This document shows positions 1-64,000 of a stretch of DNA of 64,000 bases, piece after piece. The translations under genes were made by a program, and so were the position numbers. The notes beneath the pieces are model-generated. The model saw nothing but the letters and a program-made list of their open reading frames with translations, made no database searches and was not told the origin of the DNA. The stretch's first letter is position 1; every line of letters starts with the position of its first letter. Source of the DNA: Marinobacter sp. es.042 (GTDB lineage Bacteria > Pseudomonadota > Gammaproteobacteria > Pseudomonadales > Oleiphilaceae); the NCBI RefSeq assembly GCF_900188315.1, contig NZ_LT897781.1, forward strand, positions 2,604,001 to 2,668,000. Direction: 5' to 3'.

Positions 1-1356
1 CGCAACCCGGGAACCGACGCCATCACCGTTGACGGCGAAGACGTGGTCGCCGAGGTGCAGCGCACCCTGCAACGCATGGAAACCCTGGTGGAGGAGGTGT
101 TGGGCCAACACCGCACCGGGTACACCGGCAAGCCTTTCACCGATGTGGTAAGCATCGGTATCGGCGGCTCCTACCTGGGCCCGAAGCTGGTGGGCGAAGC
201 GCTTCAACCCTACGCCCAGGCCGGCGTTCGCTGCCATTACGTGGCCAACATTGACGGCACCGAGATTTGCGAGGCACTGCGCCAGGTCAATCCGGAAACC
301 ACTCTGTTCCTGATCCAGTCCAAGTCATTCCGCACCCAGGAAACCCTCGAGAACAGCAAAGTCGCGAAACAGTGGTTTCTTGATCATTGCGGGAATGAAC
401 AGGCGGTTTCGCAGCATTTCATGGCCGTGACGGCCAATGTGCCGGCGGCGCAGGACTTCGGCATCGATCCGGAGAACGTCTTCCCGATGTGGGACTGGGT
501 CGGCGGCCGTTATTCACTGTGGTCAGCCATCGGCCTGCCCATTGCCTTCAGCGTTGGCATGGCCAACTTCCGGGCCCTGCTGGCCGGCGCCCATGCCATG
601 GACCAGCACTTTCGTGAAGCGCCGCTGGCGGCGAATCTGCCGGTGGTGATGGCCATGCTGGGCATCTGGTACAACAATTTCTGGGGTGCCGAGACCCATG
701 CGATCCTGCCCTACGATCACTACCTGCGCAGCCTGCCAGACCACCTCCAGCAGCTGGATATGGAAAGCAACGGCAAGAGCGTTACGCAAGCGGGCACCCC
801 ACTTGCCTGGCAGTCCGGCCCGGTCATCTGGGGCGGCGTCGGTGCCAATGGCCAGCACGCCTACCACCAGTTGATCCATCAGGGCACCCGCCTGATTCCG
901 GCAGACTTCATCATACCCCTGAAAACCCACAATCCGGTGGCCACCCATCACGCCGACCTGTTTGCCAACTGCCTAAGCCAGTCCAGGGCCATGATGGCCG
1001 GGAAATCACTGGAAGAAGCCAGGGCCGAACTGAAAGCTGAAGGGCGGAATGAAAGCCAGATTGACCAGCTTGCGCCACACAAGGTGATCCCCGGCAACAA
1101 GCCAAGCAACACCCTGACCATGGAGAAGGTAACCCCGGAGACTGTGGGCGCGTTGATCGCGCTCTACGAGCACAGAACCTTTGTGCAGGGGGTTATCTGG
1201 GACGTGGATTCGTTTGACCAGTGGGGTGTGGAACTCGGCAAGCAACTGGGTAAAGGCATCCTGCCGCGTCTATTGGGCGAGGGAGGTGACACCCAGGCCT
1301 GCGACAGCTCGACCGATCACCTCATTGAGCTGTTCCGCTCAACCGGCAGCGTGTGA
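1..1356 (+). CDS. pgi: Glucose-6-phosphate isomerase, 5' end outside the window
   Basis: Interconverts glucose-6-phosphate and fructose-6-phosphate in the cytoplasm. The reading frame is open from base 1, so about the first 100 codons lie outside the window and 451 codons remain. The C-terminal family signature ([11 protein letters not shown]) is present at about 1210-1242, the [12 protein letters not shown] segment at about 502-537, and the HH pair in THNPVATHH is also kept. In animal and E. coli enzymes the catalytic glutamate lies in WGEPGTNGQHAF. Here that stretch reads [12 protein letters not shown], so the glutamate position is Gly. I recall the same form in Pseudomonas enzymes, so it may be a lineage trait and not a loss of function. 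The end overlaps the convergent folK by 18 bp. Confidence 0.96.
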
Positions 1357-1863
1357 AATCTGCCGACCCTGCCAGTTGAAGCCCACCGGCCAGAGCTTCT
1401 GGCCGGTATTATACTCCCGCCATAGCTGGCCATAGGTTTTGCCGCACACCGGGTGCTGCGCTTCAGGCGCTATGTCGGCCAGTGGCCGAAGCACGAAAGC
1501 GTTTTTCAGGATTTCACCCCTTGGCAGTTCAACGCCATCGATGCACCCGACGGCACTGCCATAGGTGAGAATATCGAGGTCCAGCGTTCGCGCACTGAAT
1601 TTAGGCACATCCCGACGCCGGCCGTTATCCGCCTCCAACTGTTTGAAACGCTTCGAAAGCTCGGCAACCGACAGGGACGTATCCACGCCCACTACGAGGT
1701 TCAGGAAGGGCGAGCCATCAAACCCGACCGCTTCGCTGTCGTAGACCGGGGAGATGATCAGCTCGCCAAACCATGCCGACAGTGCATCGAGCGCTGCCCT
1801 GACGTAGCGTTCCCTGTCGACATTGCTGCCAATACTGATATAAACCCGAACGGTCGCTGCCAT
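1339..1863 (-). CDS. folK: 2-amino-4-hydroxy-6-hydroxymethyldihydropteridine diphosphokinase
   Basis: Transfers pyrophosphate from ATP to hydroxymethyl-dihydropterin, the step before dihydropteroate synthase in folate synthesis. The 174-residue protein starts [15 protein letters not shown], which carries the family's N-terminal IGSN motif, and contains the RTLDLDIL signature. The ATG at 1863 is chosen because it overlaps the folB stop as TGATG, a translational-coupling arrangement; a longer frame upstream lies inside folB. It forms a two-gene folate unit with folB, and its 3' end overlaps the convergent pgi by 18 bp. Confidence 0.95.
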
Positions 1864-2219
1864 CACCGGACTCCCCTCTCGATTTGCACACCCACCGCCT
1901 GTGCCGCAGGTACGGCGCCCGGCTTGCGTATCGCCAACCGAAGCCACGTGATGCCAAATTCATCCTGCAAGGCTTTGGCGAGCACCTCAGCGCCGTGCTC
2001 AAGCAGTTGCGGCCTGAGTGCCTGCAGACAGGTCTCCACCCGGGCACTGACGGCCGCATAATCCAGGGCATCGGCGACATCGTCTGTTCGACCCGGCACC
2101 CGGTTATCCCAGGCCATTTCCAGATCGATCACCAGGTTCTGGGTGACTTCCCGCTCCCAGTCATAAACGCCGACCACAGTTTCCACAACGAGGCCTTCGA
2201 TCAATACAGTGTCTGCCAA
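1863..2219 (-). CDS. folB: Dihydroneopterin aldolase
   Basis: Cleaves dihydroneopterin to hydroxymethyl-dihydropterin and glycolaldehyde in folate synthesis. The family N-terminus is visible as DTVLIEGLVVETVVGVYDWE, and the protein of about 118 residues has the normal size. I place the start at the TTG at 2219 because GGAG lies five bases upstream and homologues begin just before this segment. An in-frame ATG at 2264 would add 15 residues that look unlike the family. The gene is coupled to folK through TGATG. Confidence 0.9.
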   Translation of the reverse strand: MADTVLIEGLVVETVVGVYDWEREVTQNLVIDLEMAWDNRVPGRTDDVADALDYAAVSARVETCLQALRPQLLEHGAEVLAKALQDEFGITWLRLAIRKPGAVPAAQAVGVQIERGVR

Positions 2220-2359
2220 GGGTACTCCGGAGTTCTTCCACTCTTTGGTGATTGAATAACGCACAACCAGGGGATACTGTGAAGAGCATGGCCCGCGTTT
2301 TCAGGGCGAGCATTTTCGCACATATTGGTTGTATACGTCTTTGCTTCCGAGCCCACAGC

Positions 2360-2950
2360 ATGTTTCCCAGTGACCCGGTTTTAACGGTTTTACTCTGCGC
2401 CGCCGCTTACCTGGCAGGCTCGGTGCTGTTTGCCCTGCCGGTCTGCCAACTTTTGAAACTCCCGGACCCACGGGCGCAGGGTTCGGGCAATCCCGGCGCC
2501 ACGAATGTCTACCGAACCGGCGGGTGGCCGCCAGCGCTACTCACGCTTGCGCTGGATGCGGCGAAAGGCTGGTTACCCGTTTGGCTGGCCCATGCCGCCG
2601 GTCTTTCCGTAATGGTTCAGGCTGTCGTTGCCCTGTTCGCCGTCACCGGCCACATGATCCCGATCTTCTATCGATTCAAGGGTGGAAAAGGGGTCGCGAC
2701 GGCGCTCGGGGCCGGTCTTGCGCTGGCGCCGGTCACAACGCTGCTGATGGCCGCTATCTGGATGCTGGTGATCTGGCGCTGGCGAATATCCGCCCTCGCC
2801 TCACTGATAGCCATTGTCTGCGGCCCGCTGATCAGCGCCTTCCTTGAACCGGAAACCCTGCCACTGTTCGGCCTGCTCGCACTTTTGATTGTGGTTCGCC
2901 ACCGCAACAACCTCATCCGGCTCGCCCAGGGACGGGAAGCCGGACTTTAA
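2360..2950 (+). CDS. plsY: Glycerol-3-phosphate acyltransferase PlsY (acyl-phosphate dependent)
   Basis: Inner-membrane enzyme that acylates glycerol-3-phosphate from acyl-phosphate, the first step of phospholipid synthesis. The 196-residue protein has the conserved GSGNPGATNVYRTGG motif near residue 40, the KGGKGVAT motif in the middle, and about five hydrophobic segments. The ATG at 2360 (MFPSDPV) is chosen because the longer upstream frame is not hydrophobic and is not family-like. It is divergent from folB and converges on tsaD with only three bases between the stops. Confidence 0.94.
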   Translation: MFPSDPVLTVLLCAAAYLAGSVLFALPVCQLLKLPDPRAQGSGNPGATNVYRTGGWPPALLTLALDAAKGWLPVWLAHAAGLSVMVQAVVALFAVTGHMIPIFYRFKGGKGVATALGAGLALAPVTTLLMAAIWMLVIWRWRISALASLIAIVCGPLISAFLEPETLPLFGLLALLIVVRHRNNLIRLAQGREAGL

Positions 2951-2953
2951 CGA

Positions 2954-4009
2954 TCAGTCCACCAGACCGGTTGAACGAGGTTCGTTAATGGGCGGCAGCG
3001 TGTTCATTGGCCACCGGGGCACTGCCACAATCCGCTCGCCGTCCTGCTGGCCGGCCTTCATGCGCTGGGCACCGGCGTAGGCGATCATTGCACCGTTATC
3101 CGTACAGAATTCCGGCCGGGCGTAGAAAACGTGGGCTTTGAGTTTGTCGGCCATTTTTTCCAGGCCCGCCCGTAACCGTTTATTGGCGCTCACCCCCCCG
3201 GCTATGACCAGCCGCTTGCAGCCTGTCTGTTCCAGGGCCCGGCGGCATTTGATAGTGAGCGTATCGACCACGGCGGCCTCGAACGCCAGGGCAATATCCG
3301 CGCGGGTCTGGTCTGTCAGCCCCTCCGCCTCACGAGCAGCATTCACGGTATTGAGCGTGAAGGTTTTCAGGCCGCTGAAGCTGAAATCCAGGCCGGGACG
3401 GTCAGTCATCGGCCTCGGGAACCGATAACGGCCCTCTGTGCCTTTTGCCGCCAGCGCTGCCACCCGCGGGCCACCCGGGTAGTCCAGACCGAGCATCTTG
3501 GCGGTCTTGTCGAAGGCCTCACCAGCGGCGTCGTCTACTGATTCTCCCAGCATTTCGTATTCACCAATGCCATCAACCCTTACCAACTGGGTATGGCCAC
3601 CCGAAACAAGTAGTGCAACGAAGGGAAACGCAGGTGGATTATCCTCCAGCATGGGCGCCAGAAGGTGGCCCTCCATGTGATGCACACCGAGCACCGGCAC
3701 ACCCAGGGCAAACCCCAGTGAATGGGCAACCGCGCCCCCAACCATGAGCGCGCCGACCAGGCCCGGACCCGCAGTGTAGGCAATGCCCTCTATATCGGCA
3801 CGACCTTTACCAGCATCCGAAAGCACCTGATCGCACAGGGGCAGGAGCTTGCGAACGTGGTCCCGGGACGCCAGTTCAGGGACGACACCCCCGTAATCGG
3901 CATGCATGTCGATCTGGCTGAACAGGGCGTGCCCCAGCAGGCCCGCTTCGGTGTCGTAAAGCGCTACGCCAGTCTCATCGCAAGAGGTTTCGATACCTAG
4001 AATCAGCAT
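2954..4009 (-). CDS. tsaD: tRNA N6-adenosine threonylcarbamoyltransferase TsaD
   Basis: With TsaB and TsaE it transfers threonylcarbamoyl from its adenylate to A37 of ANN-decoding tRNAs. The 351-residue ASKHA-fold protein begins [14 protein letters not shown] and has the metal-binding HHMEGH motif. The start at 4009 is preferred over an ATG five codons upstream because it matches the family N-terminus. It is divergent from rpsU, the usual arrangement in gammaproteobacteria. TcdA, which cyclises the same modification, is encoded at 62467. Confidence 0.96.
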
Positions 4010-4098
4010 AATGTCGGGCCACATTGGTTGGCGGAAATGAAAACGACGCGCATTTTAGCAGAAAGCCGAAACCCACTGGCAGATTCATCGAACAAACA

Positions 4099-4128
4099 TT
4101 GACCTTGCCATAACGCAGGCGCTATCAT
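4099..4128 (+). promoter_or_regulatory. Probable sigma-70 promoter of the rpsU-dnaG-rpoD operon
   Basis: TTGACC (4099-4104) and TATCAT (4123-4128) are separated by 18 bp. Each hexamer matches the consensus at five of six positions. The site lies about 120 bp before rpsU in the tsaD/rpsU intergenic region. No LexA box like the one in E. coli was found here. Confidence 0.6.
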
Positions 4129-4188
4129 TGCCGCCCTAAAATATGCACTGGTCGAGTTTTAGCCAATCTGACCAGGGATCGAGAACCG

Positions 4189-4205
4189 GTCTGGCCTCGC
4201 CAGAC
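4189..4205 (+). other. Leader hairpin upstream of rpsU
   Basis: GTCTGGC (4189-4195) and GCCAGAC (4199-4205) form a perfect 7-bp stem with a CTC loop in the predicted rpsU 5' UTR. No T-run follows, so it is not a terminator. It could stabilise the mRNA or bind a protein; this is inference. Confidence 0.45.
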
Positions 4206-4247
4206 GGACAAAATTGAAACCGAATCTATCAGGTAGGTGATTTTCGA

Positions 4248-4463
4248 ATGCCAGCTGTTAAAGTGAAAGAGAATGAACCGTTTGACGTAGCACTGCGTCG
4301 CTTCAAGCGTTCCTGCGAAAAAGCGGGTGTACTTTCCGAAGTACGTCGTCGTGAGCACTACGAGAAGCCGACCGCTGTTCGTAAGCGCAAAGCAGCCGCT
4401 GCCGTTAAGCGTCATCTCAAGAAGCTTCAGCGGGAACAGCGCAAGTTCGAGCGTCTGTACTAA
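4248..4463 (+). CDS. rpsU: 30S ribosomal protein S21
   Basis: Small, very basic 71-residue protein of the 30S platform that helps mRNA base-pair with 16S rRNA. The sequence begins [20 protein letters not shown] and ends with the usual Lys/Arg-rich tail, at full family length. The start is preceded by AGGTAGGTG. It is the first gene of the macromolecular-synthesis cluster with dnaG and rpoD, and is separated from dnaG by a terminator that would allow different expression levels. Confidence 0.98.
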
Positions 4464-4533
4464 GTTTTATCTGACGCCGCTTGACTGCAAAGCACTGATT
4501 GCCTGTACAGCCGCAGGCTGCACAGAGCGACTC

Positions 4534-4570
4534 AAAAATGCCGCCGAGGCCTGGCTTCGGCGGCATTTTT
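4534..4570 (+). terminator. Rho-independent terminator between rpsU and dnaG
   Basis: AATGCCGCCGA and TCGGCGGCATT form a long GC-rich stem followed by a T-run. The position matches the partial terminator described between rpsU and dnaG in E. coli, which lets abundant S21 be made while less primase and sigma factor are made. Confidence 0.9.
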
Positions 4571-4612
4571 GGCTATTGGCCAACTCCGATGAAGGCCTGA
4601 TGTGGAGCCCCC

Positions 4613-6340
4613 ATGAGCGGACTGATCCCTCAACAGTTTGTTGAAAACCTGCTGGATCGTATCGACCTGGCGGAACTGATCGGTTCACGCATCACGCTCA
4701 AGAAGGCCGGCGCTAACTACAAGGCCTGTTGCCCGTTCCACGACGAGAAAACACCCTCGTTCAACGTTCGGCCGGACAAAGGCTTCTATCATTGTTTCGG
4801 GTGCGGCGCCCATGGCGATGCCATCAGCTTTGTCAGGGAGTTTGAAGGCCTGGGTTTCACCGAGGCGGTCGAGGAGCTTGCCAAGCGGGTTGGTCTCGAA
4901 GTGCCCTACGACCGGGCCGCAAAACAGGAAATCCAGCAGGCGCGAACGCTGACCGATGCACTGGATTTTGCCAGTCGCTTCTATCAAACAGCACTCAAAG
5001 GCCAGCAAGGTGCCTACGCCCGGGACTACCTGCAACAACGGGGTCTGGATAACGCCATCATCGAGCAGTACCAGGTGGGCTATGCGCCCTCCACCGGCAC
5101 GGCGCTGTTTGATGTTGCCAGCAAGGACCTGCAGGGTCCGCTGATTGAAACCGGCACGGTTTCCGACAAGTACGGCAAACCCAGGGACCTGTTCCGCAAC
5201 CGGGTGATGTTCCCGATTCGCAATAGCCGGGGCAGAACCGTGGCATTCGGCGGCCGCACCCTGGGCGACGACAAGGCGAAATACATCAACTCCCCGGAGT
5301 CGGATGTGTTTCACAAGAGCCGCGAGATTTACGGGCTTTTCGAGGCCAAACAGGCCATCCGGCAACTGGACAAGCTGCTGGTGGTTGAAGGCTACATGGA
5401 TGTGATCGCCCTCGCCCAGCACGGCATTCACTATGCGGTTGCGACGCTGGGCACAGCAACGAACCAGGACAGCCTCACAGCGCTATTGAAGCAGGTCAGA
5501 CACATCGTGTTCTGCTTTGACGGCGACCAGGCGGGCTTCCGGGCCGCGGACAGGGCCATGGAAAACGCACTGGAACTGATGGCCGATGGCCTTCACCTCC
5601 AGTTCCTGATGCTGCCGCAGGACGAGGACCCCGACACCCTCGTGCGCAAGGAGGGGCCGGAAGCGTTCCAGAAGCGCATTGAAGGGGCAACGCCCCTGTC
5701 CCGCTATCTGTTTGACCGGCAGAGTGAAGGGCTGGACCTGCAACTGCCAGAGCACCGGGGCGAATTGCGAGCCAGGGCCGAACCGCTGCTCAACAAGATG
5801 CCCAGAAGCACCCTCCGGGATGCCATGTGGCACGAGATGCTCCGCCTTTGTGGTGGCCGGAGCCAGTGGCAGAGCCGCCAACAGGGGCAGAAAGGGCGCT
5901 GGAACGGCGAGCGACGGGATCGGGTTTCCGAAGATCGGATCGATGTGAAACTCAGCAAGGACAGCATTCTGTGCCTTGCCCTGCTGGAAGCACCGGACCT
6001 GGCCACCGAAGTCACCGAGCTGGCCCGCAGTTCCCGGCAATTCAATCAGGCCCGGAGTTTTGCCGAATGGATTCTGGAAAACGACATCCGGGACAGGAAA
6101 ACCCTGGTGCGCACGCTGGCACTGGACACGGGCGCTCGTGAGCGCTTCTACCACCTGTTTGACGGGATCGAGCATATCCCTGCGCGGGAAAGCACACTGG
6201 CCGCCGCCCGTGAGCTTCTGAGTCCGAACGAAGAGGCATCCCGCCAGCAGAGGCTTGCCACACTATTGAGAAATCTGTCGAACCTCACAAGCGAGGAACG
6301 ACAGGAGCTGAGAGCCCTGAGCAGCGGCACCGGGGACTAG
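4613..6340 (+). CDS. dnaG: DNA primase
   Basis: Makes the RNA primers for Okazaki fragments at the replication fork together with DnaB helicase. The 575-residue protein has, in order, an N-terminal CHC2 zinc ribbon (CPFH about residue 38, then CFGC), a catalytic core with the TOPRIM motif VVEGYMDV, acidic DGD residues, and a C-terminal DnaB-binding helical domain. Length is close to the E. coli enzyme (581). It is the middle gene of the rpsU-dnaG-rpoD cluster. Confidence 0.98.
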   Translation: MSGLIPQQFVENLLDRIDLAELIGSRITLKKAGANYKACCPFHDEKTPSFNVRPDKGFYHCFGCGAHGDAISFVREFEGLGFTEAVEELAKRVGLEVPYDRAAKQEIQQARTLTDALDFASRFYQTALKGQQGAYARDYLQQRGLDNAIIEQYQVGYAPSTGTALFDVASKDLQGPLIETGTVSDKYGKPRDLFRNRVMFPIRNSRGRTVAFGGRTLGDDKAKYINSPESDVFHKSREIYGLFEAKQAIRQLDKLLVVEGYMDVIALAQHGIHYAVATLGTATNQDSLTALLKQVRHIVFCFDGDQAGFRAADRAMENALELMADGLHLQFLMLPQDEDPDTLVRKEGPEAFQKRIEGATPLSRYLFDRQSEGLDLQLPEHRGELRARAEPLLNKMPRSTLRDAMWHEMLRLCGGRSQWQSRQQGQKGRWNGERRDRVSEDRIDVKLSKDSILCLALLEAPDLATEVTELARSSRQFNQARSFAEWILENDIRDRKTLVRTLALDTGARERFYHLFDGIEHIPARESTLAAARELLSPNEEASRQQRLATLLRNLSNLTSEERQELRALSSGTGD

Positions 6341-6421
6341 CAGCACTTGAAACTTGACGCACTGATCACCATCTAACCTTTGAGCCTAGGCTCCTTGGTG
6401 GCAGAGCAACTAAGCGACAGC

Positions 6422-6427
6422 TATAAT
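6422..6427 (+). promoter_or_regulatory. Possible rpoD-proximal -10 element
   Basis: A perfect TATAAT lies 46 bp before the rpoD start codon in the dnaG-rpoD gap. No convincing -35 was found: TTGGTG at 6395-6400 is 21 bp away, longer than usual. In E. coli rpoD also has internal promoters near this point. Confidence 0.4.
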
Positions 6428-6473
6428 AGCTGTTTAACTTTTTTCCTTCTAAAAGCGAGTTTACAGGGTGTCT

Positions 6474-8321
<1,848 letters not shown>

Positions 8322-8334
8322 TTTCCCAAACAGT

Positions 8335-8378
8335 AGCGGGCGCCACACCTCACCGGTATAATGGCGCCCGCTTTGTTT
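8335..8378 (+). terminator. Rho-independent terminator after rpoD
   Basis: AGCGGGCGCCA (8335-8345) pairs perfectly with TGGCGCCCGCT (8362-8372), followed by TTTGTTT. It lies 14 bp after the rpoD stop codon. Confidence 0.88.
8357..8362 (+). promoter_or_regulatory. -10 element for the tRNA, inside the rpoD terminator loop
   Basis: A perfect TATAAT sits at the loop end of the rpoD terminator and overlaps its 3' arm by one base. It is 54 bp before the mature tRNA 5' end. No good -35 is visible, so promoter function is inference. Confidence 0.4.
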
Positions 8379-8416
8379 CCCCCAGGAAACACCTTTCAAA
8401 ACAGCATTCGCTGAAC

Positions 8417-8493
<77 letters not shown>

Positions 8494-8692
8494 TTCCCTG
8501 TGTTTGTTTTCAGTCCAGTAAATGGTCAAGCCGTGACAATCGCTTGTCGATACATGGTTCTGCCGCCCTTCATTTTCGTCAAAAAAGCCAACGTCCCCCA
8601 AAGACAAGCCGAATACACTAGCTCCTGAACAAAAATACCAGCCGTCCTTTCGCGGCCCGAGTATAAAAACAACGAAGTAATGGAGTGTATCA

Positions 8693-10030
8693 ATGGCTTT
8701 TTCCTCCCGTTCCCGGTCAAGGGCACTTTCCCTTGCGATCGCCACCGCCTCTGTCGGTTTCTCCGTTTCCGTTCATGCCAGCATGGGCAACATCGGCACC
8801 ACCTATGGCGTAATGCCCGTGGATGTTGCTACTGCCCAGTCACTGTCCATGTTCAATGACCAGGTGTCAGCCACCTATTACAACCCTGCCTACCTCACGA
8901 AAGACGAGCGGGGGGAACTGACTGCGGGCATTCTGCACTCCGAGCAGGAGCTGCGTTCTGCGAATCCGAATGCCAACGGCGACATCCTTGCCAACTCTCC
9001 CAGCCAGCACGTTCTGATCGGCATGAAAACCAATCTGGGTTCGTTGACTCGTTTCAAGCATCCGATCTATCTGGGGTTCATTGCCGGGGTCGAAAAATAC
9101 GGTAAGGAAATGCTGGCGTTCGATTCCCAGACCTCGGAGAACGGGCAGTTTCTCAAGTATGGCAAGGAGCCATTGTTCCTGAACATTGGCGGTGCAACGC
9201 CACTCTGGCGCGGAATCTCGGCCGGCGCGTCGGTGCGGGTCACACTGGATGCCCAGGCAAATCTTGACGCTGTGTCGACTCTGGGTGGTGAAACCAGCCG
9301 CGAGCGCCTTGCAGTCAATGCCGAACCTTCGCTCAAAACGATTCTTGGCACCAACATCGATCTTGGAAGCACGTTCTGCCCTGAAAGCGACTGTTTCCTG
9401 AACGGCTGGGAAACGGCATTCACCTATCGCACCAAATCAGCAGCCTCCACGTCGGTGGACTCCAACATCATTGTTACCCAGACCATTCCTGATCCCGGCC
9501 TCAGCCTGGCGGTATCGACCATTGATTCCTTCCAGCCGGAAACCTTCGGCTTTGGCGCTCAATACAAGGGCGAAAACTGGCGGATTGGTGGCAGCTTGGA
9601 GCAGCAAAACTGGTCCGAGCTGGAAAACGAATTTTCTTCCGATACGATCAAGGACCAGCAGTCCGTTGCACCGGGCAGCCGGATCAAATTCGACGACGTG
9701 CTCGTTCCAAGAATCGGTGCCGAATATACCCTCACCAAGAATTTTTCCGTTCGCGGCGGCGTTGCCTATGAAGAGTCTCCACTGAAGTCTACCCGCAACC
9801 CGGAAATCAATTATCTCGATACCGACAAGATCGTGGTCGGCCTGGGCCTGAGCGCCACGTATGACCGCACCCGTCTGCTGGCCTACCCCGTCCGCCTGGA
9901 CATCGGTTACCAGTACCAGCAACTGCAGGAGCGCGATTTCACACTGGTGGATTTTGACGGCAACGAAACGCCGGTTACTGCAGACGGCGACGTTCACGTT
10001 GTCAGCGGTTCCATCACCCTGAAGTTTTAA
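8693..10030 (+). CDS. FadL-like outer-membrane protein, candidate hydrocarbon or lipid channel
   Basis: A 445-residue protein with a signal peptide (cleavage probable after VHA, residue 29), alternating hydrophobic strands typical of a beta-barrel, and a C-terminal Phe as in outer-membrane barrels. NPAYLTKDERGELTAG resembles the NPA motif of the FadL/TodX family. A pair of Cys near residues 228 and 233 could form a loop disulfide. The start has GGAG upstream. It is 12 bp before a giant lipoprotein gene with a strong Shine-Dalgarno site, so the two are almost certainly co-expressed. The arrangement recalls aupA-aupB, described in Marinobacter hydrocarbonoclasticus for alkane use. That identity is inference from architecture and memory, so no symbol is given. 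Confidence 0.85.
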   Translation: MAFSSRSRSRALSLAIATASVGFSVSVHASMGNIGTTYGVMPVDVATAQSLSMFNDQVSATYYNPAYLTKDERGELTAGILHSEQELRSANPNANGDILANSPSQHVLIGMKTNLGSLTRFKHPIYLGFIAGVEKYGKEMLAFDSQTSENGQFLKYGKEPLFLNIGGATPLWRGISAGASVRVTLDAQANLDAVSTLGGETSRERLAVNAEPSLKTILGTNIDLGSTFCPESDCFLNGWETAFTYRTKSAASTSVDSNIIVTQTIPDPGLSLAVSTIDSFQPETFGFGAQYKGENWRIGGSLEQQNWSELENEFSSDTIKDQQSVAPGSRIKFDDVLVPRIGAEYTLTKNFSVRGGVAYEESPLKSTRNPEINYLDTDKIVVGLGLSATYDRTRLLAYPVRLDIGYQYQQLQERDFTLVDFDGNETPVTADGDVHVVSGSITLKF

Positions 10031-10042
10031 GGAGGGCACGCC

Positions 10043-13000
10043 ATGAAGTACAACAACACACTGGCAATGATACCCGCCCTGTTACTGGCCGCCTGTGGTG
10101 GCGACGAACAGACCATGAATGAGAAAACCTCCCCCGGCTCGGTGGTTTATTCCTACCCGGCTGATGGCCAGGCAGATGTCAGCCCGAAAGCGGACATTGT
10201 TCTGCTCTTCAGCCATGCTTTGACCGATGAGGATGCAGATCTCCAAGACAAGATTCTGCTGCAATCGGAGGGACAGCCACTGCCCTTCTCGATCAGCCGG
10301 ATTGACGGCGGCAAAAGCCTGAAGCTGTCGCCCTCGTCGGAACTCGACAACCTCGGCGGCTACACGGTGACGTTCAGCGAACCTCTGGCTGCGGAGGGCG
10401 GTCGCCAGATCGACACCCCCAACGCGGTCGGCGATGCCGGCATCCAGTTCGAGACTCGGGGAAGTTTCTCCGGACCAGCAAGCATAATCAACTCGGCCGC
10501 GGATTTTGGTATCGCCTGGCAAGTTCCGGCAAACAACAGTCCGTTCGAGGCCATGAACTTCTCCACGTTCCGCCTGGCCATGACCCACCCGATCCATCCG
10601 GACTGGAAGGCTCTCGGCGGCTCCATCCAGCTGCTGGATGGCAACGGAGAGGTTGTTCCAGCGATGGTTCTGGTGAAAGACAACCGGATAACGGTGGACC
10701 CATGTCTGGTCGAGGATCCCAGGGACTGTGGCAGCAAGGACGATGTCCTGGACACCAGCCAGACCTATACCCTGCGTCTGGAAAACCTGGCCAGCCTGAC
10801 TTCGCCCGAAGCGGACCGGTTCAGTGAGGAGATCGCATTCACGCCCCGCGAGACAGGCCCGACGGTCGTACTTCAGCAGTCTGCTGTTGATTCCGGGCTG
10901 GCCGCAGGTATTGCGGAGCAAGACGTCACCCGATCCGTCCTGAACGGCCAGGTCATTAACGGCGTCACGCTCAACTCGGTGCTCCAGGGAGAAGCAGGCC
11001 CCTCCCAACAGACCGGCGACCTGTTTGCAGAGCTGGCTTATGCGCCGGCATTCGAGGCTGATGAGGCACTTCCGTTGCGTATCGCCCGGGGCAGCGTGTT
11101 GAACAGTACCAGTCTGGATGTTCTGGTGGGCGGCGAGGTTCCTGTGCTGGACGCCGCTACCGGCCAACTTCAGACCACCGGCAACATCAAGGTCACCATG
11201 TTGTCAGACGCATCCGGCTACCTGAGCCCCAACCCCTACACCAATGACATTAACGCGCCCAGACATATCACGCTGTTTATGGATGTTTCCATGAACACCG
11301 AAAATGCCCAGCCCAACGCAGCGCTCTCCCAGGATCTGATGGGGGTCGAGTTGCGGGGCATCGCGCTGGTGCAGGATGGCGTATTGACCATCGATGCCAT
11401 CGGAATGGTGGAACCAAACCTTCTCGGCCAGGAGTACACCGACTCGACCATAGCCTTTCATCTTCAGGCGGCCACCGATGCCGACTCGGTTCTCGACGCC
11501 GAGCTACTCCGCGAGCCGGACAGCACTGCCCCCAGTCTGATCAGCTGGATGCCCGGACCGGACAACGCCATTCCGGATACGCGTCAGTCCATGCAGCGCC
11601 CCGGGGATCCGGTCATTCTGTTCTTTGATGAGCCCCTTGCTGCGGACTCCATTGATACCGGAATTTCACTGTTCGCGGACGGTGTTCCTGTTGAGACACT
11701 TGAGACACAACTGGACGGAACTGCCGTTATCGTGAATCCGGGCGATGGCCTGCGCCATGGCGTTGACTACGAAGTCGTCATCGATGGTTTGACCGATCTG
11801 GCCGGCAACCCAGCCACCACGGCACCGTTACAGTTTTCACTGGATGATATTGGCGGCTCCGCTGTAACCCGACGCCCTGCCCTGGCCCTGACCACCTATC
11901 CGGGCTACCCCTGCGAAACCGATCATAGTCTGCTGGATCTCTCCGCCGGCGTACTGGGACAGTGCTATTCCGATGGAGGTGTGGGTGACACTCTACCGGT
12001 CAGCACCATGCCGTCAGATCGTCCCATTACCGTTGTCTTCTCCAAGTCCATGGACCTGAATTCCATTATTCAAGGCGACACCTTCATCGTTGAGAAAGTG
12101 AGGCAGGAGCCCAATGGTTCGGTCACGGTTGTGGAAAGCAACGTACCTGGCCGGCTTGAAAAGAATCTCCAGCGGATCCGGTTCTACCCGGACCAGCCCT
12201 GGGAAGCCGACGCACACTATCGGTACACCCTGAAGTCATCGGAGGATGCAGGAAGCTGCTCGACTGGAAGCTACACCTCAGTTTGCGATTCCGATGGCCT
12301 TGCGCTGAAAACCGACCTGCTTGAAGGGCTTGATGACGGAGGTGGCAACAACGGACCGGACGACATGGTGATCTATTTCACCGGAACCGAGCCTCTGGAC
12401 AGCGTTTTCACGCCTCTGCGAAACCTGCCAGTTCGCGACACCAATGCCAACTTCATTGTGGACTGTGACTCCAACACCAACCCGGACTGTCTTGAGCCGT
12501 TTGACCATCAGGGCAGCGACGCTGAGGGCTGGGCCGCTTCAGCCAATTCAACGAAACTGAGGGTTCGCAATAACGAAGCATCAGCCTCTCCGCCCGTGAT
12601 TGTAGCCAGTACCGCCGATGCGCGGGTTGGCTGCGAGACCGGCGAGCGTTGCCCCAAAGATAAGTTCATCTACCAGACCTACGCCCTCAACACGGAAGTT
12701 ATTGGCCCTGGCGTTTATGAGCCAACCGGCGATGAGGGGATTCTGGTGAACCTGTATCCCACGCAGTTGGCGACCACATCGATCAGTGTGTTCACAGAGC
12801 TTCGGGTTTTTGGATTTATCCCACTCCAGGAGGAGTCCATTACCAATACCCAGGTCCTCCGCATGCGCTATGCCAAGGACGACCCGGCGTGTTCCGGCCC
12901 GGGCTGCAGCCGCTCTGGCCTGATACCTGGGGTAATAACCGAGGGTGAAAATGGCCAGCCGGTCTTCAAGACCCGGGCCGAATTGATGCTCGATGCTCCC

Positions 13001-13270
13001 GATATGGAAATCCCGCTGGGGGGCCGCCACGACCTGTACGGTCGGGAGTTTGTGCTTGAACTGGAGGGCAATATCACCTTCTTCGATGACGGTCGGATGC
13101 AGATTGAGCAACGCAACTCAAACCTGGTCGACATTAATGTCCGGGCGCGGGCGCTTGGGGTGCCTGGCGGCGAAATCGTGACGATTAATCTGCCCCTACA
13201 AATCCCCGAACAGGGCGTTTACCTCAACTTCATATCCAATCCGGTCAAAGATCTCCCGGCTGAGCCGTAA
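10043..13270 (+). CDS. Large lipoprotein with repeated Ig-like (SbsA/Big_5 type) domains
   Basis: A 1075-residue secreted lipoprotein. The lipobox LAAC puts the lipidated Cys at residue 18; the next residues are Gly-Gly, not Asp, so Lol sorting to the outer membrane is expected. At least three Ig-like segments of the type with two opposing strands around a FS.AL or FDEPL core can be seen, at about residues 32-120, 497-595 and 650-735. Several Cys pairs (for example CLVEDPRDC) and Asp/Asn-rich loops suggest a disulfide-bonded, possibly calcium-binding protein. AAGGAGG precedes the ATG. It likely works with the FadL-like barrel upstream, as in the aupA-aupB pair. The molecular function is unknown. 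Confidence 0.85.
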   Translation: MKYNNTLAMIPALLLAACGGDEQTMNEKTSPGSVVYSYPADGQADVSPKADIVLLFSHALTDEDADLQDKILLQSEGQPLPFSISRIDGGKSLKLSPSSELDNLGGYTVTFSEPLAAEGGRQIDTPNAVGDAGIQFETRGSFSGPASIINSAADFGIAWQVPANNSPFEAMNFSTFRLAMTHPIHPDWKALGGSIQLLDGNGEVVPAMVLVKDNRITVDPCLVEDPRDCGSKDDVLDTSQTYTLRLENLASLTSPEADRFSEEIAFTPRETGPTVVLQQSAVDSGLAAGIAEQDVTRSVLNGQVINGVTLNSVLQGEAGPSQQTGDLFAELAYAPAFEADEALPLRIARGSVLNSTSLDVLVGGEVPVLDAATGQLQTTGNIKVTMLSDASGYLSPNPYTNDINAPRHITLFMDVSMNTENAQPNAALSQDLMGVELRGIALVQDGVLTIDAIGMVEPNLLGQEYTDSTIAFHLQAATDADSVLDAELLREPDSTAPSLISWMPGPDNAIPDTRQSMQRPGDPVILFFDEPLAADSIDTGISLFADGVPVETLETQLDGTAVIVNPGDGLRHGVDYEVVIDGLTDLAGNPATTAPLQFSLDDIGGSAVTRRPALALTTYPGYPCETDHSLLDLSAGVLGQCYSDGGVGDTLPVSTMPSDRPITVVFSKSMDLNSIIQGDTFIVEKVRQEPNGSVTVVESNVPGRLEKNLQRIRFYPDQPWEADAHYRYTLKSSEDAGSCSTGSYTSVCDSDGLALKTDLLEGLDDGGGNNGPDDMVIYFTGTEPLDSVFTPLRNLPVRDTNANFIVDCDSNTNPDCLEPFDHQGSDAEGWAASANSTKLRVRNNEASASPPVIVASTADARVGCETGERCPKDKFIYQTYALNTEVIGPGVYEPTGDEGILVNLYPTQLATTSISVFTELRVFGFIPLQEESITNTQVLRMRYAKDDPACSGPGCSRSGLIPGVITEGENGQPVFKTRAELMLDAPDMEIPLGGRHDLYGREFVLELEGNITFFDDGRMQIEQRNSNLVDINVRARALGVPGGEIVTINLPLQIPEQGVYLNFISNPVKDLPAEP

Positions 13271-13289
13271 AACGCTTTGAAACCACTGC

Positions 13290-13319
13290 AAAGGTCCAGC
13301 CTTCGGGTTGGCCCTTTTT
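13290..13319 (+). terminator. Terminator after the barrel-lipoprotein operon
   Basis: AAAGG..CCAGCC and GGTTGG..CCCTTTTT form a stem with a TTCG tetraloop and a T-run, 20 bp after the lipoprotein stop codon. Confidence 0.8.
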
Positions 13320-13427
13320 GCACAGGGTACAAGCGGTGGTTATTTCCCCATCCAAGCCATTTACTGCTAATCTGGTTGCAGATTGAAACTGCTATACAAA
13401 ACAACAACCCTTCAGGAGAGCCCCTTC

Positions 13428-15722
13428 ATGGAAAATGGCACGCACTATCGTACCTGTCACCTTTGCGAGGCCATGTGCGGTGTCGCGATCGAAATGAAGG
13501 ACGGCCGGATTGCTTCCATCAAGGGCGATGAGAATGATCCGCTCAGCCGGGGGCATATCTGTCCGAAGGCGGTTGCGCTTCAGGATCTGCACGAAGATCC
13601 GGACCGCCTGAAAAAGCCCATACGCAAAACCGGGACCGGCTGGCAGGAAATGGAGTGGGCGGAGGCGTTTGACCTGGTCGCCGAAAAGCTCCACCAGACC
13701 CGCCAGGACCACGGCCGCAACAGCGTCGGCGTTTACCTCGGCAACCCGAACGTACACAACCATGGTTCTCTGGTCGCCACCATGCCATTGCTGCGAGCCA
13801 TCGGAACCCAGAATCGGTTTTCAGCAACGTCAAACGATCAGTTGCCTCACATGCTCGCCAGTCTCGAGATGTTCGGGCATCAGGTTCTGTTTCCCATTCC
13901 CGATATCGATCACACGGATCTGTTTATCTGCATTGGCGCCAATCCCATGGCGTCCAATGGCAGCCTGATGACGGTTCCGGACTTCCGCGGGCGACTCAAG
14001 GCCCTGAAGCAGCGCGGCGGCAAGATGGTTGTGGTAGACCCCCGCCGCACCGAGACCGCAAAGCTGGCCGACGAATTCCACTTCGTCCGGCCCGGAAGCG
14101 ATGCCTTGCTGATGATGGCCATGGTGCATACATTGTTTGAAGAAGACCTGGTGGATCCCGGCCCGGCGGAGAGGCTGGTGAAAGACGCAGACCTTCTGCG
14201 CCTGGCCGCTCTCAGCTTCACCCCGGAAGCGGTCAGCGCACACACCGGCATTTCCGCGGAGGACATACGCGCCCTCACCCGACAGCTCGCCACCACGCGA
14301 AAGGCGGCTCTTTACACGCGCATGGGAACAAGCACCCAGACCTTTGGCGGTGTGGCAACCTGGCTGGCCTATTGCCTCAACATCCTGACCGGGAAACTGG
14401 ACCTGCCCGGCGGCGTTCTGTTCTCGCAGCCGGCGATTGATCTGGTAGAGCTTGGCGCCATGGCCGGTCAGAAAGGTCACTTCGGCAAGCGCCACAGCCG
14501 CGTGAAGGGACTGCCTGAATTCGGCGGAGAATACCCGGCCAGCACCATGGCCGATGAGATGTTAACCCCCGGCGATGGGCAGATCAGGGCTTTTGTCACC
14601 GTTGCCGGCAATCCCGTTCTCTCCAGCCCCAACGGCCGACGCCTGGAAGAAGCCCTGGGCGGCCTCGACTTCATGGTCTCGGTGGATTATTACCTCAACG
14701 AAACAACTCGGCATGCGGATATCATCCTGCCCCCGACCGCGGCGCTGGAACGCAGTCACTACGATCTGATTTTCAGCATGTTTGCGGTGCGCAATTTCGC
14801 CAAGTACAGCGAAGCACTGTTCGATGCCGGCCCGGGTGCCCGCCATGACTGGCAAATTCTACTGGAACTGGCCCACCGACTGGAAAAGCTCCGGAAAGGT
14901 GGACAGCTGCCCCTACGGGCGGAGCTCGGCTGGCGCGCCTTCAAGCAGATTGGGCCAGACCCGATCCTTGATCTGCTCTTACGATCCGGCCCCTATGGCG
15001 CCGATGCCGGGCGTGCGCGGGGCTTGTTGCAGCCTGCTGTCGATCTGGTGATGGATATCCTGCCGAAACGACACCCGCTTCGAGGACTGGCCAAGCTCAG
15101 CCCCCTGAACCGCCACTGGCAGGAGCTACCGAAAGGGCTTTCCCTGAGTGCCCTGAAGGACAACCCGAACGGCGTCGATCTGGGCCCTCTCCAGCCATCG
15201 CTGCCTGAACGCCTGTTTACCCGCGATGGCAAGATCAACCTTGCGCCAAGGCGCTACCTGGACGACCTTGGCAGGCTCCATGAGGCCCTGGCTGCGCCGG
15301 CCGGCGACTCCCTGCAACTGATTGGCCGGCGCCACGTCCGGAGCAACAACTCGTGGATGCACAACAGTCAGCGGCTGGTTAAAGGCAAGGACCGGTGCAC
15401 CCTGATGATTCATCCCAAAGACGCCAGCCGCCTGGGTTTGCAAGCCGCTGACTCGGCAGAAATATCTTCGGAATCCAGGCAGATTGTCTTGCCGGTTGAG
15501 ATTACCGAAGATGTCATGCCCGGCGTGGTATCCATTCCCCATGGCTGGGGCCATGACCGCGAGGGCACTGGTCAGTCAGTGGCGGCTGCCCATGCCGGTG
15601 CCAGCATCAACGACTTGCTCAGCGACGGTCGAATTGATCCGCTCTCTGGCACTTCCGTATTGAATGGACAGCCCGTTGCTGTCAAAGTCTGGCGCCCAGA
15701 GCGCCAACGCAAACGGGCCTGA
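13428..15722 (+). CDS. Molybdopterin-dependent oxidoreductase (BisC-type), substrate unknown
   Basis: A 764-residue protein of the DMSO reductase superfamily. An N-terminal 4Fe-4S site of form Cx2Cx3C then a distant C (CHLCEAMCG ... HICPKA) lies at residues 10-46. Middle domains bind the molybdopterin guanine dinucleotide (GANPMASNG, VVDPRRTETA), and a C-terminal molydopterin-binding domain includes HNSQRL and PHGWGHDREG. No twin-arginine signal is present, so it is probably cytoplasmic. The Mo ligand is not clear; the ATSNDQLPH segment near residue 134 is a candidate. The start at 13428 follows AGGAG. No electron-transfer subunit gene lies nearby, so it is an orphan catalytic subunit. Formate, nitrate or other substrates cannot be told apart. 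Confidence 0.9.
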   Translation: MENGTHYRTCHLCEAMCGVAIEMKDGRIASIKGDENDPLSRGHICPKAVALQDLHEDPDRLKKPIRKTGTGWQEMEWAEAFDLVAEKLHQTRQDHGRNSVGVYLGNPNVHNHGSLVATMPLLRAIGTQNRFSATSNDQLPHMLASLEMFGHQVLFPIPDIDHTDLFICIGANPMASNGSLMTVPDFRGRLKALKQRGGKMVVVDPRRTETAKLADEFHFVRPGSDALLMMAMVHTLFEEDLVDPGPAERLVKDADLLRLAALSFTPEAVSAHTGISAEDIRALTRQLATTRKAALYTRMGTSTQTFGGVATWLAYCLNILTGKLDLPGGVLFSQPAIDLVELGAMAGQKGHFGKRHSRVKGLPEFGGEYPASTMADEMLTPGDGQIRAFVTVAGNPVLSSPNGRRLEEALGGLDFMVSVDYYLNETTRHADIILPPTAALERSHYDLIFSMFAVRNFAKYSEALFDAGPGARHDWQILLELAHRLEKLRKGGQLPLRAELGWRAFKQIGPDPILDLLLRSGPYGADAGRARGLLQPAVDLVMDILPKRHPLRGLAKLSPLNRHWQELPKGLSLSALKDNPNGVDLGPLQPSLPERLFTRDGKINLAPRRYLDDLGRLHEALAAPAGDSLQLIGRRHVRSNNSWMHNSQRLVKGKDRCTLMIHPKDASRLGLQAADSAEISSESRQIVLPVEITEDVMPGVVSIPHGWGHDREGTGQSVAAAHAGASINDLLSDGRIDPLSGTSVLNGQPVAVKVWRPERQRKRA

Positions 15723-15741
15723 TTCACAAAAGGAGCCGAAA

Positions 15742-16197
15742 ATGCCCCAGTGGCTGCAGTGGAGTCTGATTATTGCTGGTCTCATCGCCATCGTTCTGCT
15801 GGCGGTCTTCATCCGGCGTCAGATGGGGTTGCTTTCGGAAAATCGCAAACGGCAGGCCAAAGCCGAGGCGTTCCAGACCAACCGCAGACAAGACATGATC
15901 CGCAGTGTTCATGTTATTGCGATGGCGGTTGAAGAGGATCAGATCGAATACTCGGAAGCCTGTCTGAGACTCAAGGGCCTGCTCGATCACATTGCTCCGG
16001 AGTTGCTGGAGCAATCACCTTTCAGAGTATTCCAGGAAGTGCATGACCAGTTGCAGCACATGCCCACGCACCGGGCACGGCAAGCAACGGAGACCAAGTT
16101 CGTAGACAAGATGGACAAGGAACGTTTCGAGGTGGAACAGAAGCATGCCGATGCGATTCGCCGAGCCGCAACCGCTGTCCGACACCATTCCTTTTAA
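15742..16197 (+). CDS. DUF2489-family membrane-anchored protein
   Basis: A 151-residue protein with one N-terminal transmembrane helix (residues 5-27), then a charged, mostly helical cytoplasmic domain that looks like the DUF2489 family of gammaproteobacteria. The ATG at 15742 is chosen because AAAGGAG precedes it and the helix then sits at the N-terminus. It begins 19 bp after the oxidoreductase stop codon, so they may be co-transcribed. The function is unknown. Confidence 0.8.
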   Translation: MPQWLQWSLIIAGLIAIVLLAVFIRRQMGLLSENRKRQAKAEAFQTNRRQDMIRSVHVIAMAVEEDQIEYSEACLRLKGLLDHIAPELLEQSPFRVFQEVHDQLQHMPTHRARQATETKFVDKMDKERFEVEQKHADAIRRAATAVRHHSF

Positions 16198-16394
16198 GGT
16201 TAGCGTCAGCTGTTCAAGCATCCAGAGAACTGGTCAGACCTTATTTTTGTAACAATTTGTAACTAGACGGTCGGCAAAAAGGATAATTTAGCTCATCAAA
16301 TCAAAAGGTTCTGACGCGGCGAAAAACTGACACGGCGATCATTCCTTCCTGGTTACAACTGTTGACTTTTCTTTTCTCTATCAGGGTCTAAATT

Positions 16395-16515
16395 GAAAAC
16401 AGGGAGGCACCTATTATCTGCGGCAGGTGCCACCTAACGTTGTTTTCTCCTGATAAGTTTGGACGACTCTGCAATAAAGCGGGTGAGCTTGCCGGCCTCG
16501 GGGCCGGCTTTTTTT
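16395..16515 (+). ncRNA. Candidate small RNA in a 343-bp intergenic region
   Basis: The gap 16198-16540 has no gene. Within it GAAAACA (16395-16401) pairs with TGTTTTC (16441-16447), enclosing the hairpin GGCACCT (16406-16412)/AGGTGCC (16425-16431). A strong Rho-independent terminator ends at 16515. TTGACT at 16362-16367 and TCTAAA at 16387-16392 (19-bp spacer) make a plausible promoter, but its start near 16399 would clip the outer stem, so the 5' end is uncertain. The next gene is convergent, so this is not a leader. A 3' UTR of the DUF2489 transcript is the alternative. Confidence 0.45.
16491..16515 (+). terminator. Rho-independent terminator
   Basis: GCCGGCC (16491-16497) and GGCCGGC (16502-16508) with a 4-base loop and seven T residues. 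It ends either the candidate small RNA or the DUF2489 transcript. Confidence 0.88.
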
Positions 16516-16540
16516 GAGTCAAAATATGGGAGTGCTGACC

Positions 16541-17905
16541 TTACTGTCTCATCATGCCGGCTATGGCCATAACGCTGTCCTTGCTGTTCACCAGCTCGTC
16601 GAACTGCTCTTCAACCTGTTCCCGATTCAGCCCCAACTCGTCGAAGACTGACTGATCAATCTCTTCACCAGCGCCGAGAGCTACACCTCGCGCCGTTAGC
16701 AACTGCCGGCCGAGCCAGAGCAAACGGGCGTACACGCTGTTCGATCCACTGTAAAAGCGATTCTTTTGATAACGGATTGCCAGTGTGACCTCGTCGGGCA
16801 TGCCCCAGTTTTCCATGAGTTGGGCTGCAATCTGTTCTCGTGTAATTCCAAGCAAATAGTGTTCAGTAACGGAAGAATCGATATCAGGATTCACTTCAAG
16901 CGAACGGCATACCAGCTTGAAATGTGGCGGAAACACTTGCGCCAAAACCAGGTGGCCAAAGTTATGTAGAAGCCCTCCCAGATAGGCTAGACCAAAGACA
17001 GGACGCTCTCCGCGGGGCATCATGCTGGCCAAAATACCGGCGGACTGGGCTTGCCAGATAGCCTGCTGCCAGTAATCCACATAACCTTCGGGATGATCCT
17101 GAGGCTGCTTTAATGCCCGCCCCAACGAAAGGCCCATGGCCAGGTTCATGACAAGGTCGAATCCGAGAACTCGGGACACCGCATCATGCACTGACTTTAC
17201 CTGACCGGCGGCGGCATAGAACGAAGATGACGCCCAGCTGACTACCTGCGCGGCCAAGCTTGGATCGCTCTCGACGATATCGACGAGGTCCCCCATCACA
17301 GCATTGGGGTTTACTCGTAAATGGATGATTCTCTGCGCGGTTTCAGGCAGAGGTGGTAACTCAAGCGTATCTTCAAGTCGCTGTTGTATTCTTAAACCGG
17401 TGAATTTTTTGATGGCCGAATGGAATTGATCCCGATCTCTGTCGTGGTCATCATAATTAACCGAAATAGATTCCAGGGCGACCGCAAGAGAGTGTCGATC
17501 GGCGTTGGCTGTCAGAGCCTGGAAGTCCTCTGCGGGCATTACCATCGCCAGATTTTGCTCGCCAAGCTCCAAAGCAACCGCAGAAAGTTGGTCCACACGC
17601 TCATCAACAAGCGTTGGCCAGCCGGTCAATGACGGCAGTGCCGGGAGCGCTTTGAGGCCGGCCCGCTCTCTCACCCGCACTTGCTCCCGGCGCTTCATCA
17701 GACGCAGATCACGCCCCAGTTCCTTGTTCATCTGTTCTAAATCAATCAGATCGTCCTTGCGACAAATCACCTGCAGGTTTCCTTGCTCATCAGTCAGCAG
17801 GACCATGCGTAACAGTTCTTTTCGGCTGGCGGTGCTAACATCCCTCAAGGATACGCCCGCTGCGGTCTCACCCAGAGCCTGCTGAACTGCGACAGGTAAT
17901 TCCAT
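16541..17905 (-). CDS. YbaK-like plus HDOD domain protein
   Basis: A 454-residue protein. Residues about 1-150 resemble the YbaK/EbsC aminoacyl-tRNA deacylase fold (VLLTDEQGNLQVICRKDDLI, LGRDLRL). Residues about 185-390 form an HDOD domain (LPPLPETAQRIIHL, SDPSLAAQVV, GGLLHNFGHLVL), a family linked to signalling and motility that usually lacks HD hydrolase residues. The ATG at 17905 is preferred over one ten codons upstream because GGGAG lies at good spacing. Its role is not known; signalling is inferred from the HDOD domain. Confidence 0.85.
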   Translation of the reverse strand: MELPVAVQQALGETAAGVSLRDVSTASRKELLRMVLLTDEQGNLQVICRKDDLIDLEQMNKELGRDLRLMKRREQVRVRERAGLKALPALPSLTGWPTLVDERVDQLSAVALELGEQNLAMVMPAEDFQALTANADRHSLAVALESISVNYDDHDRDRDQFHSAIKKFTGLRIQQRLEDTLELPPLPETAQRIIHLRVNPNAVMGDLVDIVESDPSLAAQVVSWASSSFYAAAGQVKSVHDAVSRVLGFDLVMNLAMGLSLGRALKQPQDHPEGYVDYWQQAIWQAQSAGILASMMPRGERPVFGLAYLGGLLHNFGHLVLAQVFPPHFKLVCRSLEVNPDIDSSVTEHYLLGITREQIAAQLMENWGMPDEVTLAIRYQKNRFYSGSNSVYARLLWLGRQLLTARGVALGAGEEIDQSVFDELGLNREQVEEQFDELVNSKDSVMAIAGMMRQ

Positions 17906-18056
17906 AAAGTTCTCCCGAATATTGCTGTTTTCCATCGGATAATCCGAGTGAGAAAATCACATTAAGTTCAGTATAGGGCAAAGAAAGGGCCCTGACGTTG
18001 ACTGAACTCTATTTCCAAAGCGCTCTCATACGCTTTCGAAGGCTCATTGGACGCCT

Positions 18057-20132
18057 TCACACGTCGCCATAGCGCGTCCGGTCGCCGAGCCATCGGCGAA
18101 CCAGAGCCCGGACAACTTCCGGATGGAGCATCAGGCCCGGCGCCATTTTTCGAACCGGCTCAATCCAGCCCTTGTCGCGTTCGAAGTCCGCCAGACGAAA
18201 CTGCATCATACCGGTTTGCCGGGTACCCAAGACTTCGCCCGGCCCACGAATCTCCAGGTCTTTCTCGGCAATAAAGAAGCCATCCTGGCTGTCCCTGAGT
18301 GCCTGCAGGCGGGCCTTGCCATTGGCAGACAGGGGCGGGTGATACATCAACACACAAAAGCTCGCCTGCTCCCCCCGGCCAACCCGACCGCGAAGCTGAT
18401 GCAACTGGGCCAGGCCCAGGCGCTCAGGGTTCTCAATGATGATCAGCGAGGCATTGGGTACGTCAACGCCCACTTCAATGACCGTTGTTGCCACCAGCAG
18501 GTCCAGCTCGCCAACTTTGAACTGCTCCATCACCGCCGCCTTTTCCTGAGCCTTGAGCCGGCCATGCACCAGCCCCACTTTCAGATCCGGCAATCGCTCG
18601 GCAAGCTCCTGGGCAGTCACCTCCGCAGCTTGACACTGCAGAGCCTCGGATTCCGAGATCAGGGTGCAGACCCAATAGGCCTGTCGACCTTCCCGGCAGG
18701 CGCCCCGAACCCGCTCAATCACGTCTTCCCTGCGGCTGTCGGGAATCACGATGGTTTCGATCGGCTTCCGTCCTGGAGGCAGCTCATCAATCACCGAGGT
18801 ATCGAGATCGGCATAGGCGCTCATGGCAAGCGTACGGGGAATGGGTGTTGCGGTCATAATCAACTGGTGAGGTGCCAGTGAGCCACCGACACCCTTTTCC
18901 CGCAAGGCGAGCCTCTGGTGGACACCAAAACGATGCTGTTCATCGACGATCACCAGGGCAAGACGGTGGAACCTGACATCGTCCTGAAACAGGGCATGGG
19001 TGCCGATCACCACGGCGGCATCCCCTGACTGGACCGCTTCCAGCGTTTCGGCCCGGGCCTTTCCCTTTACCTTACCGGATAGCCACGCGAGACGGATGCC
19101 CAAAGGCTCCAGCCATGCCCGGAAATTCTGAAAATGCTGTTCGGCAAGGATTTCGGTGGGCGCCATCAGGGCTACTTGTGCACCGGCGCCAATAGCCTGC
19201 AAAGCCGCCAATGCCGCTACGACGGTCTTGCCCGAGCCAACATCGCCCTGAACAAGCCGGAGCATCGGCAGTGGCTGGCTCAGGTCCTGACGGATGTCGG
19301 CCAGTACATGACGCTGGGCACCGGTGAGTGCAAAGGGCAGGGAATCCAGGAAACGCTCGGGCAAATCTCCCGTGGGCAGGAGCGGGAGCGCTTCACGGGC
19401 CTGAATCTGTTCACGTACCTGGAGCAAGCTCAGCTGGTGGGCCAGCAGTTCTTCCATCACCAGGCGCTGTTGCGCCGGATGGCGTCCTTCCATAAGCAGG
19501 TTGACCGGCGCGCTGGCTGGCGGGGAATGCACCAGCTGGACGGCTTCGGTGATTGCGGGCAGCTGATACTCGGCCAGCAGGTTCCCGGGCAACCAGTCAC
19601 GGATCGGAAACCGGTCAAGATAGCCCAGAGCCTGCTGGCAGAGCGAGCGGACGCGAGGCTGCTGGATGCCCTCTGTCAGCGGGTAAACCGGGGTCAGGGT
19701 CGCCTCACCTTCCGCAGGCATGGGCGGCGGATTGATCTGGTACTCCGGGTGGTAGAACTCATAACCTGCGCGCCCGGGCCGGACTTCGCCAAAGCAGCGA
19801 ACCCTGGCGCCCTCGCTCAACTGGTTTTTCTGGGCCGCGTTGAAATGAAAAAAGCGCATCACCAGAAACCCGCTGTTATCCCGGAGAGTTACTTGCAAAC
19901 TGCGCCTGCGACCCATGATCAGGTCTGCTTTCATAACCTCCCCTTCCACCACGGCCACATCACCGATGCGAAGACTTCCCATGGGTATTACCCGGGTTCT
20001 GTCTTCGTATCGGTGAGGCAGGTGAAACAGCAGGTCCTGCAGGGAGGTAATACCCAGCTTGGCGAGCTTTTCTGCCAGGGCGTTTCCTACGCCCTTGAGC
20101 TGGGTGACCGGTATGTCATCCAGTGACGTCAT
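18057..20132 (-). CDS. recG: ATP-dependent DNA helicase RecG
   Basis: Remodels stalled forks and branch-migrates Holliday junctions. The 691-residue protein (E. coli 693) has an N-terminal wedge/OB domain, Walker A GDVGSGKTVVA, the DEQH box (VDEQHRFG), and helicase motifs including TATPIPRT and QLRGRVGRG. The start at 20132 (MTSLDDIPVTQLKGVG) fits family alignments. It lies 8 bp after the oxyR stop on the same strand, so oxyR-recG form one operon as in Pseudomonas, linking repair to peroxide stress. Confidence 0.97.
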   Translation of the reverse strand: MTSLDDIPVTQLKGVGNALAEKLAKLGITSLQDLLFHLPHRYEDRTRVIPMGSLRIGDVAVVEGEVMKADLIMGRRRSLQVTLRDNSGFLVMRFFHFNAAQKNQLSEGARVRCFGEVRPGRAGYEFYHPEYQINPPPMPAEGEATLTPVYPLTEGIQQPRVRSLCQQALGYLDRFPIRDWLPGNLLAEYQLPAITEAVQLVHSPPASAPVNLLMEGRHPAQQRLVMEELLAHQLSLLQVREQIQAREALPLLPTGDLPERFLDSLPFALTGAQRHVLADIRQDLSQPLPMLRLVQGDVGSGKTVVAALAALQAIGAGAQVALMAPTEILAEQHFQNFRAWLEPLGIRLAWLSGKVKGKARAETLEAVQSGDAAVVIGTHALFQDDVRFHRLALVIVDEQHRFGVHQRLALREKGVGGSLAPHQLIMTATPIPRTLAMSAYADLDTSVIDELPPGRKPIETIVIPDSRREDVIERVRGACREGRQAYWVCTLISESEALQCQAAEVTAQELAERLPDLKVGLVHGRLKAQEKAAVMEQFKVGELDLLVATTVIEVGVDVPNASLIIIENPERLGLAQLHQLRGRVGRGEQASFCVLMYHPPLSANGKARLQALRDSQDGFFIAEKDLEIRGPGEVLGTRQTGMMQFRLADFERDKGWIEPVRKMAPGLMLHPEVVRALVRRWLGDRTRYGDV

Positions 20133-20140
20133 AGTCAGGC

Positions 20141-21100
20141 TCAGGCGCTTTCGGCCACAACCGGTGTGTCTGTTTTCGCCTTTTCGATTACCCGGCACTG
20201 GCTGGCAGCCAGGGAGAGCACATCAATAGCCTTGGGCCGCGGGAACGTAACCCGCCAGGCCAGAGCCACCGTGCGGAACGGCACCGGGGACGCAAACGGT
20301 CGAACGGCCAGAATGTCCTCGTGGTACTGCATGGCGGTGGCGGCCGAGAGCGGTAACACCGTAATGCCCAGGCCGGAAGCGACCATATGGCGAATGGTTT
20401 CCAGGGAACTGCCTTCGGTCACCAGCGCCGGTGAGCCGTTGTTTGCCCGGTGTGTTACGGCCTCTACCAGGGGTGGGCAGGATTCCAGAACCTGATCCCG
20501 GAAACAGTGTCCGGGCCCGAGCAATAGCAATTGCTCCTTGGCCAGCTCGTCGGCAGTCAACTGCTCCTTCCTGGCCAGCGGATGTCCGGCGGGCAGCAAC
20601 ACTACGAACGGTTCGTCATAGAGCGGCAGGGTAACCACTTCCGGCTCCTCGAACGGCAGGGCAATAATAATGGCATCCAGCTCAGACTGCCGGAGTTTCT
20701 GCCTCAGGTTGGCGGTATAGTTCTCTTCGATATAGAGCGGCATTTCCGGGGCCGCACGCCTCAATTCCGGGAGCAAGTGCGGGAACAGATAGGGCCCGAT
20801 GGTGTAGATCGCACCGACCTTCAGAGGCGAATTGAGCTGGTTCTTGCCATCCTGCGCCATGTCCTTGATCAGGCCGACCTGATCGAGCACCCGCTGGGCC
20901 TGCTCGATAATGCGCAGACCGGTTTCGGTCACGCGGATGCTGCTTTTGCTTCGCTCGAATAGAGGGATACCGAGCTCGTCTTCCAGCTTTTTCACAGCAA
21001 CACTGAGCGTTGGCTGGCTGACATGGCAACGCTCTGCAGCCCGGCCAAAATGCCTTTCGCGGGCCAGCGTAACGACGTATCGTAACTCGGTGAGAGTCAT
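20141..21100 (-). CDS. oxyR: Peroxide-sensing LysR-type regulator OxyR
   Basis: A 319-residue LysR-family activator with an N-terminal winged helix (RHFGRAAERCHVSQPTLS). The redox cysteines fall at residues 199 and 208 (GPGHCFRDQVLESC), the same numbers as in E. coli OxyR, which form a disulfide on exposure to hydrogen peroxide. The gene is co-directional with recG. Only 76 bp separates it from the divergent epimerase-like gene, where autoregulation would be expected, but I could not define an operator. Confidence 0.96.
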   Translation of the reverse strand: MTLTELRYVVTLARERHFGRAAERCHVSQPTLSVAVKKLEDELGIPLFERSKSSIRVTETGLRIIEQAQRVLDQVGLIKDMAQDGKNQLNSPLKVGAIYTIGPYLFPHLLPELRRAAPEMPLYIEENYTANLRQKLRQSELDAIIIALPFEEPEVVTLPLYDEPFVVLLPAGHPLARKEQLTADELAKEQLLLLGPGHCFRDQVLESCPPLVEAVTHRANNGSPALVTEGSSLETIRHMVASGLGITVLPLSAATAMQYHEDILAVRPFASPVPFRTVALAWRVTFPRPKAIDVLSLAASQCRVIEKAKTDTPVVAESA

Positions 21101-21176
21101 GGTGAGCTCCGGTCAGATAGATGCGGGTCGAAGTTTCACGAATTTATGAGGTAAAGCATAAGGATTGAAATTGTCT

Positions 21177-22043
21177 ATGGCAATCACTGAAAGTCGTAAG
21201 GCGCCCCGAATTCTCGTTGCCGGTTGCGGCAAACTCGGTGGCGCCATTGCCAGTCGGCTGACAACCTCGGCCACCGTGTTTGGCCTGCGGCGAAATCCCG
21301 GGCGTGTTCCCGAGGGCGTTCAGGGCATTGGCGCCGATCTGACCAGGTCTGAGACCCTGGCCCGCAGACTTCCTGCTGACCTCGATATCATCCTCTATTG
21401 CCTGACGCCCTCCAGCTACGACCAACAGGGCTATCGCGATGCCTATGTGACTGGCCTGGAAAATTTGTTGGCGGCCCTCGGCAGTCAGTCTCTGAAGCAC
21501 CTGTTCTTTGTGAGCAGCAGCAGTGTCTATTCACAGGATGACGACAGCTGGGTGGATGAATCCAGCCCCACAAAACCGGCCCGGTTCAGCGGAGAGCAGG
21601 TCCTCGCCGGTGAACAGACCGCATTGGAAAGCGGCCATCCAGCGACAATCATTCGGTACAGCGGCATTTACGGACCTTCACGGCGGCGTTTTCTCGAGGA
21701 GGTCCGGGAGGGGCGCATGAATCCGGCGAAGCCAGCACCATTCAGTAACCGGATTCACGAGGAGGATGCAGCGGAGGCGGCTGCCCACCTTGTGAAGCTG
21801 GCACTTTCGGGGGCGTCACTCGAGACCTGCTATCTTGCCAGCGATTGCGAGCCGGTAAGACTTGATGAGGTAGTAGATTGGGTGCGGCAGCAAACGCCCT
21901 GCGCCGATCCGCAGCCCGATGCCCGGAAAGGCGGCCGGGCCGGGAGCAAACGCTGCAGCAACAAGCGACTGCTGGGCACCGGCTTCCAGTTCCGCTATCC
22001 GGATTTCCGTGCCGGCTACCGCGCCATGATTGACCAGGGATAA
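21177..22043 (+). CDS. NAD-dependent epimerase/dehydratase-family protein (YeeZ-like)
   Basis: A 288-residue extended short-chain dehydrogenase with a Rossmann motif at the N-terminus (VAGCGKLGGAIASRL), a central FFVSSSSVYSQ strand, and a YSGIYGP segment that holds the Tyr position. The Lys partner of the usual YxxxK is not evident, a known feature of the YeeZ-like subfamily, so the catalytic activity is uncertain. The ATG at 21177 is preferred; TTG codons at 21165 and 21171 are also in frame. It is divergent from oxyR and convergent with ridA. Confidence 0.8.
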   Translation: MAITESRKAPRILVAGCGKLGGAIASRLTTSATVFGLRRNPGRVPEGVQGIGADLTRSETLARRLPADLDIILYCLTPSSYDQQGYRDAYVTGLENLLAALGSQSLKHLFFVSSSSVYSQDDDSWVDESSPTKPARFSGEQVLAGEQTALESGHPATIIRYSGIYGPSRRRFLEEVREGRMNPAKPAPFSNRIHEEDAAEAAAHLVKLALSGASLETCYLASDCEPVRLDEVVDWVRQQTPCADPQPDARKGGRAGSKRCSNKRLLGTGFQFRYPDFRAGYRAMIDQG

Positions 22044-22058
22044 GCCTCCGGCATTAAA

Positions 22059-22080
22059 AAAGGCGGCCAAGGCCGCCTTT
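22059..22080. terminator. Bidirectional terminator between the epimerase and ridA
   Basis: AAAGGCGGCC and GGCCGCCTTT form a near-perfect palindrome with A-run and T-run on opposite sides, located between two convergent genes. Confidence 0.85.
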
Positions 22081-22104
22081 TATCAATGCCGGTGTTTTCA
22101 GGTC

Positions 22105-22491
22105 TTAGCTGAGCACCATCACCGCTTCCATTTCAATGGGCACTCCCTTGGGCAGCGCTGCGACACCTACCGCCGCTCGGGCCGGATACGGCTCCTGGAA
22201 ATAGGTGGCCATGATCTCGTTGACCGTGGCGAAATTGGCCAGGTCCGTCATGTAGATGTTCAGTTTCACAATGTCCTTCAGCTCGCCACCGGCGGCCTCG
22301 CAAACAGCCTTGAGGTTATCGAATACCTGCCGGGTCTTGGCAGAGAAATCGCCTGCGACCACTTCCATGGTTTCCGGCACCAGCGGAATCTGGCCAGACA
22401 GGTACACGGTATCCCCTGCCTTTACCGCCTGGGAGTATGTGCCGATCGCCTGGGGCGCATTCTCGGTCTGAATTACGGATTTGTTGGTCAT
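22105..22491 (-). CDS. ridA: Reactive enamine/imine deaminase RidA
   Basis: Hydrolyses reactive 2-aminoacrylate and related imines made by PLP enzymes. The 128-residue protein has the family C-terminal signature ([20 protein letters not shown]) with the Arg that binds the substrate carboxylate. The ATG at 22491 ([13 protein letters not shown]) is the family start; the frame upstream is spurious. It follows spoT by 78 bp on the same strand, as in many gammaproteobacteria. Confidence 0.95.
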
Positions 22492-22569
22492 GACCCTTGG
22501 TTTCCTCTCTTTCAAAACGCCAATCCTCGCCCTTGCGTGGCGCGCCTGTCAACCGGGCTTTGGTCGGGG

Positions 22570-24711
22570 TCAGTGCCGCACACGGCTGATGTGGGTAATC
22601 GCACGAATGTTGCGGATCCGGCGCATCACCCGGGCCAGGTGCCGGCGACCATTAACGTGTACCACCAGACTGACAACGCCAAAGCGGGCGTTCTGCTCTT
22701 CCACGTTAATGCGCTCGATGTTGCCGTCCGCCATGGCAACCGCATTGGCCATCTCGGCAATCACACCGCGCTGGCGCTCCAGCTCTACCCGGAGCTCCAC
22801 GGAAAATTCGTCGGTAATGTCCTTGGCCCATTTAAGATGCGTGAGGCGAGCCCGCCCCTCATCGTCCTCGGGCAACCGGGAACAGGTATCGGAATGAATC
22901 ACCATACCTTTGCCGGAATCCATCACCCCAACCACCGGGTCTCCCGGAATCGGCTTGCAACAGCTGGCGAACCGGACCAGAAGGCCTTCCGTGCCACGAA
23001 TGGTCACCGGGCTGTGATTGCCACCCTCTATATCCCTGGGGGCTTCAATGGCTTCGGCGACCTCTGAGCCGCTCGCGAGCTGACGAGCCACCAGATAGGC
23101 CATCCGGTTGCCGAGCCCGATGTCACTGATCAGATCATCAAAACTGTTCACCTGATTGTGGTTCACCACCGCTTGCTTCTGGGCTTCGCTGATTTCGGAC
23201 AATTTCGCACCAAACCCCTTCAGGGATTTCTTCAGCAGGGTGCGACCGAGCTCCAGCGATTCCGCGCGCTTCTGGCTCTTGAGCACGTGCCGGATGCTGC
23301 TCCGGGCCTTGCCGGTCACCACGAAACTGAGCCAGGCCGGGTTGGGCCGGGCGCCGGGCGCAGTGATGATTTCCACGGTCTGGCCACTTTGCAGAGGCTG
23401 GCTGAGGGAACCCAGGTTGCGGTTGATTCGACAGGCTACAGTGGCGTTGCCGATGTCCGTGTGGATGGCATAGGCAAAGTCCACCGGCGTTGCCCCGCTT
23501 GGCAACTCCATGATGCGGCCTTTCGGGGTGAAAACGTATATCTCGTCCGGGAACAGGTCTACCTTCACATGCTCGATAAACTCCATCGAGTCATCGGCCC
23601 GTTCCCGCATTTCCATTAGCCCCTTCACCCAGCGGTCGACCCGGGCCTGATTGGCGCTGGTCACGCTGCTGGGCTCATTCTTGTACATCCAGTGCGCCGC
23701 AATCCCGTTATTGGCGATATGCTCCATCTCCTCGGTACGGATCTGGATCTCGATGTTCACATGCATCCCGAACAGAGTGGTGTGGATGGACTGATAGCCA
23801 TTGGCCTTGGGCATGGCTATGTAATCCTTGAAGCGGCCCGGGAGGGGTTTGTAGAGGCTGTGTACGGCGCCAAGGATCCGATAGCAGTCGTCTTCGGTAT
23901 CGGTGATGATCCGGAACGCGTAAACATCCATGATTTCATGGAAGGATTTCTGCTTGAACTTCATCTTGTTGTAGATGCTGTTCAGGTGCTTTTCCCGACC
24001 CAGAATCCGCCCCGGCAGGCCGCGCTCTTCAAGCTTTTCCTGCAATTTGCCACGAATATCCTCGATGATTTCGCGGTGGCTGCCCCTGAGCTTGTCCACC
24101 GCTTTTGAAATGTACTTCGAACGCATCGGATACAGGGAAGTGAACCCCAGATCCTCGAGTTCGGTGCAGATCGAGTGCATGCCCAGGCGGTTCGCTATGG
24201 GGGCGTAGATATCGAGGGTCTCGGTGGCAATGCGCTGCCGCTTCTCATAGGGCATGGGGCCAAGGGTGCGCATATTGTGGAGGCGGTCCGCCAACTTCAC
24301 CAGAATGACCCGAATATCTCTGGCCATGGCCAGAGTCATCTTCTGGAAGTTTTCAGCCTGGGCTTCCGCCCGGGACCGGAATTCGATCTGGGTAAGCTTG
24401 CTGACCCCATCCACCAGCTCCGCAACATCGTCGCCAAACTGCTCCGCCAGGGCATCCTTGGGAATGCCGGTGTCTTCGATCACATCGTGAAGCATCGCCG
24501 CCATCAGGCTCTGATGGTCCAGCCGGAGATCGGCGAGAATATGGGCGACAGCCAGGGGATGAGTAATGTACCGGTCGCCGCTTTTACGCATCTGGCCCTC
24601 GTGGGCCTGCTCGGCATAATAATAGGCGCGTCGCACCTGATTGATGCGAGTGGTATCAAGATAGGAACTTAGCTCTTGAGCCAGTCCTTCAACCGTAGCC
24701 TCTGCCGACAC
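22570..24711 (-). CDS. spoT: Bifunctional (p)ppGpp synthetase/hydrolase SpoT
   Basis: Controls the stringent-response alarmone. The 713-residue protein has the HD hydrolase domain (MLHDVIEDTG near residue 72), a RelA-type synthetase domain (NGYQSIHT near residue 308), a TGS domain (VFTPKGRIMELPSGATPVDF near residue 390), and a C-terminal ACT domain. Both catalytic motifs are intact, so it should be bifunctional. It sits in the gmk-rpoZ-spoT-ridA group, but a terminator lies between rpoZ and spoT. Confidence 0.97.
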   Translation of the reverse strand: MSAEATVEGLAQELSSYLDTTRINQVRRAYYYAEQAHEGQMRKSGDRYITHPLAVAHILADLRLDHQSLMAAMLHDVIEDTGIPKDALAEQFGDDVAELVDGVSKLTQIEFRSRAEAQAENFQKMTLAMARDIRVILVKLADRLHNMRTLGPMPYEKRQRIATETLDIYAPIANRLGMHSICTELEDLGFTSLYPMRSKYISKAVDKLRGSHREIIEDIRGKLQEKLEERGLPGRILGREKHLNSIYNKMKFKQKSFHEIMDVYAFRIITDTEDDCYRILGAVHSLYKPLPGRFKDYIAMPKANGYQSIHTTLFGMHVNIEIQIRTEEMEHIANNGIAAHWMYKNEPSSVTSANQARVDRWVKGLMEMRERADDSMEFIEHVKVDLFPDEIYVFTPKGRIMELPSGATPVDFAYAIHTDIGNATVACRINRNLGSLSQPLQSGQTVEIITAPGARPNPAWLSFVVTGKARSSIRHVLKSQKRAESLELGRTLLKKSLKGFGAKLSEISEAQKQAVVNHNQVNSFDDLISDIGLGNRMAYLVARQLASGSEVAEAIEAPRDIEGGNHSPVTIRGTEGLLVRFASCCKPIPGDPVVGVMDSGKGMVIHSDTCSRLPEDDEGRARLTHLKWAKDITDEFSVELRVELERQRGVIAEMANAVAMADGNIERINVEEQNARFGVVSLVVHVNGRRHLARVMRRIRNIRAITHISRVRH

Positions 24712-24743
24712 CGCGCCTCCACGACTTCATGAAATTCAGGGAC

Positions 24744-24771
24744 AAAAAAACCCGAATGCACGCATCCGGGT
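24744..24771 (-). terminator. Rho-independent terminator after rpoZ
   Basis: Read on the minus strand, ACCCGGATGC and GCATTCGGGT form a stem with one mismatch, followed by seven T residues. It lies between rpoZ and spoT and suggests that spoT transcription depends on readthrough or on a separate promoter. Confidence 0.8.
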
Positions 24772-24884
24772 CCTTCCAGAGTCCTTCCAGCAACGTTCCA
24801 TAGCTACACTATAAAACCGCGGGGACAGATTTCAATGCTTCTCGCTTGCGGACAGGTACTTATATACCCGGGTCCGCAGCTGGG

Positions 24885-25097
24885 TCACTCGTCGTCTTCT
24901 TCCTTGAGGAGATCACGAGTAATCTTGCCTTCGGCAATTTCGCGCAGAGCGATAACCGTGGGCTTATCATTTTCTTCAGCCACCATCGGCTCGGCACCCT
25001 TGGTAGCGAGCTGACGGGCACGCTTGGTTGCCAGCATTACCAGCTGGAAGCGGTTATCAACGTTTTCCAGACAATCTTCAACGGTAACTCGTGCCAT
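24885..25097 (-). CDS. rpoZ: RNA polymerase omega subunit
   Basis: A 70-residue protein that assists folding of beta-prime and forms part of the ppGpp site. [20 protein letters not shown] and the ATKRARQL helix are classic. It is shorter than E. coli omega (91) by loss of the tail. It lies between gmk and spoT as in E. coli. Confidence 0.97.
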
Positions 25098-25183
25098 AAC
25101 TTCCCCGACTCATAAAATGACTGTTTCAGCAGACCGCACAGTTTACTGTGGCCGGTTCAATTTGTATACAGGAAAACCCCGTA

Positions 25184-25876
<693 letters not shown>

Positions 25877-25964
25877 TTATACGGACTTTGGCAAAACACC
25901 GCACCCCACGAGGGCGTCAGCTGATACCATTTGCCTATCCACTGTTCAGCGACTGCAAGAACCC

Positions 25965-26786
25965 ATGCGAACCACCATCGACATCACCGTGAAGCAGCCA
26001 GGCAAAGCCATCGACGCCCTGAGCGAGGCGGCCCCCGGGCTTTCGCGTCAGAAAATCAAGGACGCCATGACCAAAGGCGCCTGCTGGTGGACTCACAAAG
26101 GCAAACGCCTCCGGCTACGCCGTGCCACAAAGGAGTTAAAACCGGGTATCCGATTACAGCTTTACTACGATGAGAAGGTGCTTGAGAGGAAACCGGGAAA
26201 GCCGATTCTCCTGGAGAATGCGGGGCGCTACACCGTCTGGTTCAAACCTCATGGACTTCTGGCCCAGGGCTCCCAGTGGGGCGACCATTGCAGCTTGCTT
26301 CGCCTGGCCGAAATCCAGCTTGAGCAACCATGCTATCTGATCCACAGGCTCGACGCCGACGCTGCCGGACTGATGCTGATCGCCCATGATTCGAAAGCGG
26401 CCGGCGCCCTTTCCCAGTGTTTTTCGGGGAGGACCATGACCAAACACTACAAGGCGCGAGTGGCCGGCCTTTTGAACGCTCGGGAGCAGCTCGTTGATGC
26501 GCCCGTCGAGGGCAAGGCGGCCATCAGTCGTGTATCAACGCTCGAGCTGGACGAAACCGGGGAAACTTCGCTGGTGGAAGTCAGTATCGAAACCGGACGG
26601 AAACACCAGATTCGCCGGCATCTGGCGGGCCTCGGCCATCCGATCATCGGTGATCGCCTTTACGGGCGACCGGCCGGCGCACCCCTGCAGCTCCTTGCCT
26701 TTTACCTGGAATTCGACTGCCCTTTGAACAAGCGCAAGATGATGTTCGAACTGCCGGCGGAACTGAGCGACCTCACACTGAATTGA
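25965..26786 (+). CDS. RluA-family RNA pseudouridine synthase
   Basis: A 273-residue enzyme that isomerises uridine in RNA. The catalytic motif HRLDADAAGL is near residue 127, with Asp as nucleophile, and the Arg/His-rich TGRKHQIRRHL motif is near residue 210. The N-terminal 70 residues look like a degenerate S4-like domain. The target base cannot be assigned; it is not a clear match for RluC, RluD or TruC. Confidence 0.9.
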   Translation: MRTTIDITVKQPGKAIDALSEAAPGLSRQKIKDAMTKGACWWTHKGKRLRLRRATKELKPGIRLQLYYDEKVLERKPGKPILLENAGRYTVWFKPHGLLAQGSQWGDHCSLLRLAEIQLEQPCYLIHRLDADAAGLMLIAHDSKAAGALSQCFSGRTMTKHYKARVAGLLNAREQLVDAPVEGKAAISRVSTLELDETGETSLVEVSIETGRKHQIRRHLAGLGHPIIGDRLYGRPAGAPLQLLAFYLEFDCPLNKRKMMFELPAELSDLTLN

Positions 26787-26807
26787 CCACCGGCGTAGAG
26801 ATCCGAC

Positions 26808-27674
26808 TTATTCCAGATTCTGAACCTGCTCTCGCATCTGCTCGATCAGAACCTTGAGATCCACTGCAGTACGGGTAACGCCGGCATCAATGCTCTTGCT
26901 GCTCAGGGTGTTGGCCTCTCGATTCAGCTCCTGCATGAGAAAATCCAGCCGCCGACCGATGGCATCTTCGCTTTTCAGAGTATCGGACACCTCATCGATA
27001 TGGGCATCCAGCCGGTCCAGCTCCTCGGCCACATCGCTTTTCTGGGCCAGCATCACCATCTCCTGGGCAACCCGCTCGGCATCCAGTTCCACTTTGGCTT
27101 TTTCGAACCGCTCTCGCAGCGCTTTCTCCTGCGCCTCGAGCAATTCCGGCATACGCCTACGGACGTCGGCAACGAGGTCACCCATGGTTTTCAAGCGATC
27201 TTCGAACAGTGGCCGCAGGCGCTCCCCTTCCCGTTCGCGCACCAATGCAAGTTCGGCCACGGTTTGCTTGAACAGTCCGACGGCAGCCTCTTTTGCAGGG
27301 CTATAATCCTGTTCCGGCACTGACAGCACGCCCGGCCACCTGAGTATGTCCAGGGCATTGATGTGGGCCGGATTATCCAGAATCCGGTTGATATGGTTGG
27401 CCGCCTCATTCACCGCCTGGGCCATGTCTTCGCTGATCTCGAAACTTTGCGAGCCTTTCTCTGCCGACTGCAAGCGCATGGAGACATCCACCTTGCCCCG
27501 TTTCAGCTGCTTTCTCAGCTCCTCCCGGAACCTGTTCTCCAGCTCACGGAACGCTTCCGGCAGACGGAAGGAGGGTTCGAGATACCGGTGATTCACAGTC
27601 CGAATTTCACAGGTCAACGTTCCCCAGTCTCCCTGGACGTCCTTGCGGGTAAATGCAGTCATACTTCGAATCAT
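26808..27674 (-). CDS. yicC: YicC/YloC-family endoribonuclease
   Basis: A 288-residue protein with the family N-terminus MIRSMTAFTRKD and C-terminal FLMQELNREANTLSSKS, at full length. The family has been shown to be endoribonucleases that act on small RNAs in E. coli (YicC/RyhB). It is divergent from rph, the conserved arrangement. Confidence 0.94.
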   Translation of the reverse strand: MIRSMTAFTRKDVQGDWGTLTCEIRTVNHRYLEPSFRLPEAFRELENRFREELRKQLKRGKVDVSMRLQSAEKGSQSFEISEDMAQAVNEAANHINRILDNPAHINALDILRWPGVLSVPEQDYSPAKEAAVGLFKQTVAELALVREREGERLRPLFEDRLKTMGDLVADVRRRMPELLEAQEKALRERFEKAKVELDAERVAQEMVMLAQKSDVAEELDRLDAHIDEVSDTLKSEDAIGRRLDFLMQELNREANTLSSKSIDAGVTRTAVDLKVLIEQMREQVQNLE

Positions 27675-27762
27675 GTCAGCTCCGCTTCCATAGAGGTGTA
27701 TCGATGAAGTTTAACAGGCTCTTAACAGCAACGGCGAACCGGACAAAAGGCCAACCCCAACG

Positions 27763-27771
27763 TGATATACT
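27763..27771 (+). promoter_or_regulatory. Extended -10 promoter for rph
   Basis: TGATATACT combines the TGn extension with a TATACT hexamer (27766-27771), 72 bp before the rph start. No strong -35 is seen, as expected for an extended -10 promoter. Confidence 0.5.
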
Positions 27772-27842
27772 GACCGCCCTTTTCGACAAACGTTCGCCCG
27801 GGGCTTGCTCCCGGACATTCAAAACTGACTTCAGGAAACACT

Positions 27843-28559
27843 ATGCGTCCAAGCGGCAGAACGCCCGAGCAACCCAGAGATGTTCGAATCACCCGCAACT
27901 ACACCCGTCACGCCGAAGGCTCCGTGCTGGTGGAATTCGGGGACACAAAAGTCATCTGCACTGCCTCCGTCGAAAACAAGGTCCCCCCGTTTCTGAGGGG
28001 TGAAGGCAAGGGCTGGATCACCGCCGAATACGGCATGCTGCCCCGCTCTACCGGCAGCCGAATGGGCCGTGAAGCCGCCCGCGGCAAACAGGGTGGCCGG
28101 ACCGTCGAAATCCAGCGCCTGATTGGTCGCTCCCTGCGTGCAGCGGTAGATCTGACCGCCCTCGGCGAACACTCCATCACCATTGATTGCGACGTCATCC
28201 AGGCCGACGGCGGCACCCGCACCGCGGCCATCACCGGCGGCTGCGTAGCATTGGTTGATGCCCTGAACCACCTGGTCGCTGAAAAGCGCCTGAAGAAATC
28301 CCCCCTCAAGCAGATGGTCGCCGCGCTTTCAGTCGGTGTTTACAAAGGCACCCCGGTGGTGGATCTGGACTACCCGGAAGACTCCGAAGCCGAAACCGAC
28401 ATGAATGTGATCATGACGGACCAGGGCGGTTTCATTGAGATACAGGGAACGGCGGAAGGTGCGCCTTTTGTTCAGGAAGAACTGGACAGCATGCTGACTC
28501 TGGCCAAACAGGGTATCGAGCAGTTGTTCGAGATTCAGAAGGCAGCGCTGGCTGATTAA
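27843..28559 (+). CDS. rph: Ribonuclease PH
   Basis: Phosphorolytic 3'-5' exoribonuclease that trims tRNA 3' ends. The 238-residue protein begins [16 protein letters not shown] and has the EYGMLPRST and [16 protein letters not shown] motifs that bind phosphate and RNA, at full length. Unlike E. coli K-12, there is no frameshift. The cluster yicC-rph-crc-pyrE matches Pseudomonas. Confidence 0.97.
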
Positions 28560-28570
28560 GTTTGTCGCCC

Positions 28571-28605
28571 GCGTGTCCGGAGGGGGAAACCTTTCCGGGA
28601 CACGC
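28571..28605. other. Hairpin after rph, without a T-run
   Basis: GCGTGTCC (28571-28578) pairs with GGACACGC (28598-28605), and the inner GGA/TCC can extend it. There is no T-run, so it may block 3' exonucleases on the rph mRNA instead of terminating it. Confidence 0.5.
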
Positions 28606-28633
28606 TACTGTTCGAAAAACCTCACAAACCCGG

Positions 28634-28745
28634 GGCGCCTGCGCGGCAACGCTTTCCCAGACTGTTGAGGGCCAGGGATGGCCCGATTCAAGCGCACACG
28701 GATGTGCTTGTCGCGTGTCTGGGAAAGCGTTGCCACGAAGGCGCC
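28634..28745. repeat. Compound palindromic element with two inner GGA-loop hairpins
   Basis: The outer arms are a perfect 18-bp inverted repeat (28645-28662 and 28717-28734) extended by GGCGCCT/AGGCGCC (28634-28640 and 28739-28745). Inside are two small hairpins: GGGCCAGGGATGGCCC (28669-28684) and GCACACGGATGTGC (28694-28707), each showing GGA in its loop. It fills the gap between convergent rph and crc and ends 12 bp after the crc stop. It could be a REP-like element, a bidirectional terminator-like structure, or an RNA ligand. I recall similar GGATG hairpins between genes of other marine gammaproteobacteria, but copy number cannot be checked here. Confidence 0.8.
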
Positions 28746-28756
28746 TTCCTCAGGGC

Positions 28757-29563
28757 TTAGAAGCCGATTTCGATGTCGTAATCCATGATCACCGGGGCGT
28801 GATCAGAGAAGCGGGTTGAGTCGTCGATCCAGCCATCTTCGATGGTCTTGCGGATTCCCGGTGTCAGCAGCTGGTAATCCACCCGGATACCGGCGTTCTT
28901 GCGGGAGCCTTCGGCCTGCTCGGGCCACCAGGTGAACTGGTTGCTCTGCTTGTTAATTTCGCGGAAGCCGTCAACGCAGCCCATCTCATCGAACAGACGA
29001 TCCAGCCAGGCACGCTCGTGGGGCAGGAAACCGGAGAAATCCAGCTTGTGGTACAGCGGGCTGGCGTCGGTTACGTGATGGGCAGTCTGCAAGTTCGCGC
29101 AGAAGATGAACTGACGGCGCTTACGAAGGGTCTTTTGCATGTGCAGACCGAAGGACTCCATGAATTCGTCCTTGTGGTCGAGAACCGTCAGGTCGTCCTC
29201 GCCAATCAGCTCGTCCTCGCGACCCAGCGCACAGGGCGCCAGGACGCAGGCAACCGAGACCTTGTCAAAATCGGCTTGAATGAACCGGCCTTCCCGATCG
29301 GCCTGTTCGTTGGCAAATCCATACATGATGGCCTTCGGGAAATGACGGGTGTATATACCGACACCGCCATCTTCATTCTTTTCGCCATCAATAAAGTAGG
29401 CCTCGTAACCTTCCGGAATCAGGTTATAGTCCTCAATCTCGTAGGCCCGCATGCGATGGTCCTGAACGCAGACAACGTCAGCGTCCTGCTCCGCCAGCCA
29501 GTCGAAAAAACCTTTTTCAACAGCCTGGGCGAGGCCATTGACGCTGATTGATACTACCCGCAT
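28757..29563 (-). CDS. crc: Catabolite repression control protein Crc (non-nuclease ExoIII homologue)
   Basis: A 268-residue protein of the exonuclease III fold. SGFLPHERAWLDRLFDE, RVDYQLLTPG and SDHAPV show the fold, but catalytic positions are changed: Asn7 of ExoIII is Ser (VVSISVNG), the QET Glu is Asp (CVQDHR), the active-site Tyr is absent, and the GDxN motif reads ANLQ. This pattern and the rph-crc-pyrE order match Pseudomonas Crc, which has no nuclease activity and acts with Hfq to repress translation of catabolic mRNAs. GRFIQADFDKVS is also Crc-like. In a hydrocarbon degrader it would rank carbon sources. Confidence 0.9.
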   Translation of the reverse strand: MRVVSISVNGLAQAVEKGFFDWLAEQDADVVCVQDHRMRAYEIEDYNLIPEGYEAYFIDGEKNEDGGVGIYTRHFPKAIMYGFANEQADREGRFIQADFDKVSVACVLAPCALGREDELIGEDDLTVLDHKDEFMESFGLHMQKTLRKRRQFIFCANLQTAHHVTDASPLYHKLDFSGFLPHERAWLDRLFDEMGCVDGFREINKQSNQFTWWPEQAEGSRKNAGIRVDYQLLTPGIRKTIEDGWIDDSTRFSDHAPVIMDYDIEIGF

Positions 29564-29644
29564 ACGTGTTCCCTGATTCGGTTTGTGTGTATGATACCGT
29601 TTTTACGAGCTAATTAAAGATCAACACCCGCCAGAAGCCTTGTC

Positions 29645-30283
29645 ATGCACGACTATCAGCAAAAATTTATCGAATTTGCCATCCGCCGGAATGTACTTCG
29701 CTTTGGTGAGTTCACGCTCAAGTCGGGCCGAACCAGCCCCTACTTTTTCAATGCTGGACTTTTCAATACCGGGGACGACCTGCTTCAGTTAAGCAAGGCC
29801 TATGCCGCCGCGATCGCGCGCAGCGGGCTGGATTATGACATTATTTTCGGCCCTGCCTATAAGGGCATTCCGTTGGCCACCGTCACAGCAATGGCGCTGG
29901 CTACAGACGGTAACAGCAAACCCTTTGCGTTTAATCGCAAGGAAAAGAAAGATCATGGTGAGGGCGGCAACATTGTTGGCGCACCGTTGCAGGGCAAAGT
30001 ACTGATTGTCGATGATGTGATCACCGCCGGTACCGCGATCCGGGAATCCATCGATATCATCCGGGCCGCCGGGGCTGAACCCGCAGGCGTGCTGATTGCT
30101 CTGGATCGCCAGGAAAAAGGCAATGGCGAACTGTCTGCCATCCAGGAAGTGGAAAAGGAATTCGGTATTCCGGTGGTGAGCATTATTCGTCTCGAGCAGG
30201 TTTTGGACTATCTTAAAGCCAACCCGGAGTTTGCCGGGCATGCCGAAAAGGTAGCCAGTTATCGGGATCGTTACGGAGTCTGA
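29645..30283 (+). CDS. pyrE: Orotate phosphoribosyltransferase
   Basis: Joins orotate to PRPP to give OMP in pyrimidine synthesis. The 212-residue protein has the PRPP-binding motif [13 protein letters not shown] near residue 118 and the [11 protein letters not shown] loop. It is divergent from crc and overlaps nothing. The next gene starts 3 bp after its stop, so a DUF4124 protein is co-transcribed. Confidence 0.97.
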
Positions 30284-30286
30284 TTG

Positions 30287-30940
30287 ATGGCCAATCGTCT
30301 GACCGCACTTTCTGTTAAAACAACGGCGCTGGCGCTTGCCCTGGGGTTTTCTGCCCAGGCCGCCGCCAATATGTACCGTTACACGGATGAGAACGGTCAG
30401 ATCGTAATCAGCAGCACTATTCCTCAGGAGGCCACCAAACGTGGCTATGACATCCTGAACGACAACGGCCGCGTGATTGACACCATTCCGCCGGCACCCA
30501 CCGAAGAAGAAATTGCGGCCCGGGAAGCGGAAAAACAGCGCCAGAAGGAACTCGCAGAACAGCGCGAGCAAGACCGGGCGCTGCTGAAACGCTTCAGCCA
30601 TCCTGATCAGGCCGTGAGAGCCATGCACCGGAAAATCCGAGAGCTTGAGGGCCTGATACAGCTCAAGCGAGGCAACATCTCGGTGATATCCAGCCAGTTG
30701 GATAACGAACAGAGCCGTGCCGCCAACATGGAACGGGCCGGCCGCGAGATTCCAGAGGGCACGCTGGAAAAAATCCGGCGACTGGAATCCCAGATACGGG
30801 ACATTGAGCGGGAAATCACCTCACAGACCCAGGAAATCGAAGAACTGCGCAAGGCCTTCGAGGCCGACATTGAGCGCCTGGAAGAGGTTACCGGCGAGGC
30901 ACGGACCCTGCCACTCGATCACACCGAGGCCGAAAATTAA
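30287..30940 (+). CDS. DUF4124-domain periplasmic coiled-coil protein
   Basis: A 217-residue exported protein. A signal peptide ends near AQAAA (residue 24), followed by a short DUF4124 motif (NMYRYTDENGQIVIS). Residues about 75-205 are Glu/Lys/Arg/Gln-rich heptads and predict a long coiled coil. ATG 30287 is chosen because GGAG lies 8 bases upstream; a TTG just before it is also in frame. It is coupled to pyrE. The function is unknown. Confidence 0.85.
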   Translation: MANRLTALSVKTTALALALGFSAQAAANMYRYTDENGQIVISSTIPQEATKRGYDILNDNGRVIDTIPPAPTEEEIAAREAEKQRQKELAEQREQDRALLKRFSHPDQAVRAMHRKIRELEGLIQLKRGNISVISSQLDNEQSRAANMERAGREIPEGTLEKIRRLESQIRDIEREITSQTQEIEELRKAFEADIERLEEVTGEARTLPLDHTEAEN

Positions 30941-30966
30941 TTCTTCTCTGAAATCCTAAGGCAAAA

Positions 30967-30996
30967 AAAGGCCGCTGGTGTTACCCAGCGGCCTTT
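30967..30996. terminator. Bidirectional terminator
   Basis: AAAGGCCGCTGG and CCAGCGGCCTTT form a 12-bp perfect stem with flanking A-run and T-run, between two convergent genes. Confidence 0.92.
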
Positions 30997-31034
30997 TCGT
31001 TTCACTCACCAATCGGTGAGACGCTATCCGCAAT

Positions 31035-31457
31035 TCAGGCGGAAGCAGTCGTCTTCTTGGCAGTAGAAGTGGTCTTGCGCGCAGTAGTCTTGCGTGCAGC
31101 CGGCTTCTTCGGCTCAACAGATTTCTTCACATCCTGCGCTGCGTCAGACACGTCTTCTGCGACTTCTGCGACTGCGTCAGCACCTTCGGCTGCTTCTTTT
31201 TCCAGCTTGGCAACCAGGTCACCAGCAAAGCTACCAAAACGGCTGTTCAGGTTGCGCAGCTGATCGAACAGGCTGTCACTGTAGCCGTTGTAACGCTTGC
31301 GCAGGGTCTTTACGCTGTATTCGCGCGCTTCAGACTCGAGCTTCTCGGCGTAATCGAACGGCTTGGAAGCCAGCTTCTTCTGCTGCTCTTCAGCGGCGTT
31401 GATACCCTTGTCCACGATTTCCTGGAGCTGTTCCTGATAAGACTTGAGTTTACCCAT
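31035..31457 (-). CDS. Helical protein with Lys/Ala/Thr-rich tail, possibly phasin-like
   Basis: A 140-residue protein. Residues 1-90 predict amphipathic helices (MGKLKSYQEQLQEIVDKGIN, LFDQLRNLNSRFG), residues 90-115 are acidic and Ala-rich, and residues 116-140 form a basic tail of repeated KKPAARKTTARKTT type, as in AlgP or histone H1-like proteins. This mix is also seen in phasin-family proteins, but I do not recognise it firmly. The ATG at 31457 is chosen because coding character begins there; 37 extra codons upstream are unlikely. Confidence 0.8.
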   Translation of the reverse strand: MGKLKSYQEQLQEIVDKGINAAEEQQKKLASKPFDYAEKLESEAREYSVKTLRKRYNGYSDSLFDQLRNLNSRFGSFAGDLVAKLEKEAAEGADAVAEVAEDVSDAAQDVKKSVEPKKPAARKTTARKTTSTAKKTTASA

Positions 31458-31615
31458 GATAAATCCCCTTGGTTTCCTGAAAGTTCCAAGGCCCTGTCGA
31501 AACCAGTGCAACGAGGGCCTTACTTCAATCTCACAAACCAAGTTACGCTCTAAAATTAGAATGTTCATACTAAAAGCAGGAAGTGAACGAATAAGGGCTT
31601 TTACGGATTATTCAC

Positions 31616-31643
31616 TTGATCCTGAAAACCCGGCTGGCATAAT
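31616..31643 (+). promoter_or_regulatory. Possible promoter for the small lipoprotein gene
   Basis: TTGATC (31616-31621) and CATAAT (31638-31643) have a 16-bp spacer, a fair sigma-70 match about 80 bp before the lipoprotein start. The same bases also read TGATCC-N17-TAATG, one base off the ECF promoter spacing seen at 58080. Confidence 0.35.
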
Positions 31644-31724
31644 GCCGAGCTGTCACAGAAGCCCGTCTCCCCGTTTTATTCAGGCTCCATACGCTTAATC
31701 AACAAAGGCCTCGATCAGGCCCGT

Positions 31725-32120
31725 ATGCGAGTAACCATGACCACCAGCAAAACCCGACAACCGCATTTCTCCTCATTCCTTTTACCAGTGATTGCCGCCT
31801 CTTTCCTCCTTGCTGCCTGCCAGGAAGATTCCCGCGAATCCGGATATTCTGCAACCGAGGCAAGAGAGCTAAGGTGGACAGCTCCGCTGACACGTGAAGA
31901 TGGCTCCTCACTGAAACCTGGAGAGATTGCGGAATTCAGGGTTTACTATCGCCTCAGGCACCAGGAGGACTTTAAGGTAATCCGCATTGACAACCCATCT
32001 ACAACCAGGCTTTCGCTGGAACAGATGGCTCAAGGCGCTTACGAGTTCGCCATAACCACGGTAGATATTGAAGGCTTGGAAAGCAGGCGCTCGACGCCGG
32101 TCGCCGTCGATCTGATCTGA
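31725..32120 (+). CDS. Small lipoprotein with fibronectin III-like domain
   Basis: A 131-residue protein with a lipobox LAAC (Cys32) after a hydrophobic stretch. Gln follows the Cys, so outer-membrane sorting is expected. Residues about 48-130 (LRWTAPLTREDGSSL, EFRVYYRLRH, YEFAITTVDIEG) have the strand pattern of a fibronectin type III domain. An alternative ATG at 31737 removes four residues. No function can be assigned. Confidence 0.75.
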   Translation: MRVTMTTSKTRQPHFSSFLLPVIAASFLLAACQEDSRESGYSATEARELRWTAPLTREDGSSLKPGEIAEFRVYYRLRHQEDFKVIRIDNPSTTRLSLEQMAQGAYEFAITTVDIEGLESRRSTPVAVDLI

Positions 32121-32127
32121 TTGGCAC

Positions 32128-32466
32128 TTACCAGCGGAAAATCACCCAGCTAGGCACCAACATGTCGGACTCGGTTTCCCGGATCCAACCGCCGCCATCC
32201 GCTGGCACCAGGTAATACTCCGGTCCGACTTCCGGTACAACCTTGATTTCCATCAGCTGTCCGTTGACCCGGTATTCATAGAACACTTCCTGCTCACCCG
32301 GGCGAATAACAATCTCGGGGCCCTGGCTTGCAGGCTGGTAATCCGAGATCACCACTGGCTCGTCGGGAGTTGTCACCGGCGTCTCATCCAGAGCGCCTTC
32401 TTCCTGGGCCAGAGCGGCCAAAGGCAGACAAGCGAGCAACAAAGCCGGGCAGGCGATTCGTTTCAT
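32128..32466 (-). CDS. DUF2782-family exported protein
   Basis: A 112-residue protein with a signal peptide ending near LAALA (residue 20) and a C-terminal domain with EVFYEYRVNGQLMEIKVVP, typical of DUF2782. This family is usually encoded beside polA, and here it is divergent from polA with 87 bp between them. The ATG at 32466 gives a proper signal peptide. The function is unknown. Confidence 0.85.
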   Translation of the reverse strand: MKRIACPALLLACLPLAALAQEEGALDETPVTTPDEPVVISDYQPASQGPEIVIRPGEQEVFYEYRVNGQLMEIKVVPEVGPEYYLVPADGGGWIRETESDMLVPSWVIFRW

Positions 32467-32553
32467 TTTCGTGATACCCTTTCGTCCATCGATTTCAGTA
32501 CAGAGTTGCATAAGCCAACCCACGCTTCAATCAGATTCCGGACCTGTTTTGAC

Positions 32554-35286
32554 ATGACCAGCAAAAACACACCACCTGTGGTTCTTGTGGACGGATCGTC
32601 CTATCTTTTCCGTGCTTATCATGCACTTCCACCACTCACCACAAGCAAGGATCATCCGACCGGAGCCATCAAGGGCGTGATCAGCATGCTCCGCCGCCTG
32701 GAACAGGATTTTCCCGGGTCCAAGATGGTGGTGGTGTTCGACGCCAAGGGCAAAACCTTCCGGCATGATCTTTATGAAGAGTACAAGGCCAACCGACCTC
32801 CCATGCCGGAGGATCTCGCCTGCCAGATCGAGCCTATTCACGAGATCGTAAAGGCCATGGGGCTGCCGCTGCTAACGGTGACAGGCGTTGAGGCCGACGA
32901 CGTGATCGGCACCCTCGCCAACGAAGCAACCAGCAAAGGCATCGATGTGGTGGTATCCACCGGCGACAAGGACATGGCGCAACTGGTCAGCGATCACGTT
33001 ACGCTGATTAACACCATGACCGAGACCCGGATGGACCGGGACGGCGTGGTAGAGAAATTCGGCGTTACTCCGGAGCAGATTGTCGATTACCTGGCCCTGG
33101 TGGGCGATAAGGTGGACAACATCCCCGGCGTCAACAAGTGCGGACCGAAAACCGCGGTCAAATGGCTTCAGAGCTACAACAACCTGGACAACGTCATCGA
33201 ACACGCCGACGAAATCAAAGGCAAGATCGGTGAATACCTGCGGGACGCAACGGAGACCCTGCCCCTGAGCCGTGAACTGGCAACCATCCGCACTGACGTG
33301 GAACTGGATTTCGGCCTGGAAGACCTGAAACTCCGGGAGCAGGACGACCAGCAATTGCTTGAGCTATTCAGGGAATATGAATTCCGAAGCTGGATCGCCG
33401 AACTCGAAGAGGACGAAAGTTTCTCTTCCAGCAATGCCAGAGCCGGCGATGAGAACCCCAAACCGGAAACCGGCAACAAAGTCTACAGCATCATTACCGA
33501 CCAGAAAGAACTGGATCAGTGGCTGGAGCGCCTGAGAGCGGCGGAGCTGTTTGCCTTCGACACAGAGACCACCAGCCTTCGCTACATGGACGCCGAAATC
33601 GTCGGTGTCTCCTTTGCCGTAAAGCCGGGCGAAGCCGCCTATGTCCCGCTGGGGCACGACTATATGGGCGCGCCCGAGCAGCTGGATCGTGATCAGGTGC
33701 TGGACCAGCTTAAACCACTGCTGGAGAACCCCGACCTGGCAAAGGTCGGCCAGAATCTGAAGTACGACAAAAACGTACTGGCCAACCACGGCATTACCCT
33801 GGAGGGCATTGCCGAAGACACCATGCTGGAATCCTACGTTCTGAACTCTGTGGCCACGCGGCACGATATGGACAGCCTCGCCATGTACTACCTCGGCGAG
33901 AAGACCATCAGCTTCGAGTCCATTGCCGGGAAAGGCGCGAAACAGCTCACTTTCAACCAGATTGACCTCGAAAAAGCGGCGCCCTACGCCGCCGAAGATG
34001 CGGACATTACCCTGCGCCTTCACCAGACCCTGCGACCGAAGCTGAAAGAGACCGGAAAACTGGCCGCTGTGTACGAAGATATCGATTTACCCCTGGTGCC
34101 TGTACTGTCGCGAATGGAGCAGCGTGGCACCCTCATCAGCGCGAGTACTCTGCGCCAGCACAGCCAGGAACTGGCGGAGCGCATGGCGGAGCTGGAAAAA
34201 GAGGCCCATGAAGTGGCCGGGGAAACCTTCAACCTGGGCTCCACCAAGCAACTGCAGGCGATCTTCTACGACAAGATGGGGCTGCCGATCATCAAGAAAA
34301 CCCCAAAGGGCGCGCCGTCAACAGCGGAGCCGGTGCTACAGGAACTGGCCCACGAACACGAACTGCCGCGACTGATTCTTGAGCACCGAAGCCTGAGCAA
34401 GCTGAAGTCGACCTACACCGACACGCTGCCGGAGCTGATTCACCATCGTACCGGCCGGGTACACACGTCCTACCATCAGGCTGTCACTGCTACCGGTCGA
34501 CTGTCCTCGTCGGAACCCAACCTTCAGAATATCCCTATTCGCAGCGAGCAGGGGCGCCGTATACGGCAGGCCTTTATCGCACCCGAGGGATACAAGCTCG
34601 TTGCTGCCGACTACTCCCAGATCGAGCTGCGGATCATGGCCCACCTCTCCGGTGACAAAGGCCTGCTAAAGGCCTTTGAGAAGGGCGAAGATATTCACAA
34701 GGCAACGGCATCGGAAGTATTTGGCGTCAGCCTGGACAACGTGTCCTCGAACCAGCGCCGAAGTGCCAAGGCCATCAACTTCGGCCTGATCTACGGGATG
34801 TCAGCCTTTGGCCTGTCCCGGCAACTGGACGTTGAGCGCAAACTCGCCCAGGAATACATCGACCGTTATTTCGAACGCTACCCCGGCGTTCTCAAATACA
34901 TGGACAACATCCGCAAACAGGCCCACGACGATGGTTTTGTCGAAACCCTGTTCGGCCGTCGGCTTTATCTACCCGAGATCAACGCCCGCAACAAGCAGCT
35001 GCAGCAGGCAGCCGAGCGCACCGCAATCAATGCCCCCATGCAGGGTACTGCGGCGGATATCATCAAGCGGGCCATGGTGGATGTGGAGAACTGGCTGCTC
35101 ACGGAGCACGCCGATGAAGCTCGCATGACCATGCAGGTTCATGATGAACTGATTCTTGAGGTCAAAGAATCGGCACTCGACAAGATCCGATCAGGACTTG
35201 AGAAGCGCATGTCGGCAGCGGCCGAGCTGGACGTTCCCCTGCTGGTGGAAGCCGGCGTCGGCGACAACTGGGACGAAGCACACTGA
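32554..35286 (+). CDS. polA: DNA polymerase I
   Basis: Removes RNA primers and fills gaps in replication and repair. The 910-residue protein (E. coli 928) has an N-terminal 5' nuclease domain (LVDGSSYLFRAYHAL, TGDKDMAQL), a 3'-5' proofreading domain with an intact DTET motif (near residue 345), and a family A polymerase domain with motif A (ADYSQIELR), motif B (RRSAKAINFGLIYG) and motif C (QVHDELI). The ATG at 32554 is the start that matches family N-termini. Confidence 0.97.
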   Translation: MTSKNTPPVVLVDGSSYLFRAYHALPPLTTSKDHPTGAIKGVISMLRRLEQDFPGSKMVVVFDAKGKTFRHDLYEEYKANRPPMPEDLACQIEPIHEIVKAMGLPLLTVTGVEADDVIGTLANEATSKGIDVVVSTGDKDMAQLVSDHVTLINTMTETRMDRDGVVEKFGVTPEQIVDYLALVGDKVDNIPGVNKCGPKTAVKWLQSYNNLDNVIEHADEIKGKIGEYLRDATETLPLSRELATIRTDVELDFGLEDLKLREQDDQQLLELFREYEFRSWIAELEEDESFSSSNARAGDENPKPETGNKVYSIITDQKELDQWLERLRAAELFAFDTETTSLRYMDAEIVGVSFAVKPGEAAYVPLGHDYMGAPEQLDRDQVLDQLKPLLENPDLAKVGQNLKYDKNVLANHGITLEGIAEDTMLESYVLNSVATRHDMDSLAMYYLGEKTISFESIAGKGAKQLTFNQIDLEKAAPYAAEDADITLRLHQTLRPKLKETGKLAAVYEDIDLPLVPVLSRMEQRGTLISASTLRQHSQELAERMAELEKEAHEVAGETFNLGSTKQLQAIFYDKMGLPIIKKTPKGAPSTAEPVLQELAHEHELPRLILEHRSLSKLKSTYTDTLPELIHHRTGRVHTSYHQAVTATGRLSSSEPNLQNIPIRSEQGRRIRQAFIAPEGYKLVAADYSQIELRIMAHLSGDKGLLKAFEKGEDIHKATASEVFGVSLDNVSSNQRRSAKAINFGLIYGMSAFGLSRQLDVERKLAQEYIDRYFERYPGVLKYMDNIRKQAHDDGFVETLFGRRLYLPEINARNKQLQQAAERTAINAPMQGTAADIIKRAMVDVENWLLTEHADEARMTMQVHDELILEVKESALDKIRSGLEKRMSAAAELDVPLLVEAGVGDNWDEAH

Positions 35287-35520
35287 CGCTCCCCAAAACA
35301 GGGCATGGGCGCCCTTGCACGCACCGAAAACGCTCATACTTTCAAACACTGAACCTGCCCTCAGCTTTCGCGGCTTGCCGCCAGGCCGCGGAGGCGCCAA
35401 GGCCGGCCAATTCTATCGCCTTTACGGCACGATATTCGCTACGATTCCAGAGTCGGCGACGCCCCATCAGACACTCCGGGCTGCGCCAGGTTGTGACATT
35501 TCATCTCCGAGGCTCATACC

Positions 35521-35895
35521 ATGACTTCTCTGGCATCTGAACGTAGCTGGCTGCTGGACCCCAGCGTGCTGAAACTGGTTCACCAGTGCCGCCGCCTGAT
35601 TCACACGGAATTCGGCGTCAAACTGCACCTCACGGAAGAGCATCTGGAACAACAACTGGCCGATTACGCGCGGAAAACCCGCTCCACTCAGTTGACCCGT
35701 GTCTGGGAGACCCTTAAAGAACGGGTTCCACAGCTCAATATTGAGCCCGAGGAAGAAGATGACGGCCTCAAGCGTAACTACAGAGGCCAGGTCATTGCCG
35801 ATGCTCCGCCCGCATCAACGGAACAGGACGAGGAGGGACAGATCGACCCGCCACGGAAGAAAAAAGTCATCTATCGTGGCCAGGTGGTTGGCTGA
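35521..35895 (+). CDS. Uncharacterised protein with twin YRGQV motifs
   Basis: A 124-residue protein not recognised. Residues 1-75 predict helices (LDPSVLKLVHQCRRLI). Residues 80-124 are polar and carry two copies of a short motif, KRNYRGQVIAD and KVIYRGQVVG, the second at the extreme C-terminus and preceded by PPRKKK. Codon use matches neighbouring genes and the end of the helical region is acidic, so I believe it is expressed. It follows polA by 234 bp, in which I see nothing else definite. Confidence 0.75.
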   Translation: MTSLASERSWLLDPSVLKLVHQCRRLIHTEFGVKLHLTEEHLEQQLADYARKTRSTQLTRVWETLKERVPQLNIEPEEEDDGLKRNYRGQVIADAPPASTEQDEEGQIDPPRKKKVIYRGQVVG

Positions 35896-35926
35896 CCGGC
35901 CTGCAGCCGGCCAGATTCTCCAGATT

Positions 35927-37330
35927 TTAGAAGGACTTGCTTACCTCGAACGCAGCGCTCCAGGCGCTCAGATCGTACTCGGCAGCGTAAAGGCTTGGAT
36001 CCTCAACACCTGGCGCCAGTTGCGCGATCTCGTTCGGGTTTTCATGCTGGTAATTCCGATCGTTGACTCGTGGATCGTCCGTGAACAAGAGCGTTCCAAC
36101 CGCTACGTCAACCGTCCAGCCACTTTGGGCGTCAGCCCATTGGGCACCGAGAGTCAGCCAGTGACGATCACTGGAGGGAATTCGGGCGGTAACATACTGA
36201 TTCACGGGCGACTCATCCCAGGCATATCCGGCTTTAAACGCCCATTCAGGCGAAGCCTGCCAGATAGCACCAGCGTTGATCTGCCAGCTGTTTTTCCATT
36301 GTTCGGTAACATGAGAAATCACGGCGCCCTCTTGCGGCGCACCACTAATGGCACCACCAGCTTCGGTGCTGACGATATCAAGCTCCTCGAATCGGCTCCA
36401 ACGAGCGTAAGTTGCTCCAGCCAGAAGAGTCACGTTATCGGTAAGGCTGTGAAGAAGCCCCAGGGTCGCGCTCTCAGGAATCGCCAGAGGCACCTTGATA
36501 CTCTCTGAGGCGGACAGCGTCGGCCCCATCGGGTTGGACGGATTGGTTATGCCAGAGATTTCCAGGTCACCCTCCAGCTCGAGTTCCGTACCCGTCTGAA
36601 GCGTGAGGCCAATCTGAGTAGCGCTGGTCAGCTCATAAAGAAAGCCAACACGGAACGTCATGCCAACATCGTCACCCTCTGCATCCGCATAAGGCTCCTC
36701 AAGTGCAAGCGCCGCTGTCCCTGCTTGAGCACTGATGTCCTGGTAGCGGCTCAAGCGTCCTTCCGCGTATAGGACATTCAAACCAACACCCATTGAAAGG
36801 CCCTGGCCATTGTTGAGAGAAATTGAGGGCGTGAATGCAATCGCCGTGAGCTCTGTTTTGTCAGCGAAAAAACGCCCTGCAAAGTCGTTATCGTAATCCG
36901 CCGCCAAACCATAGGGCGCATGGATGCCAAAACCGACATCTATCGACTCGTTGACTTCGTGACTTAGATAAAAATTCGGCAGCACCGCAGGGTCTGCAAT
37001 ATCCCCTCCGCTACTGGCCGGGCTTACAGGCACCGAGGGATTGTTTCTGGAGGTCCGGATACTACTTTCCTTGGCCTCAGCGTCAATATCCAGAACCGCA
37101 GCACCAAACGAAATATTTGTGCCCGACAACTGGCTCATACCGGCGGGGTTAAAAAGAACCGTGGTCGCATTTTCGGGGTTGGCGGCGGCACCGGCGTTAG
37201 CGGTGCCCATCGCACTGGCGCTCTGCTCATTGAGGGAGAAGCCGCCTGCCAGGGTAGAGGCAGGTGCGGCGAGCGCCGCGAGGGTGGTAAGACGTATAGC
37301 TCGTGCAAGCGTTGAGGAACGGTGGTGCAT
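35927..37330 (-). CDS. FadL/TodX-family outer-membrane channel
   Basis: A 467-residue beta-barrel precursor. The signal peptide ends near STLA, and the mature N-terminus GGFSLNEQSASAMGTANAG is the conserved FadL hatch start, followed by NATTVLFNPAGMSQL (the NPA motif). The protein ends with Phe. The family imports long-chain fatty acids or other hydrophobic compounds through a lateral opening. It is a closer FadL match than the protein at 8693. It lies after pilU on the same strand but 119 bp away. Confidence 0.92.
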   Translation of the reverse strand: MHHRSSTLARAIRLTTLAALAAPASTLAGGFSLNEQSASAMGTANAGAAANPENATTVLFNPAGMSQLSGTNISFGAAVLDIDAEAKESSIRTSRNNPSVPVSPASSGGDIADPAVLPNFYLSHEVNESIDVGFGIHAPYGLAADYDNDFAGRFFADKTELTAIAFTPSISLNNGQGLSMGVGLNVLYAEGRLSRYQDISAQAGTAALALEEPYADAEGDDVGMTFRVGFLYELTSATQIGLTLQTGTELELEGDLEISGITNPSNPMGPTLSASESIKVPLAIPESATLGLLHSLTDNVTLLAGATYARWSRFEELDIVSTEAGGAISGAPQEGAVISHVTEQWKNSWQINAGAIWQASPEWAFKAGYAWDESPVNQYVTARIPSSDRHWLTLGAQWADAQSGWTVDVAVGTLLFTDDPRVNDRNYQHENPNEIAQLAPGVEDPSLYAAEYDLSAWSAAFEVSKSF

Positions 37331-37449
37331 GGTATCTCCTTATCGAATCGCGCGGAGTATACGCACCACCCCTTACTGGCCTCAAATGCCATCCCTAACG
37401 GTTCGGGGCCCTAACTTTCTACGACCAACGTCTTATTCTGAGCCGGTAC

Positions 37450-38571
37450 TCAGTCATCCTGAATGGAAAGCTTGTCGACGGAAGACGAGAGCTTGTCGGC
37501 TCCCTGGGCGTCAGCACCCAGCTTGATCATCAGGCGCAGATCGTTGGCAGAATCAGCATGAGCCAGGGCATCCTCGTAGGTAATCGAACCCTCCGCGTAC
37601 AGGTGATAAAGCGCCTGGTCAAAGGTCTGCATGCCGGATTCGTTGGATTTGGCCATCAGTTCCTTCAAACGATGCACCTCACCTTTACGAATCAGGTCTG
37701 ACACCAGAGGGGTATTGATCAGCACCTCAATAACCGCCTTGCGGCCCTTGCCGTCTGGCGTTGGCACCAGCTGCTGGGCGACGATCGCCTTGAGGTTCAG
37801 GGACAGGTCCATCCAGATCTGGTTGTGCTGTTCCGGCGGGAAGAACTGGATGATCCGGTCCAGCGCCTGGTTGGCGTTGTTGGCGTGCAGGGTGGCCAGA
37901 CACAGGTGACCGGTCTCGGCGAATTGCACGGAATATTCCATGGTCTGCCGGGTACGAACCTCACCAATCAGAATAACGTCTGGTGCCTGGCGCAGGGTGT
38001 TCTTGAGGGCTACTTCGAAGCTCTCGGTATCAATGCCCACCTCGCGCTGGGTGACGATACAACCCTGATGCTGGTGCACGAATTCGATCGGGTCTTCGAT
38101 GGAAATGATGTGGCCACGGCTGTTGCGGTTGCGATGCCCGAGCATGGCCGCCAGGGACGTCGACTTACCGGTACCGGTAGCGCCCACGAACATGATCAGG
38201 CCACGCTTGGTCATGGCCAGTTCCTTGATTACCTCCGGCAACGACAGATCGTCGATTTGCGGAATCTTTACCTCGATCCGACGCAGCACCATGCCGCACA
38301 GGTTGCGCTGGAAAAAGGCAGAAACCCGGAAACGGCCAATGCCACGGGCACTGATTGCAAAGTTACACTCATGGGTTTCCTCGAATTCAGCGCGCTGCTT
38401 GTCGTTCATGGCGCCGTAAACGAACTCCCTGGTCTGCTCCGGCGTCAACGCGTTCTTGGTGACCGGCAGAACCTTCCCGTTCACCTTCATGCTTGGCGGC
38501 ACACCCGCTGTAATAAACAGGTCCGAACCACCTTTTTCCACCATCAAACGAAGCAGTTTTTCGAATTCCAT
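37450..38571 (-). CDS. pilU: Type IV pilus retraction ATPase PilU
   Basis: A 373-residue AAA-like secretion ATPase of the PilT/PilU family, with Walker A (GATGTGKSTSLA), an Asp box (HIISIEDPIEFVH), the HAN variant (LATLHANNANQAL) of the His box, and a C-terminal extension beyond PilT length. In Pseudomonas PilU is an accessory of PilT in pilus retraction and twitching. It follows pilT by 42 bp. Confidence 0.93.
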   Translation of the reverse strand: MEFEKLLRLMVEKGGSDLFITAGVPPSMKVNGKVLPVTKNALTPEQTREFVYGAMNDKQRAEFEETHECNFAISARGIGRFRVSAFFQRNLCGMVLRRIEVKIPQIDDLSLPEVIKELAMTKRGLIMFVGATGTGKSTSLAAMLGHRNRNSRGHIISIEDPIEFVHQHQGCIVTQREVGIDTESFEVALKNTLRQAPDVILIGEVRTRQTMEYSVQFAETGHLCLATLHANNANQALDRIIQFFPPEQHNQIWMDLSLNLKAIVAQQLVPTPDGKGRKAVIEVLINTPLVSDLIRKGEVHRLKELMAKSNESGMQTFDQALYHLYAEGSITYEDALAHADSANDLRLMIKLGADAQGADKLSSSVDKLSIQDD

Positions 38572-38613
38572 TTTTCTACCTAATTTTCATTGTTCGGCGC
38601 CGAACGCACCGTG

Positions 38614-39648
38614 TCAGAAGTTATCCGGCATCTTGGCCTTGGCCCGCGCCGCTTCGCGGGAGATAAGCCCTTTTTGCAGCAGCCGCTCAAGGCACTGATC
38701 CAATGTCTGCATGCCGAGGGAACCGCCAGTCTGGATCGACGAATACATCTGCGCGATCTTGTCTTCCCGAATCAGATTCCGGATCGCAGACGTACCGATC
38801 ATGATCTCGTGCGCGGCAATACGGCCGCCACCCATTTTCTTCATCAGGGTCTGGGAAATAACCGCCTGCAGGGATTCAGACAGCATCGACCGCACCATGG
38901 ACTTTTCCTCTGCCGGGAAAACGTCGACCACACGGTCAATGGTTTTGGCCGCGGAGGTGGTGTGCAGGGTGCCGAATACAAGGTGGCCGGTCTCAGCCGC
39001 TGTCAGCGCCAGACGGATGGTTTCCAGATCCCGGAGCTCACCAACCAGGATGATGTCGGGGTCTTCCCGCAGGGCCGAGCGCAGTGCTTCGTTGAAGCCC
39101 AGAGTATCCCGGTGCACTTCCCGCTGGTTCACCAGGCATTTCTTTGAGTCATGTACGAATTCGATGGGGTCTTCAATCGTAAGAACGTGTTCGTAGCGGG
39201 TGTCGTTGATGTAATCGATCATCGCCGCCAGCGTGGTGGACTTACCCGAGCCCGTCGGGCCGGTCACCAGTACCAGACCACGAGGCACTGAAGACACGTC
39301 CTTGAACACCTGCCCCATACCCAGATCTTCCATGGTCAGTACTTTGGAAGGGATGGTCCGGAACACGGCGCCTGCGCCACGGTTCTGGTTAAAAGCGTTA
39401 ACACGGAAACGGGCGACACCCGGAACTTCGAAGGAGAAGTCGGTTTCCAGGAATTCCTCGTAGTCCTTACGCTGCTTGTCATTCATGATGTCGTAGATGA
39501 GCCCGTGGACTTCTTTGTGCTCCATGGGCGGCAGGTTGATGCGGCGTACATCACCATCAACACGAATCATCGGGGGCAAACCGGCAGAGAGGTGCAAGTC
39601 AGACGCACCCTGTTTCGCCGAAAAGGCAAGCAGTTCAGTAATATCCAT
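38614..39648 (-). CDS. pilT: Type IV pilus twitching motility ATPase PilT
   Basis: A 344-residue hexameric ATPase that powers pilus retraction, the same length as the P. aeruginosa protein. Walker A (GPTGSGKSTTLA), Walker B region (DPDIILVGELRDLET), the His box (FGTLHTTSAAKTIDRV), and the AIRNLIRE motif near the C-terminus are present. The start at 39648 (MDITELLAFSAKQGASD) is the family start. It is divergent from yggS, as in Pseudomonas. Confidence 0.97.
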   Translation of the reverse strand: MDITELLAFSAKQGASDLHLSAGLPPMIRVDGDVRRINLPPMEHKEVHGLIYDIMNDKQRKDYEEFLETDFSFEVPGVARFRVNAFNQNRGAGAVFRTIPSKVLTMEDLGMGQVFKDVSSVPRGLVLVTGPTGSGKSTTLAAMIDYINDTRYEHVLTIEDPIEFVHDSKKCLVNQREVHRDTLGFNEALRSALREDPDIILVGELRDLETIRLALTAAETGHLVFGTLHTTSAAKTIDRVVDVFPAEEKSMVRSMLSESLQAVISQTLMKKMGGGRIAAHEIMIGTSAIRNLIREDKIAQMYSSIQTGGSLGMQTLDQCLERLLQKGLISREAARAKAKMPDNF

Positions 39649-39745
39649 AGGAATCCTCGGAAGGCTTTTTCTTTTATCCCGGTAGCTTCCGCCCGGCGGG
39701 GCCCCGGCGCGGTTCACTTGGCATTTCAGTGACCTGCGGGTAACG

Positions 39746-39764
39746 TGTCACCGTACAAGTGACA
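39746..39764. promoter_or_regulatory. Dyad in the pilT/yggS intergenic region
   Basis: TGTCAC (39746-39751) and GTGACA (39759-39764) form a perfect 6-bp inverted repeat with a 7-bp spacer. A third GTGAC lies at 39729-39733. It could be a protein-binding operator, but it does not match the CRP/Vfr spacing. Confidence 0.3.
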
Positions 39765-39788
39765 GACCGAGCGTGGCATTCTCACACT

Positions 39789-40493
39789 ATGAGCAGCATA
39801 GCAGACAACATCGGGAGCGTAACCCGACGCATACAAAAAGCAACATTGCAGGCAGGCCGTGCGCCCGGGTCTGTGCATTTGCTCGCCGTCAGCAAAACCC
39901 GACCACCGGAAGACCTGCGGGAAGCCTTCGCTGCCGGGCAGCGGGCCTTCGGTGAGAACTACCTGCAGGAGGCCCTCGAGAAGATGGAGGCGCTTGCAGA
40001 TCTCGAGGGCGTCGACTGGCATTTCATCGGGCCGATCCAGTCCAACAAGACGCGACAGATGGCCTCCGCCTTTTCATGGGTGCACAGCGTCGACCGCCTC
40101 AAGATTGCCCGTCGCCTGAGCGAACAGCGCGATCCTGCGCTGCCGCCATTGAATATCTGTCTTCAGGTCAATATTAATGAGGAAGAGAGCAAATCCGGCT
40201 GCACTCTGGATGAACTGCCGGATCTGGTGGCCGAAATAGGCGATTTGCCGAACCTTAGCTTGCGAGGCCTCATGGCCATTCCGGATCCGGATCAGCCCGA
40301 AGCAGGATTGAGAGCCAGTTTCCGGAAACTTGCCAATACTCTGAAACAGCTGCGGTCAGACCATCCCGACGCCGGCCCACTCGACACACTGTCGATAGGC
40401 ATGTCCGGCGATCTGGAAGTCGCGATTGCGGAAGGCGCCACTTGGGTACGGGTCGGCACCGCCCTATTCGGCAAACGCCCAGTAAAGAGCTGA
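39789..40493 (+). CDS. yggS: YggS-family pyridoxal phosphate homeostasis protein
   Basis: A 234-residue single-domain TIM-barrel PLP protein (LLAVSKTRPPEDLREAF holds the PLP Lys; FGENYLQEA; HFIGPIQSNKTR). The family maintains free PLP and amino acid balance and has no known enzyme reaction. It leads the conserved yggS-proC-yggT cluster. ATG 39789 (MSSIADNIGS) is preferred to one ten codons upstream. Confidence 0.95.
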   Translation: MSSIADNIGSVTRRIQKATLQAGRAPGSVHLLAVSKTRPPEDLREAFAAGQRAFGENYLQEALEKMEALADLEGVDWHFIGPIQSNKTRQMASAFSWVHSVDRLKIARRLSEQRDPALPPLNICLQVNINEEESKSGCTLDELPDLVAEIGDLPNLSLRGLMAIPDPDQPEAGLRASFRKLANTLKQLRSDHPDAGPLDTLSIGMSGDLEVAIAEGATWVRVGTALFGKRPVKS

Positions 40494-40554
40494 ACCGGCC
40501 GGTTCCTGCTATGATCAGGGCCGGACGTTTAACCGATCAACCGGGGAGTTAACC

Positions 40555-41388
40555 TTGAGCACATCACCAACCATTTCTTTTATTGGCGCCGGCAACATGG
40601 CCAGCGCCATCATTGGCGGTATGCTGGATAACGGCTATAAGGCCGGCAATATTTGGGTCAGCGCGCCGGATGACGCGCACCTGCAGACAATCCGCAAGCG
40701 CTTTGGCGTTAGCGTCACCACAGACAACCGGTACTGCGCCCAGCAGGCTGACATGGTAGTTCTGGCGGTGAAACCCCAGGTCATGGCCGATGTCTGTCGC
40801 GACATTGCACCAGTGGTCCAGAACACTCGCCCGCTGATGGTATCCATCGCCGCCGGCCTGACAGCGGATACCCTCGACGGTTGGCTTGGTGGCGGCCTGC
40901 CGATGGTCCGGGTAATGCCCAATACACCGTCCCTGGTGGGCAAAGGGGCTGCAGGCCTGTTCGCCAACAAAGAAGTGAAAGACAAGCAGAAGAAGATGGT
41001 GGAATCGGTGTTCGAAAGCATCGGGTCAGCACTGTGGGTTGAGGACGAAAACCTGCTGCACGCGGTTACCGCTCTCTCCGGCAGCGGCCCCGCCTATTTC
41101 TTCCTGATGCTTGAGGCGCTTGAGGAAGCGGCCACCGAAGCCGGCATCGCCGCCGGAACCGCGAGGGAACTGGCTATCCAGACCATGGCCGGAGCCGCGG
41201 AAATGGCCGGTCGAAGCGAGCACGATCCCGGCCAGCTCAAGCGTAATGTGATGTCTCCTGGTGGAACCACCGAACAGGCCATCAACACGTTCGAGGAAGG
41301 TGGTATGCGCGATCTGGTAGCCAAAGCGTACAAGGCCGCCTTCAAGCGTTCGGAAGAAATGGCCAAAGAACTGGCAGGCAAACAGTAA
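40555..41388 (+). CDS. proC: Pyrroline-5-carboxylate reductase
   Basis: Last step of proline synthesis. The 277-residue protein has the N-terminal NADP-binding motif FIGAGNMASAIIGG and the C-terminal family signature around LKRNVMSPGGTT. The start is TTG at 40555, supported by GGGGAG six bases upstream and by the absence of a better ATG. It lies 61 bp after yggS. Confidence 0.96.
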   Translation: MSTSPTISFIGAGNMASAIIGGMLDNGYKAGNIWVSAPDDAHLQTIRKRFGVSVTTDNRYCAQQADMVVLAVKPQVMADVCRDIAPVVQNTRPLMVSIAAGLTADTLDGWLGGGLPMVRVMPNTPSLVGKGAAGLFANKEVKDKQKKMVESVFESIGSALWVEDENLLHAVTALSGSGPAYFFLMLEALEEAATEAGIAAGTARELAIQTMAGAAEMAGRSEHDPGQLKRNVMSPGGTTEQAINTFEEGGMRDLVAKAYKAAFKRSEEMAKELAGKQ

Positions 41389-41410
41389 CCGATAACGGAG
41401 ACACGGCTTC

Positions 41411-41995
41411 ATGCTGGCAGATATTCTGATTACCATCCTGCTCATCGCATCCACCTTTTACCTGACCATTGTGCTGCTTCGGTTCCTGCTTCAACTGGCC
41501 AGGGCCGACTTCTACAATCCCATCACTCAATTCGTGGTCAAGGCCACCAATCCACCACTACGCCCGCTACAGCGTGTTATTCCTGGCCTGGGCGGTTTCG
41601 ATGGAGCTTCGCTGGTTCTTGCAGTCATCATTCAGGCCATCACCTTCTTCCTGATTCTGGTGGCGCTGAACGGCGGCATTCCGGCCATAAATCCGATTAC
41701 GCTGGTGGTGTGGGCGGTACTGAACGTACTGGACCTGATCGTGAAGATCTATTTCTGGTCGGTGATTGCAGTGGTGGTTGTCAGTTGGATCGCGCCGGGC
41801 AGCGGCCATCCGGCCATCCAGCTGGTCGCCCAGATCACCGAGCCGGTCATGCGCCCGGTGCGCAACATCATGCCCTCCATGGGCGGCCTGGACCTGTCAC
41901 CCATCATCGTTTTCCTGATTCTGAACGTGATCTCAGTGGTGATTGAACACATGAAAATGGCGGCAGGTCTCGGCTCTATCGGGCTCGGTATGTAA
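41411..41995 (+). CDS. yggT: YggT-family integral membrane protein
   Basis: A 194-residue inner-membrane protein with two YggT repeats. Each has hydrophobic segments (about residues 5-25, 70-90, 95-115 and 160-180) and a NPxTxxVxKATNP-like loop. The family has been linked to osmotic and cell-division functions but has no defined mechanism. It starts 22 bp after proC and is probably in the same transcript. Confidence 0.92.
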   Translation: MLADILITILLIASTFYLTIVLLRFLLQLARADFYNPITQFVVKATNPPLRPLQRVIPGLGGFDGASLVLAVIIQAITFFLILVALNGGIPAINPITLVVWAVLNVLDLIVKIYFWSVIAVVVVSWIAPGSGHPAIQLVAQITEPVMRPVRNIMPSMGGLDLSPIIVFLILNVISVVIEHMKMAAGLGSIGLGM

Positions 41996-42050
41996 ACCCC
42001 GTCTCAAATATACACTTTGTAACACTTAGCCACGAAATCCATCATTCCCG

Positions 42051-42087
42051 AGCTGCAAAGTCATGTGACTGATTTTGCAGCTTTTTT
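42051..42087 (+). terminator. Terminator after yggT
   Basis: AGCTGCAAA (42051-42059) pairs with TTTGCAGCT (42074-42082), with an inner AGTCA/TGACT stem, followed by a T-run. It ends the yggS-proC-yggT unit before the dynamin gene. The rest of 42088-42238 is AT-rich and may hold the dynamin promoter, but no clear match was found. Confidence 0.8.
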
Positions 42088-42238
42088 ATTGAATTTCCGG
42101 CAAGTTTGGCCATTTCCTCCACGCCAGCCCAGCCACAAACTTATAAATAACAGGATAGTATTACCGGTAATTAATCCGTCACCCGTGAGCACCCCGTTCT
42201 GACCGGGATACCAGGAAGTCGCGCAGAAGGAAAATCCG

Positions 42239-44203
42239 ATGAACCAACAGGGAACTCTGTCGCAGCAGGTAGAGGCTTATCACAACTGGAAAAAAGAGCT
42301 GATCCGCCAGATCGGCAGGTATCGGTTGTGGCTGCAGGACAACAATCTGTTCTCCGACGATGTCAGCACCCGCATACGCCACGGGCTGGAGCTGCTCATT
42401 GAGGATGAACTGACCATTGCGTTTGTCGGCGAATACTCCCGCGGTAAAACCGAACTGATCAACGCCCTGTTCTTCTCCGAGTATGGCCAGCGCATGCTGC
42501 CGTCCCAGGCGGGGCGCACGACCATGTGCCCCACCGAGCTGTTCTTCGATCGCAGCGCCAATGAAAACTACCTGCTCCTGCTCCCCATCGAGACCCGAAA
42601 CGGCGACCTGTCCCTGCAGCAATTGCGCAAGCAGCCGGAACGCTGGGTTAAACATGAACTGGATGAGCGCGACCCGGAAATCATGCGGGAGGTGCTGGCC
42701 GAAGTTGCGCGAGTTAAGAGCGTACCGCCGGATGAGGCGCGGAAGCTCGGCTTCGACGAAGATATGCTGGAGCATGACCGCAACAACCCCGGTAACGTTC
42801 TGGTGCCAGCCTGGCGGAATGCCCAGATCAGCATTCGTCACCCCCTGTTCGAGCGCGGCCTGCGGATCCTCGATACGCCGGGCCTGAATGCCCTTGGCTC
42901 CGAGCCGGAACTGACCATCAGCATGCTGCCCCGCGCCCATGCGGTGATCTTCGTGCTGAGTGCCGACACCGGTGTGACCGCCAGCGACATGACCATCTGG
43001 AAAGAGCACATCGACACCCAGCACGCCGATCATCGCGCCGGCCGCTTTGCCGTGCTGAACAAGATCGACGTGCTCTGGGATGACCTCCAGGGCGAGCGCC
43101 ACACCAACGAGGCGATTGAGCGGGTGCGCGGTTACACGGCCGACCACCTGGGCATGCGCCAGCACGATGTTATCCCGGTTTCTGCCAAGCAGGGGCTGGT
43201 CGCAAGGGTGAAGAAAGACAACGACCTGTTTGAGCGTTCCAATATCAATCAGCTTGAGCAGCTGATCATCCAGCGCATCCTCATGCACAAGGAACAGCTG
43301 ATCACCCAGAGTCTGATCAACGACCTGCTGGGCATGCTCCAGAACAGCCAGGCAGCCATGCAGTACCGCCTCGAATCCCTGGAGGAAGAACTCCAGGCGT
43401 GCGCGGGCGTTACCATGGACAAGGCAGCGCTGGGCCGCCTCGCAGAACGCGCCCAGAAAGACTACGACTTTTACTACAAGAAGCTGATAACCCTGCGCTC
43501 CAGCCGTCGCCTCATGGACTCCCAGGGCGACCTGCTGAAGAAGCTGGTGAGCGAAGACCGCTTCGAAGCCCATGCGGAACATGTACGTACCAGTATGTCG
43601 AAGAGCTGGACCACTGCCGGGATGAACCGCGCCATGGATCAGTTTTTCGAACTGCTTGAAAGCGACTTGACCAACCTTCTGAGCGAAGGGCACCTGGCCG
43701 AAAAAATGGTGGGCGCGATTTACCGTCGCTATAACGAAGACAACCGGGCCCGTCACCTTGAGCCCATCCCGCTGCGGGCCGGGCGCCATGTCATTGCCAT
43801 CCGCGAGTTGCGCAAGAAAGCGAGACGCTTCCGCATCAGTCCGAAGAATTTGCTCACCGAGCAGTCGGTTCTGGTTCGCCGTTTTTTCAATGTCATGGTG
43901 GGCGAAGCCCGCACCCTGCATGCCCGTGTACGCCAGGACGTTGAGCGCTGGCCATCGGAAGCCCTGCTACCGATCATGCAGTATTCCATGGAGCAGAAGC
44001 AGCTTCTGGAGCACCAGATCCGGCGCCTTCGCGATATGGTCCGCAACGACAAGGACAGCCGCACCGAGCGCCTGCGCCTGACCAACACCATTGCCGACCT
44101 GCGCAGGCAACTGGAACTGGCCGACGCGATGCAGCGCCAGATCCGCAAACCGGCCCCCACCCTGATCCAGCAAAAAGTGGTGAACATCTCCGGCGCCGTG
44201 TAG
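42239..44203 (+). CDS. Dynamin-family GTPase (bacterial dynamin-like protein)
   Basis: A 654-residue GTPase. G1 is GEYSRGKT (residues 64-71), the G2 region is near Thr94-95 (GRTTMCPTE), G3 is DTPG (212-215) and G4 is NKID (274-277). About 100 residues are inserted between G2 and G3. C-terminal regions near 365-400 and 590-640 predict coiled coil. Bacterial dynamins remodel membranes in stress, division or phage defence; the role here is unknown. No transmembrane segment is obvious. AAGGA lies seven bases upstream of the start. The gene sits between yggT and metX, interrupting an otherwise conserved order, and its stop codon was rebuilt by the element at 44203. Confidence 0.9.
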   Translation: MNQQGTLSQQVEAYHNWKKELIRQIGRYRLWLQDNNLFSDDVSTRIRHGLELLIEDELTIAFVGEYSRGKTELINALFFSEYGQRMLPSQAGRTTMCPTELFFDRSANENYLLLLPIETRNGDLSLQQLRKQPERWVKHELDERDPEIMREVLAEVARVKSVPPDEARKLGFDEDMLEHDRNNPGNVLVPAWRNAQISIRHPLFERGLRILDTPGLNALGSEPELTISMLPRAHAVIFVLSADTGVTASDMTIWKEHIDTQHADHRAGRFAVLNKIDVLWDDLQGERHTNEAIERVRGYTADHLGMRQHDVIPVSAKQGLVARVKKDNDLFERSNINQLEQLIIQRILMHKEQLITQSLINDLLGMLQNSQAAMQYRLESLEEELQACAGVTMDKAALGRLAERAQKDYDFYYKKLITLRSSRRLMDSQGDLLKKLVSEDRFEAHAEHVRTSMSKSWTTAGMNRAMDQFFELLESDLTNLLSEGHLAEKMVGAIYRRYNEDNRARHLEPIPLRAGRHVIAIRELRKKARRFRISPKNLLTEQSVLVRRFFNVMVGEARTLHARVRQDVERWPSEALLPIMQYSMEQKQLLEHQIRRLRDMVRNDKDSRTERLRLTNTIADLRRQLELADAMQRQIRKPAPTLIQQKVVNISGAV

Positions 44204-44466
44204 TGTCCCGTCTGGCTCATGCCTTAACCTACTGAGCTTCTGAAAAGCCGAAGGGCTAGGCGTACTGGTGAAGATTTGGTGGTTCCAAATCGAGACAGCA
44301 GAACGACGCCATTCGGCTTTTCAGATGCTCCCGAAGGGCTTGCCTCTGAGAACTCTGAATCTGCGTTGCCAGCCTTTGATGTGGAACCACCACATCTGCA
44401 GACTGGCGCCTAGCTCAGAATTCTCAGAGGCAAGCAGTAGATTAAGGCATGAGCCATACGGGACAC
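44203..44466. mobile_element. 264-bp palindromic MITE-like element with TA target duplication
   Basis: Terminal inverted repeats of 29 bp (44203-44231 and 44438-44466, two mismatches) begin GTGTCCCGT and end ACGGGACAC, flanked by TA on both sides (44201-44202 and 44467-44468). TA duplication is typical of IS630/Tc1-mariner transposition. Inside, two inverted half-elements each fold: CTGAAAAGCCGAA/TTCGGCTTTTCAG (44240-44252, 44312-44324) around GATTTGG-TGGTT-CCAAATC, and a 15-bp stem (44338-44352, 44421-44435) around GATGTGG-AACCA-CCACATC. The two loops, TGGTT and AACCA, are complementary. There is no transposase gene, so movement would need one supplied in trans. Confidence 0.8.
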
Positions 44467-44468
44467 TA

Positions 44469-44533
44469 AGCCCAGCAAGCGCGACCATTCAGGCGGTTGC
44501 AGCCATCACGCCCCGGCTTTAAACTGCTGGGCT
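44469..44533 (+). other. Long-range stem upstream of metX
   Basis: AGCCCAGCA (44469-44477) pairs with TGCTGGGCT (44525-44533), enclosing GCGACC/GGTTGC. It lies 64 bp before metX and starts directly after the MITE-like element. It does not match a known SAM or SAH riboswitch that I can recognise. It may be a leader structure or the remains of a terminator. Confidence 0.35.
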
Positions 44534-44596
44534 GGCGATGGCTTTGTCATTGCTTTTCCAGACACTTACGGATCGAACCAGGAACCATTCGCGCCG

Positions 44597-45745
44597 ATGC
44601 CTGATACCCTGCCTGCGGATTCTGTCGGGATTGTCTCCCCGCAGACCTATCATTTCGACGCTCCCATCGATCTGGCCTGCGGCCAGTCCCTGGAAAACTA
44701 TGACCTGGTGGTGGAAACCTACGGCACCCTGAATGCCGACGCCAGCAATGCCGTTCTTATCTGCCATGCCTTGAGCGGCCACCACCACGCTGCCGGCTAC
44801 CACTCTGCCGAGGATCGCAAACCCGGCTGGTGGGACAGCTGTATCGGCCCCGGGAAACCCATCGATACCGATCGTTTTTTCGTTGTCAGCCTGAACAATC
44901 TGGGCGGCTGCCACGGCAGCACCGGCCCCAACAGCATCAATCCCGAAACCGGAAAGTCCTTTGGCCCGGAGTTTCCGGTTATCACCGTCGGCGACTGGGT
45001 CAAGAGTCAGGCGCTGCTGGCAGATCGGCTCGGCATTCAATGCTGGGCCGCCGTTGTTGGCGGTTCCCTCGGCGGCATGCAGGCCCTGCAGTGGAGCCTG
45101 GACTACCCCGATCGCCTTCGGCATGCGGTGGTGATTGCGTCCACTCCGCGATTGACCGCCCAGAATATTGCCTTCAATGAAGTGGCACGCCAGGCAATAA
45201 CCTCTGATCGGGAGTTTCACGACGGGCGCTATTACGACTTTAATACGGTTCCCAGGCGTGGTCTTATGCTGGCGCGGATGGTTGGCCATATCACGTACCT
45301 GTCTGATGCCTCCATGGGCGAGAAATTTGGCCGCGAACTCCGTGACCAGGCTTATAAGTTTGGTTATGACGCGGAGTTCCAGGTCGAAAGCTACCTCCGC
45401 TATCAGGGCGAGCGCTTTTCCGAATCGTTTGACGCCAACACCTACCTGCTGATGACCCGTGCCCTGGACTACTTTGATCCGGCCTACGAATTTGGCGGCG
45501 ACCTCTCGAAAGCACTGGCAGCGGCCAGTTGCGAATACCTGGTGTTGTCATTCAGCACCGACTGGCGCTTCACGCCGGCCCGCTCGGAAGAAATGGTCAA
45601 TGCCATGATTGGCGCGCGCAGGAAGGTCAGCTACGCCGAGGTGGACGCACCCTGGGGACACGACGCGTTTCTGATTCCGACCCCGCGTTACACTGACATC
45701 TTTAACGCCTATATGGACCGGGTAGCACGGGAGGTCGGCGCATGA
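44597..45745 (+). CDS. metX: Homoserine O-acyltransferase MetX
   Basis: Activates homoserine for methionine synthesis. The 382-residue alpha/beta hydrolase has the nucleophile elbow GGSLGGMQ near residue 157, the Asp in STDWRFTP, and the His in WGHDAFL. Whether it uses acetyl-CoA or succinyl-CoA cannot be told; MetX proteins of Pseudomonas have been reported to use succinyl-CoA. It overlaps metW by 4 bp (ATGA), and the metX-metW-DUF4426-rdgB-hemW order matches Pseudomonas. Confidence 0.96.
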
Positions 45746-46341
45746 GACCGGATCTCGAAATCATCCAGCAGTGGGTTCAGCCCGGCCACCATGTTCTGGA
45801 CCTGGGCTGTGGCGATGGCACTCTTCTTGATTTCCTCCAGCGGGAACGGGGTGCCAGTGGCTTCGGCCTGGAGATAAACCCGGACCACATCACCGCCTGC
45901 ATGGGCCGTGGAGTGGCGGTTATCGAACAGAACCTGGACACCCAGGGGCTGGGGAACTTTGAAGATGGCAGTTTCGATATTGTTCTGATGACCCAGGCGC
46001 TTCAGGCGGTCCGGCGTCCTGACAGGGTACTGGATGAAATGCTGCGGGTTGGCAGCGAAGGCATCGTGACCTTCCCCAACTTTGCCCATTGGCGATTGCG
46101 CTGGGGACTGACTTTGAGCGGTCGTATGCCCGAATCCGAGGCACTGCCGTATAAATGGTATAACACGCCCAACATAAGGTTGTGCACCTTCAAGGATTTT
46201 GAGGCACTGTGCCGTCAGAAAGGCATCAGGATCAAAAGCCGCCGGGTGGTTGACGGCCAGCACCAGAACAGCTGGCTGGCTCGTCTCTGGCCGAACTTGT
46301 TGGGCGAAATTGCCATTTACCGAATCACACGGGAGACCTAG
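45742..46341 (+). CDS. metW: MetW, methionine biosynthesis methyltransferase-fold protein
   Basis: A 199-residue protein with a class I SAM-binding motif ([15 protein letters not shown] near residue 20). MetW is needed with MetX for efficient homoserine acylation in several proteobacteria, and its own reaction is not defined. It overlaps metX by the ATGA junction, which indicates translational coupling. Confidence 0.95.
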
Positions 46342-46343
46342 CA

Positions 46344-46799
46344 ATGATCGCAAAAACCTTTTCCACATTCCGTACGCTGCTGGCAATCACGCTGATTGGC
46401 CTGTTCAGCCTGCAGGCACAGGCCGGCTCCAAGGATTTCGGAGACTACAAGGTACTCTGGAGTGTCCTGCCCAGCACCTTCCTGGCTCCGGAAGTCGCCC
46501 AAGCCAATAATCTTCAGCGGAGCAAGGGCATAGGCATCGTCAATATCGCAATCATGGAAGAAAACGAGGATGGCTCAATGTCCCCGGTGAGCGGCCAGGT
46601 GGAAGGCAAGGTAACCAACGATGTCCAGCAGGTGCGCTTCCTGGCGTTCCGCCGCATCCAGGAGGGCGACTCAGTGTACTTTATTGCCGAGTATCAGTAT
46701 TCCTCCGGCGAACTGATGACTTTCAACATTACCGCACGCCCTACCGGACACCAGCAGGACCTGGCGGTACGGTTTGCTCACACACTGTTCAGCGATTAA
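46344..46799 (+). CDS. DUF4426 exported protein
   Basis: A 151-residue protein with a signal peptide ending near AQA (residue 27). The mature part (KDFGDYKVLWSVLPSTFL, YFIAEYQYSSGELMTFN) matches the DUF4426 family found between metW and rdgB in Pseudomonas and relatives. It starts 2 bp after metW. The function is unknown. Confidence 0.9.
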   Translation: MIAKTFSTFRTLLAITLIGLFSLQAQAGSKDFGDYKVLWSVLPSTFLAPEVAQANNLQRSKGIGIVNIAIMEENEDGSMSPVSGQVEGKVTNDVQQVRFLAFRRIQEGDSVYFIAEYQYSSGELMTFNITARPTGHQQDLAVRFAHTLFSD

Positions 46800-46805
46800 G
46801 CCTAT

Positions 46806-47405
46806 ATGACCAACCGACTTGTCATCGCCAGCAATAACAGAGGCAAAATCGCCGAGTTGACCGAACTGCTCTCGCCTTTAGGGATGACGCCGGTTGCCCA
46901 GGGCGATCTGGGCGTCGGTGAAGCCGAGGAGCCCGCGGTTACCTTTGTAGAAAACGCGATTCTCAAGGCGCGCCACGCTGCCCGGGAAACCGGGCTGCCA
47001 GCCCTCGCTGACGACAGTGGTCTGGCGGTGGACGCGCTTGAGGGCCGTCCGGGCGTGCGCTCTGCCCGCTTTGCCGGCGATGATGCAACCGATCAGGACA
47101 ATGTGGACGCGCTGCTCGACGCCATGGCGGGCGTGCCGGACGGGCAACGGGGCGCCCAGTTTCACTGTGTGCTGGTATACCTGCGCCATCCCGAAGACCC
47201 GACCCCGATCATCTGCCATGGCCGCTGGCCGGGCTCGATCCTCAGATCCCCTCAGGGCGATGGCGGCTTCGGTTATGACCCGGTGTTCCTGGCACCAGAG
47301 CACGGCTGCAGTGCGGCGGAACTGTCTCGCGCCGAAAAGGGCAGCATCAGCCACCGCGGACGCGCCCTGAAGATTCTGCTGGATCAGTTGAAGGCCGAGG
47401 CCTGA
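46806..47405 (+). CDS. rdgB: XTP/dITP pyrophosphatase RdgB
   Basis: Removes deaminated purine triphosphates from the nucleotide pool. The 199-residue Ham1-family protein has the N-terminal [12 protein letters not shown] motif, [11 protein letters not shown], and the C-terminal GGFGYDPVF and SHRGRAL motifs. It lies 6 bp after the DUF4426 gene and 5 bp before hemW. Confidence 0.96.
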
Positions 47406-47410
47406 AACAG

Positions 47411-48577
47411 TTGAGTAATACCAGCCCCGGGGACGATCAGCAGCCAGCGGCGGTTAGGCCGCCGTTGAGCCTCTATATTCACGTACCCTGGTGCGTGCGG
47501 AAGTGCCCCTACTGCGACTTCAACTCCCACGCTTTCACCGGGACAATCCCCGAATCCGCCTATCTGCAGGCTCTGCTCGAAGATCTCGACCAGGACCTGG
47601 CCTTTGCCACCGATCGACCAATAGAGACCGTGTTCATCGGAGGCGGCACTCCGTCCCTGATGAGCGGCGACTTCTACGATCGCCTGTTCCGGGAACTGCG
47701 GGCGCGTCTTACTTTCGCGACAGATGCCGAAATTACCCTGGAAGCCAATCCCGGCACACTCGAAGCCGGCCGCTTCGACGCTTTTCGGGCAGCGGGAATA
47801 AACCGTCTCTCCATCGGGGTCCAGAGTTTCAACTCCGACCATCTTAAAGCCCTGGGGCGTATTCACGACTCCGATGCCGCCCACCGGGCCATACGCGCCG
47901 CTCGCCGCGCCGGCTTCGATAACTTCAACATCGACCTGATGCACGGCCTGCCGGACCAGACACCCGGGCAGGCACTTGAGGACATACAGACTGCCCTGGA
48001 CTACAAACCACCGCATCTCTCCTGGTACCAGTTGACCCTCGAGCCCAATACCGAGTTTTACAGCCGTCCGCCAGAACTGCCCGACGACGATCATCTCTGG
48101 GACATCTATCGCCGGGGTTCCGATTACCTGCATGAACAAGGCTACGAGGATTACGAAGTCTCGGCCTGGAGCCTCCAGGGAAGCGCCTCCCGTCACAATC
48201 TGAACTACTGGACATTCGGGGACTATCTGGCACTTGGGGCTGGGGCCCATGGCAAGATCAGCCTGGCCGACGGGAATATCAGGCGATACTGGAAGACCCG
48301 GCAGCCTGAAGCTTACCTGAACCGGATCGGCAGCCGAACGGCCGGTTCTGATGCGATCGCCGTGGACGATCTGCCGCTGGAATTCCTGATGAACGCCCTC
48401 AGACTGAAAGAAGGAGTGGATGAAAGCCTTTTTTCTGACCGAACGGGTTTACCCCTGACAACAGTTGGGGTAAAACTTGAACAACTGCGGAATGAAAAGC
48501 TGCTGGTAAGCGATCGACTCCAGGCAACCGACCTGGGCCAGAGATACCTTAACAGCCTGTTGGAGCGTTTTCTGTAA
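47411..48577 (+). CDS. hemW: HemW, radical SAM heme chaperone
   Basis: A 388-residue radical SAM protein with the HemN-like motif CVRKCPYCDF (Cx3Cx2C, cluster ligands near residue 26). It is shorter than HemN and lacks the upstream HemN extension, which fits HemW, a heme-binding protein that was long called oxygen-independent coproporphyrinogen oxidase-like. The start is TTG 47411, just after the rdgB stop; a TTG at 47465 is the alternative and would still precede the cluster motif. Confidence 0.93.
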   Translation: MSNTSPGDDQQPAAVRPPLSLYIHVPWCVRKCPYCDFNSHAFTGTIPESAYLQALLEDLDQDLAFATDRPIETVFIGGGTPSLMSGDFYDRLFRELRARLTFATDAEITLEANPGTLEAGRFDAFRAAGINRLSIGVQSFNSDHLKALGRIHDSDAAHRAIRAARRAGFDNFNIDLMHGLPDQTPGQALEDIQTALDYKPPHLSWYQLTLEPNTEFYSRPPELPDDDHLWDIYRRGSDYLHEQGYEDYEVSAWSLQGSASRHNLNYWTFGDYLALGAGAHGKISLADGNIRRYWKTRQPEAYLNRIGSRTAGSDAIAVDDLPLEFLMNALRLKEGVDESLFSDRTGLPLTTVGVKLEQLRNEKLLVSDRLQATDLGQRYLNSLLERFL

Positions 48578-49110
48578 TGGACCCTGCACACGGAGTGGCA
48601 GCATTTCCCAAAAGCCTGAAAGCCAGCCTGGTGGTGGCTGCCGTGCTGCTGTTCGCTTTGCTTATGGTCAACCAGCCTCTGCAGACGGCATCAGCACCCC
48701 AGGGTATCGTGAGCTATCAACTGGCCGGGACCGCCGATCAGGCCCACGCCATTTTTCGCAGCTGGGGAAGCGAAGGGGTTGCCTGGGCGAAGGTTTCACT
48801 GTGGCTGGACTTCCTGTTCATCCCTGCCTACATGCTGGCCCTGATTCATCTCACCAGGCATTTCACCCGCGACCGGCCTGGAGTCAGGGAGCGGATGGTT
48901 GCACGGTGGATACGTGCGCTGTTTGTTACTGCTGGCCTGAGCGATGGCGCAGAGAACTTTCTGCTCATGAACAACTTCAACCCACCCACCGATGAAATGA
49001 GCCTGTCCGCAACCCTATGCGCTCTTATCAAGTTCACCGCGCTCACGCTCGGCATCGCCGGGCTGGTCATCATCCGGGCGTCACGGCGCCACCCGCTCGC
49101 GCATCACTGA
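48577..49110 (+). CDS. Uncharacterised four-helix membrane protein
   Basis: A 177-residue protein not recognised. About four hydrophobic segments are visible (near residues 14-32, 68-90, 106-125 and 143-163), so it is an integral membrane protein. The ATG overlaps the hemW stop codon by one base (TAATG), so it is translationally coupled to hemW. The loop between the first two helices is moderately hydrophobic and probably periplasmic. No function can be assigned. Confidence 0.8.
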   Translation: MDPAHGVAAFPKSLKASLVVAAVLLFALLMVNQPLQTASAPQGIVSYQLAGTADQAHAIFRSWGSEGVAWAKVSLWLDFLFIPAYMLALIHLTRHFTRDRPGVRERMVARWIRALFVTAGLSDGAENFLLMNNFNPPTDEMSLSATLCALIKFTALTLGIAGLVIIRASRRHPLAHH

Positions 49111-49127
49111 CCCCCGATCAACACCTC

Positions 49128-49859
49128 TTAATTGGTGCGATAGAACAACAGGTCCCAGACACCGTGACCGAGGGTTTCGCCCCGCTTCTCAAACTTGGTG
49201 ATTGGACGATCGTCAGGGCGCGGCGAATAGCCACCGGTCTCCTGGGTGTTGGCAAAGCCCTCGGACTCGCTCATCACCTCGAGCATATGCTCGGCATAAT
49301 TCTCCCAGTCGGTCGCCAGGTGCAGAATGCCGCCTACCCTCAACTTGTGACGAACCCGCTGGACAAACTCGTGCTGGATCAGCCGGCGCTTGTGATGCTT
49401 TTTCTTGTGCCAGGGATCGGGGAAGAACACCATCACGCGATCCAGGCACGCATCCGGAAGGCAGAGGTCAATCACATCGTTGGCATCAATACTGTAAATC
49501 CGGACGTTTTCCAGGCCACGGTCCTCAATCTCCTTGAGCAACGCGCCAACACCGGGCTGATGAACTTCAACCCCGATAAAATCCTGTTCGGGAGCGGCCT
49601 CAGCCATCTCGGCCAGGGACCGGCCCATACCGAAACCGATTTCCAGGTTCAGCATGTTGTCGCGGCCGAACACTTCCCTGGGATCAATCATTCCGTCTTC
49701 ACGGGTCAGCCCGTACTTGGGCCAGCTCCGCTCGAACGCCTTTTTCTGGCCTTCCGTCATCCGGCCCTGGCGCAAAACAAAGCTGCGCACACCGCGACGG
49801 GTGGTGACCGGCGAATCGGCGGCCTCTTTGGGATCTTGCGGTTCTTTCTGGTCTGTCAT
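49128..49859 (-). CDS. trmB: tRNA (guanine-N7)-methyltransferase TrmB
   Basis: Methylates G46 in the variable loop of many tRNAs. The 243-residue protein has a SAM-binding [11 protein letters not shown] motif near residue 70, the family signature [16 protein letters not shown], and a C-terminal segment ending at [20 protein letters not shown]. The ATG at 49859 is preferred because AAGGA lies six bases upstream; the frame opens two codons earlier with TTG. Confidence 0.96.
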
Positions 49860-49931
49860 CTGCAATCCTTAACCGCAGGCAGCGGGTCATGTTTAACGGG
49901 ATTTGCCACTAGTTTACCAGAGTGTCCCGGC

Positions 49932-51464
49932 TCAGGCGGAGACCACCGAGTTACGGCCCTGCTGTCGGTCCAGCTGCCGGTAGCCCAGCGCTTCAACCAG
50001 ATGGCTTTGCCGCAGTTCCTCGCAGCCTTCCAGATCCGCCAGCGTGCGGGCCACCCGAAGGATGCGATGCAACGCCCGGGCTGAAAGCCCCAGCTTCTCC
50101 ATGGCACCGGTAAGCAGTTGCTCACCCTGTGCGTCCAGTCGGCATGCAGCCTGTAATTCCCGACCAGACAGCGCGGCGTTCAGGCAACCCCGCTCTGACT
50201 GTCGGGCTCTGGCAGCCCGAACACGCTCCCGGACTGTGGCGCTGTCCTCGCCGTCCCCACCCTGGCGCATCAGCACGTCGCCGCCCTGTACCGGCACCTC
50301 AACGTGCAAATCAAACCTGTCGAGCAAAGGCCCGGAGATCTTCGACCGGTAGCGGGCAACCTGTTGCGGCGTACACTGACACTCGATGCCGGGATGACCG
50401 CTGTAACCGCAAGGGCACGGGTTCATCGCGCCAACAACCTGAAAGCGCGCGGGAAAATTGACCTGACGCGCCGCCCGGCTGATCGAGATCTCCCCGGTTT
50501 CCATCGGCTCCCGGAGCACTTCCAGCACCCGTCGTTCGAACTCCGGCAACTCGTCGAGAAACAGTACGCCCCGATGTGCCAGGGAGATTTCCCCCGGCCT
50601 CGGGCTGCTTCCGCCGCCCACCAGAGCAACCGCCGATGCAGTATGATGAGGCGATCTGAAAGGCGGCTGACGCCAGCCACCGGCCCGAACCGGCAGACCC
50701 GCCACCGAATGCACGCTCGCCACTTCCATGGCCGCCGCATCATCCAGCCCAGGCAGGATTCCGGGCAAGCGACTGGCAAGCATGCTCTTGCCGGTTCCCG
50801 GGGGACCGAAGAACAGAAGATTGTGCCCACCCGCTGCCGCCACCTCCAGCGTGCGTCGCGGGACCTGCTGGCCGCGGACATCCGACAGATCGGGCACCTC
50901 ACGGGTGCCGCCCGGCGCTTCGTCCAGGGGAGACCTGGGCACCGGCACAAGACGGGCTCGACCACTCAGATGTTCGCACACGGTCAGCAGGTGGCCGGCG
51001 GCCAGAAGGTCACCCTGGCTTGCCAGTGCCGCTTCCTCGGAGTTGGCGTGGGGAACCAGTAAGGCCCGACCATCCTCTCGTGCGGCCAACACGGCCGGCA
51101 GAACACCTTTCAGAGGGCGCAGTGCACCATCAAGGGACAATTCGCCGACGAATTCGCAGTCGGAAAGGCTGTCGACCGGGATCTGACCAGACGCTGCCAG
51201 AATGCCCAGGGCGATGGGAAGATCGAACCGGCCACCCTCTTTTGGCAGATCAGCGGGGGCGAGATTGATGGTAATTCTTCGGGCGGGAAATTCGAAACCG
51301 GCGTTAAGAAGCGCGCTTCGGACGCGCTCCTTGCTCTCCCTTACACCGGTTTCCGGCAAGCCCACGATCGAGAGCGCGGGCAAGCCGCCCGAGAGATGAA
51401 CTTCAACGGTAACGGCAGGCGCTGACACGCCAATGGCGGCGCGGGAATGAACAATAGCAAGCAT
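49932..51464 (-). CDS. comM: YifB/ComM family Mg-chelatase-like ATPase
   Basis: A 510-residue AAA+ protein. ComM is a helicase that extends branch migration during natural transformation. It has an N-terminal Lon-like fold (LPALSIVGLPETGVRESKER), Walker A GPPGTGKSMLASRL, a Walker B-like FLDELPEF, and a C-terminal domain with SARALHRILRVARTIADLE-type sequence. A Cys-rich stretch (CPCGYSGHPGIECQC) is typical. The start is ATG 51464 (MLAIVHSRAAIGV). Confidence 0.93.
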   Translation of the reverse strand: MLAIVHSRAAIGVSAPAVTVEVHLSGGLPALSIVGLPETGVRESKERVRSALLNAGFEFPARRITINLAPADLPKEGGRFDLPIALGILAASGQIPVDSLSDCEFVGELSLDGALRPLKGVLPAVLAAREDGRALLVPHANSEEAALASQGDLLAAGHLLTVCEHLSGRARLVPVPRSPLDEAPGGTREVPDLSDVRGQQVPRRTLEVAAAGGHNLLFFGPPGTGKSMLASRLPGILPGLDDAAAMEVASVHSVAGLPVRAGGWRQPPFRSPHHTASAVALVGGGSSPRPGEISLAHRGVLFLDELPEFERRVLEVLREPMETGEISISRAARQVNFPARFQVVGAMNPCPCGYSGHPGIECQCTPQQVARYRSKISGPLLDRFDLHVEVPVQGGDVLMRQGGDGEDSATVRERVRAARARQSERGCLNAALSGRELQAACRLDAQGEQLLTGAMEKLGLSARALHRILRVARTLADLEGCEELRQSHLVEALGYRQLDRQQGRNSVVSA

Positions 51465-51527
51465 GACAACCATCCATGGTAATAACCGGAACTGTTTGCC
51501 CGGCATCCTGCCGGACGTGTCCGGGAT

Positions 51528-51782
51528 TTATTGTTTCTGCAGGGAATTTTCCAGTTCGGCCACCCGCTTCTCGAGCGCGTCCACCTTTTCACGGGTCTTC
51601 AGCAGGACTGCCTGCTGAGCGTCAAACTCCTCCCGGGTTACCAACTCCAGGCGAGACAGAACGGCCATCACGGTGGCCCGGGCCTGGGTTTCAAAATCTT
51701 CCCGTGCAGCGCGAGCCATGTCGGGAACAAACTGGCCAAACTGGCCCTGCAGCTGGGAAAAAATATCCTGTGGACCTTTCAC
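51528..51782 (-). CDS. ubiK: Ubiquinone biosynthesis accessory factor UbiK
   Basis: An 84-residue protein (YqiC family) with an amphipathic N-terminal half (DIFSQLQGQFGQFVPDMARA) and a C-terminal coiled coil (LEKRVAELENSLQKQ). In other gammaproteobacteria UbiK links UbiJ and assists aerobic ubiquinone synthesis. It is upstream of comM on the same strand with a 63-bp gap. Confidence 0.9.
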   Translation of the reverse strand: MKGPQDIFSQLQGQFGQFVPDMARAAREDFETQARATVMAVLSRLELVTREEFDAQQAVLLKTREKVDALEKRVAELENSLQKQ

Positions 51783-52035
51783 ACGTCACCTCACAAATTC
51801 CTGAAATATCCGGCTTCGACTAAAAGACAGGGCCGGTTGCCGGTTAGCGGGAGTGTATCACACCGCAGCCCCTGCCATACTGTAGGTGGTCGACCCTATG
51901 ATAAGTGGCGAAGAGCCAGGGAGCCCGCTCCAAATTGGCTCACTGGCCGGCTACCCGCTCTATTTTGGTGCACAAGTTTGCGCCATTCTGGTACGCTGAT
52001 ATCGTAGCTTATTGTTTTTGAACTATTTTTTTGCG

Positions 52036-52052
52036 TTGGCATACACGATGCT
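52036..52052 (+). promoter_or_regulatory. Sigma-54 promoter of glnK-amtB
   Basis: TTGGCATACACGATGCT has GG at 52038-52039 and GC at 52050-52051, separated by 10 bases as in the -24/-12 consensus, and matches 10 of 13 defined positions. It lies 112 bp before glnK. glnK-amtB is nitrogen-regulated by RpoN/NtrC in many proteobacteria. Confidence 0.75.
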
Positions 52053-52072
52053 AAAGCTCTCGTAGGCAATCC

Positions 52073-52087
52073 GCACAATTGGTGTGC
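52073..52087. promoter_or_regulatory. NtrC-like binding site
   Basis: GCAC-N7-GTGC (52073-52087), within the longer dyad CGCACA-N5-TGTGCG, matches the NtrC half-site pattern of E. coli glnA. It is downstream of the -12 element. A weaker inverted repeat of similar type (TGGTGCACAAGTTTGCGCCA, 51965-51984) lies about 60 bp upstream of the promoter, at a more usual position. Confidence 0.6.
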
Positions 52088-52139
52088 GAGGTGGCAGCAT
52101 CCCGAGCTCAACAACCGGCCGACGGGCCCTCACTGTTGA

Positions 52140-52502
<363 letters not shown>

Positions 52503-52575
52503 ACCAGCTCTGATTTTTCGATCAGCCAACGCAAAAAAATTTATAACCTGAAAAGCCTCGTGCGGAGGGCTTCAT

Positions 52576-53856
52576 ATGGAAAGCAATCTTAATCACATCT
52601 TTGAACTCCAGTATGCGCTGGATACCTTTTACTTCCTGATTTGCGGTGCCCTGGTCATGTGGATGGCCGCTGGCTTTGCCATGCTGGAAGCCGGCCTGGT
52701 GCGTGCCAAGAACACCACCGAAATCCTGACCAAGAACGTGGCCCTGTTTGCGGTCGCCTGTACCATGTACCTGATTGTCGGCTACGACATCATGTACGAC
52801 GGCGGTATCTTCCTGAGCGGTGTAACAACTGTTGCCGAGATGGACGACGCAGCGATTGCCGGCGTTATTGCAGCCTCCACTGAAGCCGGCTTCGGCGACA
52901 TGGGCGAATACAGCGGCGCTTCTGACTTCTTCTTCCAGGTTGTCTTCGTTGCAACCGCCATGTCCATCGTTTCCGGTGCCGTGGCTGAGCGTATGAAGCT
53001 CTGGGCCTTCCTCGGCTTTGCCGTTGTTATGTGTGGCTTCATCTACCCGATGCAGGGTTCCTGGACCTGGAACGGCGACGCGGTATTCGGCATGTACGAG
53101 CTGAGCTACAGCGACTACGCCGGTTCCGGTATCGTCCACATGGCCGGCGCAGCAGCAGCCCTGGCAGGCGTTCTTCTGCTCGGTGCCCGTAAGGGTAAAT
53201 ACGGCGCCAAAGGTGAAATCCGCGCGTTCCCGGGCGCCAACCTGCCCCTGGCAACGCTTGGTACCTTCATCCTGTGGATGGGCTGGTTCGGCTTCAACGG
53301 TGGTTCAACCCTGAAACTGGGTGGTATCGGTGTCGCCAACGAAGTGGCCAACGTCTTCCTGAACACCAACGCGGCTGCAGCCGGCGGCTTGATCGCTGCC
53401 CTGATCGTGGCACGCCTGATGTTCGGCAAAGCGGACCTGACCATGGCCCTGAACGGCGCTCTGGCTGGCCTGGTTGCGATCACTGCAGAACCGGCGAATC
53501 CGTCTCCCCTGCTGGCCACCATCATCGGCGCCATTGGTGGCACCCTGGTTGTGTTCTCCATCGTAACCATGGACAAGCTACGCATTGACGACCCGGTCGG
53601 TGCCATCTCTGTTCACGGTGTGGTCGGCATCTGGGGTATCTTTGCGGTCCTCCTGTCCAACTCAGACGCTACCTTCATGGGCCAGCTGGTCGGCATGCTC
53701 ACCATCTTCATCTGGGTATTCGTCACCAGTCTGATCGTCTGGGGCATCCTGAAAGCCGTCATGGGCATCAGGGTCTCGGAAGAAGAAGAGTACGAAGGTG
53801 TGGATCTGTCCGAGTGTGGTATGGAAGCCTATCCGGAGTTTGTCAGCCAGAAGTAA
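52576..53856 (+). CDS. amtB: Ammonium transporter AmtB
   Basis: A 426-residue inner-membrane channel with about 11 hydrophobic segments. WMAAGFAMLEAGLVRAKN is the conserved first-helix motif, and HGVVGIWG holds one of the paired pore His; FGFNGGST is also present. The C-terminal cytoplasmic tail (GIRVSEEEEYEGVDLSECGM) is the GlnK contact region. It is co-transcribed with glnK. The N-terminus shows no cleavable signal peptide, unlike E. coli AmtB. Confidence 0.96.
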   Translation: MESNLNHIFELQYALDTFYFLICGALVMWMAAGFAMLEAGLVRAKNTTEILTKNVALFAVACTMYLIVGYDIMYDGGIFLSGVTTVAEMDDAAIAGVIAASTEAGFGDMGEYSGASDFFFQVVFVATAMSIVSGAVAERMKLWAFLGFAVVMCGFIYPMQGSWTWNGDAVFGMYELSYSDYAGSGIVHMAGAAAALAGVLLLGARKGKYGAKGEIRAFPGANLPLATLGTFILWMGWFGFNGGSTLKLGGIGVANEVANVFLNTNAAAAGGLIAALIVARLMFGKADLTMALNGALAGLVAITAEPANPSPLLATIIGAIGGTLVVFSIVTMDKLRIDDPVGAISVHGVVGIWGIFAVLLSNSDATFMGQLVGMLTIFIWVFVTSLIVWGILKAVMGIRVSEEEEYEGVDLSECGMEAYPEFVSQK

Positions 53857-53877
53857 TGATCGCCGGCTGGCATGATC

Positions 53878-53908
53878 AAAAAGGGCGCCCCTCGGGGCGC
53901 CCTTTTTT
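53878..53908 (+). terminator. Terminator after amtB
   Basis: AAAGGGCGCCCC and GGGGCGCCCTTT form a perfect long stem with a TCG-type loop and six T residues. It may act in both directions, since speE converges from the other side. Confidence 0.92.
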
Positions 53909-53936
53909 ATGGCATGATCTTGAACTGAACAAAGCC

Positions 53937-54818
53937 TCAGCCTTCCCCAGGGAGCACCTGATCTTCCAGCGCATCCAACATGAACTGGGGCATGGCCAAC
54001 GCACCCCGATGCACGCCGGCATTGTAATAGCGGGTAACGAAGGGTCGGCTGTTGGCGTCTTCCTCCCGGAAGTACTTGATCGGATTTTCCTTGCTGGCCA
54101 TGGTGCAACTCCACCAGCCCGTCGGGTAAACCGGCTGAGGAAATGGCAACGTCTGCACGTGCTCGAACCCCGCCTTTCGCATATCCTCGTGAATTCCCTT
54201 GATGATACTGTCAGTGTGCAGCAGCGGCGACTCACTCTGTTGGACAATAATGCCACCCTCACGCAGGGCCAGCATGGCATCCCGATAGAAATCCAGGGCA
54301 AACAGGCCTTCAGCCGGACCGACCGGATCGGTGCTGTCGATGATGATAAGGTCAACACTGTTCGGCTCAATGTCTCGCATCCACTGAATGCCATCCCCAA
54401 AGAAGAAGTTGGCGCGCGGGTCGCTGTTCGCTTCGCAAAGTTCCGGGAAGTACTTTTCCGACATGCGGGTAACACGCTCGTCGATTTCCACCTGCCAAGC
54501 TTCTTCAACGCCCGGGTGTTTGAGCACCTCTTTCAGAGTGCCGCAGTCACCACCGCCAACAATCACCACTTTTTTGGGATCCCTGTGAGTAAACAGAGCC
54601 GGATGGGTCATCATTTCGTGGTAAAGAAAGTTATCGCGGGTGGTCAGCATCACGCAGCCATCCAGCACCATCAGGTTGCCGAAGGTCTCGGTCTCGTAGA
54701 TTTCCAGTTTCTGGAACGGTGTCTGCTCCTCGTGGAGCTTCTTTTTCACCTGCAGGGAGAACGCCGTTCCCTGATCCTGGAATACCTCGGTAAACCAGTC
54801 GTCATTGAGTGCTGTCAT
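53937..54818 (-). CDS. speE: Spermidine synthase
   Basis: Transfers aminopropyl from decarboxylated SAM to putrescine. The 293-residue protein has the VVIVGGGDCGTLKEVLKH SAM-like motif near residue 80 and the catalytic DSTDPVGPAEGLF segment. The ATG at 54818 (MTALNDDWFTEVF) is preceded by GGGAGG; the long frame upstream is spurious. It is divergent from speA, forming a polyamine pair. Confidence 0.96.
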   Translation of the reverse strand: MTALNDDWFTEVFQDQGTAFSLQVKKKLHEEQTPFQKLEIYETETFGNLMVLDGCVMLTTRDNFLYHEMMTHPALFTHRDPKKVVIVGGGDCGTLKEVLKHPGVEEAWQVEIDERVTRMSEKYFPELCEANSDPRANFFFGDGIQWMRDIEPNSVDLIIIDSTDPVGPAEGLFALDFYRDAMLALREGGIIVQQSESPLLHTDSIIKGIHEDMRKAGFEHVQTLPFPQPVYPTGWWSCTMASKENPIKYFREEDANSRPFVTRYYNAGVHRGALAMPQFMLDALEDQVLPGEG

Positions 54819-54996
54819 GTCTTGCCTCCCGCTGTGGGCCATGGGCTGAATTGAAAGGGCGTATTGTAGGGATGCCCCACCGTGAGCTAAAGCGATAATC
54901 GCGGTGAAACGCCATGTATTTTCCGCAGCCGATGCTTTTAGCCGGGGATGGGAATCCATACAATGGCGGCCAGTGTTTCCTGACAGGATAGCAAGC

Positions 54997-56907
54997 ATGA
55001 GCGAAGCCAGCGCCACCCCGGCCCACAAGGTCTACAACATTGCCCACTGGAGCGATGGCTACATCGGTGTCAATGATCAGGGCCAGGTGCTCATCCGCCC
55101 GGATCGTGGCCACAGCCCGGCCCGCATCAATCTGCCCGAACTGACCCGGACGCTGACCGAGTCCGGGGTCCAGCTGCCGGTACTTGTGCGCTTCGTTGAC
55201 ATCCTGCACGACCGCGTTAACAAACTCTGCAATGCCTTCAACAAGGTTGCAGAGGAGCACGCCTACCAGGGTGGCTACACCGCGGTTTACCCCATCAAGG
55301 TCAACCAGCAGCGCCGCGTGGTCGAAGAGCTGCTGGCTGCCGAGCCCGCCGCCGCCAACGGCCAGATCGGGCTTGAAGCGGGCAGCAAGCCGGAGCTGAT
55401 GGCGGTGCTGGCAATGTCGCAGCAACCCGGATCGGTTATTGTGTGCAATGGTTACAAGGATCGGGAGTACATCCGTCTGGCCCTGATTGGGCAGACTCTC
55501 GGCCACCGGGTGTTCATCGTGGTCGAGAAGAAATCAGAACTGCCACTCATCCTGGAAGAGGCAAAAAGCCTGGGCGTTTCACCGCTGATCGGAGTTCGGG
55601 CCCGGCTGGCCACCATCGGCAAAGGCAACTGGCAGAACACAGGCGGTGAAAAGTCGAAATTCGGACTATCTGCCAGCCAGGTCCTGGATGTCGTAGACAC
55701 CCTGCGCGAGGCGGGAGCCCTGGACACCCTGCAACTGTTGCACTTCCATCTTGGCTCCCAGATTGCCAACATCCGTGACATCCAGACCGGTCTCCGGGAA
55801 TGTGCACGCTTCTATAGCGAGTTGCGCCAGATGGGGGCCCCAATTGGCACGGTAGACATCGGCGGGGGCCTGGGCGTAGATTACGAGGGCACTCGCTCAC
55901 GCAGTAGCTGCTCCATGAACTACAGCGTTTACGAGTATGCCTACAATGTCGTGCATGTTTTGCAGGCAGAGTGTGATCGCCACGGTACGCCTCACCCGGA
56001 TCTGATCAGCGAATCCGGCAGAGCCCTGACCGCGCATCACTCCGTGCTTGTAACCAACGTGATCGACCACGAAGCACCGGAAAACCGGACACCGCAACAA
56101 CCGGGGGCGACTGCCTCTGCGCCGCTGCACGATCTCTGGCGCGACCTTGAAAGCCTGCAGGACACAAACACCCCCCGCTCACTGGCTGAGATCTACCATG
56201 ACGTGCTCCACGCCATGGCCGATGTTCACGCCCAGTTCGCCCACGGCGTACTGTCGCTCCAGGAGCGGGCGGATGCTGAAACCCTGTACACCCGCTGCTG
56301 TCGACTGCTCCGGGATCAGCTGGACAGCAGCAACCGGGCTCACCGGGAAATTATCGACGAACTCAATGAGAAACTGGCGGAAAAACTCTTCGTTAATTTT
56401 TCCCTGTTCCAGTCATTGCCCGATGTCTGGGGCATTGATCAGATCTTCCCGGTCATGCCGATCAACGGCCTGGATCGCCCCCTGAACCGGCGGGCAGTTA
56501 TCCAGGACATTACCTGCGATTCGGACGGGCGTATCGACCGCTACGTCGATGGCCAGGGCACCGAAACCACCCTGCCCCTGCCCGAAGAACGGTCGGGCGA
56601 GCCTTTGCTGATGGGCTTTTTCATGACCGGCGCGTATCAGGAAATTCTGGGCGATATGCACAACCTGTTCGGCGACACCCATTCCGTGGATGTCCGCCTA
56701 ACGCCGGAAGGCGGTTACGAGATCAGCGCCCCCATCACCGGGGACACCGTCGCCAAGGTGTTGCGCTATGTGAACTTTGAACCCGAGGCCCTGATGGAGG
56801 CCTACAGGGGCAAGTTTGCCGCCTCCGCCCTTGCAGCGGAAACGCAGGCCGAGCTAATGGCAGAGCTGGCCGCCGGCCTGGATGGTTATACCTACCTCGA
56901 GGAATAG
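54997..56907 (+). CDS. speA: Biosynthetic arginine decarboxylase SpeA
   Basis: Makes agmatine, the precursor of putrescine, from arginine. The 636-residue fold III PLP enzyme has the PLP Lys in AVYPIKVNQQ near residue 104, HFHLGSQIANIRDIQ, and the Gly-rich VDIGGGLGVDYEG loop. The ATG at 54997 (MSEASATPAHKVYNIAHW) is the family-like start. It shares the intergenic region with speE and converges on the AraC gene with 6 bp between. Confidence 0.96.
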   Translation: MSEASATPAHKVYNIAHWSDGYIGVNDQGQVLIRPDRGHSPARINLPELTRTLTESGVQLPVLVRFVDILHDRVNKLCNAFNKVAEEHAYQGGYTAVYPIKVNQQRRVVEELLAAEPAAANGQIGLEAGSKPELMAVLAMSQQPGSVIVCNGYKDREYIRLALIGQTLGHRVFIVVEKKSELPLILEEAKSLGVSPLIGVRARLATIGKGNWQNTGGEKSKFGLSASQVLDVVDTLREAGALDTLQLLHFHLGSQIANIRDIQTGLRECARFYSELRQMGAPIGTVDIGGGLGVDYEGTRSRSSCSMNYSVYEYAYNVVHVLQAECDRHGTPHPDLISESGRALTAHHSVLVTNVIDHEAPENRTPQQPGATASAPLHDLWRDLESLQDTNTPRSLAEIYHDVLHAMADVHAQFAHGVLSLQERADAETLYTRCCRLLRDQLDSSNRAHREIIDELNEKLAEKLFVNFSLFQSLPDVWGIDQIFPVMPINGLDRPLNRRAVIQDITCDSDGRIDRYVDGQGTETTLPLPEERSGEPLLMGFFMTGAYQEILGDMHNLFGDTHSVDVRLTPEGGYEISAPITGDTVAKVLRYVNFEPEALMEAYRGKFAASALAAETQAELMAELAAGLDGYTYLEE

Positions 56908-56913
56908 CTCACG

Positions 56914-57951
56914 TCAGAGTGTCTGATGCTCCCGACGCCAGGCACTGGGAGAAACGCCTTCCCACTTGCGGAAGGCACGGCCAAAGTTGGAGGGGTCACT
57001 GTAGCCCAGAGCGTCGGCTATCTCATCAATGCTCAGCTCATTGCGACGCAGCAGTTCAAGGGCTCGGCGGTGGCGAATGGAATCCTGCAGTTGCTGGAAT
57101 CGCACCCCTTCGGATGCCAACTGCCTGCGCAGCGTCCTGGTGGACATTTTCAGGTGTTCCGCCACATCCTCCAGGGCCGGTAACCGCTGGCTTCGCCCCG
57201 TCTCGAGCAGGCGCACCACCCGGTCCGAAACCGACGTGGAACCCTCGATGAATCGCATTTCCTCCTGACACTGGGCTTCGGCAATCCGACGGGTCACCGG
57301 ATTCGACAGTGACATGGGGGAGTCGAGAAAAACCCGTTTGAACCGCAGCTGGTTCACGCCACTGCCAAACGCAATCTGCCTTCCAAACAGCTGTCGATAG
57401 GCCGAGAGGTCGTCAGGCTCAGGAAAATCCAGCAGGCATCGCCCGCCATCCAGGAGTCGATGGCCAAAAAGCAGGAGATTCACATCCATCAGTGACGCCA
57501 TCACCACATCAACATTGAACCGGTACAGGTCCTCAATGCTGTGGGCCAAGTCCAGCTGGATCACGGCCTCATGTTCCTCCACGAAGAACGAAAGGCTCAT
57601 GTAGACAAAGCGGATCTGGAAATATTTGATCAGTACCGTAAGCGCCTGCTCAAGGGTATCGCAACTAATGGCTGCCTGAGCCAGCGAGCCGTGGGTCGTA
57701 AACTTCAGCCGCTTTCCGAACTCAAGCCCGAGGGCTGGATCACCACTCTGGACAAGCGTTTCGCGACACAGGGCACTGAACTGCTCGACAGTAATGAAAT
57801 TGTCCGGATGACCAAGCATGGATGGGCGAATACCGGAAGCCGACAATAGCCGGGTCCGCTGCAGGCCACGGTCCTCCGCCAACTGGCAGAGGATGTCCGC
57901 ATAGTGCGCCCGGATAACGGGCAGGTTTCCGGTAAAGCCGGGAGCATTCAT
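56914..57951 (-). CDS. AraC-family regulator with Arabinose_bd-type N-terminal domain
   Basis: A 345-residue transcription factor. The N-terminal 240 residues resemble the ligand-binding domain of OruR/ArgR-like AraC regulators of Pseudomonas, and residues about 245-345 hold the double helix-turn-helix (VAEHLKMSTRTLRRQLASEG, and IADALGYSDPSNFGRAFRKW). The effector is unknown. Adjacency to speA suggests but does not prove amine or amino acid control. Confidence 0.9.
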   Translation of the reverse strand: MNAPGFTGNLPVIRAHYADILCQLAEDRGLQRTRLLSASGIRPSMLGHPDNFITVEQFSALCRETLVQSGDPALGLEFGKRLKFTTHGSLAQAAISCDTLEQALTVLIKYFQIRFVYMSLSFFVEEHEAVIQLDLAHSIEDLYRFNVDVVMASLMDVNLLLFGHRLLDGGRCLLDFPEPDDLSAYRQLFGRQIAFGSGVNQLRFKRVFLDSPMSLSNPVTRRIAEAQCQEEMRFIEGSTSVSDRVVRLLETGRSQRLPALEDVAEHLKMSTRTLRRQLASEGVRFQQLQDSIRHRRALELLRRNELSIDEIADALGYSDPSNFGRAFRKWEGVSPSAWRREHQTL

Positions 57952-58079
57952 GGAAGTGTTTGTCGTCCGGAGTCGATTTATTGCTCAGACTAGACCGCTC
58001 TGCCGATTCCGGCAATCACCTGCGAGACGATCAAAAACCGTCCCTGATGCCAGCTTGCTGTGTTTTTTTTCACACAGGC

Positions 58080-58109
58080 TGATCCACCTGATTCACCGAT
58101 CCGTAAATC
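58080..58109 (+). promoter_or_regulatory. ECF (RpoE/ChrR type) autoregulatory promoter
   Basis: TGATCC (58080-58085), an 18-bp spacer, then TAAATC (58104-58109) matches the promoter pattern known for Rhodobacter RpoE, the singlet-oxygen ECF factor (TGATCC-N18-TAA). It is 81 bp upstream of the preferred sigma start. Autoregulation through this site is inference. Confidence 0.7.
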
Positions 58110-58190
58110 TAGACACTGACAAACCCGGGACGAGTGCATAGAATGATGACCAGAACAAGCTCAAATCATGCGACTGTCAAGGAGCGTCCG

Positions 58191-58790
58191 GTGACCACAC
58201 TGGATCAAAAGCCAGCAAGTTCCGAGGGCCGCAAGGACCAATGGAGCCAAATGCTGCAGAAAGTGGGCAAGAACCAGGATCGGGAAGCGTATCACGCACT
58301 GTTCGAGCATTTTGGCCCGCAAATCAAGTACTACGCCATGGCAAATGGTCTGGCGAGTCACGCGGAAGAGCTCGTGCAGGAAGTTTTCGTGTCGATCTGG
58401 AGGCGCTCATGCCTCTACGACTGGCGCAAGGCAGCCGCATCAACCTGGATTTTCACCATTGCCCGTAACCAACGGATCGATATGTTGAGGAAGATGCAGC
58501 GTACCAGTGCTGAGATGCCGGTCGAGACAGAAGACCTTTGGCAGATTCCGGGTGAAAACGAAAACGAGCCGGTCACCTCTTTGCACCGTCTCATGTCCGA
58601 ACGGCGAATCAGGGAATCCCTGAGTCATTTGCCGGAAGAACAGATTACGGTCATAGCCAAGGTGTACATGGAAAACAAGTCGCACCAGATGGTTGCGGAC
58701 GAGTTGGACATTCCTCTTGGCACCGTGAAAAGCCGGGTCCGCCTGGCATTGAATAAACTGAAAGTGATTTTGCAGGACCAGAACGTATGA
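58191..58790 (+). CDS. ECF sigma factor of the RpoE/ChrR (ECF11) type
   Basis: A 199-residue sigma factor with region 2 (AYHALFEHFGPQIKYY, ELVQEVFVSIWRR, WIFTIARNQRIDMLRK) and region 4 (MVADELDIPLGTVKSRVRLALNKL). It overlaps the ChrR-type anti-sigma gene by ATGA. I choose GTG 58191 as the start because AAGGAG lies six bases upstream. ATG 58143 or 58146 would add 15-16 residues with a poor ribosome site. Its own promoter appears at 58080. Singlet oxygen or another oxidant is the expected signal, by family. Confidence 0.92.
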   Translation: MTTLDQKPASSEGRKDQWSQMLQKVGKNQDREAYHALFEHFGPQIKYYAMANGLASHAEELVQEVFVSIWRRSCLYDWRKAAASTWIFTIARNQRIDMLRKMQRTSAEMPVETEDLWQIPGENENEPVTSLHRLMSERRIRESLSHLPEEQITVIAKVYMENKSHQMVADELDIPLGTVKSRVRLALNKLKVILQDQNV

Positions 58791-59425
58791 CACGGCACCA
58801 TCCCGACAGCCTGAGCCTGATGGAGTACAGCGCAGGTAACCTGAGCGAGCCCCATGCTCTGTGCATCAAGCTCCACCTGGACAAGTGTTCCCACTGCCGC
58901 AGCCGTGTGGACACGCTTGATAGTCTTGGGGCTGTGATGATGGAGCAGCAGCCAAAGGTGACTGTCTCTGAGAGTATGTTCGACAGCATTCTTTCGAAGA
59001 TCGATAGCGAGCCTGCATCTGAATCTGCAGCACCGGTTTTCCTGAGGGTCAGCGCCCTGCAGAAGCTTCTGGGTGAAGATCTCAACAGCTTGCCCTGGAA
59101 GCGTCAGCTGGGCGATGTGAGCGTGCTGGACATCACTGACCGGTTTCCTGGCCAGAAAGAACAGGTTGTGCTCCAGAAACTCGCTGCCGGCGGCAAAGCG
59201 CCTGCCCATACGCATCGCGGGGAGGAAACGACCATCGTTCTTCAGGGTGCGTTTGCAGACCAAAAAGGGGTGTTTAACCAGTGGGATTTCGTGGTCCTGA
59301 ACGATGAGGACGAACACAAGCCCGTGGCGGTTGGCTGCGAGGACTGCATAACACTCTCCGTGTTGAGTGCTCCGGTGAAGCTTACGGGCACCTTTACTCG
59401 GATGCTCAATCCCTTTATTCGGTAA
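58787..59425 (+). CDS. ChrR-type zinc anti-sigma factor with cupin domain
   Basis: A 212-residue protein. The N-terminal zinc site is visible: His at residue 4 or 5, then HLDKCSHC with His30, Cys34 and Cys37, the pattern of Rhodobacter ChrR (His6, His31, Cys35, Cys38). The C-terminal cupin has HTHRGEETTIVL and other metal-ligand His/Glu. In the known system the cupin domain is required for the singlet-oxygen response. Translation is coupled to the sigma gene by a 4-bp overlap. Confidence 0.92.
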   Translation: MTRHHPDSLSLMEYSAGNLSEPHALCIKLHLDKCSHCRSRVDTLDSLGAVMMEQQPKVTVSESMFDSILSKIDSEPASESAAPVFLRVSALQKLLGEDLNSLPWKRQLGDVSVLDITDRFPGQKEQVVLQKLAAGGKAPAHTHRGEETTIVLQGAFADQKGVFNQWDFVVLNDEDEHKPVAVGCEDCITLSVLSAPVKLTGTFTRMLNPFIR

Positions 59426-59448
59426 CCCTCCACCGAATGGCGGACAAG

Positions 59449-59478
59449 AAAAAGGGGCGATGGAAATCGCCCCTTTTT
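59449..59478. terminator. Terminator after the sigma/anti-sigma operon
   Basis: AAAAAGGGGCGAT and ATCGCCCCTTTTT make a 13-bp stem with flanking A-run and T-run. It serves both the ChrR gene and the convergent SDR gene. Confidence 0.9.
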
Positions 59479-59504
59479 TGTATTCGATACCAAGGTTGCT
59501 CGAA

Positions 59505-60248
59505 CTACCAGGGCAGTTCTGTACCATCCCAGTTCAGAAACTTTCCGTTATCGTCCTCCCCCAGTCCATCGAGCACCTGCAGAAGGTTGGTAGCCGTCTC
59601 CTCTGGAGTATGCACGTTAAGCTTGGCGAGAGATTGGCTGAACGGTTCGCTCAACGCCGATTCGGTCGTGCCAGGATGCAGGGATACGCAGGCAACCGGT
59701 TTGCACCGGCGCGGCAACTCAATGGACAGGTTGCGAACGAGCATGTTCAGTGCCGCTTTTGAACTGCGATAGGCATACCAGCCGCCAAACCCGTTGTCCG
59801 TTATCGAGCCAACCTTGGCGGAAATAGCCACCACCCGCTTGAATTCCCGATGTCGCAGCCATGGCAATAGCGCCTGGGTCAGCAATCCGAAACCGGTTGC
59901 GTTGACAGCAAAGGCACGCGCCATACTCTGCGGATCGAGGTCTTCCAGGCGCTTCTCCGGGAACATATCCGGCCCGTGAAGCAACCCCGCGGCATAAATA
60001 ACGCTATCAATCCCCTCCTCCCTGTTTAGCAGCGATTCCAGTGCCTCGGCAATCGCACCGGGCGCGGCACTGCTTTCGGCATCCCAGGGCAGCAGAGTGA
60101 TGCGCTGATGGCCGCGCAAAGCGTCCGGCGCATTCTTCGGATCACGGCACAACCCGACCACCCTGGTTTGAGAATCACGCTCAAGCAACCGGCTTGCCAA
60201 AGCGCCACCGATTGCGCCGGAAACCCCGGCTATCACGACTTGTTTCAT
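59505..60248 (-). CDS. Short-chain dehydrogenase/reductase, substrate unknown
   Basis: A 247-residue SDR with a Rossmann motif GVSGAIGGALASRL and the catalytic Tyr-x3-Lys in YAYRSSKAALN near residue 158. The C-terminal region resembles CsgA/C-factor-like SDRs. ATG 60248 is preceded by AGGAGG at good spacing. It lies next to the ECF/ChrR operon, but I found no ECF promoter before it, so it is not clearly part of that regulon. Confidence 0.9.
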   Translation of the reverse strand: MKQVVIAGVSGAIGGALASRLLERDSQTRVVGLCRDPKNAPDALRGHQRITLLPWDAESSAAPGAIAEALESLLNREEGIDSVIYAAGLLHGPDMFPEKRLEDLDPQSMARAFAVNATGFGLLTQALLPWLRHREFKRVVAISAKVGSITDNGFGGWYAYRSSKAALNMLVRNLSIELPRRCKPVACVSLHPGTTESALSEPFSQSLAKLNVHTPEETATNLLQVLDGLGEDDNGKFLNWDGTELPW

Positions 60249-60418
60249 TTGATACCTCCTTGGTTCAGGAGGACATACGAAATTTCTATCGTCCAGACTG
60301 CCAAAACGGTGAACCAGCACATTAAAACGGGCGTATGAAACCAGTGTTCAAATGATCTTTGGGTCGCTGCCGAATGCTGCAGCGCTCCCGTTAAAACGGC
60401 GCACCTAGGAGAGTATCC

Positions 60419-62194
60419 ATGCAATACCAGGCTCCGGCGAATGACCTTCGCTTTCTGTTGTTTGATGTATTGGGCGCAGACCGGCTGCATGAGCTGGAAA
60501 AATACGCCGATGCCACCCCGGATCTGATTTCCGCGGTCATCGATGAGGCCGGCAAACTGGCTGCCGAGGTTATCCAGCCCACCAACCAGGCCGGCGACCG
60601 CGAGGGCTGCACCTACGATCCTGAAACCCACTCTGTGAAAACACCCGAGTGTTTCAAGGACGCCTACAAGAAGTTTGTCGAGGGCGGCTGGACCGCGCTG
60701 GACGCGCCACTCGAATACGGCGGACAGGGTTTGCCACACACCCTGAAGTTTGTGGTGGATGAAATGGTCTGCTCCACCAACCTGTCTCTGGGCATGTACC
60801 CGGGTCTGACCCACGGCGCGATCAGTGCCCTGCATGCCCACGGCTCCGAGGAACTGAAAAAGACGTACCTGGAGAAGCTGATCTCCGGCGAATGGACGGG
60901 CACCATGTGTCTCACAGAACCCCAGTGCGGCACCGACCTGGGCCTGATTCGCACCCGCGCAACCCCGAACGATGACGGCAGCTACGCGCTTGAGGGCACC
61001 AAGATCTGGATTACCGGGGGCGAGCACGACCTCGTGGACAACATCGTACATCTGGTTCTGGCAAAACTGCCCGGAGCTCCGGATACCACCAAGGGCATTT
61101 CGCTGTTTGTGGTACCCAAGTTCCTGCCGGAATCCGGGGAGCGAAACCCGGCCTTCTGTGGCGGCCTTGAGCACAAAATGGGCATCAAGGGTTCTGCCAC
61201 CTGCGTCATGAACTTCGAGGGCGCCAAGGGCTGGCTAGTCGGCGAGCCGAACGATGGTATGCGTGCCATGTTCACCATGATGAACGAGGCGCGCCTGATG
61301 GTTGGTATGCAGGGCCTGGGCCTGGCGGAAATGGCCTACCAGGAAAGCCTCGGCTTTGCCCGTGAGCGCCTGCAGAGCCGTTCGCTGAGCGGCCCGAAGA
61401 ATCCCGATGGTCCCGCTGACCCGATCATCGTGCATCCGGATGTACGCCGTATGCTGATGCGCCAGAAAGTTCTGAACGAGGGCATGCGTGCTTTGGCCCT
61501 GTTTGCTGGCCACCAACTGGATCTCTCTGTCGCCCATCCAGACGAGACCGTCCGGGAATCCGCGGACGATCTGGTTCAACTGCTTACCCCGGTGGTGAAG
61601 TCGTTCCTGACAGACGAAGGCTTCAACAACGCCAACACCGGGCTGCAGGTACTGGGTGGCTCGGGCTTCACCACCGACTGGCCGCTGGAGCAGCTGGTGC
61701 GTGACGGCCGGATCGCCAGGATCTACGAGGGCACCAACGGTATTCAGGCCATGGACCTTGTGGGCCGCAAGCTGGGTCTGAAAGGCGGTCAGCTGGTGCG
61801 TACCCTCTTTGGCACCCTGAGCGGATATCTGAAGGACAACCCGGAAGCGCCGCACCGTGAAGAGCTGAAAAACGCCATGAAGGCGCTTGAGACAGCCACC
61901 ATGTGGCTGGCCAGCAACGCACCGAAAGATCCGGAGCAGGCGGGCGCCGCCGCGACACCGTATCTGCGTTTGATGGCGCTGACGGTCATCGGTTACCTCT
62001 GGTCCCGGATGGCCAACGTTGCCAACGAGCAGCTTGCCGCCGGCGAAGGCAACAAGCCCCTGCTCGAGAGCAAGGTTGTCTCTGCCCGCTTCTACTTTGA
62101 AAAGCTGCTTCCGGAAGTCGACTGGCTGCTGGGCGACATCCAGAGTGGCAAGGACAGCCTGATGGCGTTCTCGGACGACCACTGGGCCGCGTGA
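60419..62194 (+). CDS. Acyl-CoA dehydrogenase (FadE-like, C-terminal extended)
   Basis: A 591-residue FAD flavoenzyme for the first step of fatty acid beta-oxidation. It has an N-terminal extension of the family that begins [18 protein letters not shown], the [12 protein letters not shown] flavin motif near residue 163, and the catalytic Glu in [15 protein letters not shown] near residue 439. The C-terminal 120 residues match the extended acyl-CoA dehydrogenase type. Similar proteins are DmdC-like, so another acyl substrate is possible. AGGAGAG precedes the start. Confidence 0.93.
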
Positions 62195-62351
62195 TCCGCT
62201 ATCCGGCCAGGGCTCCCACGGCCTGGCCGGAAATGACCGATCAATGACAGCTTGTGACCTTCAGGTGAATGCACTGGCCATTGATAATGATCACGTTGAT
62301 TAGTGTCTCTGAACTAGTCCCGCCCAGCTCCCCGTCGAACTGGGCACTTTG

Positions 62352-62378
62352 AAAGCCACGCCTTGCGTGGCTTTTTTT
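62352..62378 (+). terminator. Rho-independent terminator between the acyl-CoA dehydrogenase and tcdA
   Basis: AAGCCACGC (62353-62361) pairs with GCGTGGCTT (62365-62373) with a three-base loop and a T-run. It lies about 160 bp after the dehydrogenase gene. Confidence 0.85.
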
Positions 62379-62466
62379 ATGGTCCTTTTTTGTCTGTGCG
62401 GTCACTGGGTTACAATTGCGATCTTTGATTCTGTCCGGTCTGCGACCGGACCTGCACGGGGACACC

Positions 62467-63258
62467 ATGAACGCCGACGATTACGCTTTCCGCTTTGGTG
62501 GCATCGAACGACTCTACGGGCGCCGGGCCCTGGAAGCCTTTCGTCACGCCAATATTGCTGTGGTCGGTCTTGGCGGGGTCGGGTCCTGGGCCGCTGAAGC
62601 CCTGGCCCGAAGTGGCGTTGGTACCATCACCCTGATCGACATGGACGATGTCTGTGTGTCCAACACCAACCGGCAGCTCCACGCCCTGGAAGGCCAGTAC
62701 GGCCGTACCAAAACCGACGCTATGGCAGACCGGTTGCGGGCGATCAACCCGGAAGCCGACATTCGGGTGCATTTTGGCTTCCTGACCACGAAGAACGTCA
62801 GCGAGCTGATCACCGAAGACATGACCGGGGTGATCGACGCCATCGACAGCGTCAAAGCCAAGGCCGCCCTGATTGCCCACTGCCAGCGCCGGAAAATTCC
62901 TCTGGTCTGTGCCGGCGGCGCAGGCGGACAGATCGACCCCACTCAGATCCAGGTGGCAGACCTCAGCAAAACAACCCAGGACCCACTGCTGGCCAAGGTT
63001 CGAAACCTTCTGCGGCGGGAATATGGCTTTTCCCGGAATCCAAAGCGGCGCTTCGGCATTGAGGCCGTATACTCCCTCGAGCAGCTGACGTATCCTGCCG
63101 GAGACGGGGAAGTGTGCCTGCAGAAACCGGTCACCGACGGCCCGGTGCGCCTGGATTGCGCCTCCGGCTTTGGCGCCGCCAGCCCGGTGACCGCCAGCTT
63201 CGGTTTATTTGCGGCTTCCCGACTCCTGAACCGGATTGCCCGGCGCGCCAACCAATAG
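62467..63258 (+). CDS. tcdA: tRNA threonylcarbamoyladenosine dehydratase TcdA
   Basis: Cyclises t6A37 in tRNA to ct6A with ATP. The 263-residue E1-like/ThiF-family protein has the nucleotide motif VGLGGVGSWAAEALARSG near residue 33 and the DSVKAKAALIAHC segment. The ATG at 62467 (MNADDYAFRFGGIERLYG) is the family-like start. It acts after TsaD (2954), which is also in this window. Confidence 0.94.
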   Translation: MNADDYAFRFGGIERLYGRRALEAFRHANIAVVGLGGVGSWAAEALARSGVGTITLIDMDDVCVSNTNRQLHALEGQYGRTKTDAMADRLRAINPEADIRVHFGFLTTKNVSELITEDMTGVIDAIDSVKAKAALIAHCQRRKIPLVCAGGAGGQIDPTQIQVADLSKTTQDPLLAKVRNLLRREYGFSRNPKRRFGIEAVYSLEQLTYPAGDGEVCLQKPVTDGPVRLDCASGFGAASPVTASFGLFAASRLLNRIARRANQ

Positions 63259-63279
63259 ATCAACGGAACTGAAACCATT

Positions 63280-64000
63280 ATGCCAGTCAGCACTGTCCTG
63301 CTTCTTGCCAGCATTGGCGTTTTATCACTGTTCTGCCAGTGGCTTGCCTGGCGCGTGCGTATGCCCGCCATCCTGTTCCTGCTGGCGGGTGGCATTGCCG
63401 CCGGGCCTGTCCTGGGTTTTCTGGCACCGGAAGTGGTGTTCGGCGATCTGCTGTTTCCGGTTATTTCCCTGGCCGTTGCCATCATCCTGTTTGAGGGCAG
63501 CCTGACCCTGCGCTACGAGGAGATACGGGGCCATGGCAAAATGGTCCGCAACCTCATTCCGGTCGGTTCTATTGTCACCTGCATCATCGGAACCCTGGCT
63601 GCCCGCTGGCTTCTGGATGTCTCCTGGGCGGTCGCCTTGCTGTTTGGCGCCATCTCGATTGTCACCGGCCCCACGGTTATCGCGCCGCTGCTGCGCTCCG
63701 TGCGACCCGATTCGAAACTGGCCAACATACTGCGCTGGGAAGGCATCATCATTGACCCCGTTGGCGCTCTGCTGGCGGTCCTGGTGTTCGAGGGGATTGT
63801 CTCCTGGGGCCAGGGCAACGTGTTTGGCCACTCGCTGTATATCTTCGGCAAGACCTTGGCCGTGGGCTTTGTAATGGGTGCCGTTGCCGGTTATCTCAAT
63901 GGCATCGTGTTGCGCAAGCACTGGATTCCGCAGTACCTGCATAACGCCGGCACACTCACCTTCATGCTCGGCGTCTACGCCATTTCGAACGAACTGGCCC
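63280..64000 (+). CDS. CPA1-type cation/proton antiporter, 3' end outside the window
   Basis: The first 240 codons of an inner-membrane antiporter. About seven hydrophobic segments are visible, including the N-terminal helix and FPVISLAVAIILFEGSL, with the ISIVTGPTVIAPLL and GIIIDPVGALLAVLVFE segments that hold the conserved acidic transport residues of the NhaP type. It starts 21 bp after tcdA, so they are probably co-transcribed. The ion (Na+ or K+) cannot be told. Confidence 0.9.
   Translation, partial: MPVSTVLLLASIGVLSLFCQWLAWRVRMPAILFLLAGGIAAGPVLGFLAPEVVFGDLLFPVISLAVAIILFEGSLTLRYEEIRGHGKMVRNLIPVGSIVTCIIGTLAARWLLDVSWAVALLFGAISIVTGPTVIAPLLRSVRPDSKLANILRWEGIIIDPVGALLAVLVFEGIVSWGQGNVFGHSLYIFGKTLAVGFVMGAVAGYLNGIVLRKHWIPQYLHNAGTLTFMLGVYAISNELA

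Follow-up and report, generated by a model that had tools for sequence, protein, structure and literature searches.

A folded 264-bp IS630-type MITE of Marinobacter and its excess of insertions in stop codons

The DNA analyzed here, called the window below, is the whole 64,000-nucleotide stretch of Marinobacter sp. es.042 between positions 2,604,001 and 2,668,000 of contig NZ_LT897781.1. On its plus strand, a 654-amino-acid open reading frame (42239..44203) encodes a dynamin-like GTPase, a family name taken from NCBIfam matches below the cut-off, and its downstream neighbor on the same strand is metX (44597..45745; NF047916, 681.9 bits against a cut-off of 560). Direct reading of the sequence between these genes revealed a TA at 44201..44202, 264 bp at 44203..44466, and a second TA at 44467..44468, the latter identified as the right copy of a duplicated dinucleotide by comparison with empty sites. 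Together with the first base of the 264 bp, a G, the left TA gives the dynamin-like gene its TAG stop codon; the product of this gene ends in V-N-I-S-G-A-V. The stretch before metX (44490-44596) is strongly conserved among the relatives read and includes TTGCAG and TAAACT spaced by 17 bases; it is perhaps the promoter or leader of metX, and our promoter scan did not flag it.

The 264 bp, recognized from their sequence, their inverted repeats and the copies in relatives, are nearly palindromic as a whole, so the orientation given to the element (plus strand throughout) is arbitrary. Its outer arms are 34 nt each, counting the TA, and 94% complementary, and two more inverted repeats lie inside. 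The predicted fold is a three-way junction in which an outer helix made from the terminal repeats carries two long arms, each tipped by a hairpin. The left terminal inverted repeat (44203..44233) and the right one, found by the inverted-repeat search (44436..44466), are the two strands of this outer helix, helix 1. Arm A (44234..44330; inverted repeat I3, helices 2-5) ends in an apical hairpin at 44273..44291 with the loop TGGTT, and arm B (44338..44435; inverted repeat I4, helices 7-9) ends in one at 44378..44396 with the loop AACCA, both read from the sequence and the fold prediction; judged by eye, the two loops are mutually complementary. Between the arms sits the short junction element CCCGAAG (44331..44337), marked by the conservation line and by helix 6. 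No transposase gene was found inside the 264 bp among the listed open reading frames of at least 80 amino acids, and the sole one of these that starts within the element (44268-44522) extends past its end. With terminal inverted repeats, a TA duplication, dispersed sites, the ends of an autonomous element and no transposase gene, it is a miniature inverted-repeat transposable element (MITE). The preliminary description had called it MITE-like, a call borne out by the paired ends, the TA duplication and the recurrence of these ends on 67 full-length copies, counting the window copy and the loci of other genomes. An Rfam search of the window gave just a tRNA, and the element gave one chance-level match (E 4.2, below the gathering score). 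Plasmids yielded no match to the window copy. A phage source was considered and rejected: the lone viral contig match consisted of one half-end in a phage-like open reading frame region with no second end, and we took it as chance.

Did the element enter an intact stop codon? It had been proposed that insertion turned a TAA stop into TAG and left the C-terminus of the dynamin-like protein unchanged. To read the corresponding site in relatives, we searched the window flanks against 124 genomes of the genus and read 30 loci from 30 genomes. The site is filled in three of them (G000, which is the window genome, G035 and G019) and empty in the other 27. Five empty loci (G070, G080, G108, G075 and G036) carry GTGTAAGC at the site and encode the same protein end, NISGAV, as the window; the other 22 have different stop contexts (TAA, TAG or TGA). 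Since these empty relatives read GTG-TAA and share the NISGAV end, whereas the filled site reads GTG-TAG, the original stop was TAA, and both the codon change and the unaltered C-terminus hold. The prediction of the empty site stood in part: empty loci exist, but the exact 13-mer foreseen is absent, the closest being two relatives that match 12 of its 13 bases. Of the genomes with an empty site, G001 is the nearest; precise excision was considered for it and dropped, as its allele reads GTC-TGA rather than GTG-TAA and is thus a different allele. The element and flanks of G035 match the M. maroccanus record L032. At the dynamin stop site of G019 (L082, 483-559) lies a 77-bp derivative whose interior corresponds, on the opposite strand, to bases 1-59 of the element; it looks like an inverted and internally deleted copy.

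The search for further copies that had been suggested for the window genome found only the one copy there. Elsewhere the family is widespread. Used as query, the window copy matched at least 56 of the 124 genus genomes (E 0.01), and L025, a copy of another subfamily, matched at least 63 of the 163 genomes of the family, spread over 5 of 16 genera (E 1e-6); at most six candidates were scored per genome, so copy numbers are lower bounds. Of the 67 full-length copies extracted, 60 are distinct in sequence. Three full-length copies near contig ends (two in G093, one in G102) were left out for want of flanks. Of the 62 copies whose flanks are distinct, 44 have kept a TA at either border and 18 lack it on one or both sides; given the empty loci as well, neither of the outcomes named beforehand as fatal to the earlier reading occurred. 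The original sites of these 44 were CTAG in 37 cases, TTAG in 3, GTAA in 2, CTAA in 1 and CTAC in 1, and CTAG accounts for just 16 of the 1482 TA sites in the window. The TA preference suggested earlier is therefore right as to the duplication and is refined to CTAG rather than any TA, with the window copy's own target, GTAA, as an exception. Among 43 sites we found no target consensus beyond the four bases, to which the position-wise information is confined, and there was no excess of local palindromes or folds at the targets.

It had been suggested to look in the window genome for an IS630 or mariner-type transposase with matching ends. Pfam DDE_3 was found in 28 of the 124 genus genomes and not in the window genome, where no IS630 element with matching ends was found; other genomes have one. 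Nine loci carry a 1180-1182-bp IS630 element with MITE-like ends, the best matches between the ends of the two being 20/20 and 27/29 bases, and none of the 637 matching stretches between IS630 element and MITE falls in the MITE interior. Both transposase proteins submitted to the NCBIfam IS630 equivalog scored far above its cut-off of 100 (302.1 and 300.4 bits), and all four submitted to Pfam contained DDE_3. The proposed IS630-type kinship thus rests on a transposase above the family cut-off and on ends common to both elements. Of the 14 IS copies listed, 13 lie between a left CTA and a right TAG, and in one the right border is TAA. These sequence matches make the 1181-bp IS630 element, with its 20-29-bp ends matching the MITE, the likely mobilizer. 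When 22 chosen genomes were searched with the IS630 model, matches at E 0.001 came from 14 and scores above the cut-off from 6; of these 6, only G022 is known to have the end-matching type. At E 0.001, the IS630 family went unmatched in MITE-rich genomes such as G123, G016, G013 and G117. Most of the MITE-rich genomes looked at thus yielded no matching IS; they may have lost the transposase or draw on one from elsewhere. A second IS630 type in Marinobacter, with a 361-amino-acid transposase and unrelated ends, occurs at six loci (L144, L146, L147, L149, L150 and L151).

We then asked how often the family sits in stop codons. Genes were called with a home-made codon-score caller that took its codon model from the window plus random regions; an earlier form recovered 20 of 21 training open reading frames with TAA or TAG stops. 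In the first set of sites, from which the orthologous duplicates L032, L012 and L022 were dropped, 26 of 59 were exact stop codons (19/37 for those of the CTAG type, compared with 18/175 in the background). In a replicate set of 31 copies, drawn largely from other genera, 14 were at a stop, as were 8 of the 14 CTAG-type sites (p=7.7e-5). Pooling yielded 93 flanked sites, of which 9 were removed as duplicates by flank similarity. The resulting 84 independent sites divide into 36 stop-codon sites, 15 that follow a stop by at most 100 bp, 1 inside a gene and 32 elsewhere. The stop-codon insertion described for the window copy is thus confirmed there and is no curiosity of one copy: the stop codon is the commonest single site class in the family. 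For comparison, CTAG sites with matched 500-base flanks were taken from 40 random 20-kb regions and the window, and L002, L012, L021, L022, L034 and L009 were dropped from this matched-flank comparison. These random regions replaced an earlier background drawn from the flanks of extracted loci (20/265; 18/265 with the window-trained model). The 170 background sites comprised 18 at a stop, 31 within 100 bp behind one, 102 elsewhere and 19 in genes, and the 49 CTAG-type insertion sites comprised 24, 4, 20 and 1, respectively. The stop share is thus 24/49 against 18/170 (p=2.9e-8), and the ratio of stops to nearby 3' sites is 24:4 against 18:31 (p=2.6e-5). The excess holds at gene-score thresholds of 10, 15, 25 and 40. 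Pfam searches on 10 of the 36 genes hit at the stop gave domain matches for 9, including RuvA, RuvC, BamE and alanine dehydrogenase. Two of the 84 sites are the shared stop of two convergent genes. The element faced the gene with its left end in 22 cases and with its right end in 16, so its orientation matters little.

The ends of the element offer a simple account of why proteins survive. Its first base is G and its last is C, so that a site C-TA-G becomes C-TAG...CTA-G on insertion; CTAG is rebuilt on both sides, and the rebuilt CTAG keeps a TAG stop on either strand. This rebuilding does not by itself explain why CTAGs at stop codons are favored over other noncoding CTAGs. The 24:4 ratio is hard to obtain by survival alone, since both types of site should be harmless. 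None of the 14 autonomous IS copies was at a stop codon, against 36 of the 84 MITE sites (p=0.0017), in a count where 9 IS copies have both flanks, 5 have one usable flank, orthologous loci were left unmerged and few genes were called nearby. This difference hints that the excess stems not from target choice but from the small folded element surviving or bringing a benefit. Most likely, the excess arises from the survival of harmless insertions, possibly with an added benefit of a hairpin behind the stop.

The fold is far more stable than expected for its composition. Folded as RNA, the element has an energy of -162.1 kcal/mol (z -16.5), and folded as DNA, -96.6 (z -17.3); in each case, none of 200 shuffles was as good. 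To determine whether the pairing is kept across the family, we placed the window's fold, with its 106 pairs, on 35 diverse copies picked from the 67. In these copies 94.9% of 3709 cells were paired, compared to 85.4% after shuffling, and 58 of the 106 pairs showed changes on both sides, compared to 29.4; none of 500 shuffles attained any of five covariation measures. Sliding the partners lowered pairing to 32-42%. In the 60 distinct copies, pairing is intact in 6052 of 6359 cells. Helix 1, with 29 pairs, has 98.4% of its cells paired, and the apical parts pair worse (80.4% in helix 4 and 88.2% in helix 9). Parsimony on the element tree with the 91 best-kept pairs gave 50 intact-to-intact changes against 26 broken pairs on internal branches and 44 against 86 on terminal branches (p=1.2e-5), a test that is indicative, as tree and counts share the same sequences. 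These counts fit selection on spreading lineages followed by decay of settled copies. Losses of pairing on the tree went to G-T in 32 cases and to A-C in 44, and without an excess of G-T over A-C the counts single out no one strand as RNA. The two dynamin-site copies of G000 and G035 differ at 7 positions with no compensated pair, and the window copy has broken pairs. Two other vertical pairs, with 8 differences and 1 difference, likewise had none.

A different pattern was observed upstream of phoB. Genomes G035 (L041, 501-764) and G023 (L012, 1501-1764) share an orthologous copy between a Pho-box-like promoter and a gene taken to be phoB, both named by eye. Its TA duplication has decayed and the flanks are 10-16% different, yet the fold is kept: the 23 differences between the copies include 4 compensated pairs, where 0.71 would be expected under random placement (P=0.0025), and ten further pairs changed on one side only. 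Of 29 phoB loci read, 27 are empty and just these two are filled. In G153, which belongs to another genus (L286), a copy 70-72% identical lies in the opposite orientation at the same place before phoB and is probably an independent insertion.

Taken together, these data make it very probable that the element is an IS630-type MITE mobilized in trans into CTAG, with its fold kept for mobility and its excess at stop codons brought about by survival. An IS630 transposase would cut the MITE out and paste it into the TA of CTAG, where the terminal G and C would restore CTAG and keep TAG stops on either strand; a TAA stop would become TAG, as at the window site. The folded body would be retained mainly for moving or staying movable, a view drawn from the pairing kept on internal branches and its decay in recent copies. 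Harmless insertions at stop codons would survive, the hairpin behind the stop being possibly of benefit, and the copy in the window genome would be an old, stranded one. Could the mobilizer be another transposase with similar ends rather than the 1181-bp IS630? The lack of any IS630 family match in G123, G016, G013 and G117 would allow this, but the first 20-29 bases, the CTAG target and the TA duplication are all common to IS630 and MITE, and we find such a mobilizer very improbable. It also seems quite unlikely that the transposition machinery itself prefers stop codons, for example through DNA states linked to translation or transcription at gene ends. The 24:4 ratio against CTAG sites 1-100 bp further on is what such a preference would produce; however, the target logo consists of CTAG only, with no palindrome or fold excess, and not one stop insertion is seen among the 14 IS copies, which share the ends and the target, possibly owing to atypical regions and weak gene calling.

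A use of the folded element to the host, as an RNA that protects or processes transcripts behind a stop or in a leader so that insertions are selected, is a possibility that we regard as unlikely. It would account for the exact excess at stop codons over nearby 3' sites and its absence in the 14 IS copies, for the phoB-leader copies that lost their TA and kept their fold with compensated changes, and for the similar copy that another genus carries at the same phoB place. Against it, pair losses show no G-U excess that would indicate one transcribed strand, the dynamin-site copies and the two other vertical pairs lack any compensated pair, broken pairs accumulate in recent copies, and a scan around the window copy revealed nothing resembling a terminator or a promoter. 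The paired changes might also be unselected, with hairpin arms correcting each other by template switching and covariation arising as a mutational by-product. Double changes at a fixed genomic site, the phoB leader, agree with this, and hairpin-mediated rearrangement could make the 77-bp derivative of G019 and palindromic remnants of 38-53 bp; but terminal branches carry 86 broken against 44 compensated pairs, and frequent arm correction should erase the single changes that are all we see in three vertical pairs, which renders this account doubtful. A more speculative extension, to be held only tentatively, is that the G/C ends and the CTAG target, by which entry into a stop codon spares the protein on either strand, amount to an element built to be silent, whose covarying three-armed body would be a portable 3' or 5' transcript module, tolerated or used by the host and repeatedly recruited. 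The convergent genes that share one CTAG, at 2 of 84 sites, and a phoB leader recruited twice independently are the examples that suggest it.

As an IS630-type MITE, the element is ordinary in kind; two properties of its family are uncommon, the elaborate covarying fold and the stop-codon habit. The CTAG preference of IS630 is reportedly named in the title of Tenzen and Ohtsubo 1991, and we know of no match to IS630 ends for Correia/NEMIS, ERIC, CIR and other bacterial MITE-like repeats. These resemble our element in TA termini and folded transcripts, with effects on mRNA reported for some (PMC2229807). IS630-type MITEs with TA targets, the CTAG preference of IS630 and a 3'-end bias of MITEs are known from the literature (PMC3189936, PMC2170065, PMC3049150, PMC2229807, PMC4853749, PMC6382973 and PMC5896051). 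RUP of Streptococcus pneumoniae, for which mobilization by IS630-Spn1 is proposed, is likewise small, without transposase, with IS630-like terminal repeats, a TA target and a tight fold in which the terminal repeats pair (PMC2229807 and PMC3049150). At 264 bp against 107 bp the MITE falls outside RUP by size, and it is set apart by its description, with a three-way junction of two long arms, a CTAG target and a stop-codon excess, whereas RUP is reported to favor the gaps where convergent genes meet (PMC3049150). The TA duplication is shared by IS630 of Shigella sonnei and ISY100, and cut-and-paste transposition of ISY100 was shown in vitro (PMC2170065); both differ from the MITE in carrying a transposase gene. 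MITEPsy1 of Pseudomonas syringae also inserts at CTAG or YTAA and has similar sequences in Marinobacter aquaeolei, but it is 100 bp long, with 18-bp ends of another sequence, a 4-bp duplication and a likely IS5-type origin (PMC3189936). Among open-licence PMC papers, neither an exact excess at stop codons nor a MITE folded as a three-way junction turned up, and the one paper obtained for IS630, MITEs and Marinobacter concerns other elements. The family provides an uncomplicated sequence rule for a transposon to enter a gene's stop codon with the protein unchanged, and its data set can separate stop-codon insertion from ordinary 3' insertion. Its covarying three-way junction makes it testable whether a MITE fold serves mobility, RNA function or arm-to-arm correction, and the phoB leader copies are a candidate for domestication.

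Several unusual forms of the family were also observed. In L048 (G016), a 300-bp relative (199-498) adjoins a 264-bp copy (501-764) with one TA in common, as though a CTAG restored at the edge of one element had become the next target. A more diverged 186-bp variant with both ends and no flanking TA occurs in four genomes (L083, L085, L086 and L087). Tiny palindromic remnants consist of little beyond the two ends (L301-L306, 53 bp; L307-L308, 38 bp; L076 and L138, 47 bp); they are multiple in G013, G036 and G046, some retain CTA/TAG flanks, and they are possibly mobile themselves. Lastly, the single-contig chromosome of G069 (C1) was opened within a copy of the element, the last 37 and first 227 bases of which lie at its two ends (L078 and L079).
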